NCBI GenBank assembly: GCA_028277445.1
Contig: JANQGG010000011.1
Location: 1-58,174, forward strand
DNA: 58,174 nt
Source of the DNA: Chloroherpetonaceae bacterium
Lineage (GTDB): Bacteria; Bacteroidota; Chlorobiia; Chlorobiales; Chloroherpetonaceae
Direction: 5' to 3'
The position numbers and the translations under genes were made by a program. Below the pieces are notes generated by a model. That model was not told the DNA's origin and did not search any database. It saw nothing but the letters and a program-made list of their open reading frames with translations. Below are positions 1 through 58,174 of the stretch, one piece after another; position 1 is the stretch's first letter; every line of letters starts with the position of its first letter.

Positions 1-4
1 AACA

Positions 5-33
5 TAATTTTGGGCTTGCAACACCCAAAATTA
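5..33 (-). terminator. Hairpin, probable terminator of the dipeptidase gene
   Basis: A perfect 10-bp stem (TAATTTTGGG against CCCAAAATTA) with a 9-nt loop lies about 80 nt past the stop of the minus-strand dipeptidase gene. It is A/T-rich outside a GGG/CCC core and has no strong U-run, so it could also serve a gene beyond the window edge. Confidence 0.45.
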
Positions 34-112
34 AAAACAACCTCTTAAATATCAAGGCTTGTAGAGGATTCTGTGGAAACTTGCGAAACTCAGGAAAAAG
101 GCGTCATGATCC

Positions 113-793
113 CTAATTATTTTGAGCCGCTAATTGTGATAATGGGATATCGCTTAGGGGATAACTTCGCCAATCTGGGTCGTTAAAATGCCACCACTCG
201 CCTCTGATGGATAAAAATCCTTCTCGATTCATGGCTTGGTGCAATATCTCACGATGCATGATGGCTTCTTTGGAATGGTTCATGTTATGCGTTCGCGCTT
301 TGATGCTAAAATCATCAAATCCGGTTGGCATCGTGCATTCGTTGCCCAACGAATCAACCAATGTAATATCTACTGCTGCTCCCCGACTATGTTTCGAACC
401 TTTTTTAGGATTAGCCACATAACGCCGAAGCTTTTTTGGCGTGGCCTTCCAGAGTATTTTTTGGGCGGATTTCGGGCGGTAGGCATCCCATATCTTTAAA
501 CCATACCCTTTTTTTGATAATCGTTTTTGCACACGTGCAAGACGGTCGGCAACGTTAGCCCTTAAAAAACATGCTGCCGTATCGTAAATTTTTTTCCCGG
601 TAAAGTTATTCGTGCTGGCATACCGCATGTCAATTACAATGCTTGGAATACGGGTTCTGATATCTACAAAATCATCTTGGGCTACTATCGACTTATCAGC
701 GAAAACCAGTAAGCTAAAAAGCGCAAGAAAGTTCCATAGAACCCGCTTTATGATTCTCTTAAAGCAAAGTTTTTTAGTAAATTTAAAGCCCAT
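113..793 (-). CDS. D-alanyl-D-alanine dipeptidase, VanX/DdpX type (peptidase M15D)
   Basis: Predicted secreted or periplasmic zinc dipeptidase that cleaves D-Ala-D-Ala, probably in peptidoglycan turnover. The family signature is visible: DAYRP (the VanX substrate/transition-state Arg), [13 protein letters not shown] (zinc His and Asp) and GEWWHF (catalytic Glu and third zinc His). The ATG at 793 gives a basic N-terminus ([17 protein letters not shown]), then a hydrophobic stretch and SIVAQ, a plausible signal peptide of about 38 residues. A longer reading frame to 955 exists but would run through the ndk start, so the shorter start is chosen. The gene is divergent from ndk with a 37-nt gap that must hold both promoters. 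Function is inferred from motifs; van-type resistance is not implied because no ligase or regulator is adjacent. Confidence 0.88.
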
Positions 794-830
794 AATCTTT
801 TTATTTTTTTCATTTAAATCATCAATTATT

Positions 831-1256
831 GTGGAAAGAACGTTAGCAATTTTAAAACCAGATTGTGTCAGAAAAAATCTTATTGGCGCCGTTATCGAAA
901 AAATCCAAAATGCCGGATTTAAAGTCGTTGCTTTAAAACTTACCAAACTAACCAAAGAAACTGCCGGCGAATTTTATGCCGTGCATAAAGAGCGTCCATT
1001 TTATGGTGAATTGGTTGAATTTATGTCCTCCGGGCCATGCGTTCCTATGATCTTGGAAAAAGATAATGCCGTTGCTGATTTTAGAGCGCTTATCGGCGCA
1101 ACAGACCCCGCCGAAGCTGCCGAAGGTACTGTTAGAAAACTGTATGCCGACAGCAAAGGTGAAAATATTATTCATGGATCAGACTCTCAAGAAAATGCGA
1201 AACTTGAAGGCGCATTCTTTTTTTCGACTGAAGAAGTTGTAAAAATACATGCATAA
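831..1256 (+). CDS. ndk: Nucleoside diphosphate kinase
   Basis: Transfers the gamma phosphate from ATP to NDPs through a phospho-histidine. At 141 residues it has the usual family length. It starts [18 protein letters not shown] and contains the conserved [18 protein letters not shown] block and NIIHGSDS with the catalytic His near residue 117. The start is GTG at 831, because canonical Ndk begins immediately before ERTLAI; the frame is open upstream to 612 but that part has no Ndk homology and lies over the divergent dipeptidase gene. A strong hairpin terminator follows, so the gene is probably transcribed alone. Confidence 0.97.
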
Positions 1257-1267
1257 ATTTTTAGGTT

Positions 1268-1305
1268 AAACGCAATTTGAATCACGCAAATTGCGTTTAT
1301 ATTGT
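1268..1305 (+). terminator. Rho-independent terminator of ndk
   Basis: Perfect 12-bp inverted repeat AAACGCAATTTG / CAAATTGCGTTT (1268-1279 and 1287-1298) with a 7-nt loop, followed by an AT-rich tract. It starts 12 nt after the ndk stop. Confidence 0.8.
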
Positions 1306-1360
1306 TTATCAAAGCCATTATGATTAATCGACCGATTTCCGAACCAAAACCGCCGAACTC

Positions 1361-2158
1361 ATGCTAATAAACTCAGAAAATTTCAGTTTGAATGTTGCTG
1401 ATTGGCCCTCATTACCCAACATCATCAGCGCAGAGGAATTCAAAAATTTACCGCCTAATGCAAAAACGTGCATTATTATTGAGGGCATGACAAGATCAGG
1501 TCGATACAATCAGGCCCAAACCATGAGTGAAGACCTGAATTTAAATTGTTTTGCGTTTACCGAATGGGTTGAAAAATACAAACCGGAAAATCCTGCTGAA
1601 AAATCAGAATTGGACAAGTCGCTCAAAAACGGCACGTATTTACCCTCGGAACTCAGCGTTAAAATTGCCGATTGGGCATTGGAAGAATTTTACAAAACAG
1701 TCTATTCCTCGGATGATTTTTACAACCGTCCGTTTGTACTGGCAGGATATCCACGAACCATTCAGCAAGCAGCGCATTTTCAGCAATTTTTAGAACGGCA
1801 CAACACGTTTGCCTTGATGGCCATTATTGAAACTAACGAGGCCGAATCCAAACTGCGTATGATTGAAAAGCCTGTTGATCGAATCGGGCATGAAACCGAT
1901 CATATACCCGAAGTTCAAATGGTAAAAATCGGGGAATATTATCTTAAAACGCACGGCTTTCTTAAATGGCTTGAACTTATGAACAAAGCCACCACCTTTA
2001 AAGTATGTATTGATAAAAAGGATTATAATCACCGACCGGGAGAACATTTAAGTGTTATTGACAGGGGCGATTATGTGGTTATTTCTCCAGCGGATGTTTC
2101 AAGAATGATCATGATGTTTTTGAATATGGTGCATTTTGTCAACTACAGCGGGGCATAA
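1361..2158 (+). CDS. Adenylate kinase-like protein with degenerate P-loop
   Basis: The 265-residue protein follows the adenylate kinase plan but lacks its catalytic signatures. Residues 38-52 sit where the Walker A loop belongs and read III-EGMTRSGRYNQAQ; a normal enzyme has GxPGxGKGTQA, so the P-loop Lys is Arg48. The NMP-binding element NGTYLPSELSVKIADWAL (compare G-x-L-V-P-D-E of Adk) and LAGYPRT (compare GFPRT) are recognisable. In the region matching the LID Arg pair the sequence is ETDHIPEVQMVKIGEYYLKT, with the usual Arg positions lost. I infer a nucleotide-binding or regulatory paralogue rather than an active kinase. It stands 63 nt after the ndk terminator and converges on the next gene with a 7-nt gap. 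A very divergent kinase is the alternative. Confidence 0.72.
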   Translation: MLINSENFSLNVADWPSLPNIISAEEFKNLPPNAKTCIIIEGMTRSGRYNQAQTMSEDLNLNCFAFTEWVEKYKPENPAEKSELDKSLKNGTYLPSELSVKIADWALEEFYKTVYSSDDFYNRPFVLAGYPRTIQQAAHFQQFLERHNTFALMAIIETNEAESKLRMIEKPVDRIGHETDHIPEVQMVKIGEYYLKTHGFLKWLELMNKATTFKVCIDKKDYNHRPGEHLSVIDRGDYVVISPADVSRMIMMFLNMVHFVNYSGA

Positions 2159-2165
2159 CAAAACC

Positions 2166-2678
2166 TTAGCACAAATACTCGTTTGAGCTTAAATGAATCG
2201 AAATTTCATCGTTATTCCAATTGACTTTCAATCGGTGCAAGTGATGATCTTCTTTATTGCAGCTGTTAATATCGAATGCCCATTCCTGAGTTAATGCACA
2301 CCGCAAGTCTTCACATTCATTCGGCGAGGAATTGTTTTTGCAGATTGGGCATAACGAGGAAAATGCTTGATACTGTTTTTCAGATACCCTCAACACAATT
2401 AAATCCAAATCGGGGATCCATAAAAAGCCATCCTGAACCTGGAGTTCGGGAAAGCGTTTGAGATCAATAACGAGCGCATCATTATTCTTTTCAATTCCAT
2501 CTATCTCATTATCGGTGTGTGTTTTAGAAATATAAACGCTTCCGGATGTTAATCCTTTAAACACGACGGCCGAACATGTACGCCGCAGCAAATCCCTATC
2601 TTGAAATACCGGATTTTCTTTCTTTAGAATTAAAGTGTTGATAAAATTCGTCAATTGTATTTCAAGTGATTTTTCCAT
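2166..2678 (-). CDS. Rieske-fold-like protein lacking the cluster His ligands
   Basis: A 170-residue protein with no signal peptide or membrane segment. Residues about 68-165 match the Rieske ferredoxin layout: VIDLKRFPEL, then VLRVSEKQYQAFSSLC, a first Cys box, a second Cys box followed by FD, and a closing strand DEISIHL. A true Rieske domain has C-x-H and C-x-x-H to bind the 2Fe-2S cluster. Here the boxes read C110-P-I-C113 and C127-A-L-T130, so both His are missing; C122 and C140 are extra cysteines. It cannot bind a normal Rieske cluster and may be structural or hold another metal through Cys. Start is ATG at 2678; a TTG 9 nt upstream is possible. The family call is from pattern only. 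Confidence 0.6.
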   Translation of the reverse strand: MEKSLEIQLTNFINTLILKKENPVFQDRDLLRRTCSAVVFKGLTSGSVYISKTHTDNEIDGIEKNNDALVIDLKRFPELQVQDGFLWIPDLDLIVLRVSEKQYQAFSSLCPICKNNSSPNECEDLRCALTQEWAFDINSCNKEDHHLHRLKVNWNNDEISIHLSSNEYLC

Positions 2679-2763
2679 AAAAACCAATCACACTTTCATT
2701 AAATAAATTCGAATACACAACGATTACAACTGCAGGGTAACTAAATACAAATTGTTTTTGAAT

Positions 2764-2800
2764 AAAAAAAACGCTCAAACCGGCTTTAGTAGATTTGAGC
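2764..2800 (-). terminator. Rho-independent terminator on the minus strand
   Basis: On the minus strand GCTCAAA pairs with TTTGAGC (2794-2800 and 2773-2779) and is followed by C-G-T8, a clear U-run. It would end transcription coming from the synthetase-like gene, about 200 nt after that gene's stop. Confidence 0.7.
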
Positions 2801-2881
2801 ATCACTCATTTGCTTTAAATATTTACGTTGGCACGGTAGGATCACTTCAATCCAATACAACCATTTGGTTTGCATCGGCAT
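2786..2881 (-). CDS. Possible 31-residue small protein
   Basis: A short frame starting ATG at 2881 would encode a 31-residue peptide beginning MPMQTKWLYWIEVILPCQ and ending in DAQIY. Its last codons form the first arm of the terminator hairpin, an arrangement seen for real small genes. There is no clear ribosome-binding site and I recognise no family. Chance occurrence is quite possible. Confidence 0.22.
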   Translation of the reverse strand: MPMQTKWLYWIEVILPCQRKYLKQMSDAQIY

Positions 2882-3003
2882 ATACTTTGCTGGTTAAACA
2901 TTAAGGGGAAAGGCGCTTATGATAAGTTGCGGCACCCGTGTTAAACCATTTTTATCAAAGGGTTAAGAGAAATTTACCTTTATGGAGTGAGACCAACATT
3001 TTG

Positions 3004-4767
3004 CTATGATGACGTGCGAATATCGGTGATAACCAAACTGAAGCAATTACCAAACTCTTGACGAAGGCATTCTTTCAGCCTTAACTTTAAATCGTTTTGA
3101 TCAACCAATTGGCGTTTAACTTTAGCTGTAATGCAGATATTCTTATTATGAACTTCAGTGTAATTGCATAGCCAAACCTTTACTTCTTTTAAAACAGGTA
3201 TATGCATAAGGTAGTCTTCAATATCATCCAACGAAATCCAATGGCCGCCAAAAAATAACGAATTCTTAAAACGGTCTTTCACTGTGATGTAGCCATCCTG
3301 GTCTTTTACGGCAATAATATCGATAGCTCCCTTAGGAATTTGTTGGTGAGACTTTTTAATCCCACATATGGTTTGATTCATGGAAGGTATCGGATAACTC
3401 AGCGATAAATAGCCTTGCTGGTTGTGGCTCAGCTCCTGATTATGCTGATTTAAGATTTGAACCTGGACGCCCGGATAAGGTTTGCCGGTCCGCTCCGGTT
3501 TTTTATCCAGGGATAGCACTGTTCCGATTAGCGGCGCGCCCAGCTCAGCATTAAACCACGTATCTATAATCGCACCGTTATTTCCTGCCAGGTTCTCTTT
3601 GATCCATTGATACAAATCATGATTAATATAATCACTCAGCACGCTAACCAATCTTAATGTGGAATAATCAAACCTGGAGGCTGCATCGGTATCCAACGCT
3701 TTTAATTCGTAAAGGAATTCAGGGGATGTCGCCAGAATATTGATGCCGTGTTTATCAACGGCGCGCCATACGGCATCGGGATTAGGAAACGCCAACGACC
3801 CTTCTCTAAAATAAACGGTAGCGCCATTCAATAATGTCCCATAAACCGAATTGGTATGTCCTTCGATAACGCTTAAATCCGACGTACACCAGCAAATATC
3901 GGATTCCTTTAAATCGTTAATGATTTTCGTGTAATACCCTGCACCAACCATATATCCGCCATGCGTATGAACGAACCCATCCATTGGAGCATTTGGCTTC
4001 GATGTAAAGATCATAAACAACGGATCGTTTGAATGCATAATTTCCGGATTGATCCATTTTGGTTCAACATTCATAAAATCATGGAAGTCGAATTCCATTT
4101 TTGAGCGCAGTTCGGATTTTGGGTCCTGGCGTCTTAAGACAATTTTGGGGCAATCATAATTCACCTCGCATAACGCCTTATCCAACACTTGTTTCAGATT
4201 GATGCTTTTTCCATTGGAAAACATAATATCGGCAAGGAAAATGCATCTTGGTCTGACATTTTGAACATAATCCCGAATGTACTTACTACCTAAACCGGTA
4301 TGCAGCATCACATGAATAGCGCCGATCCTTGCACATGCCAACATGGCATAAATGGTTTCAACCGTGTTTGGCATATATATTAATACCGTATCGCCTTTAT
4401 TGACACCCAGGTTTTTTAAGGCATTGGCAACCTGGCAAACCCGTTTTTGCAACCGATCGTAGGTTACGGTAACTTCGCGGCCATTTTCAGTCGACCAGAA
4501 CAAGGCAACTTTATTTCGTCTAGCGCCAACCACATGCCGATCCAATGCATTAATGGTTATGTTTAATTTTCCGCCAAGAAACCATCCTTGTTCGGGGCGC
4601 TCATCGTCAAATACCGACGACCATGTCTTTTCCCAAAGAAACGTTCGGGCGATGCTGTCCCAAAAAGACATTGGCGTTGTCACCGATTCCTGGTAGGCTT
4701 TGTTGTAATGGGGAAAAACAGAAGACTCCTTAAGATATATGGGCGGCTTAATATAGTCCATGGTCAT
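3004..4767 (-). CDS. Acetyl-CoA synthetase-like protein with degenerate active site
   Basis: A 587-residue member of the AMP-forming acyl-CoA synthetase family, nearest to acetyl-/acetoacetyl-CoA synthetases by its middle region (ICWCTSDLSVIEGHTNSVYG, then NGATVYFREGS). Core motifs are damaged. The A3 phosphate loop, normally TSGSTGxPKG, reads TSKPNAPMDG (residues 255-264) but keeps the following VHTHGGY. A5 reads DTWFNAELG where Acs has DTWWQTETG. The Y-x-T-G-D motif before DGYI is absent, and the C-terminus ends without the PKTxSGK catalytic Lys. The rest is colinear and full length apart from the short tail. I infer loss of adenylation activity; a binding or regulatory role is possible. 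Two in-frame ATGs (4767, 4761) open the gene; a hairpin abuts the first. Confidence 0.75.
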   Translation of the reverse strand: MTMDYIKPPIYLKESSVFPHYNKAYQESVTTPMSFWDSIARTFLWEKTWSSVFDDERPEQGWFLGGKLNITINALDRHVVGARRNKVALFWSTENGREVTVTYDRLQKRVCQVANALKNLGVNKGDTVLIYMPNTVETIYAMLACARIGAIHVMLHTGLGSKYIRDYVQNVRPRCIFLADIMFSNGKSINLKQVLDKALCEVNYDCPKIVLRRQDPKSELRSKMEFDFHDFMNVEPKWINPEIMHSNDPLFMIFTSKPNAPMDGFVHTHGGYMVGAGYYTKIINDLKESDICWCTSDLSVIEGHTNSVYGTLLNGATVYFREGSLAFPNPDAVWRAVDKHGINILATSPEFLYELKALDTDAASRFDYSTLRLVSVLSDYINHDLYQWIKENLAGNNGAIIDTWFNAELGAPLIGTVLSLDKKPERTGKPYPGVQVQILNQHNQELSHNQQGYLSLSYPIPSMNQTICGIKKSHQQIPKGAIDIIAVKDQDGYITVKDRFKNSLFFGGHWISLDDIEDYLMHIPVLKEVKVWLCNYTEVHNKNICITAKVKRQLVDQNDLKLRLKECLRQEFGNCFSLVITDIRTSS

Positions 4768-4810
4768 TTTTTTCAGTCAGATTAGTCGGTCATTTGTTAA
4801 CTGAAAAAAA
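4767..4810 (-). repeat. 11-bp inverted repeat abutting the synthetase-like start codon
   Basis: TTTTTTTCAGT (4767-4777) pairs perfectly with ACTGAAAAAAA (4800-4810) around a 22-nt loop, filling most of the gap between rsmE and the synthetase-like gene. On the minus-strand transcript the second arm runs into the ATG at 4767. It may be an AT-rich terminator for rsmE or a hairpin limiting initiation at the downstream gene. Confidence 0.5.
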
Positions 4811-4821
4811 TGCTAAACCAT

Positions 4822-5571
4822 TTAATGCAGATCATTTTTTTGATGACTTTTCGAAACATTATGCGCATAAAGAGCCAGACTGCACACATGTATCGCTGCA
4901 GTTTCAGCCCTGAGTATGTTTGGGCCCAGTGATCCGGTTTTAAAACCGTGCTTAATCGCTAAATCTATTTCTGCTTGGCTGAATCCCCCTTCAGGGCCGA
5001 TACAAAAAAGAATGGACTCTGCCTTTGGAGAAACTTCAATTGGCTCAAGCGCTTTTTCATGCGGTATCACTTTCTGATCAAAATCTATTTTAATCGCATC
5101 ATTGAAATGACTTACATCATGCAATTTTGGAAACCATGCCCGTTGGCTTTGCTTGGCTGCCGATTGAATAATTTTTTCCCAACGCTCTTTTTTCTTTTCC
5201 AATTGTTTTTTTTGAGGCTTTGAAACGGTTCGCTCCGTTAGCATCGGTAAAATTTCACTGGCGCCCAACTCAGTTGCTTTTTCCAAAAAAAACTCAAAGC
5301 GCTCCTGCCTACGAAGTAACGAGAGCGCCACCGCAATAGGTTTAGAGGGTAAAGGCTGTTTTTCCGTGGATGTGATCCCAACAGTTAACCGACTTTTTTG
5401 GATCAACTGAATTTGGCCATAATGGACAGTACCTATACCATCCGTTAACTCAATGGAATCACCCACACTTAAACGCATGACTTTTGTGATATGGGCAAAC
5501 TCCTGACCATCAATCAGGCAAGTATTGTTTGTAAGGGAAATTGTGTTGGGTTTGATATAAAAGAAACTCAT
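4822..5571 (-). CDS. rsmE: 16S rRNA m3U1498 methyltransferase RsmE
   Basis: SPOUT-class methyltransferase that methylates U1498 of 16S rRNA with S-adenosylmethionine. The 249 residues match the family length. The N-terminal PUA-like part carries FAHITKVMRLSVGD. The C-terminal knot shows FCIGPEGGFSQAEIDLA and LGPNILRAETAAIHV, the usual GPEGG and RILRxETA signatures (here N-I-L-R). KATELGASEILPM is also typical. Its ATG lies 3 nt after the stop of the upstream comF-like gene, so the two are co-transcribed. Confidence 0.95.
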   Translation of the reverse strand: MSFFYIKPNTISLTNNTCLIDGQEFAHITKVMRLSVGDSIELTDGIGTVHYGQIQLIQKSRLTVGITSTEKQPLPSKPIAVALSLLRRQERFEFFLEKATELGASEILPMLTERTVSKPQKKQLEKKKERWEKIIQSAAKQSQRAWFPKLHDVSHFNDAIKIDFDQKVIPHEKALEPIEVSPKAESILFCIGPEGGFSQAEIDLAIKHGFKTGSLGPNILRAETAAIHVCSLALYAHNVSKSHQKNDLH

Positions 5572-5574
5572 GGC

Positions 5575-6285
5575 TTAAGAATCGGCTACGGCAAGCGTGG
5601 CTACAGTAACATTAAAAGCGCCTGCTTTTTTTAAAACTTTTGCTGCTGAAATCATTGTAGCGCCGGTTGTAAAAACATCATCAACCAATAAAACCGATTG
5701 CTCATCAAGCCGTTGATTACAATAAAACGCATTCAATAGGTTTTCTTTTCGCTCCGATGCAACAAATGATGTTTGAGAACCGGTATGTTTGATGCGATGA
5801 AGAACCGTTGTATTCATTTGAATGGCTAAACAATCCGACACACCTGAACCTAATAATTCAGCCTGGTTATAGGTACGCTCTATCTTTTTGACAGGATGCA
5901 ACGGGATTGGAATAACCGTACTAAAATTAGCTTGAGGCATTTCTTTACGAATATGCCGGCCTAGTCTTGCGCCTAAGTCCAAGGCCAAAACTTGAAACCC
6001 ATCGTATTTCACAGCATGGATAACAAGCGATAAATGACTTTTTTTATGAAATTTATAACACGAAATGGCCTGATCAATCGATGAGTCTCCCGGAAAGTTT
6101 TTTTTCAACGTGTCCATAATATGGCCCTGAGATTCACCTGGCAACGCAAAATGGTCAAATCCTTCATAACATCGATTACAAATAACCGATTCATTGTCCA
6201 TGAGTAGTTCATGACAACATAAGCACGCATTTGGATAAACCAAATGGAGGGCTTGGCGAATGAGTGTGTTAATTGTAATCGGCAT
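5575..6285 (-). CDS. ComF family phosphoribosyltransferase-like protein
   Basis: 236 residues with an N-terminal zinc-finger-like part (CLCCHELLMDNESVICNRCYEGF, four Cys in two pairs; 22-39 region) and a C-terminal type I phosphoribosyltransferase fold. The PRPP loop LLVDDVFTTGATMISAA is intact, and HPVKKIERTYNQAELLG matches the ComFC pattern (R-x-x-N-Q). ComF proteins help DNA uptake in naturally competent bacteria but are widespread elsewhere, and their substrate is unknown. It is the first gene of a two-gene unit with rsmE. The 142-nt gap upstream is AT-rich and probably holds the promoter. Confidence 0.9.
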   Translation of the reverse strand: MPITINTLIRQALHLVYPNACLCCHELLMDNESVICNRCYEGFDHFALPGESQGHIMDTLKKNFPGDSSIDQAISCYKFHKKSHLSLVIHAVKYDGFQVLALDLGARLGRHIRKEMPQANFSTVIPIPLHPVKKIERTYNQAELLGSGVSDCLAIQMNTTVLHRIKHTGSQTSFVASERKENLLNAFYCNQRLDEQSVLLVDDVFTTGATMISAAKVLKKAGAFNVTVATLAVADS

Positions 6286-6427
6286 AGCTGGCCCTGTTAG
6301 ATTAAAATAAAGACAGGTTCAGGGAAACCACGTTAGAGGCACGGCTTGCTCCAATTTGATTTTAGGATTTTTATCAACCAATTCAAAAAACGTTACAATT
6401 TATTAAAATAGCCGCTTGCTTATGTTG

Positions 6428-7429
6428 CTAGTTTTTTTCAGCATGCGAAAACACATGTGCTGCCGCGCCCATTAATCCGGCATCATTTCCAAGTGTAGCC
6501 GGAATTAATTTTAACTGGTCATGAAACGGCGGCAATATGTATTGTTTGATTTCTTTTAGGATAGACGGAAACAAAAATTCGTTTGCGCCGGAAACCCCGC
6601 CGCCAAGAACCACTGTTCGGATATCCAGAAGCGAAATTGCACCGGCAAGCCCTACGCCTAAATATTCGCCAATTTTAGCCCATAAGGTTAGCGCCAAATC
6701 GTCGCCTTTTTCCGCCGCCTGAGTCAAATGTCTGGGTTGAATCGTTTCCGGTTTGCCGCCCGATAATTGATGGAGAATTGAGTTTGGATACTCCGAAAGC
6801 ATGGTCATAGCCAATGCAGAAATTTTTCGCTGCCCCACAAACCCTTCCAACGACCCACGAATGCCGGCGTGAACCTGCGCGCTCTGGCACTGAATGGAAA
6901 CATGGCCCAATTCACCGGCTGCTCCGGTTGTGCCTTTATAGAGTTGCTTATTTAAAATTATTCCGCAGCCAACACCGGTTCCCAGAGTAACCATTAAAAA
7001 ATCTGTCAGGCCTTTGCCTGCGCCATAATACGCTTCGCCCAATGCGGCTAAATTGGCATCATTTTCAACGCCAACATAAACCGAGCGATTGAGTGTTGCT
7101 TTTAATTTTTCAGTGAGAATATCGCCTAACGCCATCTTTTCCCAACCGGGGAGATTTGGCGGGTGGCTGACTGTATTGCTATCGAGGCCAACCACACCTG
7201 GCATACCAATACCAACGCCTTTAAAGTAGCCAGAGCTATGGTTATAACGTGTTTGATCTAACTTTTCTGCAATTAACCTCTGAAGGGCATCAATGATGTG
7301 CCTCGGTCCTTTTTCTGCTTCGGTGGGAACGGACATAAATTCGGTGAGCCGGCCCGATTGTGATACAATTGCGGATTTGATGGCTGTTCCGCCAAGATCA
7401 ATGGCAATGCAAAACGCTTCCATAACCAT
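6428..7429 (-). CDS. ROK family sugar kinase, probable glucokinase
   Basis: ASKHA-fold kinase, 333 residues. The ATP motif IDLGGTAIKSAIV (10-22), the catalytic VENDANLAALGE (Asp124) and LGTGVGCGIILN are all present, so it should be active, most likely on glucose or a related hexose. The usual ROK zinc box C-x-C-G-x-x-G-C is replaced by V186-H-A188-G-I-R-G-S193 although the companion His (GH, 175-176) and Glu195 remain. Start is ATG at 7429, with a second ATG at 7423. It sits 16 nt after lpxA at the end of a probable five-gene minus-strand operon. Substrate is inferred from family only. Confidence 0.85.
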   Translation of the reverse strand: MVMEAFCIAIDLGGTAIKSAIVSQSGRLTEFMSVPTEAEKGPRHIIDALQRLIAEKLDQTRYNHSSGYFKGVGIGMPGVVGLDSNTVSHPPNLPGWEKMALGDILTEKLKATLNRSVYVGVENDANLAALGEAYYGAGKGLTDFLMVTLGTGVGCGIILNKQLYKGTTGAAGELGHVSIQCQSAQVHAGIRGSLEGFVGQRKISALAMTMLSEYPNSILHQLSGGKPETIQPRHLTQAAEKGDDLALTLWAKIGEYLGVGLAGAISLLDIRTVVLGGGVSGANEFLFPSILKEIKQYILPPFHDQLKLIPATLGNDAGLMGAAAHVFSHAEKN

Positions 7430-7445
7430 AACCTAATCGTTGGAT

Positions 7446-8240
7446 TCAATTAGAACTGTATGGACGAATAAATTTGCGTTTTGCCGATCCTTCAAAAAAT
7501 GTTAGAATCTCATCAATTTCAGGAATCATATCGCAAGATTTTTTCACTTCTTCAATCGCATTTTTTATCAGCAATCCCGACTGGAAAATGATCCGATACG
7601 CATCTCTTAGCTGGCGGATGGTATCGTTTTCAAACCCGCGGCGGCGAAGCCCAATGACATTTAAACCTTCGAAACGGTCTTTTGCTGTCATCACAAACGG
7701 CGGAATATCATGAACGGTTTTTTGCATAGCCCCCACCATGGCATGGCGGCCAATTCGAACGAACTGATGCAGCCCCGTCATACCACCCATAACCACGTGA
7801 TCGCCAATCTCGCAATGCCCTGCAATTTGAACGGTGTTAGAAATCACCACCTTATTGCCAATCATGCAATCGTGGCCAACGTGAACATAGGCCATCAGCA
7901 AACAATCCTCGCCAATAACCGTTTTTCCGGTTGCATTTGTACCACGGTTCAGTGTGGCATATTCACGAATAACCGTACGGTCGCCAACTTCTATGGTTGT
8001 AATTTCACCCTCGAATTTCAAATCCTGGGGCACTGTGCCCAGTACCGCGCCCGGGAATATTTTACAATCTTTCCCGATCCGTGCGCCATTGGCTAAAATT
8101 GCATGGTAACCAATAAATGACCCATCGCCAACTTCAACATCATCTTCTATAACGGCAAACGGTTGCACGACAACACCCTCGCCAATTTTAGCTTTTGGAC
8201 TAACTGATGCAGAGGGGTGAATTTGTGTGTTTTCAGGCAT
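7446..8240 (-). CDS. lpxA: UDP-N-acetylglucosamine acyltransferase
   Basis: First enzyme of lipid A synthesis: moves a 3-hydroxyacyl chain from ACP to O3 of UDP-GlcNAc in the cytoplasm. The 264 residues begin IHPSASVSPKAKIGEGV and carry many left-handed beta-helix hexapeptides. MAYVHVGHDCMIGNKVVISN holds the catalytic His, and GGMTGLHQFVRIGRHAMVGA is the signature that separates LpxA from LpxD. The C-terminal helical part (NVIGLRRRGF) is complete. The other lpx genes are not in this window. It begins 7 nt after the DUF2723 gene. Confidence 0.96.
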   Translation of the reverse strand: MPENTQIHPSASVSPKAKIGEGVVVQPFAVIEDDVEVGDGSFIGYHAILANGARIGKDCKIFPGAVLGTVPQDLKFEGEITTIEVGDRTVIREYATLNRGTNATGKTVIGEDCLLMAYVHVGHDCMIGNKVVISNTVQIAGHCEIGDHVVMGGMTGLHQFVRIGRHAMVGAMQKTVHDIPPFVMTAKDRFEGLNVIGLRRRGFENDTIRQLRDAYRIIFQSGLLIKNAIEEVKKSCDMIPEIDEILTFFEGSAKRKFIRPYSSN

Positions 8241-8247
8241 GCTTTTT

Positions 8248-10974
8248 TTAAGGTTTAATAAGCGAATCGTTTAAAGTGTCTTCAATTAAAGCGTTTTGTC
8301 TTTTTTGGCGGATACTTTCTAATTCGTTTTTGATCATCGGGTCCTGAAATTGCTCAAAAAGCTCTTCGTACAATACCTCGGCCTGATCATATGCGTCGAC
8401 GGCTTTATAGGCTTGCGCCAGCGTAAATTTCGGTCGGGGGTCTCTGGACAAATCAAACACATTGACTTTTTCCTGCAATTCCGGCAGAAGATTTCTTGCC
8501 TTATCTTTTTCATCCAGATCGGCATAGATTGTGATCATACCGCTTAAAATACGATAATCAATTTGGTAGCGTTCATTTGGCAGTATGTTTTCTGCTTTAT
8601 CCAAAACTGAAATGGCCAGGCTTCGATTATCCACCTGTTTCTTAAGGCCGCCTAACGACACCATGGTTGAATCGCCAGGCTGTGCGGAAAGCTCAGCCGC
8701 CAAACGCAAAAAGATATTTTTGTAATTGCCTATCATTCGGCGGGTGGTTTCTTCAAAATACACGTCCGGGTCGTTCAATCCCCTGTATTGGAAGACATTC
8801 ATAAGCTTATTGTATAAAATGTCCGGCTCGGTATAGTCAAAGACCTGGCTGGATTTAACCGGAACAACTTTATAGGCCAGGCCATCCAACCTCAGATATT
8901 GATTTAACCCGATCATGTTTTGCTCACTAACCGTTATGGCAAAATAAACCGGCCGAGTCCACATGTTATTTGTCACCACCTCATAAACCACAATATCTTG
9001 TGCGCGAATGTAGCCTTGGGTTTGGTTGTTCGGGCCGGGGACTGAAACTGTCGGGCGAAAAACCCATTCAATCGTCTCGGAAAGTTTTGCCGGCGGCTTA
9101 ACCGGTCGGAATTGAGTAGTGTCGGTATCAGGCGTAATTAAATCGCCACGAGGCGTGATGAGCTCTTTTGGCACATTCATGCTGATTTTTCTTTCACGCC
9201 AGCGCATGTAAGAGAGCTGCTTGATCTGATCGTCCGTCAATTTAAACTTAACTGGCTTTGCGCCTCTGGGCGAAAGGTTTTTCAGTTGCAGGATATACCA
9301 GTCGGTGTTGGCCAAACTTAAATTAACCACTCTGACATCCGTTCTCACCCGGTCGACTTCCTGGAGATACCACAGCGGAAACGTGTCGTTATCGCCGTTT
9401 GTAAATAAAATGGCGTCTTTATCGCAACTCATCAACAGGTTGTAGGCATAATCCCACGGACTGTAATTGTTGGCTCGGCTGTGATCGTAATAATTCACTT
9501 GAAGCATTCGGCCATTGATGAAAAAGAGCCCGAACAAACATACCAGCGTAGCGCCGGTTATGCGTTTTTTCTCCTCTTTCATGCCTTCCCGAATGGTTTC
9601 GAAAAGCGCATCAATGCCAATGCCGATCCAAATGGCAAAGGCAAAAAAACTCCCAACGTAACTGTAGTCGCGCTCCCGAGGCTGGGGCTCGGTTTGGTTA
9701 AGGTAGAAGATCAACGCTACCCCCGTCAGCATAAACAAGGCTGAAACCGCCAAGCCCATTTTCCAGTGTCGCCTGAAATGAAAAAATGCGCCAATCAAAC
9801 CTACGGCAAAGGGCAACGCCCACAATTTTGACCAATCCACGCCGTCATCCTGAATATCGCCGGCGCGTCCGATAAACTGCCACCCAAAATAGCGCGCATA
9901 CATATGAACAAACTGATAACTCAGGAGATAGTCCAATTCGCTGCTGTACTTGTTATAATTGCGTTGATGCGTGGGATCGGAAGACCACTTCCTGGGCCAT
10001 AATGGCAAATCGCCATATTGTTCACGATTCAAATAACTGTGAAATGTTTTCATGGTTTTCGGCGCGTTTTCATTGATCGGCGGATCGACTTGCGCTCTGA
10101 GAAATATGACCCCATACGTCGTATAGCCCACAACAATCAAAAATAACGACACCACAATGGTGTTGAGGATTTTCATGCGTTCTTTTTGAGTGTAATAAAT
10201 AGCGTAGCCAACTGCGCCAATCATAATCACGGCAACCCATGGCGAAACAACGTCCATCACAGTCGGCAACCCTTTAATGATTCCCGGATAAATCAGGAAA
10301 AAGAGGCCGGAAGAAATCACGATTAAACCGGCAAAGGTTTTCGGATTAAACTCATAACGACGGTAATAATAGACCAATGCAACGGCAAATAACGCCAAGA
10401 GGTTCAGCAAATGCACCCCTATAGAAAGCCCCATCATGTACATCAATAGCATCAACCATCTCTCGTTGCCATCTTCATCGGCGTGTTCATCCCATTTTAA
10501 AATCAGCCACATGACAATCGCGGTAAAGAATATGGAAGGGGCGTAAACTTCGGATTCAACGGCGTTAAACCAAAAACTATCAGAGAACGCCAAGGCAAAC
10601 GCGCCGATAAAGCCTGAACCGTATGCGGATATCTTTTCGGAGAGCTCCCAATCGTTGGGCTTGTTTGGACGATACAGGATGATAAACCTTACAATAATAA
10701 GGTAAGTGAACATAACCGTAGCGGCACCTGCCAATGTACTCACTACATTTACCCTTGCGCCGATATCTTCAAAAAAGGGAATGATGGAAAAAATGCGCCC
10801 GATAAGAAGATAGAATGGCGCGCCAGGTGGATGCGGAACCCCTAAGGTATGAGCCGTGGCAATAAACTCGCCGCTATCCCAAAACGATAATGTGGGCGCC
10901 ATGGTCATGAGATAGACAACTTCAGCGAGTATAAAAACAACGATAGCGTTTATGGTATTAATACGCTTATGCAT
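8248..10974 (-). CDS. DUF2723 membrane glycosyltransferase (GT-C-like), TPR-like C-terminus
   Basis: 908 residues. The first half is a polytopic membrane region of roughly ten or more hydrophobic segments. Near the N-terminus, FWDSGEFIATAHTLG (31-45) followed by HPPGAP is the DUF2723 signature; its acidic pair is the expected GT-C catalytic site facing the periplasm. The middle soluble part contains FTNGDNDTFPLWYLQE. The last 150 residues (KAENILPNERYQID, ARNLLPELQEKV, AYDQAEVLYEELFEQF) look like TPR-type helical repeats. The family is typical of Bacteroidota and relatives and is linked to protein or lipid glycosylation; the acceptor here is unknown. The gene is tightly linked to lpxA, which fits an envelope role. 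Confidence 0.85.
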   Translation of the reverse strand: MHKRINTINAIVVFILAEVVYLMTMAPTLSFWDSGEFIATAHTLGVPHPPGAPFYLLIGRIFSIIPFFEDIGARVNVVSTLAGAATVMFTYLIIVRFIILYRPNKPNDWELSEKISAYGSGFIGAFALAFSDSFWFNAVESEVYAPSIFFTAIVMWLILKWDEHADEDGNERWLMLLMYMMGLSIGVHLLNLLALFAVALVYYYRRYEFNPKTFAGLIVISSGLFFLIYPGIIKGLPTVMDVVSPWVAVIMIGAVGYAIYYTQKERMKILNTIVVSLFLIVVGYTTYGVIFLRAQVDPPINENAPKTMKTFHSYLNREQYGDLPLWPRKWSSDPTHQRNYNKYSSELDYLLSYQFVHMYARYFGWQFIGRAGDIQDDGVDWSKLWALPFAVGLIGAFFHFRRHWKMGLAVSALFMLTGVALIFYLNQTEPQPRERDYSYVGSFFAFAIWIGIGIDALFETIREGMKEEKKRITGATLVCLFGLFFINGRMLQVNYYDHSRANNYSPWDYAYNLLMSCDKDAILFTNGDNDTFPLWYLQEVDRVRTDVRVVNLSLANTDWYILQLKNLSPRGAKPVKFKLTDDQIKQLSYMRWRERKISMNVPKELITPRGDLITPDTDTTQFRPVKPPAKLSETIEWVFRPTVSVPGPNNQTQGYIRAQDIVVYEVVTNNMWTRPVYFAITVSEQNMIGLNQYLRLDGLAYKVVPVKSSQVFDYTEPDILYNKLMNVFQYRGLNDPDVYFEETTRRMIGNYKNIFLRLAAELSAQPGDSTMVSLGGLKKQVDNRSLAISVLDKAENILPNERYQIDYRILSGMITIYADLDEKDKARNLLPELQEKVNVFDLSRDPRPKFTLAQAYKAVDAYDQAEVLYEELFEQFQDPMIKNELESIRQKRQNALIEDTLNDSLIKP

Positions 10975-11036
10975 ACTGATTTATGATTTTTTTAGCGCCT
11001 CGAGGCTAATTAATAAGCCAAATTTTACATTTTCTG

Positions 11037-12170
11037 TTAAACAAATAATTCTTCAGCCACACTATCGGCCAGGGTAAATCCTTTTTCAGTTAAACAAATG
11101 CTTTTATGAGTAAATGTAATCAGGTTCAATGAATGCAGTTCTTCCAATTTGCTTTGCCGTTCAATGGGCTCTGAGCCAGCGAATTTACACCTTTTCTTTA
11201 AAACATCCATATTTAAACCGCAATCTTGACGTAAACCCAATAAAATCTGTTCATTGAGGATCTCCTTATCGCTCAACTCTTCCTTGAAATCCAACGCCTT
11301 AGATGGAGAAGCGATATAATGTTTAATGTTTTTGAGATTTGCTTCTCTGAACTGTTTTTCTGCCACATGGTAAAACGAATGTGCACCCGGGCCAAATCCT
11401 AAATATGGATGGCGTTTCCAGCAATTCACATTGTGTTTTGAACGAAATCCCGGCCTGGCAAAATTAGATACCTCATAATGTTCATAGCCATTTTTTTTAA
11501 ACGTGGCGATAGCGTCCAAAAACATGGCTTCTTGCAGGTTGTTGTTGGGGGGATGTTTCTTGCCCCTTTCCACCATCCTGAAAAACGGCGTGCCTTTTTC
11601 CAATGTCAGGGAATACGGCGAAATGTGCTGCGGTGAAAACGATAGTGCATGTTCAATATCTTTCTGCCACAGTTCCAGGGTTTCACCTTCGGTTCCAAAA
11701 ATCAGATCAAAACTGACATTCTTTACCTCTGTTACCGCTTTTTCAGCTACCTCAAAACTTTTGCCGGCCTTATGCTTTCGCTGCAGATGGTTTAATTTTT
11801 CGTCATGAAACGATTGCAAACCTAAACTCAACCGATTGATTTCCAGCTCATGAATCGTTCTCCAAAATTCATCGCTGCAATCCTCCGGATTTGCTTCCAG
11901 GGTAATTTCAACATCCGACTCTATGTCATAAAGCCGTGTTATCTCATCAAGTGTCTGGCGAATCTGAGAGAAAGTGAGCAGTGATGGCGTACCGCCTCCA
12001 AAATAAATCGTATCGATACGTTCATTGGCAAGGAGAGGCGCTTTGCTTTCAAGCTCTTGCTTTAGCGCTGCTAAAAACGGCTCAATAAGCTTGCGATCGG
12101 TTGTAAAATAAAAATCACAATAATTGCATCGTCTTCGGCAAAACGGAATATGAACGTAAATGCCCGCCAT
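11037..12170 (-). CDS. hemW: Radical SAM heme chaperone HemW
   Basis: 377 residues, the usual HemW length. The N-terminus IYVHIPFCRRRCNYCDFYF gives the radical SAM C-x3-C-x2-C triad (C11, C15, C18) in the HemW/HemN context. DTIYFGGGTPSLL and RLSLGLQSFHDEKL are further family motifs. The longer N-terminal extension of true HemN (oxygen-independent coproporphyrinogen oxidase) is absent, so HemW is preferred; many databases still label such proteins as coproporphyrinogen oxidase. It lies 62 nt before the DUF2723 gene and 35 nt after a lipoprotein gene, in the same direction. Confidence 0.92.
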   Translation of the reverse strand: MAGIYVHIPFCRRRCNYCDFYFTTDRKLIEPFLAALKQELESKAPLLANERIDTIYFGGGTPSLLTFSQIRQTLDEITRLYDIESDVEITLEANPEDCSDEFWRTIHELEINRLSLGLQSFHDEKLNHLQRKHKAGKSFEVAEKAVTEVKNVSFDLIFGTEGETLELWQKDIEHALSFSPQHISPYSLTLEKGTPFFRMVERGKKHPPNNNLQEAMFLDAIATFKKNGYEHYEVSNFARPGFRSKHNVNCWKRHPYLGFGPGAHSFYHVAEKQFREANLKNIKHYIASPSKALDFKEELSDKEILNEQILLGLRQDCGLNMDVLKKRCKFAGSEPIERQSKLEELHSLNLITFTHKSICLTEKGFTLADSVAEELFV

Positions 12171-12205
12171 CGTCCTTCATGTTTAACTCTGAATTCAGAA
12201 CATAT

Positions 12206-13399
12206 TTATTCGGAAACAGCGTAGGTAATGGTTAATCGGGGTCTTAGGCCAATGCTTTCCTGATCGCCATAAAAACGCAAGAAATTAAAATCACGCAATT
12301 CCTGAATCGGACGCAGAATAAAGCCATTATTGGGATGCTGGTTTAGCGCCCATTTTTGAACGATTTGTGTGACATTTGCTGAATAAACAGCGCCGGTTGA
12401 GTCTACTGAAAATAGTTTAATGGATGTGTTTTCATCCACGGTTAAATCATCGCTCGCAAGCCCTACGCCAACAGAATTCAATGTATCGTTAATTTCACTA
12501 TACAGCGTATCTCTTGTAATACTTAATGTTGCTTTTCCGATCTGAAATTCAGGTTGAAGAAAATCAAGATTAAACGTCAGATTCGCCCCATCGGCAGAAA
12601 CCGATTGCAGGTATATGGCATCGTTGGAAAAGCTACTGTAATTGGTTTCAACACTGTAGGCCGAGCTGCTCACATCCAGCAGTTTACTGAACCGTTCATC
12701 AAGGCCTGAGTCCGTTTTACGATCGAGAGTTATTCTAAGCTTTGAATCTGAAAAATCAACAGAGACGAGTGTCGATGCTGATTTTGGAATTAAGGCAATG
12801 CCCTTGGAACTATCCAACAAATAATCTTCGCCATTCTGAATATCCGACAACAGCTGATCGGCGAACGATTTTGGCAATGTCATCTCTATACTGCTGCTAT
12901 CTTCTATAGTAAAGCTAAACTCTGCCAAAACTTCATTTCCAACCGATAACGGGTATTTGGAGCGAACAGAGGCAGGCTGCCATGAATCCACAATCGTTTT
13001 GGCTTCAAAAACCACATTTTGCCCGGCAAGTGAATCCTGCCAATTTTCCACACGTAATGTTAGCGTAGCGCTAATGGCTGTTGCGGTATCAACATTTGGG
13101 AAATCGCCCGCCCAGAATTTTAAATACGTGGTTGCGGTAAGCTGTTTAGCCCCGTTTTCTTCCTCACCAACAAAGGCGTATCCGCCGGTTGCGTAACCGC
13201 TATCAATTGAAAAATTCTGAAATGAGAACGGCGGCGTTTGAGATGAATCGGAGTCGTAATTAAAAAAACGATTTGGCGTAATAAACGGATTATCCGATCC
13301 CACCAAATTAACGGCATCTTCCGAACTGCATGCTAAAAGCACAATCAAACATAACGAAGTGATGAATGGCCGAAATGCCGTGCTTAAAACTGTTTTCAT
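12206..13399 (-). CDS. Hypothetical lipoprotein, DNRLRE-like
   Basis: 397 residues beginning with a lipoprotein signal: hydrophobic stretch and LLAC box with C24 as the lipidated residue, then Ser and acidic residues. The mature part is beta-rich. TYLKFWAGDF with ISATLTLRVENW near residue 90-115 and the ending FLRFYGDQES...RPRLTITY resemble DNRLRE-type adhesive domains, where a strand pair at the start and a PRLxITY end are typical. I do not recognise a specific family with confidence. Probably anchored in the outer or inner membrane facing the periplasm. First gene of the minus-strand run leading to hemW. Confidence 0.7.
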   Translation of the reverse strand: MKTVLSTAFRPFITSLCLIVLLACSSEDAVNLVGSDNPFITPNRFFNYDSDSSQTPPFSFQNFSIDSGYATGGYAFVGEEENGAKQLTATTYLKFWAGDFPNVDTATAISATLTLRVENWQDSLAGQNVVFEAKTIVDSWQPASVRSKYPLSVGNEVLAEFSFTIEDSSSIEMTLPKSFADQLLSDIQNGEDYLLDSSKGIALIPKSASTLVSVDFSDSKLRITLDRKTDSGLDERFSKLLDVSSSAYSVETNYSSFSNDAIYLQSVSADGANLTFNLDFLQPEFQIGKATLSITRDTLYSEINDTLNSVGVGLASDDLTVDENTSIKLFSVDSTGAVYSANVTQIVQKWALNQHPNNGFILRPIQELRDFNFLRFYGDQESIGLRPRLTITYAVSE

Positions 13400-13495
13400 A
13401 AAAAATGTTAATCCCTATTGGTTATTTTTTTGGATAAACTAAAATCACAAATGGTTAATGACGTTTTTTCCACATAATTGCTGGCGGCTGAACCC

Positions 13496-13523
13496 AAAAC
13501 AAGGGGTTGCTACCCCTTGTTTT
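13496..13523. terminator. Bidirectional hairpin terminator
   Basis: Perfect 12-bp stem AAAACAAGGGGT / ACCCCTTGTTTT with a 4-nt loop (13496-13507, 13512-13523). It lies about 100 nt after the stop of the phosphatase gene and would close the minus-strand glgA unit. Confidence 0.8.
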
Positions 13524-13552
13524 ATTATAAAAGTTCATCAACCAACCAAGTT

Positions 13553-13598
13553 ATGCCTGTGCAGGCAGGCATCTATAGGCTCCTGCTTTCGCAGGAGC
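13553..13598. repeat. REP-like intergenic palindromes
   Basis: Two neighbouring dyads: ATGCCTG / CAGGCAT with a 6-nt loop (13553-13572), and GCTCCTGC / GCAGGAGC with loop TTTC (13579-13598, perfect 8-bp stem). The wording (CCTGC-TTTC-GCAGG) is that of dispersed intergenic repeats common in many genomes. Confidence 0.6.
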
Positions 13599-13625
13599 GA
13601 CAAAACAAAAACTCGTCATTGAAAG

Positions 13626-14213
13626 TCAGCCAAGAACGTGCATTACAATTGCCTCGTAAAGATTATCTGCAATAAAATCAGGAACAATACCATTTTTCTG
13701 GCACTCTCTCTTTTCAGCATGCCCGGTTAATACCAAACCGGTTTTCAACCCCCAGTTCTGCCCGCACATCACATCCATCATTTTATCGCCGATAAAGTAT
13801 GAGGTTTCTTTATCTATTTCAAATCCTTGTTTTAATAAATCTTTGGAGGCTTCTTCAATCATACCTGTAGCAGGCTTGCGCCACGAAATTTTTTTATCGA
13901 AAACCGGATCCGGGCAATCCGGATGAGAGGGCGCATAGTAGCACAAATCAAACGAAGCGTCTTTTAGGCTAAGCCGCTTTTGAAGCGCATGGTTTATTTC
14001 GTTTACGGTTTTTTCAGAAACAATCCCTTTTGCAATGCCGCCCTGATTTGAAGCAATCACCAGAACAAATCCTGCTTTTTTTGCCAAAGCCATTGCCATA
14101 TCGGCGCCAGGTATGATATTGACTTGATCAACACGTCGGATGTACTCACCAAGTAAATCTTCTATAATTGTTCCATCCCTGTCAAGAAATAAAACACTAA
14201 CTTTTGAAGGCAT
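13626..14213 (-). CDS. HAD-IIIA phosphatase, GmhB-like (heptose bisphosphate/histidinol phosphatase type)
   Basis: 195 residues with all HAD motifs: FLDRDGTIIEDL (motif I, the DxD nucleophile), VIASNQGGIAKG (motif II, with the NQ-G-A-G typical of GmhB), the WRKPATGM Lys and YFIGDKMMDV (motif IV). GmhB removes the 7-phosphate from heptose 1,7-bisphosphate for LPS core synthesis. The GmhB zinc loop (YYCPH...C-x-CRKP) is not conserved: here YYAPS and KKISWRKP, so no zinc ligands. Substrate is therefore uncertain; other sugar phosphates are possible. The gene follows glgA with a 2-nt gap, so co-expression with glycogen synthase is expected. Confidence 0.8.
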   Translation of the reverse strand: MPSKVSVLFLDRDGTIIEDLLGEYIRRVDQVNIIPGADMAMALAKKAGFVLVIASNQGGIAKGIVSEKTVNEINHALQKRLSLKDASFDLCYYAPSHPDCPDPVFDKKISWRKPATGMIEEASKDLLKQGFEIDKETSYFIGDKMMDVMCGQNWGLKTGLVLTGHAEKRECQKNGIVPDFIADNLYEAIVMHVLG

Positions 14214-14215
14214 AC

Positions 14216-15700
14216 TTATCTTTTGGTATCAACCAATTGCTTATAAAGCTCATTGTATTTTTCGGCAGAACTTTTCCATGAAAAATCTTCATCCATGCCA
14301 TTTTCAATCAAACTTTTCCAACTCTCTTTATCATGATAGGTTTCAAGCGCAGCTTTTATGGCGCGCAACATATCGGCCGCTGCATATTTTTTAAACATAA
14401 ACCCATTACCCTGGCCATCTTTGTATGGCTTGATAGTATCGCATAATCCTCCGGTTGCTCTTGCAACAGGCACTGTTCCGTATTTTAAACTAAACATCTG
14501 ATTCATGCCGCACGGTTCAAACCGACTAGGCATTAAAAACATATCCGCCCCTGCTTCAATCAAATGCGCTGTTTCTTCGCTAAACGAAAAATCACAACTG
14601 AACTTTTCAGGGTACTTGGCTTTGGCAGCGCTAAAGAATTCTTCATACTCTTTTTCCCCACAACCTAACAACACAAATTGGGCATCAAATTTCATAATTT
14701 TGTCGAATCCTTCCAATACCAAATCAATCCCTTTGTGATCAACCAAACGTGAGATAAAACCAATGACCGGAACATTTTCCTTATAGGGAAGCCCCATTTT
14801 TTCTAGTAGCGCTTTCTTGTTTTCGTGCTTGCCTTCTTGAACATTGGCTTTAGTATAGGGCTTGGCTAAAAACTCATCTTTTTTTGGCGACCAAACCGAT
14901 TCATCAATCCCGCTTAAAATTCCTCGAATCTTATTTTTTCGGGTTTCCAATACCCCTTTCATCCCGCAGGAAATTTCATCATCGGTGCTAATTTCATTAG
15001 CATAAGTTTCTGAAACCGTGGTAATCATATCGGAATACACCAAACCGATTTTCATGAAGTTGAATCGATTATAGAATTCTAACCCGTCGGGATTGAACTC
15101 AGACTCTGAAAATCCGGCTTTTTTTAAGGTTACATTATCAAAGTCGCCTTGGTAAGAAATATTGTGAACTGTGTAGACGGTTTTGGTATTTTTAAAGAAA
15201 GGATCGTCTTTATAAACGGTTTTTAAATAGGCAGGAATTAAGGCGGTCATCCAGTCGTTGCAATGAATAATATCAGGCGACCAGCCTAAGGTTTTCAAAG
15301 TTTCCAAAACCCCTCTATTGAAGAAAATAAATCGGATGTCGTTATCGGGATAGTCTTTTTTGGTTTCAGGATCAGTGTAAAGTCCGTTTCTCTTAAAATA
15401 GGATTCGTTATAAAGAAAATAGGTTTGAATTTTACTGGAAGGCAATGCGGTAACTTTAACGCTTAAAATGTCGGTTTTTCCATCAACTTCTACGGGAATT
15501 TCTTTTAATCTTAGCACATCATGGAGTCTGAATTTTCGGTCGTTAATCACACCATATTTTGGCATCATGATTCGTGATTCATTTCCTAAATCTTCTACGG
15601 CTTGAGGTAATGAGCCCATCACGTCGGCTAATCCCCCAGTTTTTGCAAATGGTACAACTTCTCCGGCTACAAATAAAACCTTAAGTTTTTTTTTTGGCAT
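14216..15700 (-). CDS. glgA: Glycogen synthase (ADP-glucose type)
   Basis: GT5 enzyme, 494 residues, that extends alpha-1,4-glucan from ADP-glucose in the cytoplasm. The N-terminal ADP-glucose site reads VPFAKTGGLADVMGSLP, with the KTGGLAD signature. The C-terminal GT-B half has FISRLVDHKGIDLV and PSRFEPCGMNQMFSLKYGTVPV, with the catalytic E-P-C-G-x-x-Q. TVHNISYQGDF is also typical. The other glg genes are not in the window. It heads a two-gene minus-strand unit and is divergent from the Ig-like lipoprotein gene. Confidence 0.96.
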   Translation of the reverse strand: MPKKKLKVLFVAGEVVPFAKTGGLADVMGSLPQAVEDLGNESRIMMPKYGVINDRKFRLHDVLRLKEIPVEVDGKTDILSVKVTALPSSKIQTYFLYNESYFKRNGLYTDPETKKDYPDNDIRFIFFNRGVLETLKTLGWSPDIIHCNDWMTALIPAYLKTVYKDDPFFKNTKTVYTVHNISYQGDFDNVTLKKAGFSESEFNPDGLEFYNRFNFMKIGLVYSDMITTVSETYANEISTDDEISCGMKGVLETRKNKIRGILSGIDESVWSPKKDEFLAKPYTKANVQEGKHENKKALLEKMGLPYKENVPVIGFISRLVDHKGIDLVLEGFDKIMKFDAQFVLLGCGEKEYEEFFSAAKAKYPEKFSCDFSFSEETAHLIEAGADMFLMPSRFEPCGMNQMFSLKYGTVPVARATGGLCDTIKPYKDGQGNGFMFKKYAAADMLRAIKAALETYHDKESWKSLIENGMDEDFSWKSSAEKYNELYKQLVDTKR

Positions 15701-15821
15701 CAGTTTTTTTGATTATATTTTAAGTCTTGGCGTGCTTTGTTTCAAATTTGATTCAAACTTTAATATATTAATAAATTATTACATTACCAACCTCAACTTG
15801 GCTTACCCAACGTGTAGAAAC

Positions 15822-17576
15822 GTGCTTTACAAGCTGATTGAACGGTCACTAAAGTTCATATGTTTTGCGGGGTTAATTGCTATCATCAGTTGCGCTTCTC
15901 AAAAATCTCCTACCGGCGGTCCGGTTGATAAAACTCCGCCAAACATCATTTCAACATCGCCCGATTCAGCCGCTATTAATTTTTCAGGCAACCGAATTCG
16001 TTTGGAATTTGATAAATGGATGAACACCGGCTCAATAAACTCCGCCGTATTTTTTTCACCGGCCCTAAAAGATTTCGATATTGAATGGAGCGGGAAATCC
16101 GTTGAGTTTGTTTTGTACGAACCTCTTAAAGAAGACCGTACTTATACGCTTACATTAACCAATGCGCTTAAGGGTTTCCGCGGCAACCCGTTGGCTACGT
16201 CATACACGCTGGCATTTTCTACAGGCAATTATATCGATTCGGGGAAAATTGCCGGCAACGTTTATGATGATTATAATCGCCCGGCAAAGGGCATTTTGAT
16301 TGCGGCATATCTTTTACCGGATTCCGCCTCAATGGTGCAAGACACATTAAACCCAAGCCTTGTTGAACCCGATTACATTGCGCAAACCGATAAATACGGC
16401 CGATTTAAGTTGAACTATATGGCGATAGGGCAATACCGCATTGTTGCAATTAAGGATGAAAACTCGAACCTTAAATTGGATTTTGGCCGAGAATGGTTTG
16501 GTGTGCCGACAACCTGGCCAATTCGAACCGGCATGTTGGATTTAAACATGCGCCTCAGCACAACCGACACCCTTTCCATTGAACTCCAAACCGTAACGCC
16601 CATAACCCGGCATTTGATTTCAGCTCGTTTCGATAGAGAACTTTTAACCGATTCCCTGAAAGCGCAAGCATTTACGCTATACGATTCCACAGGCTTAAAA
16701 CCGCTTGAGGTTTATGACTTTTACATTGAAACTCAAAACAACAATCCTTACGTCTTCCTGATCACGGATTCATTAAGCGAAGAGCACTACTATGGCCTTC
16801 ATGTTTCAAAAGTGCACGATCGGTTTGGCAATCAAGGCAACAACCTGATCGGTCAATTTTATGGGGTGGCTGAAATCGATACCGCTAAAGCCATCTTTAA
16901 AAAGCCTTTTTCCGATAGCACGCAGAATGTTTTACTCAATCAAATTCCTGACGAGTTTGGCAAATCCCTCTCTTTAAATTTCTCCAGGCCGGTTAACCGA
17001 GAGTCGTTTATGAACGCATTTTCACTTCAGGCGCTGCAAGGCGATTCTTCGAAAGCTCTTGCTGAAACGGTGTACTTTAAAGACGGCAAAACCATACTGG
17101 CTCGCCCGAAAGATGGTTTTCAAAATGGTCAGTGGTACAGGCTTATGCTCAACCATTCCGAAGTTTTAGATGCACTTTCCAGGCCAACATTGGATACCAC
17201 CTATACCCTCGATTTTAAGGTAGCCGGCGATGAAATGTATGGCGGTATTGAAGGGCTCATAACCGTGCCGGGGCAAAGCAAAGCAATTGTATCGGCTTGG
17301 CCGCTGGGGAAAAAATCATACTACAGAACCCTTGTCAAAGGAAATCCCAACAATAAACCTGCGCCGTTTGAATTTAAAGACATTCCCGAAGGCCGTTATG
17401 TTTTAACGGCGTACCTACCGGAAAATCAAGACAGCGTGGATGTATTCCAGGAGTGGTACGGCGGAAATACTTACCCAACCATACCTGCCGAACGTTTTAC
17501 GATTGATAATGATACGTTGCGCGTGCGCAAAAGATGGACAACTGCCGATGTTTTGATAAACTTAAGAAACCCTTAA
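15822..17576 (+). CDS. Ig-like (Big_5) domain lipoprotein
   Basis: Start GTG at 15822 gives MLYKLIERSLKFICFAGL followed by IISC, a clean lipoprotein signal with Cys24; an upstream GTG at 15732 stays open but adds 30 unlikely residues. The mature protein begins SQKSPTGGPVDKTPP, the hallmark start of the Bacteroidota Big_5 (SbsA Ig-like) lipoproteins, and has a Big_5 domain over the next 100 residues (LEFDKWMN, YTLTLTNALKG). A segment YDDYNRPAKGILIAAY looks like a carboxypeptidase-regulatory-like domain. A second Big_5-like stretch lies around LNFSRPVNRESF. About 584 residues. Likely an outer-membrane-associated protein of unknown function. Divergent from glgA. Confidence 0.8.
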   Translation: MLYKLIERSLKFICFAGLIAIISCASQKSPTGGPVDKTPPNIISTSPDSAAINFSGNRIRLEFDKWMNTGSINSAVFFSPALKDFDIEWSGKSVEFVLYEPLKEDRTYTLTLTNALKGFRGNPLATSYTLAFSTGNYIDSGKIAGNVYDDYNRPAKGILIAAYLLPDSASMVQDTLNPSLVEPDYIAQTDKYGRFKLNYMAIGQYRIVAIKDENSNLKLDFGREWFGVPTTWPIRTGMLDLNMRLSTTDTLSIELQTVTPITRHLISARFDRELLTDSLKAQAFTLYDSTGLKPLEVYDFYIETQNNNPYVFLITDSLSEEHYYGLHVSKVHDRFGNQGNNLIGQFYGVAEIDTAKAIFKKPFSDSTQNVLLNQIPDEFGKSLSLNFSRPVNRESFMNAFSLQALQGDSSKALAETVYFKDGKTILARPKDGFQNGQWYRLMLNHSEVLDALSRPTLDTTYTLDFKVAGDEMYGGIEGLITVPGQSKAIVSAWPLGKKSYYRTLVKGNPNNKPAPFEFKDIPEGRYVLTAYLPENQDSVDVFQEWYGGNTYPTIPAERFTIDNDTLRVRKRWTTADVLINLRNP

Positions 17577-17664
17577 TCACTATTTTTTTCAGCCAATAGT
17601 CTTGACTGTAACCGCTTTTAAAAGTAGATTTAAACACGTTGCGATTTTGCTATAATTTTAACCT

Positions 17665-17988
17665 ATGATCATTTCATTTGCAATGGATTGTCTTTCTCCG
17701 AGCCTAAGTTATGAACAAAAGCAAGAGAAACCGGTTGATGTAGATACACTTGAAGGCGACCCTTATATGGTCATACTTTACAACGACGATTATCACACCT
17801 TCGATGAAGTGATCCATCAAATTATCAAAGCAACAGGTTGCTCCAAACAAAAGGCCGAACAACATACTTGGGAAGTCCACAACAAAGGCCGATCGATCGT
17901 TTATGACGGTGAACTCATGAAATGCATCAAAGTTAGCTCTGTGCTGGAAGAAATTCAGCTTAAGACCGAAATCCAAACCATAAGCTAA
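17665..17988 (+). CDS. clpS: ClpS, adaptor of the Clp protease
   Basis: 107 residues. ClpS hands N-end rule substrates to ClpAP. The family core is clear: [20 protein letters not shown] (the N-D-D-x-x-T/H-F-x-V pocket for the N-terminal residue), [19 protein letters not shown] and an ending [12 protein letters not shown]-like helix. The start may be 17665 or the ATG 18 nt downstream. Convergent with the flippase-like gene; a weak dyad lies between them. clpA is not in the window. Confidence 0.93.
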
Positions 17989-18020
17989 CCCCTAAACATT
18001 AGAGTGAGAAGTTGAGTGTG

Positions 18021-18902
18021 TTATGCACTTTTCTCTTCAAATCTTAAAAATACTCCCACCAAAGAACTCAATGCCGTTATCACGAAAAAGAGTAAGCTTA
18101 GGCTAATGGCCACGGAAATATCGACATGAAGCAGTTCATGTCCCCATAGAAAAGCCAGCTCACGTGCGCCTAATCCGCCAATCGTAACCGGCACGATGGT
18201 AACAATCGAGGAAAACAAAAACAACGCTACATACTCAGGCCACAGCCCAACAACGGACATCGATTTCAGTATGCTTAAAGCGCATAAGACCTGCGCGAGT
18301 TGAACGGCGAACCCATACGCATTAATTTTTAAAAATACCGGTTTAAACTCCGGTATAAACCGAGCAATGACGAAATAAAACAGCGGGTACATCAAAAACA
18401 GCCCCAGGCTTAAGGTTATCAAAATGGATTGGGAAAAGCTCAGGTTCAGAAATCCCAGTAGTAGCAACCCGATAAGGAGCACAATGGCCATCATTCCGGA
18501 AAACCTGTCAACTAATACGGCGATGGTTGTCAGTTTAACCCTACTTTGCGCATGTTTTTTTAAGAGGTAAATTTTATAGGCATCGCCGCCAATGCCTCCT
18601 GGGAGAAACAGGTTATAAAACATCCCGATGTAGTAAAGCCTTAAGTTTTGGATATTTTCGAGCGTTAAGCCCATTGCCTGAAACAGATGATTTAGACGAA
18701 AAGCGCTCAGAACTTTTGAAAGATTGAACAGGATGATGGCCAAAATCACCCAAAAAGGGTTTATCGATTTAATAATCTTAAGAATTTGCGCCGGATCGAG
18801 CTTACTATAAACGATTGCAAGGGCAAGCGCCGAAAGCAACAGCTTAAGCAAAAAGGTTAGCCGCTTCTTGGATTTGTTACTTAGTGATAATCTCGCGAAC
18901 AA
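18021..18902 (-). CDS. Flippase-like / LPG synthase transmembrane family protein (UPF0104)
   Basis: 293 residues with about seven to eight hydrophobic segments. FNLSKVLSAFRLNHLFQAMG, YYIGMFYNLFLPGGIGGDAYK and TIGGLGARELAFLWG match the family otherwise called lysylphosphatidylglycerol synthetase TM region / AglD-like. Related proteins modify or move lipid-linked molecules. No ATG is available: the likely start is the TTG at 18902, which lies inside the last 26 nt of the upstream glycosyltransferase gene, so translation is probably coupled. With that gene and the ArnT-like gene it suggests a lipid-linked sugar pathway. Confidence 0.8.
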   Translation of the reverse strand: MFARLSLSNKSKKRLTFLLKLLLSALALAIVYSKLDPAQILKIIKSINPFWVILAIILFNLSKVLSAFRLNHLFQAMGLTLENIQNLRLYYIGMFYNLFLPGGIGGDAYKIYLLKKHAQSRVKLTTIAVLVDRFSGMMAIVLLIGLLLLGFLNLSFSQSILITLSLGLFLMYPLFYFVIARFIPEFKPVFLKINAYGFAVQLAQVLCALSILKSMSVVGLWPEYVALFLFSSIVTIVPVTIGGLGARELAFLWGHELLHVDISVAISLSLLFFVITALSSLVGVFLRFEEKSA

Positions 18903-19806
18903 GGTATGGTTTTTTATTTTGGGATTCGTAGTAGGTTCGCATCAATAGTTCGGTCATGATGCCAAAGGTGATAATTTGCAAGCCGCCAATTAGCATCAAT
19001 ACGCCGGCAATTAATAATGGCCTACCCCAAATATCTTCTCCGGCAAGTTTAAGTCCGATCATGTATAAGTTAATGAGCAGTCCAATGCCGAACGTGACCA
19101 GACCGACCGGTCCAAAAAGATGGATCGGGCGTTGAAGGTACTTTTGCATAAAGAGCATCAGCATTATATCGCTTGAAACATTAAACGTTCTTCCGATCCC
19201 GTATTTTGAAACGCCATGCATTCTGGGATGATGTTTAACATCCATTTCCGTAATTTTAGCGCCCTGCAATGCCGCCAGAATCGGAATAAAACGATGTAGT
19301 TCGCCATATAGGCCTAAGTTTTTGGCAATCTTTCGTTTAAACACTTTTAACGTGCATCCATAATCATGCACGTGAACATCGGTTAAGGAACGGATTAAAA
19401 AATTGGCAAGCGCACTGGGGATTTTTCGCAATACCATCCCGTCTTTTCGATGTCTGCGAATTCCAGCAACAACATCCCAACCCTCGGCTTCTAACTTTTG
19501 AACCATAGCCGGAATATCGGAAGGATCGTTTTGAAGATCGCCATCCAATGTTACCACATACTCCCCAATCGCTTCTTCAATCCCTGCCGACATGGCGGTG
19601 GTTTGGCCATAGTTTTTATTTAAAAGCACTAACCGTATGCGATCATTCATTGCTGCTTTAACTTCTTCAACGGTGTTGTCTATGGATCCATCATCTACCA
19701 AAATCACCTCATATTTAAATCCCGTTAAGGCTTGATGAATTTTTTCTATAAGCGGCTTAACATTCTTTTCTTCATTGAATAATGTGATAACTAACGATAA
19801 TTTCAT
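18877..19806 (-). CDS. GT2 polyprenyl-phosphate glycosyltransferase (DPM1/ArnC/GtrB-like)
   Basis: 309 residues. The N-terminal GT-A domain has SLVITLFNEEKNV, EVILVDDGSIDNT and TLDGDLQNDP (D88-G-D90, nucleotide-metal site). The C-terminal 75 residues hold two membrane helices (FGPVGLVTFGIGLLINLYMI, LIAGVLMLIGGLQIITFGIM), the arrangement of enzymes that load a sugar onto undecaprenyl phosphate. MHGVSKYGIGRTFNVSSDI is a typical family segment. It precedes and overlaps the flippase-like gene and is divergent from an ArnT-like transferase, which would use such a lipid-linked donor. Sugar not predictable. Confidence 0.88.
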   Translation of the reverse strand: MKLSLVITLFNEEKNVKPLIEKIHQALTGFKYEVILVDDGSIDNTVEEVKAAMNDRIRLVLLNKNYGQTTAMSAGIEEAIGEYVVTLDGDLQNDPSDIPAMVQKLEAEGWDVVAGIRRHRKDGMVLRKIPSALANFLIRSLTDVHVHDYGCTLKVFKRKIAKNLGLYGELHRFIPILAALQGAKITEMDVKHHPRMHGVSKYGIGRTFNVSSDIMLMLFMQKYLQRPIHLFGPVGLVTFGIGLLINLYMIGLKLAGEDIWGRPLLIAGVLMLIGGLQIITFGIMTELLMRTYYESQNKKPYLVREIITK

Positions 19807-19935
19807 TCTTCTAAATCGTTATTTGTATGTATTTTACTTAACTTCCATTCCATCTTAAAAAACAGCTCATATTAAGATTTCTAAATAAAACATGACTGTT
19901 ATTTTTAAAAACTTAATATTAACGCAATACTCACG

Positions 19936-21507
19936 TTGAAACCTTTTCTTCCCTTAATATTTCTGATCTTACTAAGCATTGCGCTACTGTTCTCAAACAT
20001 TTGGGGACAACCGGTATATATTTTGGATGAAGCCAAAAATGCCTCGTGCGCCCGAGAAATGTTTGATCGGGGGGATTTCATTGTACCAACTCTTAACGAG
20101 GACATTCGAACCGATAAGCCCCCACTGCATTACTTTTTTATGATGCTCTCCTATAAACTGTTTGGGATTAATGAGTTCTCAGCACGATTTTTTTCATCCT
20201 TTTTTGGGGTTTTAACTGTGCTTTTAACCTATGCACTGGCAAAACGCTTTTTTAAAGGAACCGTTGCCATGGGTTCTGCGCTGGTACTATTAAGCTCATT
20301 GCATTTTAATTTACAATTTCATTTTGCCGTACCCGATCCGTACTTGATTTTTTTTATTACGATTGCTTTATGCGCATTTTTTATTGCTCTTGAAGAACAT
20401 CGCCCAAATGTCTTTTATGTGTTTTATGCCGCACTTGCCTTGGGAGTTCTCTGCAAAGGCCCTGTTGCCATTGCCTTGCCCGGTTTAATAGCGTTACTGT
20501 ATTTGATCTTTTCAAAACAACTGACTTTTGAAAAACTTAAAATCATGAGGATTCCAAGCGGCGCTTTGTTGTTTCTACTGATCGCCGTTCCCTGGTTTGT
20601 ACTTGTTGGCCAGGCTACTGAAAACCAGTGGCTTGAATCGTTTTTCTTTAAGCACAATGTCAGCAGGTTTAATAAAACCATGGAAGGTCATGGCGGGCCG
20701 TTTTACATTACGCCACTTTTTGCTTTAATCGGATTGTTACCGTTTTCAATTTTTGCACCCCAGGCATTTTATGTGGCCTTAAAAAAAGATTATAAAACCC
20801 AGCCGCTCATTCTTTTTTCGCTACTTGTCGTCGGCGTTTTTATCGCTTTTTTTTCAATTTCGCAAACCAAACTCCCAAACTACATTGTACCGATGTATCC
20901 GTTTTTTGCTATCATCCTGGCTTACTTTATTTACGAGCAGGATGTGTTGAATATGCGCCGGTACAAACTTTGGATTAGCTTTGGGGTTTATTTCGTTGTT
21001 ACGCTTTTGATTCCTATCGCCGCTTATGTTGCATTACCATTAGAAAAAGCGTTGCAAAGCTTGCAACATCTGGCGTTCTATTTCGGGCTTCTTCCGGTTG
21101 GCGGCTTATTGGCGATTTATTTTTTCAGAAAGCGCGATTTAACAAAAGCAAATCTTAGCATTGCAATTAGCTTTATGCTGACTTCGTTATGTTTTTTCTA
21201 TATAATTTTCCCCAGAATATATCAGGAAAATCCGGTGATTATTTCACTGCCTAAAATGGACACATCACAACCAATCGCTTATTATAAACGCTTAAATCCT
21301 TCATTTGCGTTTTATCTAAGGCGTCCGATTCCAAAGCTTCATTCCGTAGATGAAGTAAAAACTTACATCGCTGAAAATCCAAAGGGTTATCTGATAACCG
21401 AACGAAAGCGATACAAAGACATTTCAGATCTGCATGAGTTTGAAATTATAACCGAAAGGAAGGATACATTTGAGAGACCGGTTACTATGGTTCTCAAATG
21501 GAAGTGA
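19936..21507 (+). CDS. ArnT-like glycosyltransferase (PMT_2 family, GT83)
   Basis: 523 residues, with a long polytopic N-terminal region and a short soluble end. The first periplasmic loop has ILDEAKNASCAREMFDRGDF and TDKPPLHYFF, the acidic pair and KPPLxY that mark ArnT-type transferases using undecaprenyl-phosphate sugars. Around 11-12 hydrophobic segments follow; the last 80 residues are hydrophilic. The start appears to be TTG at 19936 because no ATG precedes the first helix. Probable acceptor lipid A or another envelope glycan; donor likely made by the neighbouring GT2 enzyme. Confidence 0.83.
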   Translation: MKPFLPLIFLILLSIALLFSNIWGQPVYILDEAKNASCAREMFDRGDFIVPTLNEDIRTDKPPLHYFFMMLSYKLFGINEFSARFFSSFFGVLTVLLTYALAKRFFKGTVAMGSALVLLSSLHFNLQFHFAVPDPYLIFFITIALCAFFIALEEHRPNVFYVFYAALALGVLCKGPVAIALPGLIALLYLIFSKQLTFEKLKIMRIPSGALLFLLIAVPWFVLVGQATENQWLESFFFKHNVSRFNKTMEGHGGPFYITPLFALIGLLPFSIFAPQAFYVALKKDYKTQPLILFSLLVVGVFIAFFSISQTKLPNYIVPMYPFFAIILAYFIYEQDVLNMRRYKLWISFGVYFVVTLLIPIAAYVALPLEKALQSLQHLAFYFGLLPVGGLLAIYFFRKRDLTKANLSIAISFMLTSLCFFYIIFPRIYQENPVIISLPKMDTSQPIAYYKRLNPSFAFYLRRPIPKLHSVDEVKTYIAENPKGYLITERKRYKDISDLHEFEIITERKDTFERPVTMVLKWK

Positions 21508-21528
21508 TGTTTTGGAAGTAGTTATGCG

Positions 21529-22215
21529 CTATTTTTTCATCAATAACGACCCTTGCAAATTTCTCTGAGCATCTATATTCCACAATTTTTCCAACAGCCA
21601 TACTGATAACACGCCTGAAAAAATACCGACCATAGATCCATAAACAATATCTACAAAAAAATGCTGTGCCAGGTAGACTCTAGAAAAAGCAATCAATACG
21701 GCTGCCCCAAGAAGCACAACCGACCATAATTTTCGATTGATTGCTATAGCAAGAAAAAAGGTTAACGCAAAAATGGTGGCGGTATGCCCCGAAGGAAAGC
21801 TATAATAGCTATGAATTTTTACCCCTTCAACAAATTGCAAAACCACATCGTCCCCAAAATAGGCTTTTGGGCGAGGAACTTTGTGAAATACCCCTTTTTT
21901 CAACGAATTAATAAATAAGCCATGAAGAATACCGATTGAAACAACATGGATTGCCAGGCTGTAGCGTACAAATAAAAAAAAGACGGCTGCAACCACAAAA
22001 ATGAAGCCATCTCCAAAATGGGTCAGATATTTAAAGAATTGATTTAAAATGGGCTGATACCACGAATTGGCCAATAAAACAAAATCACCTTTTTCAATAA
22101 TGTTTGAAATCAAAAGGCCAATCACCATAAAAAACGTGTAGATTCTTAAATACCATAAAGCGCCGATATTATTGAGCTGCTTTACAGATATATCATCTTT
22201 ACTAAATACACGCAT
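21529..22215 (-). CDS. PAP2 superfamily phosphatase, membrane
   Basis: 228 residues with about six membrane segments. The three PAP2 motifs are visible: KVPRPKAYFGD (motif 1, K...RP), SYYSFPSGHTATIFALTFF (motif 2, PSGH) and FSRVYLAQHFFVDIVYGSMVG (motif 3, SR...H...D). The enzyme probably dephosphorylates a lipid phosphate such as undecaprenyl diphosphate or lipid A at the periplasmic face. It converges on the ArnT-like gene with a 21-nt gap; a lipid-carrier recycling role beside the glycosyl transfer genes is plausible. Confidence 0.88.
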   Translation of the reverse strand: MRVFSKDDISVKQLNNIGALWYLRIYTFFMVIGLLISNIIEKGDFVLLANSWYQPILNQFFKYLTHFGDGFIFVVAAVFFLFVRYSLAIHVVSIGILHGLFINSLKKGVFHKVPRPKAYFGDDVVLQFVEGVKIHSYYSFPSGHTATIFALTFFLAIAINRKLWSVVLLGAAVLIAFSRVYLAQHFFVDIVYGSMVGIFSGVLSVWLLEKLWNIDAQRNLQGSLLMKK

Positions 22216-22421
22216 CGCAAAATGCCTCGATTAAAAAATTGCTTAACCCTTTTTTTATGATTAAATCGCAACAGAGAGGAAATTTGATGAGAATATAGAT
22301 GTGAAGCCTTTTTATTTCGTTATTTTTAGATGTGATTTAATGAACTTTTAATAAACCCCTGAAGGTTAACCCAAAAATAAAAAGCATTACTATATAACCA
22401 TAAACTCATATATAAGCCATT

Positions 22422-23636
22422 ATGCAAAAAGTCAATATATCTGAACATGTCTATTGGGTTGGGGTCAACGACCGCCGAACCACATTATTTGAAAACATGT
22501 GGCCGCTATGCAAGGGCGTGTGCTACAATTCTTATATCATCAATGATGAAAAGGTTGCGCTTGTAGATACCGTAGAAGTGAGCGCCACCGATGAATACCT
22601 TGAAAAACTGGAATCCATTATTGGGCCGGAACGACAAGTGGATTACCTGATCATTAACCACATGGAACCTGATCATTCGGGCGCGGTAAAGTTTATCCGA
22701 CAGAAATACCCGGATTGTAAAATTGTGGGTAACAAAAAGACGTTTGAGATGCTCGAAAAGTTTTATGGCATCAACACGAATCTCCATGAAGTGAAAGATA
22801 TGGATGAAATAGATCTAGGCGGCAGAAAACTTCGGTTTTATATGACGCCGATGCTTCATTGGCCGGAAACCATGATGACCTACGATCTTAAAGACAAAGT
22901 CCTGTTTTCAGGCGATGCGTTCGGAAGTTTTGGTACGCTCGATGGCGGCGTGTTTGATGATGAGCTTAACCTGGATTTTTATGAAGATGAAATCCGCCGT
23001 TATTACTCAAACATTGTGGGTAAATTCGCCAAGTTTGTACAGAAAGCCTTAAAGAAACTGGCTGATGTGGATATAAACTATATTTGCGCCACGCACGGCC
23101 CGATCTGGCGAAGCCATATTGATAAAATTCTCAGCGACTACGACCGTTGGAGCCGTTACCAGACTGAGGAAGGCGTGGTAATTGTGTATGGCACCATGTA
23201 CGGCAACACCGAACAAATGGCCGATGTGATTGCCAGGGAACTGGTTGTGCATGGCATAAAAAATGTTCGAATCTACGATTGCGCCAAAACCCACGCGTCT
23301 TACATCATCAGTGAAATCTATAAGTACAAAGGGGTTATTTTGGGAAGCTGCGCTTACAACAACGACATGTTTCCTAGTATGGATGCCTTGATTCGTAAAA
23401 TCGAAAATTCTGAGATCAAAGAACATCTGCTGGGCGTATTCGGATCGTTTGCCTGGGGCGGCGGCGGCGTCAAACGCCTGAACGAATTTGCCAAAAATAT
23501 CGATTGGGAAGTTGTCTCCGACTCGGTTGAGCAAAAAGGCGGGATGCACGATATCAGCTTTGACCGCTGCATTTCACTGGCGCAAAATATGGCCCATCGC
23601 TTAAAACAGCTCCGCGAGGAAGAAGTGCCGGCTTAA
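22422..23636 (+). CDS. Flavodiiron protein (A-type, FprA; O2/NO reductase)
   Basis: 404 residues. N-terminal beta-lactamase-like domain with the diiron ligands H80-x-E82-x-D84-H85 (NHMEPDHSG), H146 (LHWPET), D165 (SGDAFGSF) and H225 (CATHGPIWR); C-terminal flavodoxin domain from about 252 with the FMN loop GTMYGNTEQ and the FGSFAWGGGG end. It is a cytoplasmic enzyme that reduces O2 to water or NO to N2O, protecting anaerobes. No rubredoxin domain is fused and none lies next to it. ATG at 22422, no Shine-Dalgarno. A strong terminator follows, so it is probably a single-gene unit. Confidence 0.95.
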   Translation: MQKVNISEHVYWVGVNDRRTTLFENMWPLCKGVCYNSYIINDEKVALVDTVEVSATDEYLEKLESIIGPERQVDYLIINHMEPDHSGAVKFIRQKYPDCKIVGNKKTFEMLEKFYGINTNLHEVKDMDEIDLGGRKLRFYMTPMLHWPETMMTYDLKDKVLFSGDAFGSFGTLDGGVFDDELNLDFYEDEIRRYYSNIVGKFAKFVQKALKKLADVDINYICATHGPIWRSHIDKILSDYDRWSRYQTEEGVVIVYGTMYGNTEQMADVIARELVVHGIKNVRIYDCAKTHASYIISEIYKYKGVILGSCAYNNDMFPSMDALIRKIENSEIKEHLLGVFGSFAWGGGGVKRLNEFAKNIDWEVVSDSVEQKGGMHDISFDRCISLAQNMAHRLKQLREEEVPA

Positions 23637-23662
23637 TTGAAGCTGCTCTATTTTTTTATACT

Positions 23663-23696
23663 AAGCCCTTGCCAGATTTGGCGAGGGCTTTTTTGT
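23663..23696 (+). terminator. Rho-independent terminator of the flavodiiron gene
   Basis: AAGCCCTTGCC pairs with GGCGAGGGCTT (one G-U pair), 6-nt loop, then a run of six T. About 27 nt after the stop. Confidence 0.92.
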
Positions 23697-23811
23697 TTAA
23701 CCTAAAACCGGTTATTTTGATTTAAACACTTCGCGACAAAGCTATTAAAAAGCCCGCTTTCTATGAGAGATGATTTAGGTGAGGGCGCATTTTAACCCAA
23801 ACATTAAAACT

Positions 23812-24489
23812 ATGGCTGTTACTCTCGCATTCGACGTCTATGGCACGCTTATCGATACGCACGGCGTGGTTTCGAAACTCAGGGAATTCATTGGAGATAA
23901 CGCTCAACGGTTTTCTCAAACGTGGCGGGAAAAACAACTGGAATACTCCTTTCGCCGTGGGTTGATGCAAAATTACGCCCCCTTTTCCATGTGCACGGTC
24001 CACGCTTTGGATTACACCTGTCAATATTATGAAACACTGCTAACACATGACGAAAAACAGAGCCTGTTAAATTTGTACAGCCACTTGCCTGCATTCTTGG
24101 ATGCGAAAGAAGGATTGAAGACATTGCAAAACGAAAGCTTTCGTTGTTTTGCATTTTCGAACGGCCTTAAAAACAATGTGGAAACCGTTCTCAAAAATGC
24201 TCAACTCCGGCAATATTTTCAGGATGTCATCAGCGTTGATGATCTTAAATCGTTTAAACCCAACCCTGGCGTTTATAGCCATTTTTTAAGACAAGCCGGC
24301 TCAACCGGCGCGGAATCGTGGTTAATTTCCAGCAATTCGTTTGATGTGCTGGGCGCTATTTCGGCGGGAATGAAAGCCGCTTGGCTCAAACGTGCCTCAA
24401 GCGCCATATTAGATCCTTGGGGTATTGAACCGACGCTCACGATTGCAGATCTGCGCGATTTGTGTTCAAGCATTCGACAATTTAAGTAG
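23812..24489 (+). CDS. Haloacid dehalogenase type II-like hydrolase
   Basis: The ATG at 23812 gives 225 residues, the family length; an upstream GTG (23779) adds 11. Type II dehalogenase residues can be placed: the nucleophile Asp in LAFDVYGTLIDTHG, FAFSNGL (Ser-Asn), SFKPNPGVYSHFL (Lys and Tyr) and ISSNSFDVLGAISAGM (Ser, Asn, Asp). The Arg expected around residue 41 lies in SFRRGLM. Related enzymes hydrolyse L-2-haloacids, but physiological substrates are often unknown. It is followed 13 nt later by the Cys-containing unknown gene and the two are likely co-transcribed. Confidence 0.85.
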   Translation: MAVTLAFDVYGTLIDTHGVVSKLREFIGDNAQRFSQTWREKQLEYSFRRGLMQNYAPFSMCTVHALDYTCQYYETLLTHDEKQSLLNLYSHLPAFLDAKEGLKTLQNESFRCFAFSNGLKNNVETVLKNAQLRQYFQDVISVDDLKSFKPNPGVYSHFLRQAGSTGAESWLISSNSFDVLGAISAGMKAAWLKRASSAILDPWGIEPTLTIADLRDLCSSIRQFK

Positions 24490-24502
24490 TGGGGCGCATA
24501 TT

Positions 24503-24976
24503 ATGGCTTCGATTCAATCCTATGTTTCCGGGCATATTCTTGATGAGGTTAAAATTGCTTTATCGCTTCTTAAGTATACCCGTGTACCGTTTTTTGGCCG
24601 ACTTATCAAAAAACTTCTCCTGAAAAAAGTTGCCCCGTTTGAAGCCATAGTTATTGATATTGATGAGGCATCTAACATCATACGATCGGCAACCTATTGC
24701 GCGATTGGCCAGCGTATCTGCAGAAAAATCCATCCCGGTTCGGAATTAACCGAATCGGTTTTCCTGGATGATTTGGCGGTGGGTTTAATAAAATCCGGTG
24801 ATGCAAAATCCTGCAAACCTCAAGAGGCTATTGTTGTTTTAAAGAAGTACCGCAAACCGATTATTTTATCAAAAGTATCGGGCAAGTATGTTGAGCTCTG
24901 CCGTTCTGTTCCAAAAAGCTGTGTGTATTGGCAATTTGAAAAACATGGGTTGAAATGCCTCTTAAAACATCCTTAA
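24503..24976 (+). CDS. Unknown Cys-containing protein
   Basis: 157 residues from ATG at 24503; the frame is open upstream into the dehalogenase gene but the ATG fits better. Not recognised with confidence. It has six Cys (66, 73, 104, 133, 140, 152). The segment EASNIIRSATYC...RICRK, later an EAIVVLKKY helix and then ELCRSVPKSC, loosely resembles the small metal/Fe-S proteins with a CxCR-type box. The N-terminal 45 residues are basic and hydrophobic (GRLIKKLLLKK). Its job may be linked to the dehalogenase-like gene just upstream. A hairpin terminator follows. Confidence 0.6.
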   Translation: MASIQSYVSGHILDEVKIALSLLKYTRVPFFGRLIKKLLLKKVAPFEAIVIDIDEASNIIRSATYCAIGQRICRKIHPGSELTESVFLDDLAVGLIKSGDAKSCKPQEAIVVLKKYRKPIILSKVSGKYVELCRSVPKSCVYWQFEKHGLKCLLKHP

Positions 24977-24996
24977 ACCAACATCTGAAGAACCAA

Positions 24997-25020
24997 AAAA
25001 GAGAGATTGCTCTTTTCTTT
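24997..25020 (+). terminator. Hairpin between convergent genes
   Basis: AAAAGAG (24997-25003) pairs with CTCTTTT (25010-25016), preceded by A-run and followed by CTTT, so it could act in both directions for the unknown gene and the redoxin gene. Confidence 0.55.
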
Positions 25021-25058
25021 GCAGGTTAATCAATCTTGTAATGAAAGCTGACTTGAAA

Positions 25059-25604
25059 TTACGTGGTGGCCACTTTACTCAGCAAGCTAAACATTTCTTT
25101 ATTATCGGGATGATTTGGCAATGAATTGGCGGTATATACAAACAACACTTTTCCATCACGATCAATTAAGAACTGACCCGGAAGTGGCGCGCCGATGGCT
25201 GCTCCCAATCCAAACAAAGAAAAAATCTCCCAATGCTCATCACTTAAAAATACAAACGGATAGTTCTGCTCTTCGGTAATTTGAAGCGTCATTTCAACCG
25301 GTGTTGTATTGATAACAATCACTTCAACATCTTTTGACTTAAACGCTTCATAATCTTTTTTTAGGTTGTTCAAATGCGGAAAGCAAAGCGGGCAGAAAAT
25401 TTTATCGGTAAATATTCGTGTGAAAACCAATAACACACGTTGACCTCGAAAATCAGATAGTTTTACCGGTTTTCCGGTTCCATCGGGCAATTCAAAATCA
25501 GGAACCAAATCACCAACCTGAACCATGGTTTTAGATGACCGTGGAACAATGTTCTCAAGAAATTTTTTGTTAACCGGATTAATTGAGCTTAAAAAAGACG
25601 ACAT
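25059..25604 (-). CDS. Redoxin / AhpC-TSA family thiol peroxidase-like protein
   Basis: 181 residues from ATG 25604, or 155 from ATG 25526 (MVQVGDLVPDF), which is nearer the usual start. The thioredoxin fold is evident: VPDFELPDGTGKPVKLSDFRGQ, then a strand LLVFTRIF, the active-site region KIFCPLCFPHLNNL with a C-x-x-C, and VFLSDEHWEIFSLFGL. FLIDRDGKVLFVYTAN closes the fold. It may act as a bacterioferritin-comigratory type peroxiredoxin or a thiol-disulfide protein. The first 26 residues are not a clear signal peptide. Confidence 0.82.
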   Translation of the reverse strand: MSSFLSSINPVNKKFLENIVPRSSKTMVQVGDLVPDFELPDGTGKPVKLSDFRGQRVLLVFTRIFTDKIFCPLCFPHLNNLKKDYEAFKSKDVEVIVINTTPVEMTLQITEEQNYPFVFLSDEHWEIFSLFGLGAAIGAPLPGQFLIDRDGKVLFVYTANSLPNHPDNKEMFSLLSKVATT

Positions 25605-25749
25605 GATTGCTACTCCAAAAAGTTATTTGAAAGATGTTATATTTCTATGATAAATTTGTTAATGTAATTCATTAATATGCATCAATCCAAAACCCCCCGA
25701 CTTCAAAGTGTTTAATCGTTGATGTTTTCAATCTGTGGCCAATAAGATT

Positions 25750-28377
25750 ATGAAATTGAATATAATTGTCCTTGATCCTAATAAATCCAAAAGCCTAGAT
25801 ACTTCCTTAAAAGAAATCGTTAATGACAATTATTCAATAACAATCTTGAACTCATTTAAAAAGTTAATCCAGCAAAAAAACCATAAAAGTGTAGATGCCG
25901 TTTGCATGAATTTCAATGGTATTGATGAGGATGAGATCAACATTATCACGGAAGTTAAACGTTTTATATCAAACTGCCCGCTAATCGTTATAACTGAAGC
26001 ATCTGACGAGAAGTTAATTGACTCATTGATCAAAACGGGTGTGGATGATGTTATCCATCCCGATCATCTGAATCGTTTGCCAATAAGCATAAGAATAAAC
26101 AGCTCAAAATACTCAAAACCGAGTCAACCCGTCCCGAATGTTTCAGAAGGAATGCATAGCAGTTTTCAATCGTTTATTTTGCTCGATGAGCACTATAAAG
26201 TTCAGGGTTTTAATGACGCTGCCTCCCGATATGCCAAACGCATTTTAAACCTGGAATTGCGGACCGGCCTTGATGCCCTTGAATTGACCCAAAAACATCA
26301 AAAAATTCATACTTACCTTATTTCTTCATTTACCGGAAAACCTCTTTTACTTGAAACAAGCATCTTAACGGCAAACAATAATAAGCTATGGTTTGCCATA
26401 AATTTTATGCCTATTCCCGACTCGAGTGGGAAAATTAAATGGGTATATGTTAATGCCATTGATGTTACCGAGCAAAAATTAGCTGAATTTGCCGTTCGCA
26501 AAGCTGAAGAATCCAATAAATCTCTTTATGAAAATGAAATTGTCGGCGTATATCAAACATCGATCAAAGGTGAATTACTTAACTCAAATGCTAAGCTTGC
26601 TCAATTATTGGGTTATTCATCATCAAAATCTTTATTGAACTCTTCACGTCAATACCCAAAAGATTTTTATAAAGAGCCCAAACGATGGAAAGAACTGATT
26701 ACCAATTTAAAACGCAAAGGATCGTTATCTGAGTATGTCTCTACACTGATTGATAACGATGAGAACGAAGTATGGGTATCGGAATTCATTCGAGGCTTAT
26801 TTGATAAAAATGGAAAATTGGTTGGGTTTGAAGGAACGGTTGCCAACATCACTGAATACAAAAAAACGCAACAAAAGCTTAAAGCGGCTAAAGACCTTAT
26901 CTATAACATTTACACCCATATAAATTTAGGGATATGCCTAGCTAGCAGCCAAGACGTGATTATAGAATCGAACCCGGCATTAAGAAAGCTTTGTGGGTAT
27001 AGCCCGAAAGAACTTCATGGAAAGCCCCTTTCCTTTTTGCTTCAGGAAAAGAAACATCTTTCTTCTGGAGATGACGCAAAAAAAAATGCAAAACGCCATA
27101 GAACCTCAGAGCAAAAATTACTTCATAAAAAAGGGCACATATTGGACGTACTCGTTTCTGAATCCGAGATTAAGGATAACCGTGGCGAGCTACAAAAAAT
27201 TATCTCCTTTAGTAACATTACGGATCAAAAACGAAAGCAGGAAGAACTATACCGATCGAAACAACGGTTTAGAACCATTATCTCAAATTTACCAATCATT
27301 ATAGTTACAACCGATAAAAACGGCATTTATACATTTGTGGATGGTAAAGGTTTGATTGGCTCAGGAATAAACTCCAGTAAATTGTTAGGCAAATCCGCAT
27401 TTGACTTATTTAAAAATCATAAAATGTTCCTTCGAAACCTTAAAAGAGTCTTGAGTGGTGAAACTGTCCATGGTACGTTTGAAATGTACAATCGCCATTA
27501 CGATACCTCTGCTTCGCCAATTTTTGATGCCAATGGAAATATTTTAGGATCGCTGAGTATTTCCTTTGATATTACGAACCGAATTAAAATAGAAGAAGAA
27601 AAAGAGAAATTGCGAAGTCAGCTCCTCCAATCTCAAAAGCTTGAAGCTATCGGTACTTTAAGCGGTGGAATAGCTCATGAATTCAATAATTTGTTAGCAA
27701 TTATATTAGGAAACGCTTCGCTATTAACATCAAAACTTCCGAATGATTTCTTACCCAACAACCATCTTGATCGGATTATTTCAGCAAGTGAGCGTGCGTC
27801 GTTACTAACCAAAAAACTCCTTACATTTTCCCGCAAAAAAGATTCGGAGTTTTTTGCGATGGATATTAATGATAGCGTTCTATCCGTCATTGAACTGCTT
27901 GAGCATACCGTCGATAAACGAATTAAATTAACCTATGACCTGGAAAAAGATCTGCCCCCAATTCTCGGTGATCAGCATCAGTTGGAACAAGCTATGCTGA
28001 ACCTGGCAGTTAATGCCTGCGATGCCATTTCAAGCAAGTTAGATTACATTGAAAATGGGGAATGTCAATTCAGAACGCGCCTCATTCAACCGGATGATTC
28101 TCTGAAACGAATCTATCAACTCTCAACCAACACGGCTCATATATTGCTTGAAATTGCCGACAATGGAATTGGAATTTCTGATGATTTGTTAAAAAAAGTG
28201 TTTGAACCTTTTTTTACAACAAAAGGCTTAGGAAAGGGCACTGGCTTGGGACTTTCAATTGTTTATGGTATAATATCATCACATCAAGGTGTAATTGATA
28301 TCAATAGTATCCCTAATGAAGGCACTGTTTTTTCTATTTACCTGCCTACGATCATTGATAAATCTCGCTCAAGATGA
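25750..28377 (+). CDS. Multi-PAS sensor histidine kinase with N-terminal pseudo-receiver
   Basis: About 875 residues with no membrane segment, so cytoplasmic. Numbered from the GTG at 25735: receiver-like domain 6-120, four PAS-type domains at about 143-255, 262-380, 385-500 and 507-620, a coiled linker, HisKA with phospho-His near 648 (SGGIAHEFNNLLAI) and an HATPase domain 755-875 (NACDAIS, ADNGIGIS, KGTGLGLSIVYGI). The receiver has Asn (VCMNFNGID) where the phospho-Asp should be, so it is probably a pseudo-receiver. The preferred start is the ATG at 25750. The stop overlaps the start of a receiver gene (ATGA), giving a translationally coupled two-component pair. Confidence 0.9.
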   Translation: MKLNIIVLDPNKSKSLDTSLKEIVNDNYSITILNSFKKLIQQKNHKSVDAVCMNFNGIDEDEINIITEVKRFISNCPLIVITEASDEKLIDSLIKTGVDDVIHPDHLNRLPISIRINSSKYSKPSQPVPNVSEGMHSSFQSFILLDEHYKVQGFNDAASRYAKRILNLELRTGLDALELTQKHQKIHTYLISSFTGKPLLLETSILTANNNKLWFAINFMPIPDSSGKIKWVYVNAIDVTEQKLAEFAVRKAEESNKSLYENEIVGVYQTSIKGELLNSNAKLAQLLGYSSSKSLLNSSRQYPKDFYKEPKRWKELITNLKRKGSLSEYVSTLIDNDENEVWVSEFIRGLFDKNGKLVGFEGTVANITEYKKTQQKLKAAKDLIYNIYTHINLGICLASSQDVIIESNPALRKLCGYSPKELHGKPLSFLLQEKKHLSSGDDAKKNAKRHRTSEQKLLHKKGHILDVLVSESEIKDNRGELQKIISFSNITDQKRKQEELYRSKQRFRTIISNLPIIIVTTDKNGIYTFVDGKGLIGSGINSSKLLGKSAFDLFKNHKMFLRNLKRVLSGETVHGTFEMYNRHYDTSASPIFDANGNILGSLSISFDITNRIKIEEEKEKLRSQLLQSQKLEAIGTLSGGIAHEFNNLLAIILGNASLLTSKLPNDFLPNNHLDRIISASERASLLTKKLLTFSRKKDSEFFAMDINDSVLSVIELLEHTVDKRIKLTYDLEKDLPPILGDQHQLEQAMLNLAVNACDAISSKLDYIENGECQFRTRLIQPDDSLKRIYQLSTNTAHILLEIADNGIGISDDLLKKVFEPFFTTKGLGKGTGLGLSIVYGIISSHQGVIDINSIPNEGTVFSIYLPTIIDKSRSR

Positions 28378-28754
28378 CAAAAGCTCATAAAACGATCTTA
28401 GTCATAGAAGATGAAGAAATGCTTCGTGAGCTTTTAAACGAACTTCTTTCAATGGAAGGGTATCGAGTTCGGCTTTCAGAAAACGGCCATCAGGGATTAA
28501 TGCAACTCCAAACAAATCCTGAGAGTATTGACTTGGTAATTCTGGACTTTAATTTAGGCGATATGTCTGGAAAAGATTTGTTTGAGGCAATCCGAAAAAT
28601 CAAACCTTCGCAACAAGTTATTATTTGTTCCGGCGATGCTTACAACCAAGAGATTACTGCTTTATCCCAAAACAACTCTGTTACAATTTTTAACAAACCT
28701 TTTGATAATACCAAACTTCTTACCCATATTCATTCGCTTTTTATGGCATCATAA
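28374..28754 (+). CDS. Single-domain response regulator
   Basis: 126 residues, only a receiver domain: acidic pair in LVIEDEEML, phospho-Asp in LVILDFNLGDMSG, Thr/Ser position in ICSGDA and Lys in IFNKPFD. No output domain, so it acts by protein contact or in a phosphorelay. The 4-nt overlap with the kinase gene (ATGA at 28374-28377) ties its translation to the kinase, which is surely its partner. Confidence 0.92.
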   Translation: MTKAHKTILVIEDEEMLRELLNELLSMEGYRVRLSENGHQGLMQLQTNPESIDLVILDFNLGDMSGKDLFEAIRKIKPSQQVIICSGDAYNQEITALSQNNSVTIFNKPFDNTKLLTHIHSLFMAS

Positions 28755-28841
28755 CATTTTGTTGCCATAAACATATTTTCTTTTGTAATTTCACTTTTTA
28801 ATACAATAAAAAACCTATCAACCGTTATTTCAAACCTAAGC

Positions 28842-30314
28842 ATGAGTAAAGATACATCCAATTCCCCGCGAGTGCACAAGTCCGAAAGCCCGGAAAAAAT
28901 TATGGAAAAACTTGTTTCACTTTCCAAACGAAGAGGTTTTGTGTTCCAATCCTCCGAAATATATGGCGGCTTGGCTTCGTGCTGGGACTATGGCCCGTTA
29001 GGGGTTGAATTAAAACGAAATATTAAAGATCAGTGGTGGAATACCATGACGAAAACCCATGATAACATCGTAGGTTTGGATGCCGCCATTATGATGAATC
29101 CGAAAGTTTGGGAAGCTTCGGGCCATGTTCAAAGCTTTAATGATCCGATGATCGATGATAAAACCAGTAAAATCAGGTATCGCGCCGATCATTTAATCGA
29201 GGGCTACATCAAATCCTTGCAAAAGAAAGGAAAAATAGAGGAATCGGAGCGCGTTCATAAAGAGTATGAAACGGCTTTGAATAACGAACCAGTGACCAAA
29301 AACCTCTATGACCTCATCATCAAGGAAGAAATTAAATCCCCGGATTCAGGTGCATTTAACTGGACAGAAGTTCGCCAATTTAATCTGATGTTTCACTCAC
29401 CGCTTGGTGCTGTTGCTGATGGATCATCTATTGTTTATCTCCGACCCGAAACCGCGCAAGGTATTTTTGTGAATTTCCACACGGTTCGTGAATCGTCACG
29501 TATGAAAATACCATTCGGAATCGCACAAATTGGTAAGGCATTTCGAAATGAAATTGTAAAAGGAAATTTTGTTTTTCGTATGATTGAGTTCGAACAAATG
29601 GAAATGCAATACTTCATCAAACCCGGCACTCAAATGGAAACATTTAAAGCCTGGCAAGAAGAACGCATGAACTGGTATATCGAACGATTAGGCATTCAAA
29701 AAGAAAAGCTCTCTTGGTATAAACACGATCAACTGGCGCATTATGCCGATGCGGCTTACGATATCAAATATGAATTTCCTTTTGGGGTTGAAGAAATTGA
29801 AGGCATACATTCCCGCACCGATTTCGACCTTAGCCGCCATCAAGAATATTCCGGCAAATCCCTTGAGTATTACGATCAGGATTCAAAAGAGCGATACATT
29901 CCTTACGTGGTGGAAACCTCTGCCGGATGCGACCGCTTGTTTTTAACCGTGCTCGCCGATGCTTATTCTGAAGATGAAATTGATGGGGAAAACCGCGTAT
30001 GCCTAAGATTTAAACCCAGCATAGCGCCTGTAAAAGCCGCTGTTCTGCCGCTGATGAAAAAAGAAGGGATGCCCGATATTGCCATGTCGCTGATTAAAGA
30101 CCTTCAGCAAACCTTTTATGTTCAATACGATGAATCGGGTTCAATTGGAAAACGTTACCGCAGGCAGGATGAAATCGGTACGCCGTTTTGCTTTACGGTC
30201 GACCACGATACCTTGCAAGATCAAACCGTAACCGTCAGGTACAGAGACAGTGCAAACCAAGAACGAATAAGTATTGATTCCGTTAAAACTTTTTTACTTG
30301 AAAAGCTTTTTTGA
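28842..30314 (+). CDS. glyQS: Glycyl-tRNA synthetase, dimeric alpha2 type
   Basis: Class II aminoacyl-tRNA synthetase, 490 residues, which charges tRNA-Gly. Visible motifs: [21 protein letters not shown] at the N-terminus (in the 35-55 region), motif 2 ([19 protein letters not shown]) and the catalytic [14 protein letters not shown]. The C-terminal anticodon domain has [12 protein letters not shown] and [17 protein letters not shown]. The single-chain form is used by Bacteroidota, Chlorobi, archaea and Gram-positives, not by most proteobacteria. Upstream 87 nt carry an AT-rich probable promoter. Confidence 0.96.
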
Positions 30315-30323
30315 TGGCTTCAA

Positions 30324-30363
30324 TTCATCAAAGACGCAGTTACTAAATGGCGTCTTTGATGAA
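30324..30363. terminator. Perfect 14-bp hairpin between convergent genes
   Basis: TTCATCAAAGACGC (30324-30337) and GCGTCTTTGATGAA (30350-30363) pair without mismatch around a 12-nt loop. The right arm is made of the last codons and stop region of the minus-strand small gene. There is no U-run on the plus side, so action as a terminator is likely but not certain. Confidence 0.6.
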
Positions 30364-30642
30364 AATATTAAACTCGTCCTCAGTATTGATAATCTTGAAT
30401 TCATCGCGCATGGGTTTAACAAAAACCCTCACCCCATTCAGCGTAATTACCTCAGCATTCTCTGCAAATCCTGTTTGACTCTCAATGCTTAAATTATCTT
30501 CACTTTGAAGTTTAAGTATTTCAAAAAAGTCCGGATTTACAAGAATTGCTACAACAACCTGTTCATTGATAGCATCAAAAAACAGCTCAACTTTATCGTC
30601 CATACTCATTGAGTCGGACATGAAAATATCTTGTCTTACCAT
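30343..30642 (-). CDS. Hypothetical protein, 99 residues
   Basis: Acidic small protein with no signal peptide or membrane helix. It has a hydrophobic strand pattern (VVVAILVNPDFFEIL, VITLNGVRVFVKPM) that suggests a small alpha/beta fold. No family recognised. Start ATG at 30642; the Met at residue 8 (MSDSMSMDDKVELFF) is an alternative. Convergent with glyQS, sharing a hairpin; divergent from the MlaE-like gene with a 157-nt AT-rich spacer. Confidence 0.6.
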   Translation of the reverse strand: MVRQDIFMSDSMSMDDKVELFFDAINEQVVVAILVNPDFFEILKLQSEDNLSIESQTGFAENAEVITLNGVRVFVKPMRDEFKIINTEDEFNIFIKDAI

Positions 30643-30799
30643 AGCTTTAAGTTGAATTTGCTAAATTTAAAACGTCTGATTTAAATTTCTAATTAATTTT
30701 GGTTAAAAAAACGTTTCGGTATATCCTTGCAAAGTCAATGCCATATTATTATGAACTTGAATTTTTGTTCAATTATTAACCATAACCACCCCGTTTATT

Positions 30800-31549
30800 T
30801 TGTTTAAACCAGCTATACGTTTTTTAACGGAGATCGGTCAAATTGCCACTTTACTCGGTGGGGTAATCTATTCATTACCAAAAGTTATAAAAGATCGCCG
30901 ATTAATTTTGGCTCAGATGTCTCATATCGGCGTAGACTCATTACCCCTGGTAATCTTGGTTTCAATATTTACCGGTGCAATTGCCGCATGGCAAGCTGCC
31001 TACCAAATGAAGGGCATGGCGCCGATGAGTATGGTTGGGGGCATTACTAGCCGGGTGATCATCATTGAACTTGGCCCTGTTCTAACAGGAATAATAATTG
31101 CCGGTAGAGTGGGCGCATCGATTGCCGCAGAAATCGGCACCATGAAAGTTACCGAACAAATCGACGCCCTGGAAATTATGGCCATCAATCCGGTGCGCTA
31201 TTTGGCCTTGCCGAGAATTCTTTCCACAACGCTTATGATGCCTGTTCTGGTTGTTTTCGCAAATCTTGTGGCCATTGGCGGAGCATTTTTTGTCAGCCAT
31301 TTGTTTTTGAATGTTTCCAATCAAGTGTTTTTCGATTCGATCAAATTCTTTTTTCAAATTGGGGATGTGATTGGCGCATTGCTTAAATCCACCGTTTTTG
31401 GCCTTATTACATCACTTTTGGGATGCCATATCGGTTTCATGACTGATGGCGGCGCAGAAGGCGTCGGAATTTCTACCATACGAAGTTTTGTAATGTCTTC
31501 TGCCTTGATCTTAATTGCCGACTATTTTCTTTGGTTTTTCCTGTTCTAA
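30800..31549 (+). CDS. MlaE/YrbE-type ABC transporter permease
   Basis: 249 residues, five or six membrane segments. The MlaE signature is clear: IELGPVLTGIIIAGRVGASIAAEIGTM-type region (about 95-118) followed by EQIDALEIMAINPVRYLALPR. MlaE works with the ATPase MlaF and the MCE protein MlaD to move phospholipids between the membranes. No MlaF or MlaD gene lies beside it in this window, so the partner genes must be elsewhere. Start appears to be TTG at 30800. A hairpin terminator follows. Confidence 0.92.
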   Translation: MFKPAIRFLTEIGQIATLLGGVIYSLPKVIKDRRLILAQMSHIGVDSLPLVILVSIFTGAIAAWQAAYQMKGMAPMSMVGGITSRVIIIELGPVLTGIIIAGRVGASIAAEIGTMKVTEQIDALEIMAINPVRYLALPRILSTTLMMPVLVVFANLVAIGGAFFVSHLFLNVSNQVFFDSIKFFFQIGDVIGALLKSTVFGLITSLLGCHIGFMTDGGAEGVGISTIRSFVMSSALILIADYFLWFFLF

Positions 31550-31554
31550 AAACA

Positions 31555-31578
31555 AAAGCCGGACATTTGCCCGGCTTT
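31555..31578. terminator. Bidirectional hairpin terminator
   Basis: AAAGCCGG (31555-31562) and CCGGCTTT (31571-31578) with an 8-nt loop, placed between the convergent MlaE-like and lipoprotein genes. Confidence 0.75.
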
Positions 31579-31592
31579 AGTGCTCATTCTAA

Positions 31593-32576
31593 CTAATTGG
31601 TATTTGTGGTTACTACTTTCCCTGTCTCAATGTCGGTTTCTCGTTCAATTTTATTACCCGCTTCATCTGTGATCGTAACTTTGGCATATTGCGATGTTAA
31701 TCCCTCACCATACTCAACCACAAAGTTTCGGGTAACGGTTCGTTCATCTTCAATTTCTCCCAGCTTAAAGGTAATATATGCATTATATACACCTGATACC
31801 TTTCCGGAAATTGGTTGAACGTGACGGCGGGCTCGCAATCGATTAACTCGTTCCGGGCGCTTAAATAATTTAAACTTAAGATCTTCGATGGTTAATGTTA
31901 AATCGTGATCGGAAGTGCGCAATGCCTCTCCGAATCGAAGAGTATCCAATGCAGCACGTTCATGATTATCAACTGTATTCAGTGTGGCTGTTTTCTCGCT
32001 GGTATCGATGCTGCAAATCCATGAACCGGCTAATTTTTTTAATTCATGCGTTATAAAAGGATCATTATAGATACCGGTGCAGCTATCGGAAATAAAAGAA
32101 GAGTAAACCTCATCGATCACTAATTCTCCAAGCAGGTTTTTAGGATACTGTTTTTTGACGCCATCTTTCTTAAACCAAACATGAAAACCCCGCGTCCATT
32201 CACCTTCAATCTTCCAAATCTCATTGGAATATTTGCGGGTTACATATACGGTCCATGTGGTGTCGCTGGGATTAAATGTCCGTTGAAATGAACCTTCGGC
32301 ATCAATTGGCGATTCGGCTTGTACGGATTGTGACGACTGAACGCCAGAACCCATATTATCCATCAGCAATTGATCCAAATCGGTGAGTTGATCATTTAAT
32401 CCGCCATTATCCCCGCCAACCGTTTCAGCGATTATATCCGCGGCATCTTCAGAGGCTTGTGTTTCAATTGGGTCTTGCTCATCATTTACAGAAGAGTCAT
32501 CTTCCTGACATCCGGTTAAACATAAGCTCACCGAAGAAAAAGCAAGCAGTATTAGAATCAAATAAAGACGTTTCAT
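31593..32576 (-). CDS. Hypothetical lipoprotein
   Basis: 327 residues starting MKRLYLILILLAF with an LTGC box; Cys23 is the lipidation site, followed by an acidic, Gln/Ser-rich linker to about residue 95. The mature domain is beta-rich (WTVYVTRKYSNEIWKIEGEW, LTIEDLKFKLFKRPERV, KVSGVYNAYITFKLGEI) and repeats of strand pairs suggest a beta-sandwich or barrel-like fold. No family recognised. Divergent from the geranylgeranyl reductase gene; the shared 247-nt gap contains a CRP-type palindrome. Confidence 0.72.
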   Translation of the reverse strand: MKRLYLILILLAFSSVSLCLTGCQEDDSSVNDEQDPIETQASEDAADIIAETVGGDNGGLNDQLTDLDQLLMDNMGSGVQSSQSVQAESPIDAEGSFQRTFNPSDTTWTVYVTRKYSNEIWKIEGEWTRGFHVWFKKDGVKKQYPKNLLGELVIDEVYSSFISDSCTGIYNDPFITHELKKLAGSWICSIDTSEKTATLNTVDNHERAALDTLRFGEALRTSDHDLTLTIEDLKFKLFKRPERVNRLRARRHVQPISGKVSGVYNAYITFKLGEIEDERTVTRNFVVEYGEGLTSQYAKVTITDEAGNKIERETDIETGKVVTTNTN

Positions 32577-32687
32577 GATTTAAAGTAATTTAGTTGAAAA
32601 AGTTAACCCAAGCTTTTTTATGAATTCATTTTTATAGACAAATTTTGAAACATTTGGTTTAACCGGCATTCCAATTAATTATCAGGC

Positions 32688-32703
32688 TGTGATTATCATC
32701 ACA
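32688..32703. promoter_or_regulatory. Perfect CRP/FNR-family type palindrome
   Basis: TGTGATTATCATCACA is an exact match to TGTGA-N6-TCACA, the consensus of the CRP family. It lies about 110-120 nt from both divergent start codons (lipoprotein and geranylgeranyl reductase). A regulator of this family in the organism is assumed, not seen. Confidence 0.55.
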
Positions 32704-32766
32704 ATGCCATGCCATTACGGGAATAACTCTCAATTAAGAATTTTTGATATTAAGGTTTGAAATTTT

Positions 32767-32782
32767 TCTATTTTAAAATAGA
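32767..32782. promoter_or_regulatory. 16-bp perfect AT-rich palindrome upstream of reductase
   Basis: TCTATTTTAAAATAGA is self-complementary over all 16 bases and ends 41 nt before the reductase ATG. It could be an operator; AT-rich palindromes also arise by chance. Confidence 0.4.
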
Positions 32783-32823
32783 TTTCACCAAAAGTGCATT
32801 GAATTTTTAAACGACGAGTGATC

Positions 32824-33972
32824 ATGAAGTGTGATGTTGCAATTGTTGGCGGTGGCCCTTCCGGTGCGTCAGCAGCGAGCGAGCTTTCCAAGCAAGGTAT
32901 AGATACTGTGCTCATTGAACAAAATTTTGAAAACGTTAAACCTTGCGGCGGCGCAATACCACTGGGTATTATCGAAGAGTTTCAAATCCCTGACGATTTA
33001 ATCGAACGTAAAGTCAGCAATATGGCCGTCCGATCGCCAAAAGGCCGTGTTATTGAAATGAGCATGCCAAACGGTTACGTGGGCATGGTTCGTCGCGAGC
33101 GATTTGATCAATACCTGAGAAATGATGCCCAGAATAATGGGTCTGAACTGATTGAATCGAAAGTTACCCACATTTCAAAAACCAATGGCACATACACAAT
33201 TAATCTTGAAGGGAATTCAAACATTGATGAACTTGAAGCCAAATATATTATAGGAGCTGATGGGGCAAATTCGAAAGTGGCCATTGATTTGAATTTTCCT
33301 AAAAATGAATCGAAAGCCATTGCGCTTCAGGAACGATTCCATTCCTCTGATGAACTAAGCCGATATGATAATTTAGTGGAAATCTGGTTTGATGGCGATG
33401 TATCCCCGGATTTTTACGGGTGGATTTTTCCAAAAGCCGATCACATTGCAATCGGCACCGGCACAGATGATAAAAACAAAAATATTCGCCAGCTACAAGC
33501 TCGGTTTCGTGAAAAACTGGCTTTAAATCAAGAACCCTACCTTGTTGAAGCTGCAAAACTTCCCATGCATCCGCGTAAGCAATTTGTGCAAGATCGTGCA
33601 ATGCTGGTTGGAGACGCTGCCGGCTTGGTAACGCCTTCAAATGGCGAAGGTATTTTCTTTGCGATGAAATCCGGGAAAATGGCCGCAGAAACGCTTTCGG
33701 CTCATATTCTCAACGATGCCATGAAACTGCGTGATTATGAAAAAACATTTAGAAAATTATATAACCAGATTTTCACGGGATTGGGGATTATGCAATCAAT
33801 TTATTACCGTAACGACCGATTGAGAGAGAGTTTTGTAGCGATTTGCAGAGACAAACATGTTCAACAAATCACATTTGATTCCTATCTATATAAAAAAATG
33901 GTTCCGGCGCCGTTTTGGGTACAACTAAAAATCACGGCAAAAAATCTGTATCATCTTGCATTGGGCCGATAA
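32824..33972 (+). CDS. Geranylgeranyl reductase family FAD protein, BchP/ChlP-like
   Basis: 382 residues from ATG at 32824 (a GTG at 32818 adds two). N-terminal FAD-binding Rossmann motif [19 protein letters not shown], then [18 protein letters not shown], a CGGAIP block typical of BchP/Chl[13 protein letters not shown], and a second FAD motif [22 protein letters not shown]. In phototrophs BchP reduces the geranylgeranyl tail of (bacterio)chlorophyll to phytyl; relatives reduce archaeal-type lipids or menaquinone. The CGGAIP signature favours the pigment enzyme, and is the main hint of phototrophy here. Converges on the hybrid kinase gene with a 12-nt gap. Confidence 0.82.
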
Positions 33973-33984
33973 GACACATTCATC

Positions 33985-36900
33985 TTAGGATTTAACATCT
34001 TCTTGCATGATTTTTTCAAGCGCTTCTTTAGCTTCGGAAAATTTACGCTTCAACTCGTCTAAAAGCGTTTCAATTCCATCAGTTCGGCCCGATTTACCAA
34101 GCTTTTCAATTTTAAGACAGGTATCGGCTAGCGTGTTTGCGCCAACCATTAAACAACTGCCTTTTAAAGAATGTGACAAATGCTTGAACCTATCGGCATT
34201 GTCTTTGGCTTCGCTTAACATTTCTATTTGATTTTCTGTATCCGAAATAAACATTTCTATAATTTCACCAAGCTGAGATCCACTGCCCACATGACACATA
34301 TCTTTTAAGCACTGAAGTGTATAAGGATCGATTGTCGGTCGATCTTCCGATGCATTGACATGTTTTGTTACCTTTTTTTCAGGTTCGGAGGATTCTGCCA
34401 TCTCAACATCTTCTAACGACTTTGTTGAGCGAGATATTTTTAGCCGCTCCAATCCCCATTTTTCAATGGCTTTTTGCAATTCTTGAAATCGCACCGGTTT
34501 CGAAAGATAATCATCCATGCCCGCTTCCAAACAGGCTTCGCGATCACCTTTCATGGCGTTTGCCGTCATGGCTATGATAAAGGGGCGTTCTTTTCGAGGC
34601 ATGTTTTGGCAGATATGGCGGGTGGCTTCCAAACCATCCATTTCAGGCATTTGCACATCCATTAAAATCAAGTCGTAGCTAATCTGTTTAACCGCTTCAA
34701 TAACCTCTAAACCATTAGCAGTTACATCAGCATTATAGCCTATCTTCTCTAAAATTTTAATAACCAGCTTTTGATTAACCGCATTGTCTTCGGCCACCAG
34801 AATTCTTAAAGGAAGCACCTGGCTTGCCGATAGTTGAGACTCTTGCGCTCCCTTTGTATGAGTATGAATTTGAACGGCATCACCTTTTTCAAAAATATTA
34901 ACTAAAATATCATACATCTGGGATTGCTTAACAGGTTTGTTTAAGTATGCCGTTAAATTAACGCCAACGGTTTCAGTCACAACTTCACGATTACCTGCAG
35001 AAGTAAGCATAATGATGGGCATTTCCATAGATTGTGGGATTTTTCGCAACTCTAATGCCAGCATCAATCCATCCATTTCGGGCATATGATAATCCAAAAT
35101 GGCGATATCAAACTTTTCCTTGGATTTAATTAATTTTAACGCCTCTTCAGCAGAGGCAACGGCATGCGAACCCATACCCCACGAAGCCGCTTGCATTGAT
35201 AGAATACGCCTATTTGTGGCATTATCATCAACGATCAAAACGTGCTTTCCAGATAAAATTGAAGCGACACCGGATTTAGAGCCCTGAACTTTGTCTAAAA
35301 TAACGGTAAAACTAAACGTGGAACCTTTTCCATACTCACTATCAACCCACATGGTTCCGTTCATCAATTCGCACAAATGCTTACTGATCGTTAGCCCCAA
35401 ACCGGTTCCGCCAAATTTGCGAGTGGTTGAAGCATCGGCCTGGCTAAATGAGTTGAATATTTTATCAACCCTGTCAGGTGGAATACCGATACCGGTATCA
35501 CGAACAGAAAACTGCAAAGCAACTTTATTTGCTTCTAATGATAGATCGGAACCAAAACTTTCATGAGCTGCTTTATCTTTTAATTTTTTATCATGCACCT
35601 GGTCTATTTTTACCTCAAGAACAATTTCACCGACCTGAGTAAATTTTATTGAATTACTTATAAGATTAACGATGATTTGTCTTAAACGCGTTACATCACC
35701 GGATACTTTAATAGGGACGCCATCATGGATGTAATAGATCAACTCCAGATTTTTTTCCAAAGCTTTTGCCGCAAAAATATCAATGGATTCTTCAATGGCT
35801 AATCTGAGGTTGAAGGGATATTGTTCAAGTTCTAATTTGCCGGATTCAATTTTTGAAAAATCTAAAATATCGTTGATCACCGTCAGGAGAGCATCGCCAC
35901 TGGTACGAATGGTTTCGATGTATTCGCGTTGTTCCGAGGTCAATGATGTTTCCAGCATCAAACCGGTCATTCCAATGACTGCATTCATTGGGGTACGAAT
36001 TTCATGGCTCATATTTGCAAGAAATTCTGCTTTGGTCTGCGCTGCTTTTAAGGCTTCTTCTCTGGCTTCAATGAGTTCTCGTTCAACTTTTTTTCTGATT
36101 GTAATATCACTATTAATTGCCGCGTAAGCCATCGGTTTACCGGTTTGGGGATTTTTAACCGTAAACGCACTGCAAAGCACCGGTATTTGTTGCTTAGTTT
36201 TGATATTCTGTAAATGAAGCTCTCCAGACCATTGGCCTTGAGACATCACTGCCGGAGCTACAATTCGTTTAAAAAACAAAACGTCTTCTTCATGGATAAG
36301 TTCAAATACGCGTTGCTGTTCAAGTTTTTTATGATCGTCTGCGTCCTCATCCGTACTTTCCAATCCCAGAAGCCAATTACCGGCAGCATTCATAAAACTT
36401 ATTCTACCATGTAACGATACCATCATAATACATTCTGAACTCAGCTCAATTAAAGAAACCAGTTTTTGGCGCTCTTCATCGGCTTTGATTTTTTCTTGTT
36501 GAGTATTTCTAAACTTATTTAAAAAGTAAACCAGGCCGGCAATAAGTAACAGGTAAAATAAGATCATCCAACTTCTGGCGTACCAAGGGGACGCAATAGA
36601 AAATTTCTTATCAACAGGATCGCTCCATAAAAACCCGGCTTGTTGAGCCCTTATTTGCAACACATAATCACCAGCGGGAAGTGGCGGCAAGACAAGCTTC
36701 GATTGCGGTGAGGGAAGAGACCAATTATCCTGCAATCCTTTAATTCGAGTTTGATATTGAATATTTTCTCCGGGGTAGCTTAAAGATAAAAACGTAACAT
36801 CCAATGATGCACTGTTATGATAGTCGCCTTGCAAGGATTCGTCCAAACTTTTATCTTCGCCGTCAACTTTAAAGCTCGTAAAAATAGGCTGGGGGGTTTT

Positions 36901-38811
36901 TTGAATCTTTTCAATGGGAAACTGCCAATAGGCCAAACCATCTGATGTACCAACCCATAAACGGTGATCTTTATCAAATGCTAACGATCGATGAACGATT
37001 GAAGAGCCGGGCAGGCCGTCAATTTTTGTAAAACGTGTTACACCTCCATCGGTATAAAGCAGCAATCCTTGCTCAGTACCTAACCAGATACGATCGAACT
37101 GATCTATTTCCAATGCTTTGATAACCGGTTTACCGATGATATCGGTGATGCTATCGCGAATGATTTGATCATCGTGATAAACAAACAATCCCTGACTTGT
37201 ACCTAACCAAATTTTACCGCTTTGATCTTTATCCAAATCATGAACAACAAACGGGGTGTTTTTGTCAATCGGAGGAGGAACACTTAAGTTTATAAATTTA
37301 TCATAAACCGCATCGTACTCAAATAGGTAGTTATCTATTAAACTACCCCCAAGATAAATTTTACCCTGACTCCCACTTTTAACTACATTTATGCTGGTCT
37401 TAATTCCGCGCGACTCGTCAAACATTTCAAGTTTTCCATCCTTACTCAATTTTAATAAGCCATAATTAACCTGATACGACCATAGATTGCCTAATTCATC
37501 CAAGATCATACTGTTAGGCCAAAAGCGTTTATATTTTGGATTGAGCTGTCCAAACCACCTGGTTTGTGCTTGGCCATTTTTAAGATAGGTTAATGCGCCT
37601 CTTCGAGTGGATAACCACATGCCAACAGAGTCTCCTGCCGGTTTATAAAAACGCCCGGTACTTCTGCCATAAACTTTTTTGGCCAGATACCGCCCTTCCT
37701 TCTTAGATGAAATTCTGAAAATGCCATTATGCTCGACAACTAAAATTTCACCATTTGCTGTTGAGCTGACCGAGCGTGTAAATAGGTTTTTTGTTTGAAG
37801 CGGAAAGGGATTAAAGTATGTTTTTTGAACTAATCCAACGCCTTCATCGGAAGCCACCCATAAATTGTTGTTTTTATCAAGTGCCAGATCGTTAATAATA
37901 TTAAATGGTATCTCAGTAATTTTATCAGGTTTGGAGAATTGCTTTTTAGTATCCCATGAATAAAGACCCGAATACCATGACCCTATAAATAACAGGCCTT
38001 CTTCATTTTCAAGCAGCGTTGACACGTCATCAATATTTGCGCGCTTTTTCCAACTTGCTTTTAATAAATTTTCCTTTAGGATGAGCTCATAGAGGCCCTG
38101 ATTCGTACCGACCAAAATTTGATCGGCTTTTGTTTTAAAAAGGGTATTGATTTGAAAATCTGCCAATGGCTTTTTTAATGGCAAAACCCTAAACGCATCG
38201 GAGATTGGATCGTAGTACAAAATTTGACCATCGGGCGTAGATACAATAAGCCTATTGAAACTATCTTCAACAAACTGAAATGAGCGTATTTCGTCGTGCT
38301 TTACACTTAAATCATCCTTTAATTTGTATCGTTGAAAAATATTGTCTTCAAGTTTTGCTATTGCACCTGGCTCGCTAATCCATAATGCCAGAGTTTTATC
38401 CTGATACACGGACTTAGGGTAGTAAACTTTGGAAGCCAGCAGTGTATCACTTCCTCCAATAAGCAACTCAATAGACATTGTGTTATTTTGTCTATTAAGC
38501 ATACCGATCCCATCGTCAGATATTACTAATAATTGATTACTTTGAAGTTTATGGAGGTCTTTAACAATATTTGTTGAGAGGCCTGTGTTAAAAATGTTAA
38601 ATTCTTGGCCGTTATACCAAACCAAGCCAGCATCAGTTGCGATCCAAATTAATCCATCCTGATCTTGTTCAATCGCCTTGGTTAAATTACTCGCTAAGCC
38701 TTGATCATTACTGTACGTATAACTTCGTATGTTTTGAGCAAATATGACATGAGGAATAAATAAGGATAGGATAAAAAACACCTTAAAAAAGATGCGGGTG
38801 TAGGTTCTCAT
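33985..38811 (-). CDS. Reg_prop hybrid sensor kinase with two receivers and Hpt
   Basis: 1608 residues, a one-protein phosphorelay. Order: signal peptide 1-25, two seven-bladed propellers made of reg_prop repeats (LIWIATDAGL, NLWVASDEGVG, KIWLGTSQGL, RLWVGTSDGL) to about 690, Y_Y_Y domain, one membrane helix near 750, PAS about 785-915, HisKA with His936 (ANMSHEIRTPMN), HATPase (NSIKFTQVGEI, DTGIGIP, GGTGLGLTI), receiver 1 with Asp1240 (AILDYHMPEMDG), receiver 2 with Asp1385 (LILMDVQMPEMDG) and Hpt with His1547 (LSHSLKGSC). Unlike Bacteroidota HTCS proteins there is no DNA-binding end, so a separate regulator must exist. The periplasmic part probably senses glycans or envelope material; ligand unknown. 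Confidence 0.95.
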   Translation of the reverse strand: MRTYTRIFFKVFFILSLFIPHVIFAQNIRSYTYSNDQGLASNLTKAIEQDQDGLIWIATDAGLVWYNGQEFNIFNTGLSTNIVKDLHKLQSNQLLVISDDGIGMLNRQNNTMSIELLIGGSDTLLASKVYYPKSVYQDKTLALWISEPGAIAKLEDNIFQRYKLKDDLSVKHDEIRSFQFVEDSFNRLIVSTPDGQILYYDPISDAFRVLPLKKPLADFQINTLFKTKADQILVGTNQGLYELILKENLLKASWKKRANIDDVSTLLENEEGLLFIGSWYSGLYSWDTKKQFSKPDKITEIPFNIINDLALDKNNNLWVASDEGVGLVQKTYFNPFPLQTKNLFTRSVSSTANGEILVVEHNGIFRISSKKEGRYLAKKVYGRSTGRFYKPAGDSVGMWLSTRRGALTYLKNGQAQTRWFGQLNPKYKRFWPNSMILDELGNLWSYQVNYGLLKLSKDGKLEMFDESRGIKTSINVVKSGSQGKIYLGGSLIDNYLFEYDAVYDKFINLSVPPPIDKNTPFVVHDLDKDQSGKIWLGTSQGLFVYHDDQIIRDSITDIIGKPVIKALEIDQFDRIWLGTEQGLLLYTDGGVTRFTKIDGLPGSSIVHRSLAFDKDHRLWVGTSDGLAYWQFPIEKIQKTPQPIFTSFKVDGEDKSLDESLQGDYHNSASLDVTFLSLSYPGENIQYQTRIKGLQDNWSLPSPQSKLVLPPLPAGDYVLQIRAQQAGFLWSDPVDKKFSIASPWYARSWMILFYLLLIAGLVYFLNKFRNTQQEKIKADEERQKLVSLIELSSECIMMVSLHGRISFMNAAGNWLLGLESTDEDADDHKKLEQQRVFELIHEEDVLFFKRIVAPAVMSQGQWSGELHLQNIKTKQQIPVLCSAFTVKNPQTGKPMAYAAINSDITIRKKVERELIEAREEALKAAQTKAEFLANMSHEIRTPMNAVIGMTGLMLETSLTSEQREYIETIRTSGDALLTVINDILDFSKIESGKLELEQYPFNLRLAIEESIDIFAAKALEKNLELIYYIHDGVPIKVSGDVTRLRQIIVNLISNSIKFTQVGEIVLEVKIDQVHDKKLKDKAAHESFGSDLSLEANKVALQFSVRDTGIGIPPDRVDKIFNSFSQADASTTRKFGGTGLGLTISKHLCELMNGTMWVDSEYGKGSTFSFTVILDKVQGSKSGVASILSGKHVLIVDDNATNRRILSMQAASWGMGSHAVASAEEALKLIKSKEKFDIAILDYHMPEMDGLMLALELRKIPQSMEMPIIMLTSAGNREVVTETVGVNLTAYLNKPVKQSQMYDILVNIFEKGDAVQIHTHTKGAQESQLSASQVLPLRILVAEDNAVNQKLVIKILEKIGYNADVTANGLEVIEAVKQISYDLILMDVQMPEMDGLEATRHICQNMPRKERPFIIAMTANAMKGDREACLEAGMDDYLSKPVRFQELQKAIEKWGLERLKISRSTKSLEDVEMAESSEPEKKVTKHVNASEDRPTIDPYTLQCLKDMCHVGSGSQLGEIIEMFISDTENQIEMLSEAKDNADRFKHLSHSLKGSCLMVGANTLADTCLKIEKLGKSGRTDGIETLLDELKRKFSEAKEALEKIMQEDVKS

Positions 38812-38829
38812 AAGTGATTAAATTGAAAA

Positions 38830-38875
38830 ATACCGCTTATTATCAAATGTACATTGTAAAATACATGTACGGTAT
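38830..38875. repeat. Nested inverted repeats in a divergent intergenic region
   Basis: Outer arms ATACCG (38830-38835) and CGGTAT (38870-38875) enclose inner arms GTACAT (38849-38854) and ATGTAC (38865-38870). They sit between the hybrid kinase start (38811) and the Ycf49-like start (38946) and could be operators or a folded leader. Confidence 0.45.
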
Positions 38876-38945
38876 AGTTTTCAAGGGCTTTCGTGCCAAG
38901 ATTAATTTCTGCAACTTACAAAAAAATAGAATATAAATACACTTT

Positions 38946-39632
38946 ATGTTATTGTCGTTTCCTACATGGATTATCCACATTTCATCTATGCTTGAGTGGG
39001 CAATCGCTTTTATTTTACTTTATAAATATGGTAGACTTATTAACCGTAAGGATATTCAAAAATTTGCCCTTCTTATGATCCCTCACTGGATAGGCGGCAT
39101 GTGTGTCATTTTTTATCATATTTCAGGCGATACGCTATCTATTTTATTGGACTTTTCGAAGCTAATTAATTTTTTTGGAAGCATTGCCTTAATTACCGGA
39201 TCGTTGTTAGTTATTAACCATGTAAAATCAGATAAAAATCCCGAACTGGTATCGACAGCAATAATTCCACTCTTCCCTTTCATACTCATCCATTTTTTAC
39301 CGGATTATAACGCAATCATAGCTACCCTTTTTCAGATATCTAGCGTCCTGTATTTAGTGTTTTTAGCGCTGGTCCTTTATATATATAGAATTGATGAACT
39401 GGTGTTTTCAAAATTAACTGTGGTAGGTTTTTGGTTTGTGCTGGTATTTGTAATTTTTACGGTTGCGTGTATTGAACTTGCAACGAATCACAGAGGATTT
39501 CCCACGCTTACCCACGACGACTTTCTACATGGCTTAGCCGAAAGTTTCCTTTCGTTAAGCAATCTTATGATTGCATTGGGAGTAAATCAAAAAATTCGCG
39601 AACATCGGAAGTTATCTCGAAACGCCGGTTAA
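38946..39632 (+). CDS. Ycf49-like (DUF2499) membrane protein
   Basis: 228 residues, about six to seven membrane segments. The N-terminal half (LSFPTWIIHISSMLEWAIAF, MIPHWIGGMCVIFYHISGD) follows the DUF2499/Ycf49 pattern known from cyanobacteria and plastids: L-P-T-W-x-x-H-x-S-S-x-x-E-W and x-S-x-M-C-A-x-x-x-H. The second half could correspond to DUF3593, often adjacent or fused, but I cannot confirm that. Function is unknown; the association with photosynthetic organisms fits the BchP-like gene five kilobases away. The last 21 nt overlap the end of ctpA on the other strand. Confidence 0.68.
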   Translation: MLLSFPTWIIHISSMLEWAIAFILLYKYGRLINRKDIQKFALLMIPHWIGGMCVIFYHISGDTLSILLDFSKLINFFGSIALITGSLLVINHVKSDKNPELVSTAIIPLFPFILIHFLPDYNAIIATLFQISSVLYLVFLALVLYIYRIDELVFSKLTVVGFWFVLVFVIFTVACIELATNHRGFPTLTHDDFLHGLAESFLSLSNLMIALGVNQKIREHRKLSRNAG

Positions 39633-41291
39633 GAGAGTTTTATACCGGGACGGGTTGGTTAAAATGTCTTTTGCTTCATGAAATTGGTTATCATACTTAA
39701 ATGATAATTCCCGAGCTTTATCGCGATCGTAGCGGAGATATATTTCCTGTGCTAATAAGTTTAATAAAAATTCTTTTTGACGCTGAAATTCTTTTTTATT
39801 GTCATTTAAAATCATCGAACGAAGTTCTTGAGCTTTCTCATTGAGTAACTGTTCACCTTTAGGGCTTAGTTTACTTATTAACTCATCTACAATTTGCTCC
39901 GAACTTGATTTAAATTCAAAGTTTTCCTGCTTTAAAAATTTATCAAATGGTATTAAAATATCTTCGTTTATTAAAAAGCCTTTAGGCAATGAAGGATTTT
40001 CGCTCCTAAAGACGTTTGCAAATTTAAAGATCATGGATTGCTGACGCAATTGCCGCTCAAGTTCCGACATTTCCCGATCTTTAATAATGACATCAGGAAC
40101 AATACCTCCGCCACCATAAACCTTTCTTCCATTCGTTGTGGTGTAAGCACTTTTCATGCTATCCGGTTCATTAGATAGTACATCCCGCTTACCCAGGGTT
40201 TTATTACGTTTGAAATAATCAACTTTTTGAATCAAACGCCCCGAAGGGGTGAAATACTTTGAGGTTGTAATTTTTAGTTTGGTATTGTAAGGAAGCTGAG
40301 TGATCGTTTGAACCAAACCTTTTCCATATGAGCTGGCGCCCACAATTATGCCGCGATCCAAATCCTGTATAGCTCCAGCCACAATCTCGGATGCCGAGGC
40401 GCTTCGTTCATTGATTAAAACAACCAATGGCGTTTTTCTTAATTGAGGCTTTTCAGAAGAAACATAGGTTCGCATTTTTGAAGAGTCTCTTCCAGCCGTT
40501 GTAACCACCGTGCTGCCTTTCTCCAAAAATTTGCTGGCTACCGATACGGCAACTTTTAACAATCCTCCCGGATCGTCCCTTAAATCCAAAATTAGTCCCT
40601 TTAATTTTTCACCTTTAACCTGAACCGAATCTTCTAGTGATTGAATGGCATCGCTGAGTTCGTCGGAAGCCTTAACGCTAAACCGCTGGATATCGACATA
40701 ACCGATATTATCTTTGGTTAAATGAACGTACGTGACGTTTTTAATCGTGACTTCATGACGGATCAAATTAAACGTGATGGGTTTTGGCTCGCCGTCTCTC
40801 CGCACAGTAACATTAACTTCCGTATTGGATTCTCCTTTAATCAGATTTTGAATGTCTTTCAATGGCAGGTTTTGCACTTTGTAACCATCAACTTCAATAA
40901 TAACATCGCCAATTCTCATGCCGGCTTTATCGGCCGAATAGCCTTCTTCTACCGACATAATTGTAATCACGTTATCTTTTGCATGAATTGATATGCCAAC
41001 ACCGGCATATTTGCCCGTGGTTAACTGATCCAAATCATCCGATTGATCTTCATCCATAAAAACCGTGTATGGATCAAGCGTCGAAAGCATGCCGTCAATA
41101 CCGGCAAGCATGAATTCGGCAACATCAATTTCATCCACGTAATTTTCGGCAACTTCCCGATAAACGCGGCCCAATAATTCAATGTTCCGAGTGATTTCAA
41201 AGAAATTAGAAATCAGTGTAAAACCAGTCAACGTAGCTGCCACAAGAAGTATTGCAGCAATCTTATGTAATCGTAACGCGTTACCTTTCAT
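39612..41291 (-). CDS. ctpA: C-terminal processing peptidase (S41)
   Basis: 559 residues. One N-terminal membrane segment (AAILLVAATLTGFTLI), a PDZ domain about 92-180 (KYAGVGISIHAKDN, ADKAGMRIGDVIIEVDGY), and the peptidase domain with LILDLRDDPGGLL, the Ser region NERSASASEIVAG and catalytic Lys324 (SYGKGLVQT). Such proteases cut periplasmic proteins near the C-terminus and in phototrophs process D1-like or envelope proteins. The C-terminal 170 residues form a helical extension (EFQRQKEFLLNLLAQEIYLR) common in Bacteroidota. Last gene of the rng-dapD-ctpA minus-strand run. Confidence 0.94.
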   Translation of the reverse strand: MKGNALRLHKIAAILLVAATLTGFTLISNFFEITRNIELLGRVYREVAENYVDEIDVAEFMLAGIDGMLSTLDPYTVFMDEDQSDDLDQLTTGKYAGVGISIHAKDNVITIMSVEEGYSADKAGMRIGDVIIEVDGYKVQNLPLKDIQNLIKGESNTEVNVTVRRDGEPKPITFNLIRHEVTIKNVTYVHLTKDNIGYVDIQRFSVKASDELSDAIQSLEDSVQVKGEKLKGLILDLRDDPGGLLKVAVSVASKFLEKGSTVVTTAGRDSSKMRTYVSSEKPQLRKTPLVVLINERSASASEIVAGAIQDLDRGIIVGASSYGKGLVQTITQLPYNTKLKITTSKYFTPSGRLIQKVDYFKRNKTLGKRDVLSNEPDSMKSAYTTTNGRKVYGGGGIVPDVIIKDREMSELERQLRQQSMIFKFANVFRSENPSLPKGFLINEDILIPFDKFLKQENFEFKSSSEQIVDELISKLSPKGEQLLNEKAQELRSMILNDNKKEFQRQKEFLLNLLAQEIYLRYDRDKARELSFKYDNQFHEAKDILTNPSRYKTLLTGVSR

Positions 41292-41370
41292 GATGAATTA
41301 TTAAAAACCTAACAATCTGACTTGAGAATGTTAATCAGGGATTTTATGTTGAACAACTTTCAGTGATGCC

Positions 41371-42246
41371 TCATCTGAGCACATCTTCCAAACTTACCGA
41401 GCCTTGTGTTTTTTCATCCCTGTATTTTATGATCACGGGTGTGTAAATCGAAAGATTGTGTTCTTTTGCAAACGTGTTTTTGCTAATCGGACGCGAGCCG
41501 GCAACTACCACCGCGCCTTTAGGAATGACCAACGGTGAATCCTCAGTTTTTCGGAGTATGGTTTCATTGACAACATCATAAACCGGAGTCGAGCCATTTA
41601 AGATCACTCCCGTTCCGATCACGGCTTTTTCCCGAACAATTGTTCCTTCATAAATACCACAGTTTCCCCCGATCATCACATCATCTTCTACAATAACCGG
41701 CATTGCGCCAATTGGTTCCAAAACGCCGCCAATTTGTGAGGCCGCCGATAAATGGACATGTTTGCCAATTTGAGCGCAACTTCCAACAAGTGCATGCGAG
41801 TCAACCATCGTGCCTTCATCAATATAGGCGCCAACATTCACATATGCAGGCGGCATTAACACCACCGAAGGTGCTAGATATGAACCATCCCGAACGGTTG
41901 TACCTCCGGGAACAATCCGAACCTGGTTATCGAGTGAAAAGCTTTTTGTCGGGTAGGTGTCTTTGTCGATAAACCCAATAACCCAATCGTTGGACGTGCT
42001 GCAAAATTCAGCTGAGATCAGATCGCCCAATTTAAATCCAAGCAATATTCCTTGTTTTACCCAGCCATTGACGATCCAGTTTTCTCCTTTTTTTTCAGCC
42101 GATCGAATGACGCCGGCGTTTAACAGTGTTTTAAACTCCGCAAATACCTCTTTGGCCTGGCTATTTTGTTTCAACTCGGTTGCAGGAAGGCTTGAATAGG
42201 TTTCAATCTCCTGCTTGATTGACTCGATGTCATTAATAAATGCCAT
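41371..42246 (-). CDS. dapD: 2,3,4,5-tetrahydropyridine-2,6-dicarboxylate N-succinyltransferase
   Basis: 291 residues. Left-handed beta-helix acyltransferase of the succinylase route to diaminopimelate and lysine. Recognisable: [47 protein letters not shown] and [13 protein letters not shown], with [12 protein letters not shown] near the end. Chlorobium species are known to use the DapL aminotransferase route, which needs no DapD, so this gene suggests the succinylase route in this organism. It lies 29 nt after rng and 79 nt before ctpA in the same direction. Confidence 0.94.
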
Positions 42247-42275
42247 ACTTTCTAAAAAATTGAAATTAAATGATG

Positions 42276-43964
42276 TTATAAGTCTGCATACTCAGTGGTT
42301 ACATCTTTGTGATCCTTTTTTAAATAAAATCGGAAATCGTCGCTTCGAAGGCTGTCGTCCGATTTAATTTTTACAACCACCAAATGTTGTAGAAACCATC
42401 GCCATGCCGGATTTAATTGTTCGCTGTGCAAACTTTCCATTAACGTTGGGCTGACATATAAATCCAGAGATTTTAAAACCCCTTTGTTTTGGAGAGTAAA
42501 TTTTCTGAGCCACCGATCAATTTGATGAATCGTGGTATGCTTCGCCTGAATAACCCCCGATCCTCCGCAAGCCGGGCACTCATCGCCCATTCGTTGCATC
42601 AAACTTGGTCGGATGCGCTCGCGTGTGATTTGCATCAGGCCAAAATCCGAAAGGGGTAAGATGTTGGACTTGGCTCGGTCTTTCTTCATTTCAGACCTCA
42701 TCGTATCATACACTTTCCTCGAGTTCTTTTGATCAAGCAAATCGATAAAATCTACAACGATAATACCGCCAATATCTCGAAGCCTCAATTGGCTGGCAAT
42801 CTCTCGTGCCGCTTCCATATTCGTACGCAGCGAATTCTCTTCCTGCTCACGCTTTGCGGCATACCGACCGCTATTGACATCAATCACAACCATTGCTTCG
42901 GTATGTTCAATAATCAAATACCCACCCGATTTCAACCACACTTTTCGAGAAAAAATAGATTCCACATCTTTGGCTATGCCGTAGCTTTCGTAAAGCGGCA
43001 AGCGACCTTTATAGTGCGAAACGCGTTTTTCCATTTCGGGCGCCGCCCAACGAATAAAGGACAAGGTTTCTTTGAAAATTGAAGGTGAGTTTGTGACAAT
43101 TTCAGACACATCATCGGTTAACGAATCCCTTAAGACACTTGAGATCATGGTATCTTCTTTGAACATCAATTTCGGCGGCTTAGCATTTTTAACGGTTTCT
43201 TCGATTTGTCGCCATTTTAGCAACAGCTTTTCCAAATCTTGCTTAAGCAGGTTTTCATCCTGCTCCTCGGCAACCGTTCTTACAATTGCGCCAAATCCCC
43301 TGGGAATAATTGAGCGAACAATCCCTTTCAAACGTTTCCGCTCTCTACGATTAGCAATCCGCTTTGATATGGCCATATGACCGTTTCCAAAGGGCAATAG
43401 CACCATAAATCGCCCGGCAATGGTAATATCGGAGGTTAACCGTGCGCCTTTATTGCTTATCGGCTCTTTAATGATTTGAACTAAAATGCTGTCGTTGGGA
43501 TTAAGCTTGCCGGCAATCATTTGGGTGTATGACTGCTTTTTTTCTTTTTGTGGGTCGGATTCCGTTTTTTGGTCTTTGCGATTATTGTTGGATCCGTTTT
43601 TCTGATCAGACTTTTGCTGAGATGATTTTTGAGAGCTAAGGTGATTTTGTCCATTTTCGATATCGTCATCGTCGTCATCGTCATCTTCTGACATATCTTC
43701 ACCTAACAACGATTTATAGTCTTCATTGGTCGTTCCGACATCTGAAAAATGCAGGAAACCATCCGATTTATGCCCGATATCTATAAATGCAGCTTGCAGG
43801 CCTTCAACCACTTTTTGAACTCGCCCTAAGTATATATCGCCTACATTACGCGTACTTTCAGGTCTTTCTATAAATAACTCGGCTAACTTTCCATCTTCAA
43901 CAATTGCAACTTGTACTTCGCCGCCAGCTTTATTCATTAAAAGCTGTTTATTAACACTTTTCAT
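42276..43964 (-). CDS. rng: Ribonuclease E/G family endoribonuclease
   Basis: 562 residues. N-terminal RNase E/G half with the S1 domain ([25 protein letters not shown] region, 40-63), interrupted at about 82-150 by a low-complexity insert rich in Asp, Gln, Ser and Lys. Catalytic Asp residues are in [11 protein letters not shown] and IVVDFIDL. The zinc link [11 protein letters not shown] closes the domain. No long C-terminal degradosome tail, so RNase G-like. It processes rRNA and mRNA in the cytoplasm. Head of the rng-dapD-ctpA unit. Confidence 0.94.
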
Positions 43965-44133
43965 TTTTGATTTTATTGCATTGATTTACAAATTAAACCG
44001 TTTGTACGGTTAAACTCATCCATTCGATACGGTATGCACGTTCATGGCGTTTTATTTTAACCTTCTTAAATATAAAAACATTGGAAATTGACCAAAGACT
44101 TTATCTGAAATCATTGCTCATTTGCCCTTAATC

Positions 44134-44751
44134 ATGCTGGATACATCTTACGAAAAACCTCTATGGGAGCATTATCGGCATATCTGCGGCGTCGATGAAG
44201 TGGGAAGAGGGCCGCTGGCCGGTCCGGTTGTAGCTGCCGCGGTAATATTTCCAAAAGATTTCGAACCCAGCGGTTTGCTACATAAAACCAACGATTCGAA
44301 GCGTTTATCAAAAAAACTTCGAATTGAGCTTTCGGCAGCCATCAAATCAACGGCTTTAGCTTATTCGATAGCTGAAATTGACCATTCAATAATAGATCGC
44401 ATTAACATTCATAATGCCTCTCTTGAAGCGATGCAAAAGGCCATTCAAACGCTGACGGTTTCCCCCGACTATATTTTAGTGGATGGTATTTCGTTTCGCA
44501 ACAACCAAAACTTACCTTATGAAACCATTAAAAAAGGTGATCAGCACGTGTTTTCCATTGCAGCCGCTTCAATTATAGCTAAAGTCCATAGAGATGAATT
44601 AATGACTGCACTAGATTCGGTTTATCCGCATTATGGGTTTAAAGATCACGCGGGCTATGCCACAAAAAAACACATTGAGGCAATAAAAACATTTGGGCGA
44701 AGTGAAATCCATAGAAAAAGTTTTAAATTAGCCTGTATGGGAGAGAAGTAA
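44134..44751 (+). CDS. rnhB: Ribonuclease HII
   Basis: 205 residues from ATG at 44134; a TTG at 44122 adds four. The active site reads ICGVDEVGRGPLAGPVVAAAV (first two catalytic acids), followed by NDSKRLSKK, ILVDGISF and AAASIIAKVHRDEL, all standard for RNase HII. Removes RNA from RNA-DNA hybrids and misinserted ribonucleotides. First gene of a plus-strand run with yraN, the nucleotidyltransferase and the Xer-like gene. Confidence 0.95.
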   Translation: MLDTSYEKPLWEHYRHICGVDEVGRGPLAGPVVAAAVIFPKDFEPSGLLHKTNDSKRLSKKLRIELSAAIKSTALAYSIAEIDHSIIDRINIHNASLEAMQKAIQTLTVSPDYILVDGISFRNNQNLPYETIKKGDQHVFSIAAASIIAKVHRDELMTALDSVYPHYGFKDHAGYATKKHIEAIKTFGRSEIHRKSFKLACMGEK

Positions 44752-44787
44752 TTCGCGTTTCCTCTATTAAAACATAATCATTGTTTC

Positions 44788-45180
44788 ATGTTAAAAAAAT
44801 CAAAGATTGATATAGGAAAGCAAGGGGAAGACATTGCCTGTTCATATTTAAAAAAAAATGGGTTTATAATTTTGGAACGCAATTATAGATGCGGCAGAAA
44901 TGAAATAGATATAATTGCACAAAAAGACAATACCATTTCATTTGTTGAAGTAAAAACCCGACACGACACCTCATACGGACATCCTGCTGAAGCCATCACT
45001 GAAGTTAAACAAAAGGAAATTCTTAAAGCTGTTCAATGCTATGTAAAAGATAATCACAGACCCGGTCAACATTACCGTTTTGATGTGGTGGCCATTGTTT
45101 TGGATGAAAAGAAAAAAAATCAGTTTAATGAAACCTCCGAAGATATATTCTTTATTGAGGATGCGTTTCGTGTACATTAA
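44788..45180 (+). CDS. yraN: YraN family (UPF0102) putative endonuclease
   Basis: 130 residues. KQGEDIACSYLKKNGFIILERN, RCGRNEIDIIAQ and SFVEVKTRHDTSYGHPAEAI are the UPF0102 signatures; E-I-D and E-V-K make a PD-(D/E)XK-like nuclease site. The family is often beside rnhB, as here (36 nt gap). Its physiological role is not settled. Start ATG at 44788. Confidence 0.93.
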   Translation: MLKKSKIDIGKQGEDIACSYLKKNGFIILERNYRCGRNEIDIIAQKDNTISFVEVKTRHDTSYGHPAEAITEVKQKEILKAVQCYVKDNHRPGQHYRFDVVAIVLDEKKKNQFNETSEDIFFIEDAFRVH

Positions 45181-45198
45181 ACCCTTAGCTAATATTTT

Positions 45199-46263
45199 AT
45201 GAAAGCGCTTATTACTGCAGGCGGTAGAGGTACCCGTTTAAGACCCATAACTCATACAAAAAACAAACATTTAATCCCTATTGCCAACAAGCCCATGCTG
45301 GCTTATGCTATTGAATCCGTTGCCGAGGCGGGTATTACATCTATAGGGATTATTACGAATGCCGATAGTCAGGATGTTCAGGACACTTTTGGAAACGGCA
45401 ATTCATATGGCGTTGAGATCACCTACATTCCTCAAGAAGCCCCCCTTGGGTTGGCTCATGTCGTAAAAATTTCAGAAGATTTTATTAAAACCGATCCGTT
45501 TTTGTTTTACCTGGGCGACAACATGCTGGTTGGCGGCGTCAAGAAATTCGTTGATTCTTTTGAAGCAAGCAAAGCCAATTGCCATTTAACCTTAGCTAAA
45601 GTTAAAGACCCTCAGCGTTTTGGAGTACCGGAACTGAACAATGGTCAAATTATCAGCATCGTAGAAAAGCCATCAGATCCAAAATCCGATTATGCCGTTT
45701 CGGGATTATACATTTATGATTCGTCCATTTTTGAAGCGGTCAATGCCATTTCCCCAAGCGCAAGAGGTGAGCTTGAAATTTCGGATGCGCATCAATATTT
45801 ATTGGATAACGGGTTTAAGATTTCTTATTCGGAGATCACCGGCTGGTGGAAAGACACCGGAAAACCAATTGATCTTCTTGAAGCCAATCGCCTGGTGCTT
45901 GATCATCAACAATCAAATATTCTTGGTTCGGTTGATGGCAATTCAACAATCACCGGCAACGTAATTATTGGCAAGGGTTCAACCATTCAAAACAGTATCA
46001 TCCGAGGCCCTGTTATCATTGGTGAAGATTGCGATATTCGGGATAGTTATATCGGCCCATTCACCTCAATTGACGACAACACCTCCATATTCCATTCGGA
46101 AATTGAGTTCAGTATTGTGCTAAAACAGTGTAAAATTCATGATGTTGGGTTTAGAATAGAAGAAAGCCTTTTAGGCGCTGAGGTTGAAATCGTTAAAAGC
46201 AAACGTTTGCCCAAAACCAATCGGTTTATGCTAGCTGATCACTCAAATATTGAAGTCAGTTGA
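45199..46263 (+). CDS. Glucose-1-phosphate thymidylyltransferase-like nucleotidyltransferase, long form
   Basis: 354 residues. Starts KALITAGGRGTRLRPITHTKN, with the nucleotide-binding GGxGTRLRP and KxxIPIxNKP (HLIPIANKPML). Core motifs FYLGDNML and SIVEKPSDPKSDYAVSGLYIYD complete the transferase domain. From about 240 to the end a left-handed beta-helix is seen (hexapeptides such as VIIGKGSTIQNSII), so it is the long StrD/archaeal-type form rather than short RmlA. It would make dTDP-glucose or a similar nucleotide sugar for the envelope. Overlaps the next gene by 14 nt if that starts at 46250. Confidence 0.88.
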   Translation: MKALITAGGRGTRLRPITHTKNKHLIPIANKPMLAYAIESVAEAGITSIGIITNADSQDVQDTFGNGNSYGVEITYIPQEAPLGLAHVVKISEDFIKTDPFLFYLGDNMLVGGVKKFVDSFEASKANCHLTLAKVKDPQRFGVPELNNGQIISIVEKPSDPKSDYAVSGLYIYDSSIFEAVNAISPSARGELEISDAHQYLLDNGFKISYSEITGWWKDTGKPIDLLEANRLVLDHQQSNILGSVDGNSTITGNVIIGKGSTIQNSIIRGPVIIGEDCDIRDSYIGPFTSIDDNTSIFHSEIEFSIVLKQCKIHDVGFRIEESLLGAEVEIVKSKRLPKTNRFMLADHSNIEVS

Positions 46264-47188
46264 TCTTAAACTTTTAAATTTAATCTTATTGAAGGTATCT
46301 CAAGCCGATCTGCAAAACGATATTGATGAATTCATTTCCGTTTATCTTAAAGATAAAAGCCCCGATACCAAGGGCACTTATCAACGTGCCCTTAGAGAGT
46401 TTCAGCGTTATGTAGCTTTACGATCAGAAACATTTAATTATACAACCGAGCACATCCTTCACTACCGCAATTTTCTTTCACTGGAAAAACAATTTTCGGC
46501 GGTTACGGTTTCAACATACCTTACTGCCGTAAGGCGGTTGTGTGATTTTTTAGTTTCCAAAGGGTCTCTTCAAATAAATCCGGCCAAAAAGGTTAAAGGT
46601 AACCGCAGACCGAAAACGCATTCTATAGGCGTCTTAACGGTGAAAGAGGCTGAATTACTTAAAACGTCAATACCAACCGATAAAATTCAGTCCGTGCGAG
46701 ATTTGCTCATGATAAGGCTAATGCTGGAATGCGCCGTCTCGGAGCATGAGCTGGTCAGTTCAAACGTCGGTGATTTTAACCTTAATGACGCCGAACCTTA
46801 TTTGTTTGTAAAACCCAAAGGGAAATCGGCAAAAACCGATAAGATTTTCATTTCCATGAAACTGGCTTCAAGTATTCAGCGGTATTTATCGCTTCGTTCA
46901 AATCTTGAAGGATCAAGCCCACTATTTGCAAGCCATGGGCCAAATCGCAAGGATCAACGATTAACGACACGTGCGATCCGATATCGAATAAAACACTGGT
47001 TAGAAAAAACAGGCATAAACCGGCAAAATATCTCTGCCAACAGTCTCCGACATACGGCTGCCTTTTTATGGCTTACTCGCGATAAAATGCCTGTTGAAGA
47101 CGTCAAATTAAAAATGAGGCATGGCATGATTGAAACCACTGAAATCTATTTATCATTAGACTCAAACCAACCAAATCACACCTCGTGA
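46250..47188 (+). CDS. Xer-like tyrosine recombinase with altered active site
   Basis: 312 residues from TTG at 46250 (alternative TTG at 46289, after the upstream stop). SAM-like core-binding domain about 20-105 and catalytic domain from 125. Of the usual R-K-H-R-H-Y set, Lys198 (KTDKIF), Arg267 (ANSLRH), His291 (MRHGM) and Tyr300 (TTEIYLS) are in place. The first Arg, normally in GLRxSEL, is Ser164 (CAVSEHEL), and the His of HxLRH is Asn264. It may be an inactive or changed XerC/D relative. Located at the end of the rnhB-yraN-nucleotidyltransferase run, not near mobile DNA. Confidence 0.82.
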   Translation: MKSVDLKLLNLILLKVSQADLQNDIDEFISVYLKDKSPDTKGTYQRALREFQRYVALRSETFNYTTEHILHYRNFLSLEKQFSAVTVSTYLTAVRRLCDFLVSKGSLQINPAKKVKGNRRPKTHSIGVLTVKEAELLKTSIPTDKIQSVRDLLMIRLMLECAVSEHELVSSNVGDFNLNDAEPYLFVKPKGKSAKTDKIFISMKLASSIQRYLSLRSNLEGSSPLFASHGPNRKDQRLTTRAIRYRIKHWLEKTGINRQNISANSLRHTAAFLWLTRDKMPVEDVKLKMRHGMIETTEIYLSLDSNQPNHTS

Positions 47189-47217
47189 TTTGCCAACGAA
47201 TCTAATGAAAAAATTTA

Positions 47218-47703
47218 CTATTTTTTAAACGATCTTCTTGATCCTAAACCATCAATAAACCGATGGCTCAAATAGCCGGCTACTGCAGCTAAATAATAAG
47301 CCAAACCTGAGTAAGAAAATTTACCCGTATAGAGTATGGGCAGCCATAAAAATGGTGAAGGGATTAAAAATGTTGCCAGGTATGTGTGAGTCCAGCCTCT
47401 ATGCTTACTGATCAAAGGCAGCATTGCAAATAAGCCTAAATATGCAGCTTCCTGATGTTTTTGAAAAAGTATTAATACCAGATCAATTACAATGAAAATT
47501 CTATAAAAGATCAATTGGCCTTTACTTTTAATGTCGACATCCGGCCATAATGAAAACAAAAGTGTGATTGAAAGCAGTATGCCAACTTGCAATAAAAATT
47601 CAAGGTTTGATAAGTTATCGTAATCAAAAAACAAACCCAGAATAAATGCAAGAGGAATAAAAAAAAGAACGCCGCCAAAAATATGTTTTTTATAAGTACT
47701 CAT
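47218..47703 (-). CDS. YdjM/DUF457-like membrane metal-dependent hydrolase family protein
   Basis: 161 residues with about five membrane segments. It keeps the family histidine and acidic patches: LLFSLWPDVDIKSKG, SKHRGWTHTYLATFL and AGYLSHRFIDGLGS. These resemble the DUF457 membrane hydrolases (YdjM), whose substrate is unknown. ATG at 47703. It converges on the Xer-like gene with a 29-nt AT-rich gap and is divergent from the large lipoprotein gene. Confidence 0.75.
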   Translation of the reverse strand: MSTYKKHIFGGVLFFIPLAFILGLFFDYDNLSNLEFLLQVGILLSITLLFSLWPDVDIKSKGQLIFYRIFIVIDLVLILFQKHQEAAYLGLFAMLPLISKHRGWTHTYLATFLIPSPFLWLPILYTGKFSYSGLAYYLAAVAGYLSHRFIDGLGSRRSFKK

Positions 47704-47757
47704 TTCTTGATACGTTTAATCGGAGAACCACTAATTTAAATTATTCAGGAAAATCTA

Positions 47758-49836
47758 ATGACACCCTACAAAATTCTGGCAATCAACTTAACTATTGTTT
47801 TCCTGTTGTTTGGTTGCACTATTGAAGAACCTGCTGAACCTACTTGGGAAGTTAAAACGACCTTCCCTGTTATAAACTCAAAATACAACGCCATAAAATT
47901 ACTCAATGAAAATAGTGATGTTGGCGTAATTGAGGATAATGATATTTTAGCGCTTTTGTACAACAAGCAATTTGAAACATTGGAAGTTGGCGATACCTTA
48001 ACCATCCCGGATACGTTTTCCGTACTTAACTTTTCAGTTGGCCAAAATATAGAAGTTCCTTTTTTTGACGTCAGTACCTCTCAAACGTTAGGCGATATTG
48101 CTGAAGAGTCTGGTATTCCCAAAGAAAAGTTAGACGGCCAAACAGAAATTCCTTCTCCGGGATTTGATGATTTAGAATCCAAAGAATACAACTATACCTT
48201 GGATGACTTTGAATACATTGAAGTTTCCGAAGGAAAGTTGGTTGTTTCATTAATCAATAATACCGGGATTTTGCTAACCAATGTAGAAATCTCATTATAT
48301 AATACTTCAGTAAGATCGCGGAACCGTATTGGCAGAATTACATTTGCTTCATTACCCTCAGGTGCAACTGAGTCCCAAGAGCTTGATCTTTCAGGAGAAA
48401 CCATTCAGCAAGATTTAATCGCAAAAATTACGGATGGTGAAATTCCGCCTCAATCCGGCGTTACGATCAACTTAGAATCTACCGTTGCGATTTCCGTTAC
48501 ACGCTCAGAGACATTTGATTTTTCGAAAGCCCGTACGAAAATCAAATCACAAATCGCCAGAGATACCAGCAGATTGACAGTGGTTGGCGACGAGTTATTG
48601 GAATTGGAAGAAGCCATCTTAAAAAAAGGGGACTTTTCAATCCAATTAAAAAATGAAGTTGAGATTGAAGGTACGGCAACATTAAAAATTCCCGAGGTTA
48701 CGCTCAACAGTCAACCGCTAGAAATACCTTTAACTATTCCCGAGCCCGGCCAGGTAAACACCTCTCAAACGAAAGACTTAACCGGCTATCGCATTCAATC
48801 CACTGATGGAACAACCGTTGAATACATTTTGGAGCTTGCAATAATCGCCGGCAATTCATTTGTTGAAATTGATGCAACCGATTCTATCAGAGCCACGGCT
48901 ATGGCCAAAAATCTTACCGGCTCTTATTTTAAAGGTAAAACCAAAGCCATTGAATATGATGTTTCCCAACAATCAATTACCATTGATGCCTTTGATCAAA
49001 TTCGCAATGGAACCTCACTTCAATTATTTGATCCTAAAGCTGAAGCAAGATTTTCTAGTTCTGCAGGATTTGATATAAAAGGGAATGCGACTTTTTCAGC
49101 GGTTAATTCCGTTGATTCGAAACAAAAAAATATCACATTAAAATCAGGCCAGCCCATACAATTAGACATTCCTAAAGTTGGCGTTCAAACGCTTAATTTT
49201 GATACCCTTAACAGCAACATTTCGGAAGTGTTTAACATACTCCCGAATTCATTTAGTCTTTCAGGCCTGGTTACGGTTAACCCCACTGAAAATAGCGGCG
49301 AGGTTTATGATACCAGCAAAGTACGCTTATCGCTGGATGTACTTGTTCCGCTTGTCTTAAGTATCGATTCCTTATCGGGAACCGATACATCAAGCGTTGA
49401 AGTTAGCAATACCGAAGATTTATCCGAAATGCGCCTTGAACTTATTGCAAAGAGCGCCATACCTGTTGGCTCAAAGTTTAGAGCAATATTTTATAACGCT
49501 GAAAACAACCCCATAACATTAGAAAGTGGAAAAATGCTTTCAATACCGAGAGCTGATTCGGCTATGGCTGTTTTTAATGCTGCACCGATAAAAGTTTCCT
49601 CTATCAATTCAAGCTTTTATGAAAGTGACGGATATAGCGAAACCTCTCAAATTTTTGAATTTAATGATGAAGAAATCAGAAAATTAGAAGGTGCATCTTA
49701 TGCCGTTTCAACTTTAAAAGCCGATACACAAACTGAGGGATTAGGCTCTGCAAATAAAGTGATCATTAAATCCACGGATATCATAGAATTTCGTGCCGTT
49801 GGGCGTGTGAATTATAAAGTCAATCAAGATCAATAA
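47758..49836 (+). CDS. Large hypothetical lipoprotein
   Basis: 692 residues beginning with a lipoprotein signal; LFGC places lipidated Cys at 20, followed by acidic residues. The mature protein is beta-rich and Ser/Thr-rich, with many short strand segments ([33 protein letters not shown]) and few Cys. Segments such as [12 protein letters not shown] and [12 protein letters not shown] suggest Ig-like or beta-sandwich domains. No family recognised. Probably sits on the outer membrane. 16 nt precede pgk, so possibly transcribed with it. Confidence 0.75.
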
Positions 49837-49852
49837 AAACCATTATTACCTT

Positions 49853-51040
49853 ATGAAAAAAACCTTATCCGACATTTCCTGCGCAGGAAAGAGAGTTCTT
49901 ATGCGCGTTGATTTTAACGTCCCGTTAAAAGACGGCCAGGTTTCCGACGATATTCGCATTAAAAGTTCACTGCCTTCAATTAAAAAAGTTTTGGATGATG
50001 GCGGGCGCTTGATTTTAATGTCGCACTTAGGACGGCCTAAAGGGAAAGTTGTTCCGGAAATGTCATTAAAACCTGTAGCGATACGTTTATCCGAATTGCT
50101 TGGAAAAGAGGTAAAAATCGCCTCAGACTGCATTGGCGATGATGTCAAAAACATGGCTAATGACTTAAGCGCCGGCCAGGTATTACTTTTGGAAAACCTC
50201 AGATTCCATAAAGCTGAAGAAGCCAATGATGAAGCGTTCGCTAAAGAACTCGCTTCATTTGGCGAGATCTACGTCAATGACGCCTTTGGCACTGCCCATC
50301 GTGCGCACGCTTCAACTGAAGGTGTCACCAAATATATTGATGTTTGTGTAGCTGGATACTTGATAGAAAAAGAACTCAAGTACCTTGGCGAAGCAACGGC
50401 TAATCCTCAAAGACCGTTTCTTGCCATTTTGGGCGGATCAAAAATTTCGGGTAAAATCGATGTTATTGAAAATCTTTTATCGAAAGTTGATGCCATTTTC
50501 ATTGGCGGCGCAATGATCTTTACATTTTTCAAAGCCCAAGGTCTCTCGGTTGGAAACTCCCTAATTGAAGAAGATAAAATTGATTTGGCCAAATCAATCC
50601 TGGAAAAAGCTAACGCCAATAATGTAAAATTCCTGCTCCCGGTTGATGTAGTTGTTGCCGATAAATTTGACGCCGAAGCCAACACACAAACCGTTGATGT
50701 GGGCGCTATTCCTGATAATTGGATGGGATTGGATATTGGCCCAAAAACCATTGACCTTTTCAAAAATGAAGTTCTCAGTTCCAAAACCATCATTTGGAAC
50801 GGTCCTATGGGTGTTTTCGAAATGGAAAAATTTGCCAAAGGCACATTTGAAATTGCCAACGCTTTGGCTGGAGCAACCAAACAAGGCGCGATTTCAGTAA
50901 TTGGAGGCGGTGATTCTGCCGCGGCAATTGCTAAAGCTAATTTGGAACATGCGGTTTCTCATGTATCTACCGGCGGCGGGGCAAGCTTGGAATTTTTAGA
51001 AGGCAAAAACTTGCCGGGTATTGCTGCGCTCAACGATTAA
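49853..51040 (+). CDS. pgk: Phosphoglycerate kinase
   Basis: 395 residues, full length. Makes or uses 1,3-bisphosphoglycerate in glycolysis and the reverse. Signatures: [69 protein letters not shown] and [11 protein letters not shown] near the end. A hairpin terminator follows. The gene is 16 nt after the large lipoprotein gene. Confidence 0.98.
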
Positions 51041-51061
51041 CGTAAGTCTTTACTTTTTTTG

Positions 51062-51113
51062 AGTCTATAACTGTTATTTGTTAAGATTAACGGTTATAGA
51101 CTTTATTATTTTT
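51062..51113 (+). terminator. Terminator after pgk
   Basis: AGTCTATAAC (51062-51071) pairs with GTTATAGACT (51093-51102), with a 21-nt loop and a T-rich tail (TTATTATTTTT). Preceded by a T-run, so it could also act on the other strand. Confidence 0.7.
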
Positions 51114-51263
51114 GTTGCCTTTTATAACTTCTTTTTTTATGATTACACTTTTTAGTTCAACTTAAATTAGTTTTGGAACGAATCAGTCTGTAATCATGTC
51201 TTGATAAATAATTGACTAAACTAAAATTCCACATTAAACGCGTTGAATTTGTCTCAACAATTT

Positions 51264-51268
51264 AGGAG
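51264..51268 (+). promoter_or_regulatory. Shine-Dalgarno of the rhomboid gene
   Basis: AGGAG lies 5 nt before the ATG at 51274. It is one of the few clear ribosome-binding sites in the window and fixes this start. Confidence 0.7.
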
Positions 51269-51273
51269 ATATA

Positions 51274-52071
51274 ATGGGATATTATGACGATGAATATAGG
51301 CCCGGCGGATTTTCTTTGATGCCTCCTGCTATTAAAAGTATCATTCTTGCCAACGTGGCTATATTTTTACTTCAATTAGGAACACCGTTGAACCCCCTTC
51401 TTGTTGGGTTTGGTGCATTATGGCCGTTGGGGTCTGGCAATTTTGAACTATGGCAACCCTTTAGCTACATGTTTTTACATGGCGGTTTCACCCACATCCT
51501 TTTTAACATGTTTGCGCTTTGGATGTTTGGCGCAGAAATTGAAAATCATTGGGGAACCCGACAGTTCACCATTTATTATTTTACATGCGGCGTTGGCGCG
51601 GCCATCATTAATTTGATTGCTACATTTGGCCATGGCGCGCCTACGGTTGGGGCTTCCGGGGCAGTATTTGGCGTGCTTTTGGCATTTGGTATGATGTTCC
51701 CAAACCGATACATTTTTCTTTACTTTTTCTTCCCCATCAAAGCAAAGTATTTTGTTGCCGGTTACGCCATTATCGAATTTATCAGCACCTTTAATATGAG
51801 CAGCCCTGTCGCGCATTTTGCCCATTTAGGCGGCATGATCATTGGGTTTGTTTATATCAAAATTATGAGTGGCGACTGGCCGGTCCAGGATTGGTTTGAA
51901 AGTAATGTTGCGTCACCAAAAACCAAGCTTACCTCGGCATCAAACAAATCATCAAACGTTAATGAGGATAAGATTGACCAGATTTTAGATAAAATTTCCA
52001 AATACGGATACGAATCGTTAAGTCAGGATGAGAAGCGAACGCTGCTGGATGCCAGTAAGGATAACAAATAA
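51274..52071 (+). CDS. Rhomboid family intramembrane serine protease
   Basis: 265 residues with six membrane helices. HGGFTHILFNMFALWMFG (69-86) and GASGAVFGVLLAF with Ser128, and HFAHLGGMIIG with His184, make the Ser-His dyad of rhomboids. The C-terminal 75 residues are hydrophilic with a helical end typical of bacteria (DKIDQILDKISKYGYESLS...). It cleaves membrane proteins within the bilayer; substrates unknown. The start is set by an AGGAG 5 nt upstream; a terminator follows closely. Confidence 0.94.
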   Translation: MGYYDDEYRPGGFSLMPPAIKSIILANVAIFLLQLGTPLNPLLVGFGALWPLGSGNFELWQPFSYMFLHGGFTHILFNMFALWMFGAEIENHWGTRQFTIYYFTCGVGAAIINLIATFGHGAPTVGASGAVFGVLLAFGMMFPNRYIFLYFFFPIKAKYFVAGYAIIEFISTFNMSSPVAHFAHLGGMIIGFVYIKIMSGDWPVQDWFESNVASPKTKLTSASNKSSNVNEDKIDQILDKISKYGYESLSQDEKRTLLDASKDNK

Positions 52072-52077
52072 TTCACT

Positions 52078-52108
52078 AAAGGGGCTTTTTTCAGCCCCTT
52101 TTTCTTTT
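52078..52108 (+). terminator. Rho-independent terminator of the rhomboid gene
   Basis: AAAGGGGC (52078-52085) pairs with GCCCCTTT (52094-52101), 8-nt loop, followed by a T-rich run. It sits 7 nt after the stop. Confidence 0.9.
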
Positions 52109-52161
52109 GTATTCTCATTATATTCTCATCAACTAGTTTGTTTATCGCCAAAATATTTGTA

Positions 52162-53058
52162 ATGGTTTTTCGCTTCAACATTCTCGTGTTACTTGTACTG
52201 GTTGGTTTTTCTCATCCACTCATGGCTAACCGTGGGTTATCATTTTTGAAAATCGGCCCCTCTTCCCGTGAGCAAGCGTTAGGAAATGTTGGCGTGGCTT
52301 CCGCGGTTGGTTCTGCCAAAACCTTTTACAATCCTTCACTACTTTTAAAGGCCAAAGCTTCATCGGTTGGTTTTTCTCAACATTTTTGGCTGCTCGATAC
52401 TTACTCGGCAAATGTATCTGCGCATTTTAAAAACAAAGCATCGAGTTACGGGGTAGCGCTGCACTGGTTATCCGTAAGAGATATTCCTTTTAGAACATCG
52501 CCCACATCGGAACCGGTCGGTTATTTTAATTCTCAAAATGCGGCTCTAAGTTTTGCTTATGCCAAATCGCTTTCTAAAAAACTTGATATGGGCATAACCG
52601 CAAAACTTCTTTATGAAAAACTCTTCGTAGATGATGCTACCGGTTATGGGGTTGATCTTTCATGCGCTTATACCCTCACTTCTGAAATTAACCTGGGTTT
52701 AGCGCTTCAAAATGTTGGCTCAATGAGCGAGCTATCACAAGAAAGTTCATCATTGCCTACGCTGCTTCGTTCGGGCATCTCATATGCGCTTTCAATAGAA
52801 AGCCTGAACAGCCATCTTATTAACGAAATTAACCTGGTAACGGTATTTTCCGAACAAACGTCCGTTCATGTTGGTCATGAGTTTGCCTATAATCAACTGT
52901 TTTTTGCGCGATTTGGTTATGTGTTTGGTAATGATGCACGATCCATTTCAACCGGTTTTGGCATTCACCATAACCACATTTCTTTTGACTACGCATTTAT
53001 TCCGTTTTCTAATGATTTAGGCTCGGCAAGTATTCTCACGGTTGAATTTCATTATTAA
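52162..53058 (+). CDS. PorV/PorQ-like outer-membrane protein (UPF0164)
   Basis: 298 residues from ATG at 52162; an upstream TTG at 52138 is less likely. Signal peptide FRFNILVLLVLVGFSHPLMAN. The mature protein starts RGLSFLKIGPSSREQALGN, the standard opening of PorV/PorQ-family proteins, and then alternates strands (VGFSQHFWLLDTYSANVSAHF, YGVALHWLSVRDIPFR, LGLALQNVG) consistent with a beta-barrel of about 14 strands. In Bacteroidota such proteins support the type IX secretion system, but the paralogue here could serve elsewhere. Following genes are unrelated. Confidence 0.83.
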   Translation: MVFRFNILVLLVLVGFSHPLMANRGLSFLKIGPSSREQALGNVGVASAVGSAKTFYNPSLLLKAKASSVGFSQHFWLLDTYSANVSAHFKNKASSYGVALHWLSVRDIPFRTSPTSEPVGYFNSQNAALSFAYAKSLSKKLDMGITAKLLYEKLFVDDATGYGVDLSCAYTLTSEINLGLALQNVGSMSELSQESSSLPTLLRSGISYALSIESLNSHLINEINLVTVFSEQTSVHVGHEFAYNQLFFARFGYVFGNDARSISTGFGIHHNHISFDYAFIPFSNDLGSASILTVEFHY

Positions 53059-53116
53059 GCCTTTTTATTCCTATCTTCTTTTTTTACAAATCTCATCACT
53101 TGATTTCGGATAAACT

Positions 53117-54331
53117 ATGCCTCATAAACATGCTCAAATCTTATTGATCTTTATTGTTATCGGCGTCATGCTTGGTATTACAAGCGGTTGGATGTTTGGC
53201 TCAACAATGGTAAGCGTAGCATGGTTGGGTAAATTGTTTTTAACAACCCTTAAAATGCTCATTGTACCGCTGATTATTTCAGCGATCGTCACAGGGGTTT
53301 CATCGTTGGGCGATATTCGAAAATTAGGGCGAATCGGTTCGATAACCATTGGCTATTACATCATTACCACAGGCATTGCCGTTTTTATTGGGTTAATTTT
53401 TGTAAATATTATCCAGCCCGGCAGCAATTTACAATTCACAACCGCAAGCATACCTGACTATATCGCAGAAAAAGAAAACATTGGGTTTATTCAAATCATT
53501 GAATCGCTGATCACGCCAAATTTGGTGAAATCGGCTTCCGAAACCGACCTGCTTCCCATCATTGTGTTTTCGATATTTTTTTCAGCGGCGCTTACCACAC
53601 TTGGTCAGAAGGGCGAGCGCGCCATTGAACTGTTTTCCGCCATCAATGAAGTTATGATGAAACTGGTGGTGTGGGTGATGTATTTTGCACCCATTGGCAT
53701 TTTTGCCTTGGTTGCCAGCCGATTGGGAGAAGCCGGCGGCGGCGAAGCATTCTGGCTCGAAATACAAGCTGTGGGTCTTTATGTTCTGACGGTCTTAAGC
53801 GGCCTGGCAACCCATATCTTAGTACTTGGATTGATCTTAACCCTCATTGCCAAACGGCACATTTCTTACTTCATTAATGTTACCCGCGCTTTGTTTACGG
53901 CATTTGGGACGGCCAGCTCAACGGCAACATTGCCTTTGACCATGGAATGCGTTCGAGAAAATGGCGTGGATGATCGTGCGGTTGAATTTACCCTGCCGTT
54001 GGGCAGCACCGTCAATATGGACGGCACGGCGCTCTACGAAGCAGCGGCCGTCATGTTCATCGCTCAAGCTTATGGCATCGAAATGAGCGTCACTCAACAA
54101 GTTATCATTTTTATTACGGCAACCTTAGCAGCCATTGGCGCTGCCGGTATTCCTGAAGCCGGTTTGGTAACGATGGTCATTGTGCTCAATGCGGTACATT
54201 TACCATTGGAAGGCATTGGATTGATTTTAGCCGTGGATTGGTTTCTCGACCGGTTTCGAACCGCAACCAATGTTTGGGGCGATAGTGTTGGCGCAGCCGT
54301 TGTTGATCGTTATTTGGTAAAACCATCCTAA
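53117..54331 (+). CDS. Dicarboxylate/amino acid:cation symporter (DAACS, GltP/DctA type)
   Basis: 404 residues, roughly eight helices and two re-entrant loops. Family marks: FLTTLKMLIVPLIISAIVTG, the serine-rich loop FGTASSTATLPLTMECV, GSTVNMDGTALYEAAAVMFIAQ and GAAGIPEAGLVTMVIVL, with FLDRFRTATNVWGDS as the C-terminal substrate-binding part. Imports glutamate, aspartate or C4-dicarboxylates with Na+ or H+. Twelve nt separate its stop from the possible TTG start of the next gene. Confidence 0.94.
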   Translation: MPHKHAQILLIFIVIGVMLGITSGWMFGSTMVSVAWLGKLFLTTLKMLIVPLIISAIVTGVSSLGDIRKLGRIGSITIGYYIITTGIAVFIGLIFVNIIQPGSNLQFTTASIPDYIAEKENIGFIQIIESLITPNLVKSASETDLLPIIVFSIFFSAALTTLGQKGERAIELFSAINEVMMKLVVWVMYFAPIGIFALVASRLGEAGGGEAFWLEIQAVGLYVLTVLSGLATHILVLGLILTLIAKRHISYFINVTRALFTAFGTASSTATLPLTMECVRENGVDDRAVEFTLPLGSTVNMDGTALYEAAAVMFIAQAYGIEMSVTQQVIIFITATLAAIGAAGIPEAGLVTMVIVLNAVHLPLEGIGLILAVDWFLDRFRTATNVWGDSVGAAVVDRYLVKPS

Positions 54332-54352
54332 CATGTTAAATCGTTGCTGTTT

Positions 54353-55996
54353 ATGATCAGCCCGTTCAGAAGTTGTGCCTTAGTATTACTTCTTGTATTG
54401 AGTTCCGCTGTAACATTACCGGCCAAAACACCAAACCATGTCCCTATTTCCAAACAAAAAGGCTATGCTCAGCTCAATCCAAAACGACTCGGTGCTCATC
54501 TTCGGTTTCTTTCTCACGACCTTCTTGAAGGCCGTGAAACCACCGAGCGCGGTCAAAAATTAGCCGCCACTTATATTGCTTCAACCTTTCAGCGAATAGG
54601 ACTTGAGCCTTTAGGCGATAGCTTATTGTACTTTCAGCCTTTTTCGGTTCAAACCCATCTTATCAAACATCCACCCAGCATTTCCTTGATCTCTAGCACA
54701 GAGAACTTCACGCTCTATGAAAACACGGATTTTTTAACAGACTTTTTCTTTTTCCCGACTCATTTAAATGGCCTGGATACATTGCTTGGCGATCTGGTTG
54801 TGCTGGGTCACAAAACCAATATTTTGCCGGATAATTTTAACGAGCTTGAACTTCGTGGCAAAATTGTGTTAAGCTTTTCCGCGCCGCCACCTAATGACAA
54901 CACCAGCGACACCGCAACATTTAATCTTAAAAAATTTTGGCGGGAAACCCGTTTGCACCAATCTGCAGCAGGTTTGAATGATGCAAAAGCCGTGTTGATC
55001 GTTAGGGATGCCCTACCCCACACAACGCTATCTGATCTTGGGTTAAGCTTCAAAGAAAAAATTTACACCAAGCCCATGAAGCTAAGCGAACGAATGGACA
55101 TTAACGACAGAAACGCATCGCTTTCCACGTTCTATGTTTCTACCGAACTTGCAAACCAGATCATCAAACCGTTGAATACGACCATTCACGCCTTACAAAC
55201 GCACATCACAAAAACCGGAAAAGTCGTAAAAGCCAGTCTGCCTTCTACCAAGCTTAGGATATCAACCGGACTTACACAAGAAACAAGGCGAACGGAAAAC
55301 GTGCTGGGACTTTTAAAAGGCTCTGATCCCAAACTCAATCAGGAAGTCATTGTGCTTTCGGCGCATTACGATCACATTGGCATCTCGCAAGAAAACGAGG
55401 TTTATAATGGGGCAGATGATAATGGTTCAGGGACAAGCGCCGTTTTGAGTATCGCGGAAGCTATGGTTCAAAACCCAAATCGGCCGAAGCGAAGCGTTGT
55501 TTTTTGTTGTTTTACCGGCGAAGAAAAAGGATTGCTCGGCTCAAAATACTATGCCTTGCACCCAAAGTTTTCACCGGATAAGACCATCGCAGCTGTTAAC
55601 TTGGATATGATTGGACGGGTCGACACAAAATATCTTCATCGGGGAAATTCCCATTACATTTATGTTATTGGCCCAGATAGTCTAAGCCATGAACTGGATC
55701 AGATTTTAAAAAAAGTAAATCAAGAAACCGTTAATTTAACCTTGGATTACAGTTTTAACGATCTGGCAGATCCAAATCGTTACTATTATAGAAGCGATCA
55801 CTACCATTTTGCCAAAAAAGGCATCCCCTCCGTTTTCCTCTTTAATGGCCTTCATAAGGATTACCACCAAACATCCGATACATTTGAAAAAATCGACGCG
55901 CAAAGCCTTACGGCACGATCAAAATTGGTCTACGGCTTTCTTTGGAAACTGGCAAACTTATCCCATTCCTTGCGCCGCATGGCTAAACCTCATTAA
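54353..55996 (+). CDS. M28 family zinc aminopeptidase, secreted
   Basis: 547 residues from ATG at 54353 with a signal peptide (FRSCALVLLLVLSSAVTLPAK). The N-terminal part has LRFLSHDLLEGRETTERGQ, typical of M28 exopeptidases, and a middle PA-like inserted region. The zinc site is complete: VLSAHYDHIG, YNGADDNGSGTSAV, FTGEEKGLLGS, VNLDMIGR and HKDYHQTSDTF. It probably trims peptides in the periplasm. Twenty-one nt follow the symporter stop, so the two may form a peptide/amino-acid use unit. Confidence 0.93.
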   Translation: MISPFRSCALVLLLVLSSAVTLPAKTPNHVPISKQKGYAQLNPKRLGAHLRFLSHDLLEGRETTERGQKLAATYIASTFQRIGLEPLGDSLLYFQPFSVQTHLIKHPPSISLISSTENFTLYENTDFLTDFFFFPTHLNGLDTLLGDLVVLGHKTNILPDNFNELELRGKIVLSFSAPPPNDNTSDTATFNLKKFWRETRLHQSAAGLNDAKAVLIVRDALPHTTLSDLGLSFKEKIYTKPMKLSERMDINDRNASLSTFYVSTELANQIIKPLNTTIHALQTHITKTGKVVKASLPSTKLRISTGLTQETRRTENVLGLLKGSDPKLNQEVIVLSAHYDHIGISQENEVYNGADDNGSGTSAVLSIAEAMVQNPNRPKRSVVFCCFTGEEKGLLGSKYYALHPKFSPDKTIAAVNLDMIGRVDTKYLHRGNSHYIYVIGPDSLSHELDQILKKVNQETVNLTLDYSFNDLADPNRYYYRSDHYHFAKKGIPSVFLFNGLHKDYHQTSDTFEKIDAQSLTARSKLVYGFLWKLANLSHSLRRMAKPH

Positions 55997-56124
55997 TTTA
56001 TTCTGTTGTGGGCTAATTCCTCGCAGGATGCTTCGAATAGACAATCCGGAACTGGTTAGAATCTTAGTGAAAGACCAAAGATTATGCTTCAAGATGCCGG
56101 ATCAAGTTTCCAATGACGCAACCC
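55997..56124. other. Noncoding spacer at the edge of the accessory region
   Basis: No gene seen. Contains the REP-like string described at 56093-56118. This is the left border of the cassette-like region. Confidence 0.5.
56093..56118. repeat. Fragment of a REP-like intergenic repeat
   Basis: GATGCCGGATCAAG followed by TTTCCAATGACG resembles the dispersed motif of the form GATGCCGGA-CAAG-TCCGGCATGAC in which the second arm has decayed. Resembles the repeats at 58034-58174 in style. Confidence 0.4.
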
Positions 56125-56256
56125 TTAAATTGTCTCAAAACTGACTTTTGCGTTTAATTCTTTTGCTAATTTTTCAAAAAGCTTTTTTTTGTTGTATTTC
56201 AGTTTTTCTTCATACACCTTCACACCTTTTTCAACATATTCTAAACCTTTTTGCAT
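56125..56256 (-). CDS. 43-residue ORF abutting the palindrome; possible remnant
   Basis: Starting ATG at 56256, it encodes a Lys/Glu-rich helical peptide (KGLEYVEKGVKVYEEK...). The same frame stays open for 12 codons upstream (SPQSPTLHILTV), through one arm of the palindrome. I cannot assign it: it may be the C-terminal end of a lost transposase or part of a second cassette. Confidence 0.3.
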   Translation of the reverse strand: MQKGLEYVEKGVKVYEEKLKYNKKKLFEKLAKELNAKVSFETI

Positions 56257-56384
56257 AACGGTAAGTATATGCAAAGTAGGCGATTGCGGGCTTCAAACTT
56301 ATCAAACCGTTACAATTTTGAAGCGTGCTACAACCCTTGGTTTTACTACTATCACGCCTATTTTGTATATACATTGTTATGGGC
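56253..56384 (-). repeat. attC-like imperfect palindrome (cassette recombination site candidate)
   Basis: Two 30-nt arms, 56253-56282 and 56355-56384, are inverted copies of each other: the 21-nt core GTATAT(A/G)CAAA(A/G)TAGGCG and its flank match at about 17 of 21 positions. The arms end in GTTATGC and GTTATGGGC style sequences. The 72-nt interior carries a further dyad, CTTCAAA (56291-56297) with TTTGAAG (56327-56333). This plan (outer conserved ends, bulged stem, variable centre) is the one expected of an integron attC site. It lies 11 nt from the stop of the cassette gene. Confidence 0.55.
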
Positions 56385-56395
56385 TGGGTTTTCAA

Positions 56396-57415
56396 TTATT
56401 TCTGTATTTCTACCAATAATTCTATAATTTCATCAATGTTTTTATTGTTCGTAATTTCAATTCTTGCACAAGGTCCGTTATAGAAATTTTGAACACCTTC
56501 ACTAAGAGTTGTTATTTCATGCTTGTTTATTTTTTCTCTTATTTTTTCTTCATTTAACATAGCAACAATTCCAATCTTCTTTTTCCTAATTTTTAGAAAT
56601 GCAAAATTTCTTTCCTTCCTTAGTGATATGTAATATCTTTGAGAATTAAAATCCAATGATGGAATTTTATTCAACAACTTCTCTTTTAGTTCATTATAAA
56701 TCGACAGCGTGTTTTCATTAATATCTTCCAAATGAAACTGCTCTGTATATACTGACTTCTCTTTATGTTCATCAATATTCTCAGAAACTATATCAATGTT
56801 TTCAATATTTTCAAAGTCAGGAGATAAAGAATAAATGGTATTATCACTTTTTCCATTTGTTCTGTATTCTTTCAAAATTGCAACTTTTACCATCTTTCCC
56901 CAAGTATCTGTATATGTTTCAGTGATTTCAGGAAGTTCCTTTTTTTCTCCGTCTATTATCAACAAAATATTTTGACTATTTTCGATTGTATCCTTGAGAA
57001 ATTTAAAAATCTCTTTTTTTCCGATTTTATTTTTCAATTCTTGTCTTAATTCTTCATCATTGTCAAAGATTGAATATAACTTCTCAATCAATTTTCCTTG
57101 ACTTGATGGGTTTTTAAAGAATGCAAAGAATTTTGTTATTTGGGGAAAAATGTGTCCGAAAAAACTGTGTTTAGCTAATTCAACTTCAACAAGATAAAAC
57201 TCAGGATTCTTTTTATCAGAAAAGTCAAATAAGAATCCATCTGGAATAACACCGCCAAAAGAATCATTGTCGATTTTCTTTTTTGCATCTACAAATATTG
57301 TATTTTCTCCAAAAAAGGTTTTGGAATTATCAACGACTAATCTTTCAAATTCTGATTCGAGATTATATTGTGTCTCAGAATATCTAATTCCGTTTTGGTA
57401 AATTACTGTTTCCAT
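56396..57415 (-). CDS. Putative PD-(D/E)XK nuclease-like protein with DUF5655-like C-terminus
   Basis: 339 residues, Lys/Glu/Asn/Ile-rich and noticeably more AT-rich than the genes around it, suggesting transfer. The N-terminal half has IPDGFLFDF (Asp59) followed by FYLVEVELAKH (E77-V-E79), the D...ExE/K layout of PD-(D/E)XK folds. The C-terminal region (ELKEKLLNKIPSLDFNSQRYYISLRKERNFAFLKIRKKKIG, in segments) looks like DUF5655, a domain frequent in accessory regions. Likely a nuclease-like accessory or defence protein; activity is not proven since Glu79 replaces the usual Lys. Flanked by inverted GTTATGGGC ends, so probably a gene cassette. Confidence 0.68.
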   Translation of the reverse strand: METVIYQNGIRYSETQYNLESEFERLVVDNSKTFFGENTIFVDAKKKIDNDSFGGVIPDGFLFDFSDKKNPEFYLVEVELAKHSFFGHIFPQITKFFAFFKNPSSQGKLIEKLYSIFDNDEELRQELKNKIGKKEIFKFLKDTIENSQNILLIIDGEKKELPEITETYTDTWGKMVKVAILKEYRTNGKSDNTIYSLSPDFENIENIDIVSENIDEHKEKSVYTEQFHLEDINENTLSIYNELKEKLLNKIPSLDFNSQRYYISLRKERNFAFLKIRKKKIGIVAMLNEEKIREKINKHEITTLSEGVQNFYNGPCARIEITNNKNIDEIIELLVEIQK

Positions 57416-57461
57416 ATCTTATTTTTTCTTAAATATCGTTGTTGTTGTCCTCTTTAACCTT

Positions 57462-57470
57462 GCCCATAAC
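57462..57470 (-). repeat. GTTATGGGC cassette-boundary motif upstream of the accessory gene
   Basis: On the minus strand CGTTATGGGC precedes the gene by about 46 nt and is the inverted match of GTTATGGGC at 56376-56384 on the plus strand. It fits the crossover end (attI or preceding attC) of a cassette. No extended palindrome accompanies it here. Confidence 0.5.
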
Positions 57471-57511
57471 GATAGGTGTATGTTTACCGTAAATATATTT
57501 CGATTATATCT

Positions 57512-57763
57512 TTATTTTTCTAACTTGTTATTATCATGTGCTTTATCGATTAAAATCCGGTCTAATGGGCTTTCTATATTTGCAAGAGACCTTGTGCTTA
57601 CATGAGTATAAATCTCAGTTGTTTTACTCGATGAATGGCCTAATAGGCTTTGAATATATCTTAAATCTACCCCTTGCTCTAATAAATGTGTTGCAAAGCT
57701 GTGTCTTAACATATGCGGTGTAACATTTCGATCAATACCGGTTTTTTCGGCCGCTGTTAAAAT
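57512..57763 (-). pseudogene. Truncated tyrosine integrase, C-terminal remnant
   Basis: The frame reads [23 protein letters not shown] at its open end and finishes in [13 protein letters not shown]; there is an in-frame stop just above Ile at 57764-57766. It keeps HxLRH (PHMLRHSF), [15 protein letters not shown] with the Tyr, and the [11 protein letters not shown] tail found in Bacteroidota XerD-like integrases. About 84 residues, so the N-terminal two-thirds are missing, and any product starting at the internal ATG would lack the core-binding domain and first Arg. Same orientation as the cassette gene, whose start is 96 nt away. Confidence 0.85.
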
Positions 57764-58033
57764 TTAAACGTCTTTCTGCACCGAGAAGATTTTTATTATG
57801 GATAGGCTACTAAACGGACACACTCTAAAAGCAGTACCATGGTTTATTTCTCAATCTTCCTTAACCATACTCAGCAACAGGTATAAAACACTAAACTTAA
57901 ACCGGTTATTTGATGCAGATTAAATACTTCATTTTAACATCTTAGATTTAATTTTCGTCATTCTCTGTTTGGCTTTTTGGCTTTCTTTACCAAAAATTCA
58001 CCCTACTAATGACGAGTTTACCCTTTTTGGTCA
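57764..58033. other. Noncoding region beyond the integrase remnant
   Basis: AT-rich, without a convincing reading frame on either strand. It presumably held the missing part of the integrase and then unrelated sequence. No RNA gene or regulatory site seen. Confidence 0.4.
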
Positions 58034-58174
58034 CCCTGAACTTGTTTCAGGGTCTCAGATAAAGGAGGAACTGTTAGAGATGCTGAAACAAGTTACTAAT
58101 GACAAAATTAGTGTTCCCTGAGCGTGCCGAAGGGAACATGATCTTCAAAATCGGCATTTCGGCAGGCTCAATGC
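58034..58174. repeat. Cluster of REP-like palindromic intergenic repeats
   Basis: CCCTGAA / TTCAGGG (58034-58052), TGTTCCCT / AGGGAACA (58112-58138, perfect 8 bp around GAGCGTGCCGA), a half unit GATGCTGAAACAAGTT (58079-58094) and an inverted TTCGGCAGGCTCA reaching the window edge. Dispersed repeats of this wording occur in many bacterial genomes. Confidence 0.65.

Follow-up and report, generated by a model that had tools for sequence, protein, structure and literature searches.

What is left of a Rieske protein when both histidines that hold its cluster have gone? The question is raised by a gene of the window, that is, the whole 58,174-nucleotide stretch of Chloroherpetonaceae DNA that was analysed. 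The gene starts with an ATG at 2678, ends with a stop codon at 2168-2166 on the minus strand, and is present as one copy in its genome. Since the FMO antenna protein (PF02327) and PscD are also encoded there, the genome belongs to the green phototrophs. The gene is not PscD itself: it gives no match to PF10657, and the PscD of the genome is found at G000:C48:122312-122674. In an earlier, sequence-only reading the open reading frame, the motifs FSSLC-P-I-C and RCALTQEWAFD, and cysteines 110, 113, 122 and 127 were described, all of which are correct on the translation. The protein has seven cysteines (C35, C110, C113, C122, C127, C140 and C170). The gene and its parts are as follows.

2166..2678, minus strand: whole gene, 170 amino acids (P0001), Rieske-derived, without cluster histidines (open reading frame and translation)
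2181..2498, minus strand: Rieske-derived beta domain, residues 61-166 (profile alignments and predicted strands)
2235..2252, minus strand: Pro-loop position, residues 143-148, E-D-H-H-L-H for the usual G-P-A (alignment)
2289..2300, minus strand: box 2, residues 127-130, C-A-L-T for C-x-x-H; C-P-S-S in the orthologue (alignment)
2340..2351, minus strand: box 1, residues 110-113, C-P-I-C for C-x-H; C-V-N-W in the orthologue (alignment)
2523..2609, minus strand: probable remnant of a Tat lipoprotein signal, residues 24-52, with the twin arginine and the lipobox cysteine lost (hhalign, alignments and hydropathy)

In an intact Rieske protein one iron of the cluster has the two box cysteines as ligands and the other the two histidines, and the Pro loop packs against the cluster. 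The last 100 residues or so of the window protein keep to the order of a Rieske domain. An alignment with 15 intact Rieske proteins puts C110 and C127 in register with the two invariant cluster cysteines, and the columns of the box histidines are occupied by I112 and T130/Q131. The spacing from the box 2 cysteine to the conserved phenylalanine is one residue longer than in the canonical C-x-x-H-G-x-x-F. The loss of both histidines, as first proposed from the window protein (C-P-I and C-A-L-T), is borne out by its orthologue, which has C-V-N and C-P-S-S instead. Without these histidines a normal Rieske cluster is impossible.

How widespread is this protein? A search of 101 genomes from the order and beyond identified one convincing orthologue, in genome G001 (L002:1492-2010, 173 amino acids, 40% identity over the full length, E 7e-31), with its start at the aligned methionine. 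G001 is the only other genome of this bacterial family among those searched. Low-scoring matches in Chlorobium-type genomes proved to be unrelated or wrong-frame ORFs, and two further contig scans for the window protein, which possibly did not cover the nearest records, found nothing. Three blocks (RTCSAVVF, DGFLWI and EWAFDI) are conserved in both orthologues.

Is the protein then really descended from a Rieske protein? Taken alone, neither orthologue matches any family in Pfam or NCBIfam, and the window protein has no credible sequence match in the PDB; the lone phmmer match, 3eyt with E 0.047, is at the level of chance. The profile of the two orthologues likewise found nothing in the PDB. 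The same profile was run on 395 genomes of the phylum with a threshold of E<0.001, where its non-self matches were Rieske proteins only, the best with E 2.4e-13. Fifteen of these have intact C-x-H and C-x-x-H boxes, an N-terminal Tat-type lipoprotein signal and a PF00355 match each; the remaining one is a weaker paralogue in the window genome, P0002 (PF00355, 23 bits). With the combined profile, only Rieske-domain proteins were among the 60 PDB matches listed. The hhalign comparison with the 15 intact Rieske proteins gave a probability of 99.0, E 8.3e-18 and a score of 106.7 over residues 24-164, whereas the best of 200 column shuffles reached 22.9 and the reversed profile 9.2. Note that the comparison with shuffles is not fully independent, since this profile also gathered the 15 proteins; that every protein it gathered was a Rieske protein is independent. 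In a tree of 21 sequences the two orthologues come together as a single long-branched clade, which groups weakly with the Tat Rieskes (86/86); the long branches measure 1.69 and 1.19 changes per column. A grouping with the half-lost paralogue family of P0002 was rejected on this tree. Homology with Rieske proteins, as judged from these alignments, is well supported.

The predicted structure adds less. With the two sequences alone AlphaFold gave a poor model (pLDDT 51), and its Foldseek matches are meaningless. With 21 sequences, an input that included intact relatives and may be biased by them, the model reached pLDDT 68 and pTM 0.56. Its strands at residues 61-110 and 151-160 have mean block pLDDT of 84-96, and residues 111-127, where the boxes lie, and 139-143 are below 50. 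Foldseek found nothing at E<0.001 for this model; Rieske proteins make up about 37 of its top 50 PDB chains, each of them a weak match (best 3d89, E 0.34, probability 0.28). We infer the Rieske fold from homology, not from a confident structure-library match. The Rieske-like domain of the sequence-only reading stands as to its Rieske derivation, by profile search and hhalign, and as to its loss of histidines in both members.

The homology reaches beyond the domain into a former export signal. The stretch LLRRTCSAVVFKGLTSGS of the window protein aligns with FLKDSCSVLVAFGLAAYG of the intact relatives. Its hydropathy is 0.72, compared with 1.04-1.97 in the intact relatives and 1.16 in the orthologue; a lysine interrupts the former hydrophobic stretch, and neither a Tat motif nor a lipobox is present in the window protein. 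In both orthologues the twin-arginine or R-K motif, the lipobox cysteine, the Pro loop and the box histidines are all degraded. As the stretch of the orthologue is still moderately hydrophobic, the orthologue might conceivably be exported. Ahead of the former signal stretch lie about 25 residues that include a predicted helix.

These observations suggest a history as follows. The ancestor would have been an exported Tat lipoprotein of the Rieske type. Its export signal would have decayed, leaving the protein in the cytoplasm; it would have lost both cluster histidines and the Pro loop, kept the beta scaffold with its two cluster cysteines, and gained about 25 residues at the N terminus. The [2Fe-2S] cluster is most likely absent. 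C110 and C127, which are adjacent on one iron in intact Rieske proteins, would be free to form a disulfide, either stabilising or acting as a redox switch, and the rest of the domain probably serves as a protein-binding scaffold, as in PSB33/TEF5. The two cysteines would be adjacent in a Rieske-like fold and both species keep them, which makes a disulfide their most economical use. The box region is modelled with pLDDT below 50 (residues 111-127), and no geometry backs a C110-C127 disulfide; with two members at 40% identity, the retention of both cysteines could also be due to chance. For the whole reading, a cytoplasmic, cluster-free descendant of an exported Rieske protein that acts as a protein-binding scaffold with a C110-C127 disulfide, we estimate a probability of about one half.

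Might the metal site have been rebuilt instead of lost? The former Pro loop reads E-x-H-(x)-H-L in both orthologues and G-P-A in intact relatives; E143, H145, H146 and L147 are common to the window protein and the orthologue (E-E-H-A-H-L). C110 and C127 together with H145 and H146 could then make a Cys2His2 site for an Fe-S cluster, zinc or iron. However, this pattern is drawn from a pair of sequences in which an indel separates the two histidines, the loop is modelled at low confidence (139-143 below 50), and we know of no precedent for a rebuilt Cys2His2 Rieske site. We regard such a site as unlikely, and slightly more so the fuller proposal of a cytoplasmic metal or Fe-S site in a phototroph, in which the original cysteines and Pro-loop histidines would take a new ligand geometry.

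Another explanation is that the gene is decaying and functionless, and that the histidines were lost as nothing maintains the site. The long branches of the pair would fit, as would the neighbourhood, which is not conserved and in which the two adjoining genes also have no catalytic motifs. The window gene is separated by 7 bp from a convergent adenylate-kinase-like gene and by 325 bp from a same-strand acetyl-CoA-synthetase-like gene, while the orthologue has a 5'-nucleotidase-like gene on one side and a NiFe-hydrogenase operon on the other. No neighbour is common to the two loci, so the context points to no function, and membership in a conserved operon was rejected. No terminator-like site was found around the window gene, and promoter-like sites were near chance only. 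Against decay, the frames are open at full length in two genera and keep the three conserved blocks, and the substitutions are weighted to third positions: the two genes differ at 82, 67 and 123 sites at codon positions 1, 2 and 3, respectively (272 in total), which argues against a pseudogene. The corresponding pS is 0.89 and pN 0.44, where pS is saturated and gives no rate. A decaying gene is improbable.

The four cysteines 110, 113, 122 and 127 were first proposed as possible ligands of another metal or an all-cysteine cluster, with their conservation in orthologues as the test. All four are present in the window protein. However, the orthologue, which shares the histidine loss, has three cysteines in all, in the columns of C35, C110 and C127; C113, C122, C140 and C170 are not conserved, with a tryptophan in the C113 column and a residue other than cysteine in that of C122. 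The conservation expected of the four is seen for C110 and C127 and fails for C113 and C122, so the two proteins do not have a four-cysteine site in common. This proposal is largely refuted and very improbable, and would survive only as a species-specific gain. That the Rieske likeness is superficial and the fold something else is the least probable explanation, highly doubtful despite the absence of Pfam or NCBIfam matches for single orthologues and of significant Foldseek matches, given profile and profile-profile scores far above shuffles, cysteines and strands in register, and the many Rieske chains, weak as each is, among the top Foldseek matches.

The two adjoining genes deserve a description of their own. 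At 1361-2158 on the plus strand, the adenylate-kinase-like protein (PF00406, 28 bits) has EGMTRSGRYNQA in place of the Walker A motif GxPGxGKGTQ. It is 50-66% conserved in relatives, whose loop is degenerate in the same way where it was read, and a search of Chlorobium-type (f4) genomes did not find it; by prediction it is a conserved pseudo-adenylate-kinase. At 3004-4767 on the minus strand, the acetyl-CoA-synthetase-like protein has its AMP-binding loop changed from TSGTTGKPKG to TSKPNAPMDG, and the C-terminal PKTRSGK is missing. A 50% relative in G001 (L121) is degenerate too, and intact paralogues are present in both genomes. Going by their motifs, both genes look like pseudoenzymes. With both neighbours degenerate, three adjacent genes of the window are degenerate paralogues of redox or metabolic proteins.

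How does the cluster-free Rieske descendant proposed here compare with known proteins? Its nearest homologues, over residues 24-164, are the Tat-exported Rieske lipoproteins of the same phylum (PF00355; genomes G124, G108, G196, G232, G144 and others). They share with it the cluster cysteines in register, the strand order and the aligned signal region, but keep both histidines, mostly the G-P-A loop, the twin-arginine or R-K motif and the lipobox, none of which the window protein has. In the two genomes read, the genes of the closest intact ones (L082 and L084) have a Reeler-domain protein on one side and a small predicted membrane protein on the other, after which comes a YceI-like protein; this gene group is possibly a periplasmic electron-transfer unit.

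Rieske-like domains poor in ligands have been published, so the first description of the protein as an undescribed variant was too strong as regards its kind. PSB33/TEF5/LIL8 of the green plant lineage has a Rieske-like domain without Fe-S-binding residues and is reported to act in the assembly or stability of photosystem II (PMC12164590); in this domain the second-box cysteine alone remains (PMC8003979). In the Rieske-type NirD of Bacillus bataviensis one cysteine and one histidine ligand are substituted (PMC3475470). PSB33 is set apart, by its description, by C-terminal transmembrane helices, whereas the window protein ends a few residues past the last strand with the polar tail SSNEYLC, leaving no room for a transmembrane helix, and keeps both cysteines. 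NirD/NasG, the nitrite reductase small subunit, is also a small soluble Rieske-type protein but is paired with NirB, and there is no nirB beside the window gene or its orthologue. What appears new is the family itself, found in none of the libraries searched, and the keeping of both cysteines with the loss of both histidines.

A further relative is the paralogue family C-T-H ... C-C-S-V-G of P0002 (G000:C58), whose profile similarity to the orthologue pair has E 4e-8. Like the window protein, it has no box 2 histidine and has the same box 2 spacing, but it keeps the box 1 C-x-H and scores above the PF00355 cut-off (23 bits). Its loci are as follows.

G000:C58:132206-132616 (L061:6210-6620, plus strand): P0002
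L062:5945-6361, minus strand: member in G001
L071, L072 and L073: further members
L078:3983-4399, plus strand: member on a Sulfurospirillum plasmid

The other hosts are Chlorobiales and another member of the phylum. The match of the family to PF00355 is weak. In all six sequences seen box 1 is an intact C-x-H and box 2 is C-C-S-[VIL] without histidine; one histidine and three cysteines are conserved in the five aligned, which could indicate 3Cys:1His ligation. A separate Rieske-like protein at G148:C98:44884-45216 (L077:1495-1959, minus strand) has CTH intact and a box 2, CSSMGRAKYD, without the second histidine.

The window protein would be a clear bacterial case in which an exported electron-transfer domain outlived its cluster ligands and export signal, and it can be compared with intact relatives. 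Reuse of the Rieske scaffold would then be shown beyond the plant PSB33 group. Together with the one-histidine paralogue, it would give a natural series of two, one and no histidines, in which what the Rieske fold needs to hold a cluster may be read.
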